Assembly (NCBI GenBank): GCA_003554535.1
Contig: PWGT01000037.1
Coordinates: 1-9,232 of the forward strand
Direction: 5' to 3'
DNA length: 9,232 nucleotides
Source: Syntrophomonadaceae bacterium
GTDB taxonomy: Bacteria; Bacillota_D; Dethiobacteria; DTU022; PWGO01
The translations under genes were made by a program, and so were the position numbers. The notes under the pieces are model-generated. The model worked only from the letters and a program-made list of their open reading frames with translations. It was not told where the DNA came from and searched no databases. Every line of letters starts with the position of its first letter. Position 1 is the first letter of the stretch. Positions 1-9,232 of this stretch are shown here, piece after piece.

Positions 1-792
1 ATATTCATCGGCGATACCCGGAATCTCCCGGTTCATCAGGGGAAGAAGCACCTTGCGGCCGATCAAACGGCTGTAGCGTTCATCCCCCGGATGCACGGCT
101 ACTGCCGTATCCCCCAGCATCGTTTCCGCCCGGGTGGTGGCTACCTCAACATTCCCCTCCCAGCCCACGCCGGGGTAGCGAATATGCACCAGGGAAGAGG
201 CCTTGTCCTCATGTTCCACCTCGATATCGGAAAGGGCGGTCGAACAGCGGGGGCACCAGTTGATCATGTAATCCCCGCGGTAAATTAAACCCTGATGGTA
301 AAGATCAACAAATACTTTACGCACCGCCCGGGAACAACCTTCGTCCATTGTGAAACGCTCCCGCGACCAATCACAGGAGCAGCCAAGACGGTGCAGCTGC
401 CTGGTAATCCGTTCCTGGTAAGTATCTTTCCAGGCCCAAACCCTTTCCAGGAATTTTTCACGGCCCAGTTCACGGCTATCCACACCCTCTTCAGCCAGAT
501 GCTTTTCAACAACATTCTGTGTAGCAATACCGGCGTGATCGCAGCCAGGCAACCACAGGGTGTCATAGCCCTGCATCCTGCGGCGGCGAATCAGGACGTC
601 CTGGACAGTATTGTTCAGAGCATGGCCCATATGCAAAGAACCGGTAACGTTAGGTGGTGGTATAACTATGGTAAAGGGAGTCTTGTCTGGGTTGCCGGAA
701 GCATGGAAATAATTACCCTCGAGCCAAAAATGATACCTTTCTATCTCCACTGCATCAGGATCATAAACAGGCGGCAGCATGTTTTCAGTCAT
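1..792 (-). CDS. valS: Valyl-tRNA synthetase, N-terminal 264 residues (runs off left edge)
   Basis: This class I aminoacyl-tRNA synthetase charges tRNA-Val with valine in the cytoplasm. The minus strand is open from ATG (790-792) to the window edge, so about the first 264 of roughly 880 residues are present. [15 protein letters not shown] (residues 45-59) holds the class I HIGH signature as HMGH (54-57). Later come the family segments [19 protein letters not shown] and the editing-domain stretch [17 protein letters not shown]. The last of these usually reads TTRPET, so a Pro is replaced by Ala here. The start is fixed by the GGGGTGAT ribosome binding site (796-803) just upstream and by the usual position of the HIGH motif. 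A good sigma-A promoter lies about 95 bases upstream, so valS need not depend on the pxp genes. Its G+C is clearly higher than that of its neighbours. The KMSKS motif and anticodon-binding domain lie outside the window. Confidence 0.97.
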
Positions 793-886
793 AATATCAC
801 CCCATCTTATCTCGCGTTTAAATGTGGCAGCTATAAAACCGTTTAGTTTCTATAACCAGTGCTAATCATTTGTCCCAGTCTAATAA

Positions 887-915
887 ATAGTATTATTTTA
901 CGCCCTGAAAGTCAA
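887..915 (-). promoter_or_regulatory. Sigma-A type promoter for valS
   Basis: On the minus strand TTGACT (910-915) is followed after exactly 17 bases by TACTAT (887-892). These match the -35 and -10 consensus at 5 of 6 positions each. Transcription would begin near 880 and give a leader of about 88 bases before the valS ATG. The leader holds no T-box sequence. The spacing and the position between pxpC and valS make this the best promoter in the window, although no start site has been measured. Confidence 0.7.
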
Positions 916-950
916 TCCTGATAACATAATAAGCCCCGACAAAACTCATG

Positions 951-977
951 TTTGCGCTGGTTTATTGCCGGAGCAAA
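951..977 (-). terminator. Weak hairpin after pxpC, possible terminator
   Basis: TTTGC and GCAAA arms flank a second short paired segment (CCGG with CTGG) around a small loop. The stem is about 10 bp with two mismatches on the minus strand. It lies 40 bases after the pxpC stop and before the valS promoter, where a pxp operon terminator would be expected. Only four T residues occur downstream (ATGAGTTTTG), so it is a poor intrinsic terminator. Readthrough into valS is possible. Confidence 0.25.
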
Positions 978-1016
978 GGAATCTATTCATTTAATGACCA
1001 TACTATACTGTTAAAC

Positions 1017-2036
1017 TTAATCGATCTCTTTGATAGATACAAAATAGCTTTTATCATCAACAATAACCCGGAAATGTTTTTTGCCGTCGTCAGGCTGGGT
1101 CACGTATTCTGCCAACTCTTGATACCACTTATCAAAACCATCTTTTTTTTCTTTTGCCTCTTCAAGCGTAACTTTTTTAAATGACAACCCATCTCCGGGT
1201 TTGGCTTGTCCTAAACGATATATTTCATAAGAGGCTGCTGTAGCAATTTTCGGATATCCCCCGGTAGTTTGACGATCCTTCATCATTATTATAGGCTGCC
1301 TGTGACCCGGCACCTGGATTGCCCCCAAAGGAATACCATCAGAAATAATATCAGCTTTATCCACATGCATAATTTCCGGACCGGTCAACCTGTAACCCAT
1401 TCGGTCAGCCGCTTCGCTTATTTGAAAATCACCATCAAGAAAAGTTTTAATCCCTTCTTCGGTAAAAAAGTCAGTCTGCGGCCCCATAATTACATCGATC
1501 ACAAAAGGAGGCTGATATAAAGGCCAGCGGTCTTCAGGCAAAGCTCTTCCCAAAGAACCATGCTCTTCGAGAACAGCTAATTCTTCGCCTCCTCTTAAAC
1601 GAGCGCCTTCTACACCACCAATCTTGCCCCTTAGATAGGTAGATCTACTTTGCATTACAACAGGTACATCCAGGCCACCCTGTACGATTACGTACCCGCG
1701 CACCCCTTCAGTGATCCATTCTATTTCAACCTGGTCGTTGGCTTTAACGACAATTGGTTCATATACAGAATATTCCTGGTTTCCATTAACGTTAATAACA
1801 CAGCGTCCGCCGGTAACAACCAGGATGGTATCTTGAAGAATTTCCAGACGGGGACCTTTCAATGTAAATTCTAAAGAAGCCGCATTGGCATCATTCCCCA
1901 GCATCAAGTTTCCCAGCCTGTAAGCAACCTCATCCATGGCGCCTGCCGGGGCCATTCCATAGCGTTGATATCCAAAGCGCCCACCATCTTGAACGGTAGT
2001 AAAAGGTCCGGGTTCCAAAACCTTGATTGCTTGCAT
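1017..2036 (-). CDS. pxpC: 5-oxoprolinase subunit C (biotin-dependent carboxyltransferase-like, KipA family)
   Basis: This is one of three subunits of the cytosolic PxpABC enzyme, which cleaves 5-oxoproline to glutamate with ATP. It has the AHS2 (KipA) fold. In the 339-residue product, KVLEPGPFTTVQDGGRFGYQ (5-24) is the N-terminal family signature. APAGAMD, LEFTLKGPRLEI, a VQGGLDVP segment and, near the C-terminus, MMKDRQTTGGYPKIATAA are all typical. Length is normal for the family. I chose ATG at 2034-2036 rather than the in-frame GTG at 2043-2045, because that GTG is itself part of the AGGTGA ribosome binding site (2042-2047) placed 5 bases before the ATG, and because homologues begin close to this point. 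It is last in the pxpA-pxpB-pxpC order, 51 bases after pxpB. The older KipA annotation (kinase-inhibitor antagonist, from B. subtilis) refers to the same family. Confidence 0.95.
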   Translation of the reverse strand: MQAIKVLEPGPFTTVQDGGRFGYQRYGMAPAGAMDEVAYRLGNLMLGNDANAASLEFTLKGPRLEILQDTILVVTGGRCVINVNGNQEYSVYEPIVVKANDQVEIEWITEGVRGYVIVQGGLDVPVVMQSRSTYLRGKIGGVEGARLRGGEELAVLEEHGSLGRALPEDRWPLYQPPFVIDVIMGPQTDFFTEEGIKTFLDGDFQISEAADRMGYRLTGPEIMHVDKADIISDGIPLGAIQVPGHRQPIIMMKDRQTTGGYPKIATAASYEIYRLGQAKPGDGLSFKKVTLEEAKEKKDGFDKWYQELAEYVTQPDDGKKHFRVIVDDKSYFVSIKEID

Positions 2037-2041
2037 ATAAT

Positions 2042-2047
2042 TCACCT
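2042..2047 (-). promoter_or_regulatory. Ribosome binding site fixing the pxpC start
   Basis: AGGTGA on the minus strand ends 5 bases before ATG 2034-2036. The upstream in-frame GTG (2043-2045) lies inside this site, so it is unlikely to be the start codon. Confidence 0.7.
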
Positions 2048-2087
2048 GCCTGTAAGACTATTTTTGGGCATCTTACTAAATAAACAA

Positions 2088-2768
2088 CTACCCGTAGGAT
2101 TTAAATTCTTGCTCGCTAATCGGATAAAATTTAAGGTAATGGCCCGGCTTTGGCAAAAACGGGTCATCCTTGGTCGGATCGAATAATTTCAGGGGAGTCC
2201 GCCCTATTAAACGCCAACCACCGGGACTTTCCAGGGGATAGATACCGGTTTGACTGCCGGCTATACCAACTGACCCGGCAGGTATTTGTGTCCGGGGATT
2301 TTCTAATCGCGGGGTTGCTATTTGCTGTGACATCCCTCCAAGATAGGGAAAACCAGGCACAAAACCCAGCATATAGATTAAGTAAGCGGCGGAATGATGT
2401 ATTTCAATAACTTCTTCAACCGACAGATTGTTATGCTCGGCAACATAATCAATATCCGGACCATATTCTCCCCCGTATACCACGGGAATTTCAAGGGTTT
2501 CCGGATTCGGGATAGCCACCTCTTGCAAATGCTCTTCAATATTAAGCAAAACACTTTTTAAACTTTCAAAATCCCAAACTACCGGGTCATAATAAACCAG
2601 CAAAGACCTGTACGTAGGAACTGTTTCCAAAAGTCCTTCAAGTTCACTTCCATGCCACAAGTAATAATCCGCCGCCCGGACCTTGGAGTTGATATCCGGA
2701 TCGATCCTGTTTTCAAATTCTAATACCGCAGCTTGATCTCCAGCCGGCAAAACGTTAATATTCGACAC
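2088..2768 (-). CDS. pxpB: 5-oxoprolinase subunit B (KipI/AHS1 family)
   Basis: PxpB pairs with PxpC to form the carboxyltransferase-like half of 5-oxoprolinase in the cytoplasm. The 226-residue product shows the full AHS1 pattern: PAGDQAAVLEF near the start (8-18), PTYRSLLVYYDP (51-62), VVYGGEYGPD (96-105), YMLGFVPGFPYLGGM (132-146), TQIPAGSVGIAGSQTGIYP (160-178) and ESPGGWRLIGRTPLKLFDP (180-198). The reading frame can be extended to a TTG at 2817-2819. However, GTG at 2766-2768 has a perfect AGGAGG 8 bases upstream, while the TTG has no ribosome binding site and the extra 17 residues lack family similarity. GTG is therefore the start. The gap to pxpA upstream is 110 bases, unusually wide for this operon, and I see no clear promoter in it. 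In B. subtilis the homologue KipI was first described as an inhibitor of sporulation kinase KinA. Confidence 0.95.
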   Translation of the reverse strand: MSNINVLPAGDQAAVLEFENRIDPDINSKVRAADYYLWHGSELEGLLETVPTYRSLLVYYDPVVWDFESLKSVLLNIEEHLQEVAIPNPETLEIPVVYGGEYGPDIDYVAEHNNLSVEEVIEIHHSAAYLIYMLGFVPGFPYLGGMSQQIATPRLENPRTQIPAGSVGIAGSQTGIYPLESPGGWRLIGRTPLKLFDPTKDDPFLPKPGHYLKFYPISEQEFKSYG

Positions 2769-2776
2769 ATTCCCAG

Positions 2777-2782
2777 CCTCCT
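2777..2782 (-). promoter_or_regulatory. Ribosome binding site fixing the pxpB GTG start
   Basis: AGGAGG on the minus strand is separated by 8 bases from GTG 2766-2768. It lies inside the longer open frame that begins at TTG 2817-2819 and argues for the shorter protein. Confidence 0.75.
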
Positions 2783-2878
2783 GATAAAATTTTGTTTCTA
2801 AGCGCACCCTATCATTCAACCAACCATTTCTACAGCGTTACAAAAAACATGGTCCAACACTTTTAACTTCACCACGAA

Positions 2879-3640
2879 TTACTGCGCCAGTGGTTTAATC
2901 TCAACACCTTCTTCGTTCAACCGAGCTTTTAATTGACTGGTTAATGCTATTGCTTCCGGGTTATCGCCATGCACACATATCGTATCCGGGTTAATGTCAA
3001 TATCCTCTCCCGTGATAGTCTGCACTTTACCTTCTTTAACCATACGCAGCACTCTTTCCACTACTGTTTCGGGATCATGAATTACAGAACCCTCTACTTT
3101 TCTAGAAACCAGCATTCCTTCGTTATCATAAGCGCGGTCTGCAAAACCCTCCCTGGCCACGGTCAGGCCTTCCTTATTCCCTGCTTTCTCCATTTCGGAA
3201 AAAGCAAGGGCAACAAAAACCAGGCCTGGATCCACCGCTTTAATAGCCCTGGCAATTGTGTGCGCCAGTTCACTTTGCACACTGGCCATATTGTTTAAAG
3301 CCCCGTGCGCTTTTACATGAACCATTTTTACCCCGTTAGCCTGGCAAAAAGCCTGCATGGCACCAATCTGATAAATTAACTCATTTTCCAGTTCCTTTGG
3401 CGCTATATCAATTCTTCTACGCCCAAACCCAAAAAGATCAAGAAATCCCGGATGAGCACCAACCCCAACCCCATATTTTTTGGCCAGCTTAACTGTATAA
3501 TCCATAATTTGAGGATCTCCAGCATGAAAACCGCAGGCAATGTTGGCTGATGAAATATTTTTTATCACCTGATCATCAGCACCTATTTTATAGACACCAA
3601 AGCTTTCTCCCATATCACAGTTCAAATCAATCGATTTCAT
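2879..3640 (-). CDS. pxpA: 5-oxoprolinase subunit A (LamB/YcsF family)
   Basis: PxpA is the third subunit of the ATP-dependent 5-oxoprolinase that turns 5-oxoproline into glutamate. The 253-residue product carries the LamB/YcsF pattern throughout: IDLNCDMGESFG (4-15), SANIACGFHAGDP (31-43), VGAHPGFLD followed by GFGRR (60-75), HVKAHGALNN (108-117), FADRAYDNEGMLV (166-178), GSVIHDPE (184-191) and DTICVHGDNP (219-228). The fourth motif is usually VKPHGALYN, so Pro to Ala and Tyr to Asn changes are present; such variants occur in parts of the family as far as I recall. ATG 3638-3640 is preferred over an in-frame TTG six bases upstream because AAAGGGG (3650-3656) lies 9 bases before the ATG and only 3 before the TTG. 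The gene starts about 150 bases after a strong terminator, so pxpABC should have its own promoter, but I see no convincing one. Confidence 0.95.
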   Translation of the reverse strand: MKSIDLNCDMGESFGVYKIGADDQVIKNISSANIACGFHAGDPQIMDYTVKLAKKYGVGVGAHPGFLDLFGFGRRRIDIAPKELENELIYQIGAMQAFCQANGVKMVHVKAHGALNNMASVQSELAHTIARAIKAVDPGLVFVALAFSEMEKAGNKEGLTVAREGFADRAYDNEGMLVSRKVEGSVIHDPETVVERVLRMVKEGKVQTITGEDIDINPDTICVHGDNPEAIALTSQLKARLNEEGVEIKPLAQ

Positions 3641-3946
3641 TAACAACTACCCCTTTCTTTTGAAAATTGTTCCTTCAAGTTACATTCACTTTCCAACGAA
3701 TAAGGTATGATTCGCCAAAGATCGTTTTAATCCCTGCTCATAATAACTCTTAAAGGCTGGGCATGAAATTGTCCTAAAACATTAACCATATAAAAATAGC
3801 CGGCAGGACCGCCGGCCAGTAAAGGTTCATATTAACAATTCACACAGTTGATTTTTCAATTAATACATATAAAGCAAATAAAAGCCTCATAAACATTAAC
3901 TCACTCTATCTGGTTCTTTTAAACGCTTTAACCTTATTAAGAAGTA
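3641..3946. other. Intergenic region between DUF1445 gene and pxpA
   Basis: No credible gene lies in these 306 bases. The right part (3819-3946) is the 3' untranslated end of the DUF1445 transcript. The middle holds a strong terminator (3791-3818). The left part (3641-3790) should contain the pxpABC promoter. On the minus strand it shows AGGACA and TAAGAG 17 bases apart (weak), and short inverted repeats CGAAT/ATTCG (around 3697-3714) and TTGAA/TTCAA (around 3660-3680) that might be operators. None is strong enough to call. Confidence 0.5.
3791..3818 (-). terminator. Strong intrinsic terminator after the DUF1445 gene
   Basis: On the minus strand GCCGGC (3811-3816), a six-base loop GGTCCT and GCCGGC (3799-3804) form a fully paired GC stem. 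A G-T and a T-A pair extend it by two. It is followed at once by TTTTT (3792-3796). It stands about 130 bases after the DUF1445 stop and 150 before pxpA. It should end the five-gene transcript and separate it from pxpABC. Confidence 0.88.
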
Positions 3947-4741
3947 CTACAATGCAGCCAGGGATTCATTCCAAACATCGGTTATAAACATATTTGCTGG
4001 AACATGTGTAATCATCAGTTCAGGCTTACTGTTTAAAGCCACCGCCTGAGGAGTAACTCCACAGGCCCAGAACATAGGAACCTCTCCGGGATTGATATCC
4101 GGAGGATCACCCCAATCCGGGGAACTGAGATCCCTGATTCCAAGACCTTCGGGATTGCCAATATGGGCAGGTGACCCATGCACGGAAGGAAAACGTGCAG
4201 TAACTGTTACTGCACGAGAAACCAGTTGTGAAGGTACCGGTCTCATTGACACAACCAGCGGACCGGAAAACCGTCCTGCAGGGATACAGTCTACTTCAGT
4301 TTTATAAATAGGGCAGTCTTTGCCCTTTTCAATATGCCTGACTGGAACGCCGGCATTTATAAGTGCTTCTTCGAAAGAAAAACTGCAGCCAATTAAGAAG
4401 GCCACCAAATCATCGCGCCACCAGCCAGTAATATCCTGTGTTTCCTCTATACATTCCCCATTTTTAAAAATACGGTACCCGGCGAGATCTGTTCGCAAAT
4501 CAGCTCCTGGGGCTACGGTAAAAGGTTCAGGTGAACCAACCTCTGTAACTTCCAAAATTGGGCATGGCTTTGGATTGCGAAAGCAGAATAATAGAAAATC
4601 ATAAGCATCTTCCCTGGGCAGGATAGCCAGATTAGCCTGGGCATAACCTAGCGCCCAGTTGCTAGTGGTGGCCACCAGGCCATCTCTGAACATCTGCCTG
4701 GCTTCCTTTGGTGTTATTTTTTCTTTATTCTCCTTATTCAT
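3947..4741 (-). CDS. DUF1445/YcsI family protein, putative hydro-lyase, D-glutamate cyclase-like
   Basis: This is a cytosolic protein of 264 residues, normal for the family. RNPKPCPILEVTE (55-67), VAPGADLRTDLAGYR (76-90), WWRDDLVAFLIGCSFSFEEAL (107-127), GPLVVSMRPVP (160-170), RFPSVHGSPAHIG (183-195) and VPMFWACGVTPQAVAL (221-236) are the conserved blocks of YcsI-type proteins. Databases often call these putative hydro-lyases. Mammalian D-glutamate cyclase contains a related domain and interconverts D-glutamate and 5-oxo-D-proline. In B. subtilis ycsI lies inside the pxp (ycsF-kipI-kipA) cluster. Placement just before pxpABC therefore supports a role in supplying 5-oxoproline, but the reaction of this bacterial protein is inference. 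ATG 4739-4741 has AAGGAGG (4748-4754) 6 bases upstream and was chosen over an in-frame TTG directly before it. It follows the unknown gene by only 24 bases and is the last gene of its operon. Confidence 0.93.
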   Translation of the reverse strand: MNKENKEKITPKEARQMFRDGLVATTSNWALGYAQANLAILPREDAYDFLLFCFRNPKPCPILEVTEVGSPEPFTVAPGADLRTDLAGYRIFKNGECIEETQDITGWWRDDLVAFLIGCSFSFEEALINAGVPVRHIEKGKDCPIYKTEVDCIPAGRFSGPLVVSMRPVPSQLVSRAVTVTARFPSVHGSPAHIGNPEGLGIRDLSSPDWGDPPDINPGEVPMFWACGVTPQAVALNSKPELMITHVPANMFITDVWNESLAAL

Positions 4742-4765
4742 CAAAATCCTCCTTATAATTTGATT

Positions 4766-5308
4766 CTATTCTTTCAAAATAGGATTGACTGTTTCGTATA
4801 ATTCTTCCACCCGGTCAGCTATGATATGTAATGATTGGTTTAGGTCACTATAATTTAGTTCATTCTTTGGATCATTAAATTGATGTTCCTTAAAAGCTTC
4901 TTGGTAATCATATACTTTTGGTGGATTATTTAACTTGTTTAGTTTTTCCTTTATTTCTTTTTCCCGTGGGCTCCAAATATGATCCAAAGCATGGACCCCA
5001 ATAGTATATGTAATGGGCCATTCGTTTACAAAAAACAAAACCCCGACATGAGCTTCCTCAGGAGGATATCCTTCAAATCCAAAGCAGACCCAATCCAAAA
5101 AAAACGGTTCCTCCATGTCGGGATGCAAAGCTTGAACTTTTTCTCCTGCATAAGGACCAACCCATTCCTGAACTTGAGGATATTTGTCTTTCAATTTATT
5201 TTTTGCAATTCTTCCTATTTCAGAAATAAAGCGAGGGAAAAGCTTGTCATACTCGCTTTTGTTCTCAACACATGCTTTTAACTTTTCAACATTTATGTCT
5301 TCCCACAC
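4766..5308 (-). CDS. Uncharacterised 180-residue cytosolic protein in the symporter operon
   Basis: I do not recognise this family. There is no signal peptide or membrane span. The N-terminal third is charged and probably helical. The centre (about 62-113) is the most structured-looking part and is rich in aromatic residues, Trp and His: FFLDWVCFGFEGYPPEEAHV, then FFVNEWPITYTIGVHALDHIW. The C-terminal part is again charged and helical. The aromatic core faintly recalls DUF1054-like proteins, but I would not assign that. The start is uncertain: TTG codons at 5315-5317 and 5312-5314 and GTG at 5306-5308 share one reading frame. AAGGAGG (5318-5324) sits 9 bases before the GTG and within 3 of the TTGs, so GTG is preferred. 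It lies between the symporter and DUF1445, 24 bases before the latter, so it is co-transcribed and probably belongs to the same pathway. Confidence 0.85.
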   Translation of the reverse strand: MWEDINVEKLKACVENKSEYDKLFPRFISEIGRIAKNKLKDKYPQVQEWVGPYAGEKVQALHPDMEEPFFLDWVCFGFEGYPPEEAHVGVLFFVNEWPITYTIGVHALDHIWSPREKEIKEKLNKLNNPPKVYDYQEAFKEHQFNDPKNELNYSDLNQSLHIIADRVEELYETVNPILKE

Positions 5309-5317
5309 CTGCAACAA

Positions 5318-5324
5318 CCTCCTT
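5318..5324 (-). promoter_or_regulatory. Ribosome binding site of the 180-residue protein
   Basis: AAGGAGG on the minus strand is 9 bases from GTG 5306-5308. The two TTG codons between them are too close to be good starts. Confidence 0.7.
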
Positions 5325-5340
5325 GCCTGCCTGTTGATAT

Positions 5341-5389
5341 GGCTGTGGAGATACCTTTTACCTTTGAATAGGCTCAGATCTCCACAGCC
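5341..5389. repeat. Perfect 12-bp inverted repeat between symporter and unknown gene
   Basis: GGCTGTGGAGAT (5341-5352) and ATCTCCACAGCC (5378-5389) are perfect reverse complements around a 25-base spacer. On the plus strand the right arm is followed by TTTTT (5390-5394), giving the shape of an intrinsic terminator for plus-strand transcription. No plus-strand gene is present to need one. In the minus-strand mRNA the hairpin begins 14 bases after the symporter stop and has an A-run before it and no U-run after it. It could protect the symporter mRNA end, act as a processing site, or stop antisense transcription. Confidence 0.85.
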
Positions 5390-5403
5390 TTTTTCAAACT
5401 AAA

Positions 5404-6864
5404 CTATTGCTCTGATTTTTTTTCAAAGTACCTACTGATCTGTGCTTCCTCCGGAGGCTTGGTCGTATAGCTTAAAACAGCCATTAATATAATTCCAACG
5501 AGAACTCCAACCCCGGTGGGGGGCGCCTCAACATCATATGGCCAATGACCCAAAATCGCTAAAGTTTGCGCAATCACAAATGTCAGTAGGCCACCGACAA
5601 CGGAACCGATTGCTGCAGTTGTATTTGCTCTCTTTGAATACAAACCCCATAGAGTGGGAGCAAAATAAAGGATGGCCAGCAAACCCCAGGCATAACCTGC
5701 GATAAAAGTTATCCATGCCCACCGGTATAAAGCAATAATTGCTACGAAAATCACCAAACCGATAGAAAAGTAACGAGATATTTTAAGTAGAGCATGGTCA
5801 GATATGTCAGGTTTAAAACCTTCTTTGATTACATTATTTGTCAAATAACTGGCACATAACTGGATTACACTATCGGTGGTTGATAAAGCTGCAGCAGTTA
5901 GACCAGCTAAAAATAGAGCATACAATCCTAGTGGTGCATACTCAAGCACAACAACTGCTCCAATGTGATCTCTCGTATAACCCATGGGCAACTCGGGATC
6001 AAAGGCAGCGCCCCATAACCCGAAAACAACGAATGTTAAATTAATAACTGCCAAAATAGGCCATGCATACATGTATTGCTTTAAAGCCACTCTTTCGTCT
6101 ATTGCTGCGGATATCCTAATTAAGTATTGCGGATGAGCGGCTACCCCAAAACACCAGGTCAGGAAAAGGAAAAATATACCGATTGGGCCACCCATTCCAC
6201 GCGTCAAAGCACCAAGTTCGGGAGCTCTATCTATGGCCATACTTGCCACATCCGTAAAAGCCGGACCTGTGATTACCATATACCCCGCAGCTAAAACTGA
6301 TGCAGAAAAGAAAATGATCGCTTTGGCAATATCAGAGTATGCCACTGAAACAAGACCTCCAGCGGCAACGATAATTAATATACTAACAGAAGCAACTATA
6401 ACACCCAGTGTAAAAGTTCCTTCCAAGGCGACGCTCCATACAATACCCATTGCCGTAAACTGAGCTACTAAGCCGAAGATCAAAGCGATAACACTTACGG
6501 CACTAATAAGTATTTCTAAAAATTTTGATTGATAACGATGCCTAAAAAAGTCAGCCGGGGTAGAATAATGTAATCTCTTATATCTCATAGCAATTATAAC
6601 TGTTCCTACAGCCCCAAGTGACCAGAACATCGGCAACCACAGAAATGAAAATCCCTGAGAATAAACTCCTGAAGGAATGCCCATCACTGTAACAGCACTC
6701 AAATAAGTAGCTGTGTATGTTCCTACCAGGGGCAATATTCCCAGTCCTTTACCACCTGTAAAAAAGTCTTCAGCTGTTTTTACCCGTCTGGCATACCATA
6801 AGCCGACAATGATATAAGCTAAAATAGTCCCGCCAACGACTAAAGCACCAAGCCAAACTATCAT
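5404..6864 (-). CDS. Sodium:solute symporter (SSS family)
   Basis: This is an integral membrane transporter of 486 residues, a typical SSS length, with about 13 hydrophobic segments. Family marks are the N-terminal ARRVKTAEDFFTGGKGLG loop (25-42), TATYLSAVTVMGIPSGVYSQG in the first core helix (51-71), GLVSVAYSDIAKAIIFF (170-186), and AALSTTDSVIQ (325-335). The last contains the Ser/Thr residues that usually line the Na2 site. The overall look is closest to PanF-like members, but the substrate cannot be read from sequence. Context (5-oxoprolinase, D-glutamate cyclase-like and dipeptidase-like genes) suggests a glutamate-derived compound or dipeptide. In B. subtilis the matching place in the cluster is taken by YcsG, a transporter of another family. 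ATG 6862-6864 has AAGGAGGT (6871-6878) 6 bases upstream. The tiny membrane-protein gene ends 18 bases before it, so the two are translated from one transcript. Confidence 0.93.
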   Translation of the reverse strand: MIVWLGALVVGGTILAYIIVGLWYARRVKTAEDFFTGGKGLGILPLVGTYTATYLSAVTVMGIPSGVYSQGFSFLWLPMFWSLGAVGTVIIAMRYKRLHYSTPADFFRHRYQSKFLEILISAVSVIALIFGLVAQFTAMGIVWSVALEGTFTLGVIVASVSILIIVAAGGLVSVAYSDIAKAIIFFSASVLAAGYMVITGPAFTDVASMAIDRAPELGALTRGMGGPIGIFFLFLTWCFGVAAHPQYLIRISAAIDERVALKQYMYAWPILAVINLTFVVFGLWGAAFDPELPMGYTRDHIGAVVVLEYAPLGLYALFLAGLTAAALSTTDSVIQLCASYLTNNVIKEGFKPDISDHALLKISRYFSIGLVIFVAIIALYRWAWITFIAGYAWGLLAILYFAPTLWGLYSKRANTTAAIGSVVGGLLTFVIAQTLAILGHWPYDVEAPPTGVGVLVGIILMAVLSYTTKPPEEAQISRYFEKKSEQ

Positions 6865-6882
6865 AATTTTACCTCCTTAGAT

Positions 6883-6990
6883 TTAATCCTGGTAATAAAA
6901 TTTAAGGTAAATATAAGTTACAATTGATGGAGCTAACCAAGCAATAAACGCTACGAGAAGAAAGAGCATCGCACTAGTTACCAAATCCAT
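6883..6990 (-). CDS. 35-residue single-span membrane protein, probable symporter partner
   Basis: This short gene sits directly before the symporter. The 35-codon frame from ATG 6988-6990 to TAA 6883-6885 encodes MDLVTSAMLFLLVAFIAWLA at its N-terminus. This is one hydrophobic span of about 20 residues (roughly 7-26), followed by a Tyr-rich polar tail ending YYQD. Translation is well supported: AAGGAGGTGA (6995-7004) is an almost ideal ribosome binding site at proper distance. The stop is 18 bases from the symporter ATG, and the symporter's own ribosome binding site fills that gap. One-span partners encoded next to sodium symporters are known, for example MetS beside MetP in the NSS family, and DUF3311-type proteins beside SSS members are larger. 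A role in assembly or activity of this symporter is inference from position. Confidence 0.82.
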   Translation of the reverse strand: MDLVTSAMLFLLVAFIAWLAPSIVTYIYLKFYYQD

Positions 6991-6994
6991 TTTG

Positions 6995-7004
6995 TCACCT
7001 CCTT
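6995..7004 (-). promoter_or_regulatory. Strong ribosome binding site of the 35-residue protein
   Basis: AAGGAGGTGA on the minus strand is complementary to the 16S rRNA tail over ten bases and lies 4 bases (7 from the AGGAGG core) before ATG 6988-6990. It is one of the best such sites in the window and is the main evidence that the tiny gene is real. Confidence 0.8.
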
Positions 7005-7056
7005 CCAAATTCAGATTATATTAACTAGGTGGATAATATTGCCGCAAACAAATTAG

Positions 7057-7085
7057 CATATATAGCATGAATAATCATGATACAA
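7057..7085 (-). promoter_or_regulatory. Possible promoter before the small membrane protein
   Basis: On the minus strand TTGTAT (7080-7085) precedes TATATG (7057-7062) by 17 bases, or the overlapping TATATA (7059-7064), which has an extended TG two bases upstream, by 15. It falls in the 121-base gap between the M19 gene and the tiny gene. A CATGA/TCATG inverted repeat (7066-7079) lies between the two boxes. The region is AT-rich, so chance matches are likely. Confidence 0.3.
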
Positions 7086-7111
7086 AATATCTGTCCGTCC
7101 TGTTAAATCAA

Positions 7112-8089
7112 TCATTCTCCCCAGACTTTCTTAAAAAGCCTTAGAAAGTTACCTCCCATTATAGCTCTTGCCTCTTTTTCAGAATAATTCCTTTTTAAAA
7201 GTCCATCCCAAACATTCCTTAATTCAGCGCTGTTTTCAACTCCTTTGGGAAACTTGACCGGCCAGGGCATTGTGCCGGGCGTATGATAGCTACCGATCCC
7301 ACTACGGGTCGTAAAAAATTCATAGGGCTGACCCTCAACAAAATCAGTGCCAACCCCAACTTGATCAACTCCGAGCAAATCTACGAGGTAATCTATATTA
7401 TCCAAATATTTGTCAAGGTGCTGTTCAGACTCCTTGTCTGATAAAAAAGTCGGGAATGCATTAGCACCCACCACTCCACCTTTTTCCGCCAAAGCTTTCA
7501 AACATTCATCACTTTTATTTCGCGCCACCTGGTATAATGTACTCGGATTAGCGTGCGTAAAAGCACAGGGTTGCTCAGAATGTTCTATCGCTTCTAAAGA
7601 TGTCCTTTCACCTACATGGGAGAGATCTATCAAGATATTAAGAGCATTGAGCTCTCTCACTAAATCCCTTCCAAAATCAGATAACCCTACATTACTCTTT
7701 TCTATACAGCCATCTCCAACCAGGTTGCGTTGGTTATATGTAATCTGAATTACATTTACACCTATCCTTTTATATAAAGCCAATAAATCCAAATTGTCTT
7801 CCACAGGCGAGGTGTTTTGAAAATTAAGTATCACTGCAACCTTTCCTTCTTGCTTCGCTCTTTCTATGTCTCCGGCTGTAAAAGCCTGCCGGATTATATC
7901 CCCATTCTCCCTAAAACATCTATACCAGCTTCCCAGCAAATCCATTGTCTCTCGGCAAGAATGGAGAGCCGTCACAGTAGTGCTGACTGCTGTTATCTTT
8001 GATTCTTTTAAGTACTCCATATAATCCCTGGTAAATAAGCTGTAATCCAATGCATTAATAACAATCGAATCTTCATACCCGTTACCCAT
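7112..8089 (-). CDS. Peptidase M19 (membrane/renal dipeptidase type) family protein, divergent metal site
   Basis: This is a 325-residue TIM-barrel amidohydrolase-type protein without signal peptide, so probably cytosolic. Conserved M19 segments are LIDLSHVG (153-160, His158), FTHANPSTL (177-185, His179), VARNKSDE (188-195, Arg190), GGVVGANAF (204-212), VGVGTDF (244-250, Asp249) and IMGGNFLRLF (310-319). Classical enzymes start with a DGHND motif holding two metal ligands and have a bridging Glu in an EGG-type motif. Here these places read INALD (11-15) and NFQNTSP (89-95, Gln91), and the substrate-binding His region reads ITYNQRN (Tyr118). I recall a subfamily sharing this FQNTSP...QLTYN pattern, so it is not random decay. 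Whether it cleaves dipeptides is open. ATG 8087-8089 has AGGAG 10 bases upstream. It is the first gene of the operon leading to the symporter and DUF1445. Confidence 0.92.
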   Translation of the reverse strand: MGNGYEDSIVINALDYSLFTRDYMEYLKESKITAVSTTVTALHSCRETMDLLGSWYRCFRENGDIIRQAFTAGDIERAKQEGKVAVILNFQNTSPVEDNLDLLALYKRIGVNVIQITYNQRNLVGDGCIEKSNVGLSDFGRDLVRELNALNILIDLSHVGERTSLEAIEHSEQPCAFTHANPSTLYQVARNKSDECLKALAEKGGVVGANAFPTFLSDKESEQHLDKYLDNIDYLVDLLGVDQVGVGTDFVEGQPYEFFTTRSGIGSYHTPGTMPWPVKFPKGVENSAELRNVWDGLLKRNYSEKEARAIMGGNFLRLFKKVWGE

Positions 8090-8279
8090 TACCTATTCTC
8101 TCCTCTCAAGAATAATTTATACGATACACAAAGACCAAATAATTTTTTATTATTTGTTATTCTAAATTATCAGAATAGTACTGAGTTTTCACATCGAGAA
8201 AAACATTAATGAGCAGTCTCATACAAACCTAAATAACAACAGAATAATTATACTTTGCAACGATATGTTATTATTTTTA

Positions 8280-8310
8280 ATTTTACATCACCAAAATAAT
8301 AATGTAAAAT
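8280..8310. repeat. 9-bp perfect inverted repeat, ATTTTACAT/ATGTAAAAT
   Basis: ATTTTACAT (8280-8288) and ATGTAAAAT (8302-8310) are perfect reverse complements with a 13-base spacer. It lies about 190 bases before the M19 ATG. It could be a regulator site or a leader hairpin. Because the surroundings are extremely AT-rich, chance is possible. Confidence 0.5.
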
Positions 8311-8362
8311 GTCTTATTTGCATATTATTAATAGAATATCTCGATTTTTATTAGTTGTTTCA

Positions 8363-8390
8363 ATTTTACTAGTAATATGTGATGGTTCAA
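8363..8390 (-). promoter_or_regulatory. Candidate promoter of the M19-symporter-DUF1445 operon
   Basis: On the minus strand TTGAAC (8385-8390) precedes TAAAAT (8363-8368) by 16 bases. The -10 box matches consensus at 5 of 6 positions and the -35 box at 4 of 6. A TTACTAGTAA palindrome overlaps the -10 box, as would suit a repressor site. An alternative pair, TTGATA (8455-8460) and TATACT, has 19 bases of spacing and spans the palindrome at 8435-8451. Confidence 0.35.
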
Positions 8391-8434
8391 TATAATACAT
8401 ATCGTAATTGTATTAAAACAAAACCCACTAGTAT

Positions 8435-8451
8435 ACGCCTGTTAACAGCGT
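8435..8451. promoter_or_regulatory. Palindrome ACGC-C-TGTTAACA-GCGT, possible operator
   Basis: ACGC and GCGT arms flank the perfect palindrome TGTTAACA, with one extra C on the left side, so 8 of 8 positions per arm pair once the extra base is skipped. It lies just downstream of the terminator at 8459-8491 and upstream of the M19 operon, where a regulator site for that operon would be expected. Its G+C is higher than the surrounding DNA. No regulator gene is found in the window. Confidence 0.4.
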
Positions 8452-8458
8452 CACTATC

Positions 8459-8491
8459 AAAAAAAAAATGTACGCCGACTTAATGCGTACA
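8459..8491 (-). terminator. Strong intrinsic terminator after the 123-residue protein gene
   Basis: On the minus strand TGTACGC (8485-8491), a nine-base loop and GCGTACA (8469-8475) form a perfect 7-bp stem, followed by ten T residues (8459-8468). It lies about 120 bases after the stop of the gene at 8609-8980 and well before the M19 gene. It should separate the two transcripts. Confidence 0.9.
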
Positions 8492-8608
8492 CTACAACCA
8501 ATTAAGATGCTTTAGAATGCTAAAAAGAGTTTCAGTCAATTAACAAAGCTATTTAACTAACTACATCCAGATAAACATTCTCAAATAACCAGTATAAATA
8601 TCTAAATT

Positions 8609-8980
8609 TCAGTCATTACAGGTTTTTTCACTAAAAGATCCTTTCTTAATATGGTCGGAAAGCTTTGAATTCTGCAGGTCCGGTTCAGAAAGGTAAAATT
8701 TGTTATCTTCAGTAACTTTTACAATATCTAACTGGACAAGAGTGTCAAAAACGTAAGGTTTGTAATCACGAACCTTAAACAAGCGCTCAGTCATTGTGCT
8801 ATCAGCAACTCCAGATAATCCCAACTCCATCTTTGACCTGGCTTTATCAGGACCCACAGCATCATTAGCTCTAAATGTTTTAATTACGTAATTTATATCA
8901 CGTCTCATCAGGTATCTAAACAGGAAATAACCCACAGCCAATATGGAAAAAACCAGAAGAAAAAATATTAAATAAGCCAT
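8609..8980 (-). CDS. Uncharacterised 123-residue protein with one N-terminal membrane span
   Basis: I do not recognise a named family. Residues 3-24 form one strong hydrophobic span, followed by YLMRRD. The positive charges after it predict the N-terminus outside and the C-terminal about 95 residues in the cytoplasm. The soluble part holds a central stretch, LFKVRDYKPYVFDTLVQLD (67-85), then IVKVTEDNKFYLSE (86-99). The second piece looks like a helix followed by a beta hairpin, as in winged-helix folds, but this is a weak resemblance. The C-terminal 20 residues are charged and probably unstructured. ATG 8978-8980 was chosen because the hydrophobic span begins right there. Its ribosome binding site is poor: GGGAG lies about 14 bases away. 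The gene stands alone, closed by a strong terminator, and shows no functional link to the operon after it. Confidence 0.8.
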   Translation of the reverse strand: MAYLIFFLLVFSILAVGYFLFRYLMRRDINYVIKTFRANDAVGPDKARSKMELGLSGVADSTMTERLFKVRDYKPYVFDTLVQLDIVKVTEDNKFYLSEPDLQNSKLSDHIKKGSFSEKTCND

Positions 8981-9232
8981 TACTTACAAATACACTCCCA
9001 AAAAAACCATTTAAAATCCGTTGATCAGAAGTTACAGATAACCCTGTTAACTAAATAAAGGATAGCAGCAATAGGCTGTGGATATGGTTATAAAAAAGCA
9101 GTTCAAAAAATACACAGAAGATACTTCTCTAGCAACCATAATCAGCTTGCTGAGCAGGCTGTTATTGTAACAGCAATTAAATACCTCTTATTGAGGAGTT
9201 TGGGCTGATTCCCCGAAATCCTGTCCGGCTCC
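8981..9232. other. Right-edge intergenic region without a supported gene
   Basis: No gene can be supported here. The stretch 9010-9180 is AT-rich and holds a 17-base inverted repeat at 9158-9174. From about 9192 to the edge G+C rises, and on the minus strand one frame is open from the edge to TAA at 9188-9190 (14 codons, ending QTPQ). This could be the tail of a gene lying to the right, but it is too short to identify. A promoter for the 123-residue protein should lie here; I see no convincing one. Confidence 0.5.
9158..9174. repeat. Perfect 7-bp inverted repeat GCTGTTA-TTG-TAACAGC
   Basis: The arms GCTGTTA (9158-9164) and TAACAGC (9168-9174) pair perfectly around TTG. No U-run follows on either strand, so it is not a standard terminator and fits a protein-binding site better. 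The TGTTA/TAACA core recalls the TGTTAACA core of the palindrome at 8435-8451. Confidence 0.6.

What the first reader, a model, noticed from the sequence alone, without database searches (positions are those of the whole stretch)
3947..8089. Transport and D-glutamate/5-oxoproline breakdown module next to pxpABC
Seen: an M19 protein, a tiny membrane protein, an SSS symporter, an unknown protein and DUF1445 lie in one direction and are followed by pxpABC. Known: PxpABC hydrolyses 5-oxoproline to glutamate. A DUF1445-related domain occurs in mammalian D-glutamate cyclase. Bacterial M19 enzymes often accept dipeptides with a C-terminal D-residue. B. subtilis groups ycsI with the pxp genes. Inference: the set imports a D-glutamate- or pyroglutamate-containing compound, perhaps a cell-wall fragment, and converts it through 5-oxoproline to glutamate. 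A step that inverts 5-oxo-D-proline would be missing unless one of the unknown proteins does it.
Basis: partly seen in the sequence, partly recalled or inferred. Interest (0 to 1): 0.7.

Follow-up and report, generated by a model that had tools for sequence, protein, structure and literature searches.

The report
5-oxoproline gene cluster with odd neighbours

Summary
The genes are really there, all on the minus strand: M19 homologue, 35-aa membrane protein, SSS symporter, 180-aa unknown, DUF1445, then pxpA, pxpB, pxpC. The host is probably Bacillota. DUF1445 beside pxpABC is ordinary: 32 of 40 Bacillota DUF1445 stretches have pxp genes within 5 kb, all on the same strand. The other neighbours look lineage-specific: this M19 type was near pxp or DUF1445 in 0 of 80 loci, and the M19 and unknown genes were in 0 of 40 DUF1445 stretches. 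A terminator-like site separates the two halves.

The M19 protein is not a normal dipeptidase: it lacks HxD, and Gln replaces a conserved Glu. This removes the basis for a D-dipeptide role. The unknown protein may have a DUF1054-like fold.

Across 99 loci DUF1445 lies near pxp genes (41), near DUF4392, the second domain of mammalian D-glutamate cyclase (26), near both (3) or near neither (29). This ties DUF1445 to 5-oxoproline, but shows neither its reaction nor its stereochemistry. Two cysteines are nearly invariant. I favour a 5-oxoproline scavenging unit with a lineage-specific importer.

The parts
7112..8089 (-). M19 homologue of the 2i5g type, 325 aa, altered metal site (no HxD, Q91 for Glu; H158, H179, R190, D249 kept)
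   Evidence: PF01244 E 9e-80; nearest solved structure 2i5g E 1e-67; residue comparison
6883..6990 (-). 35-aa single-span membrane protein, 18 bp before the symporter gene; possible small subunit
   Evidence: Shine-Dalgarno-like GGAGGT before the ATG; one TM-like segment; no Pfam match at E<=10
5404..6864 (-). SSS-family sodium:solute symporter, 486 aa; substrate unknown
   Evidence: PF00474 E 2e-32; ten NCBIfam matches, all below their cut-offs; no match at E<=1e-60 in 259 genomes of the phylum of G672
5341..5389 (-). 12-bp perfect inverted repeat in the SSS-unknown gap, no T-run; role unknown
   Evidence: gap folds at -29.9 kcal/mol
4766..5308 (-). unknown protein, 180 aa, possibly DUF1054-like fold, rare family
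3947..4741 (-). DUF1445 / PF07286 protein, 264 aa, C120 and C228 present (numbering from the 4744 start)
   Evidence: NF003969 392.8 bits, cut-off 324; conservation; model pLDDT 89.6 matches 2pif and 3db9
3797..3818 (-). intrinsic-terminator-like stem-loop with T-run between DUF1445 and pxpA
   Evidence: 9 pairs, 6 G-C, listed first of 13 sites, 7.8 expected from shuffles; folded
2879..3640 (-). pxpA, 5-oxoprolinase subunit A
   Evidence: NF003814 371.1 bits, cut-off 226; three equivalog models below their cut-offs
2088..2819 (-). pxpB, 5-oxoprolinase subunit B
   Evidence: TIGR00370 217 bits, cut-off 145.55
1017..2045 (-). pxpC, carboxyltransferase-like subunit
   Evidence: TIGR00724 284.2 bits, cut-off 230.2; PxpC equivalog NF045499 217.9, cut-off 500, also missed by the three PxpC of pxp clusters tested

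Best explanation
A 5-oxoproline (pyroglutamate) scavenging locus of a Bacillota bacterium. PxpABC opens the L-lactam ring with ATP to give L-glutamate. The DUF1445 protein acts on the same 5-oxoproline/glutamate pool, most likely letting forms that PxpABC cannot use (such as the D-lactam) enter it. The SSS symporter with its 35-aa partner takes the place of the usual NRAMP-type importer and brings in 5-oxoproline or a close derivative with sodium. The M19 homologue and the DUF1054-like protein are lineage-specific additions. They may release or bind the imported compound, but not as a normal zinc D-dipeptidase. Shown by sequence: gene content, order, PxpABC and DUF1445 membership, the altered M19 site, and the DUF1445-pxp and DUF1445-DUF4392 associations. 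Inferred: every substrate, the transport role, and any common role of the two halves.
For: PxpA (subfamily model), PxpB and DUF1445 pass curated cut-offs. 32 of 40 Bacillota DUF1445 stretches have pxp genes within 5 kb, all on the same strand; 18 of 40 also have an NRAMP-family match and 4 of 40 an SSS match, in 3 of these next to pxpA and in 1 about 3 kb from it, so an SSS in the importer's place has some precedent. Annotated examples are L084, L085, L086. DUF1445 also lies near DUF4392 in 10 of 20, 11 of 20, 1 of 17 and 7 of 40 stretches, 3 of them with pxp as well. The two modules share 5-oxoproline as metabolite (from the papers). C. glutamicum needs pxpT and pxpABC to grow on 5-oxo-L-proline (PMC13274462, abstract, section 6 and passages), and 'ycsI' and 'hydro-lyase' do not occur in that text; so DUF1445 is probably an accessory for something other than hydrolysis of the L-form.
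Against: No experiment on any of these proteins. The terminator and 300-bp gap allow the upstream genes to be an unrelated unit. The window's SSS is only 26-27% identical to the pxp-linked SSS found. The 2i5g-type M19 elsewhere sits beside FAD oxidoreductases and other genes, not pxp. B. subtilis YcsG, the NRAMP member, is reported as a Mn importer (PMC10448178, passages), so the importer slot itself is disputed. 29 of 99 DUF1445 loci had neither pxp nor DUF4392 near. PxpC is below its equivalog cut-off, though so are three PxpC of other pxp clusters.
Confidence: 0.5

Rival explanations
1. Two independent neighbours: the M19-tiny-SSS-unknown genes form a separate catabolic unit for another small nitrogen compound (such as an N-methylated or D-amino acid), and only DUF1445 and pxpABC concern 5-oxoproline.
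For: This M19 type was near pxp or DUF1445 in 0 of 80 loci. Of 126 flanking ORFs scanned, 16 match the DAO family of FAD oxidoreductases; of the 80 loci, 7 have a relative of the flavin oxidoreductase of L285 and 7 an M81 relative. Plasmid examples lie beside ethanolamine ammonia-lyase, hydantoinase/oxoprolinase, DUF5943 and flavin oxidoreductase genes and M81. 103-bp gap after M19.
Against: The unknown gene is 21 bp from DUF1445, and both have relatives on contigs of the same length, 4823 bases, from the same source (P0002, P0128). Same strand throughout. An SSS match lay in only 1 of the 80 M19 loci, L003.
Confidence: 0.3
2. One reading: import of a D-glutamate- or pyroglutamate-containing cell-wall fragment, cleavage by M19, cyclisation of D-glutamate by DUF1445, inversion, and ring opening by PxpABC.
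For: DUF1445 is one of the two domains of mammalian D-glutamate cyclase (PMC5339696, passages; PMC5132392, passages) and is linked to pxpABC.
Against: M19 metal site altered. No DUF4392 in the window. Which domain cyclises was not settled in the passages read. For lactams the closed ring is the favoured form and opening is driven by ATP (PMC8453981, passages), while glutamate racemase would invert D-glutamate without cost (general knowledge).
Confidence: 0.12
3. DUF1445 is not an enzyme but a metabolite-binding regulator of the 5-oxoprolinase.
Against: 48 positions conserved in at least 97% of rows, with two near-invariant cysteines and an invariant H189, look more like an active site. A shared fold shows no function.
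Confidence: 0.08

Closest known systems
pxpABC with ycsI (DUF1445) and an NRAMP gene, as in Bacillus (5-oxoprolinase cluster)
   Same: pxpA, pxpB, pxpC and DUF1445 close together; annotated example L084, where pxpB and pxpC are on the opposite strand
   Different: No NRAMP and no AccB/AccC here; an SSS symporter, tiny membrane protein, M19 homologue and possibly DUF1054-like protein instead; a terminator-like site between DUF1445 and pxpA
C. glutamicum pxpTABC (PMC13274462)
   Same: importer gene plus pxpABC
   Different: importer is NRAMP-type; no DUF1445, M19 or DUF1054-like gene is named in the parts read
Mammalian D-glutamate cyclase (DUF1445 + DUF4392)
   Same: shares the DUF1445 domain
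   Different: the window protein has PF07286 alone, and no DUF4392 match lies in the window
M19 membrane (renal) dipeptidases
   Same: sequence family; H158, H179, R190, D249 kept
   Different: HxD lost, Glu to Gln, as in the rest of the 2i5g-type subfamily
DUF1054 (YktB, 2a8e; 3mqz)
   Same: predicted fold over nearly the whole chain
   Different: 10% identity; no profile match

Membership tests
PxpABC 5-oxoprolinase | PxpA, PxpB and PxpC homologues together, above a curated cut-off each | tested here: met
   NF003814 (subfamily), TIGR00370 (equivalog), TIGR00724 (domain) passed; the PxpA and PxpC equivalog models were not reached, nor the PxpC one by PxpC of L084, L085, L255
PxpABC 5-oxoprolinase | ATP-dependent hydrolysis of 5-oxo-L-proline | not testable with these tools
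   needs an assay
UPF0317/YcsI (DUF1445) | NF003969 equivalog and PF07286 over cut-off | tested here: met
   392.8 bits, cut-off 324; 215.3 bits, cut-off 25
D-glutamate cyclase (mammalian type) | DUF1445 and DUF4392 domains in one protein | tested here: not met
   the protein matches PF07286 alone; no DUF4392 match in the window at E<=1; the rest of the genome is not held
D-glutamate cyclase (mammalian type) | conversion of D-glutamate to 5-oxo-D-proline | not testable with these tools
   needs an assay
M19 zinc dipeptidase | M19 domain | tested here: met
   PF01244 E 9e-80
M19 zinc dipeptidase | HxD and Glu metal ligands (roles recalled from renal dipeptidase) | tested here: not met
   HxD 0 of 21 subfamily rows, 27 of 30 ordinary M19; Q 21 of 21 against E 30 of 30
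SSS symporter | PF00474 over cut-off, many membrane spans | tested here: met
   113 bits, cut-off 22.8; 11 TM-like segments by simple hydropathy
DUF1054 (YktB) | sequence profile match or clear structural match | tested here: inconclusive

The most novel reading that the evidence does not exclude
DUF1445 is a two-cysteine 5-oxoproline epimerase: paired with DUF4392 it completes D-glutamate disposal, and paired with PxpABC it turns 5-oxo-D-proline into the L-form that the ATP-dependent enzyme opens. Against it: the mouse two-domain protein is reported to yield 5-oxo-D-proline, and people excrete mainly the D-form (PMC5339696, passages).
Probability: 0.15. Interest if true: 0.75.

Novelty: new variant of a known kind. 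Interest (0 to 1): 0.38.

Why it matters
Bacterial DUF1445 proteins are named 'putative hydro-lyase' or YcsI/UPF0317 by most sources that name them, and Pfam calls the domain D-Glu_cyclase, probably by transfer from a two-domain mammalian protein. The partner switching seen here, between pxpABC and DUF4392 with three loci holding both, narrows its likely substrate to the 5-oxoproline/glutamate pool and gives a simple test of its reaction. It also warns against reading D-dipeptidase activity into 2i5g-type M19 proteins, which lack key metal ligands.

Tried and rejected
The D-dipeptidase role for M19 was rejected on its metal site. Searches for the unknown protein found nothing in genome contigs (38 pattern matches, none a relative), viral contigs (21 pattern matches, none a relative), 288 genomes (relatives of G002), and 3 and 398 genomes (class and phylum of G672). 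These genome searches had no positive control. Profile searches of the unknown protein gave no match or only chance-level rows, none for DUF1054. Rfam found no RNA family in the window at gathering scores, and no tRNA was found. Relatives of the SSS: plasmids, best listed identity 29%; PDB, best rows the choline transporter at E 5e-13; 259 genomes, none at E<=1e-60; none tells the substrate. The DUF1445 tree did not place the window clade firmly with pxp-linked or DUF4392-linked rows, and its bootstrap had not settled. No paper on the enzymology of bacterial DUF1445 was seen in the listings (44 listed 20 of 117 papers, 18 listed 20 of 23, 103 listed 15 of 18). The Niehaus 2017 5-oxoprolinase paper is not held and is known here only through citing papers and memory. 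Listings on the 2i5g-type M19 (10 of 58, 10 of 25) and on DUF1054 (8 of 11) gave nothing usable; (NrpR) was seen as a listing, 8 of 24.
Full report
WHAT IS THERE. The window holds one gene series on the minus strand: a 123-aa single-span ORF (8609-8980), M19 homologue (7112-8089), 35-aa membrane protein (6883-6990), SSS symporter (5404-6864), 180-aa unknown (4766-5308), DUF1445 (3947-4741), pxpA, pxpB, pxpC and the start of valS. The gaps are 519, 103, 18, 86, 21, 300, 59, 42 and 224 bp, measured from the longest ORF starts. A stem with T-run at 3818-3797, listed first in the terminator scan (13 sites found, 7.8 expected from shuffles), lies in the 300-bp gap. A 12-bp perfect inverted repeat without a T-run lies between SSS and the unknown gene. 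No whole genome is held. The valS part is 66-67% identical to six genomes of that phylum, 58-60% to three others of it (G174, G725, G864) and 55-58% to three genomes of other phyla (G016, G004, G041). So the host is probably Bacillota; the window's close DUF1445 homologue P0131 is also labelled so.

DUF1445 AND PXP. I took stretches of up to 20 kb (some cut by contig ends) around DUF1445 genes found with PF07286 and looked for neighbours by tblastn. Bacillota: 42 of 249 genomes have the gene; 40 of 43 places were taken, leaving out three partial matches. pxp genes lie within 5 kb in 32 of 40, all on the DUF1445 strand; NRAMP-family matches in 18, SSS in 4, DUF4392 in 7, valS in 2, M19 and the unknown in 0. 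Pseudomonadota (phylum of G041, Caballeronia): 16 of 150 genomes, all 17 places taken: pxp in 6, in two of these 7-8 kb away, DUF4392 in 1. Chloroflexota (phylum of G004): 32 of 151 genomes, 20 of 34 places taken: pxp in 2, DUF4392 in 11. Fourth set: of the 80 genomes with this M19 type I searched 40, and 20 have DUF1445; L001's genome, searched apart, also has it. 20 of the 22 places were taken: pxp in 1, DUF4392 in 10. DUF4392 was confirmed with Pfam for 8 of 71 neighbour ORFs of that set, elsewhere by tblastn only. Thus DUF1445 with pxpABC is ordinary in Bacillota, and DUF1445 with DUF4392 is common in Chloroflexota. Three stretches (L182, L261, L274) hold both.

TREE. With 99 of 100 loci (L118 dropped, hit too short), the window and six close homologues, labels were pxp within 8 kb 41, DUF4392 within 4 kb 26, both 3, neither 29. 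All six groups together need 21 changes, against 53.9 in shuffles; the pxp label needs 16, at least 6 of them forced by well-supported branches. So partners are inherited but have switched repeatedly. The window clade holds only unlabelled close homologues and is not firmly placed; support is rough. Of 104 rows, leaving out a deviant branch of two (L127, L128), C120 is kept in 103 and C228 in 104.

THE M19 HOMOLOGUE. Nearest solved structure is 2i5g. Against the 30 best-scoring M19 places of a search in which 120 of 149 genomes matched, the 21-row subfamily (window included) lacks HxD (0 of 21 against 27 of 30) and has Gln where the others have Glu (21 of 21 against 30 of 30), while H158, H179, R190 and D249 are kept in all 51. 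The profile alignment with Dipeptidase 1 (9h0b) shows the same Glu-to-Gln difference. Which residue binds which metal is recalled. None has pxp or DUF1445; one has an SSS match and one valS. Of 136 flanking ORFs 126 were scanned and 16 match DAO. In the 80 loci, relatives of the L285 flavin oxidoreductase occur in 7, of M81 in 7, of DUF5943 in 2, of HyuB in 1, of a TRAP permease in 1; HyuA, EutB and DUF4392 gave none.

VERDICT. The 5-oxoproline part is known and widespread. The upstream genes are a lineage-specific variant whose role is open. The D-glutamate cell-wall reading loses its M19 step and its proof for DUF1445, but a D-form role for DUF1445 remains possible and testable.

Noticed in passing
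L109-L113, L115-L117, L121, L122, L194-L199, L201-L204, L206, and L253, L258, L264, L266, L270: DUF1445 gene with a DUF4392 (PF14336-type) gene within a few kb, mostly next to it: a two-gene form of mammalian D-glutamate cyclase
   Followed up: yes
L182, L261, L274: DUF1445, DUF4392 and pxp genes in one cluster
   Followed up: partly
L127, L128: Deviant DUF1445 branch with Ser in place of the conserved C120
   Followed up: no
L248, L250, L251, L252: An SSS symporter match in the same stretch as pxpA, next to it in three and about 3 kb away in L252, so the SSS-pxp pairing is not unique to the window
   Followed up: partly
5341-5389: 12-bp perfect inverted repeat between the SSS and unknown genes, strong predicted hairpin without T-run
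   Followed up: no
8142-8183 and 8263-8304: Diverged AT-rich 42-base direct repeat (74%) upstream of the M19 gene
   Followed up: no
8609-8980: 123-aa ORF with one N-terminal membrane span and no Pfam match
   Followed up: no
L022, L026, L285: 2i5g-type M19 together with DUF5943; some homologues carry PF02830 and PF19367 in the same chain, for example P0122
   Followed up: partly
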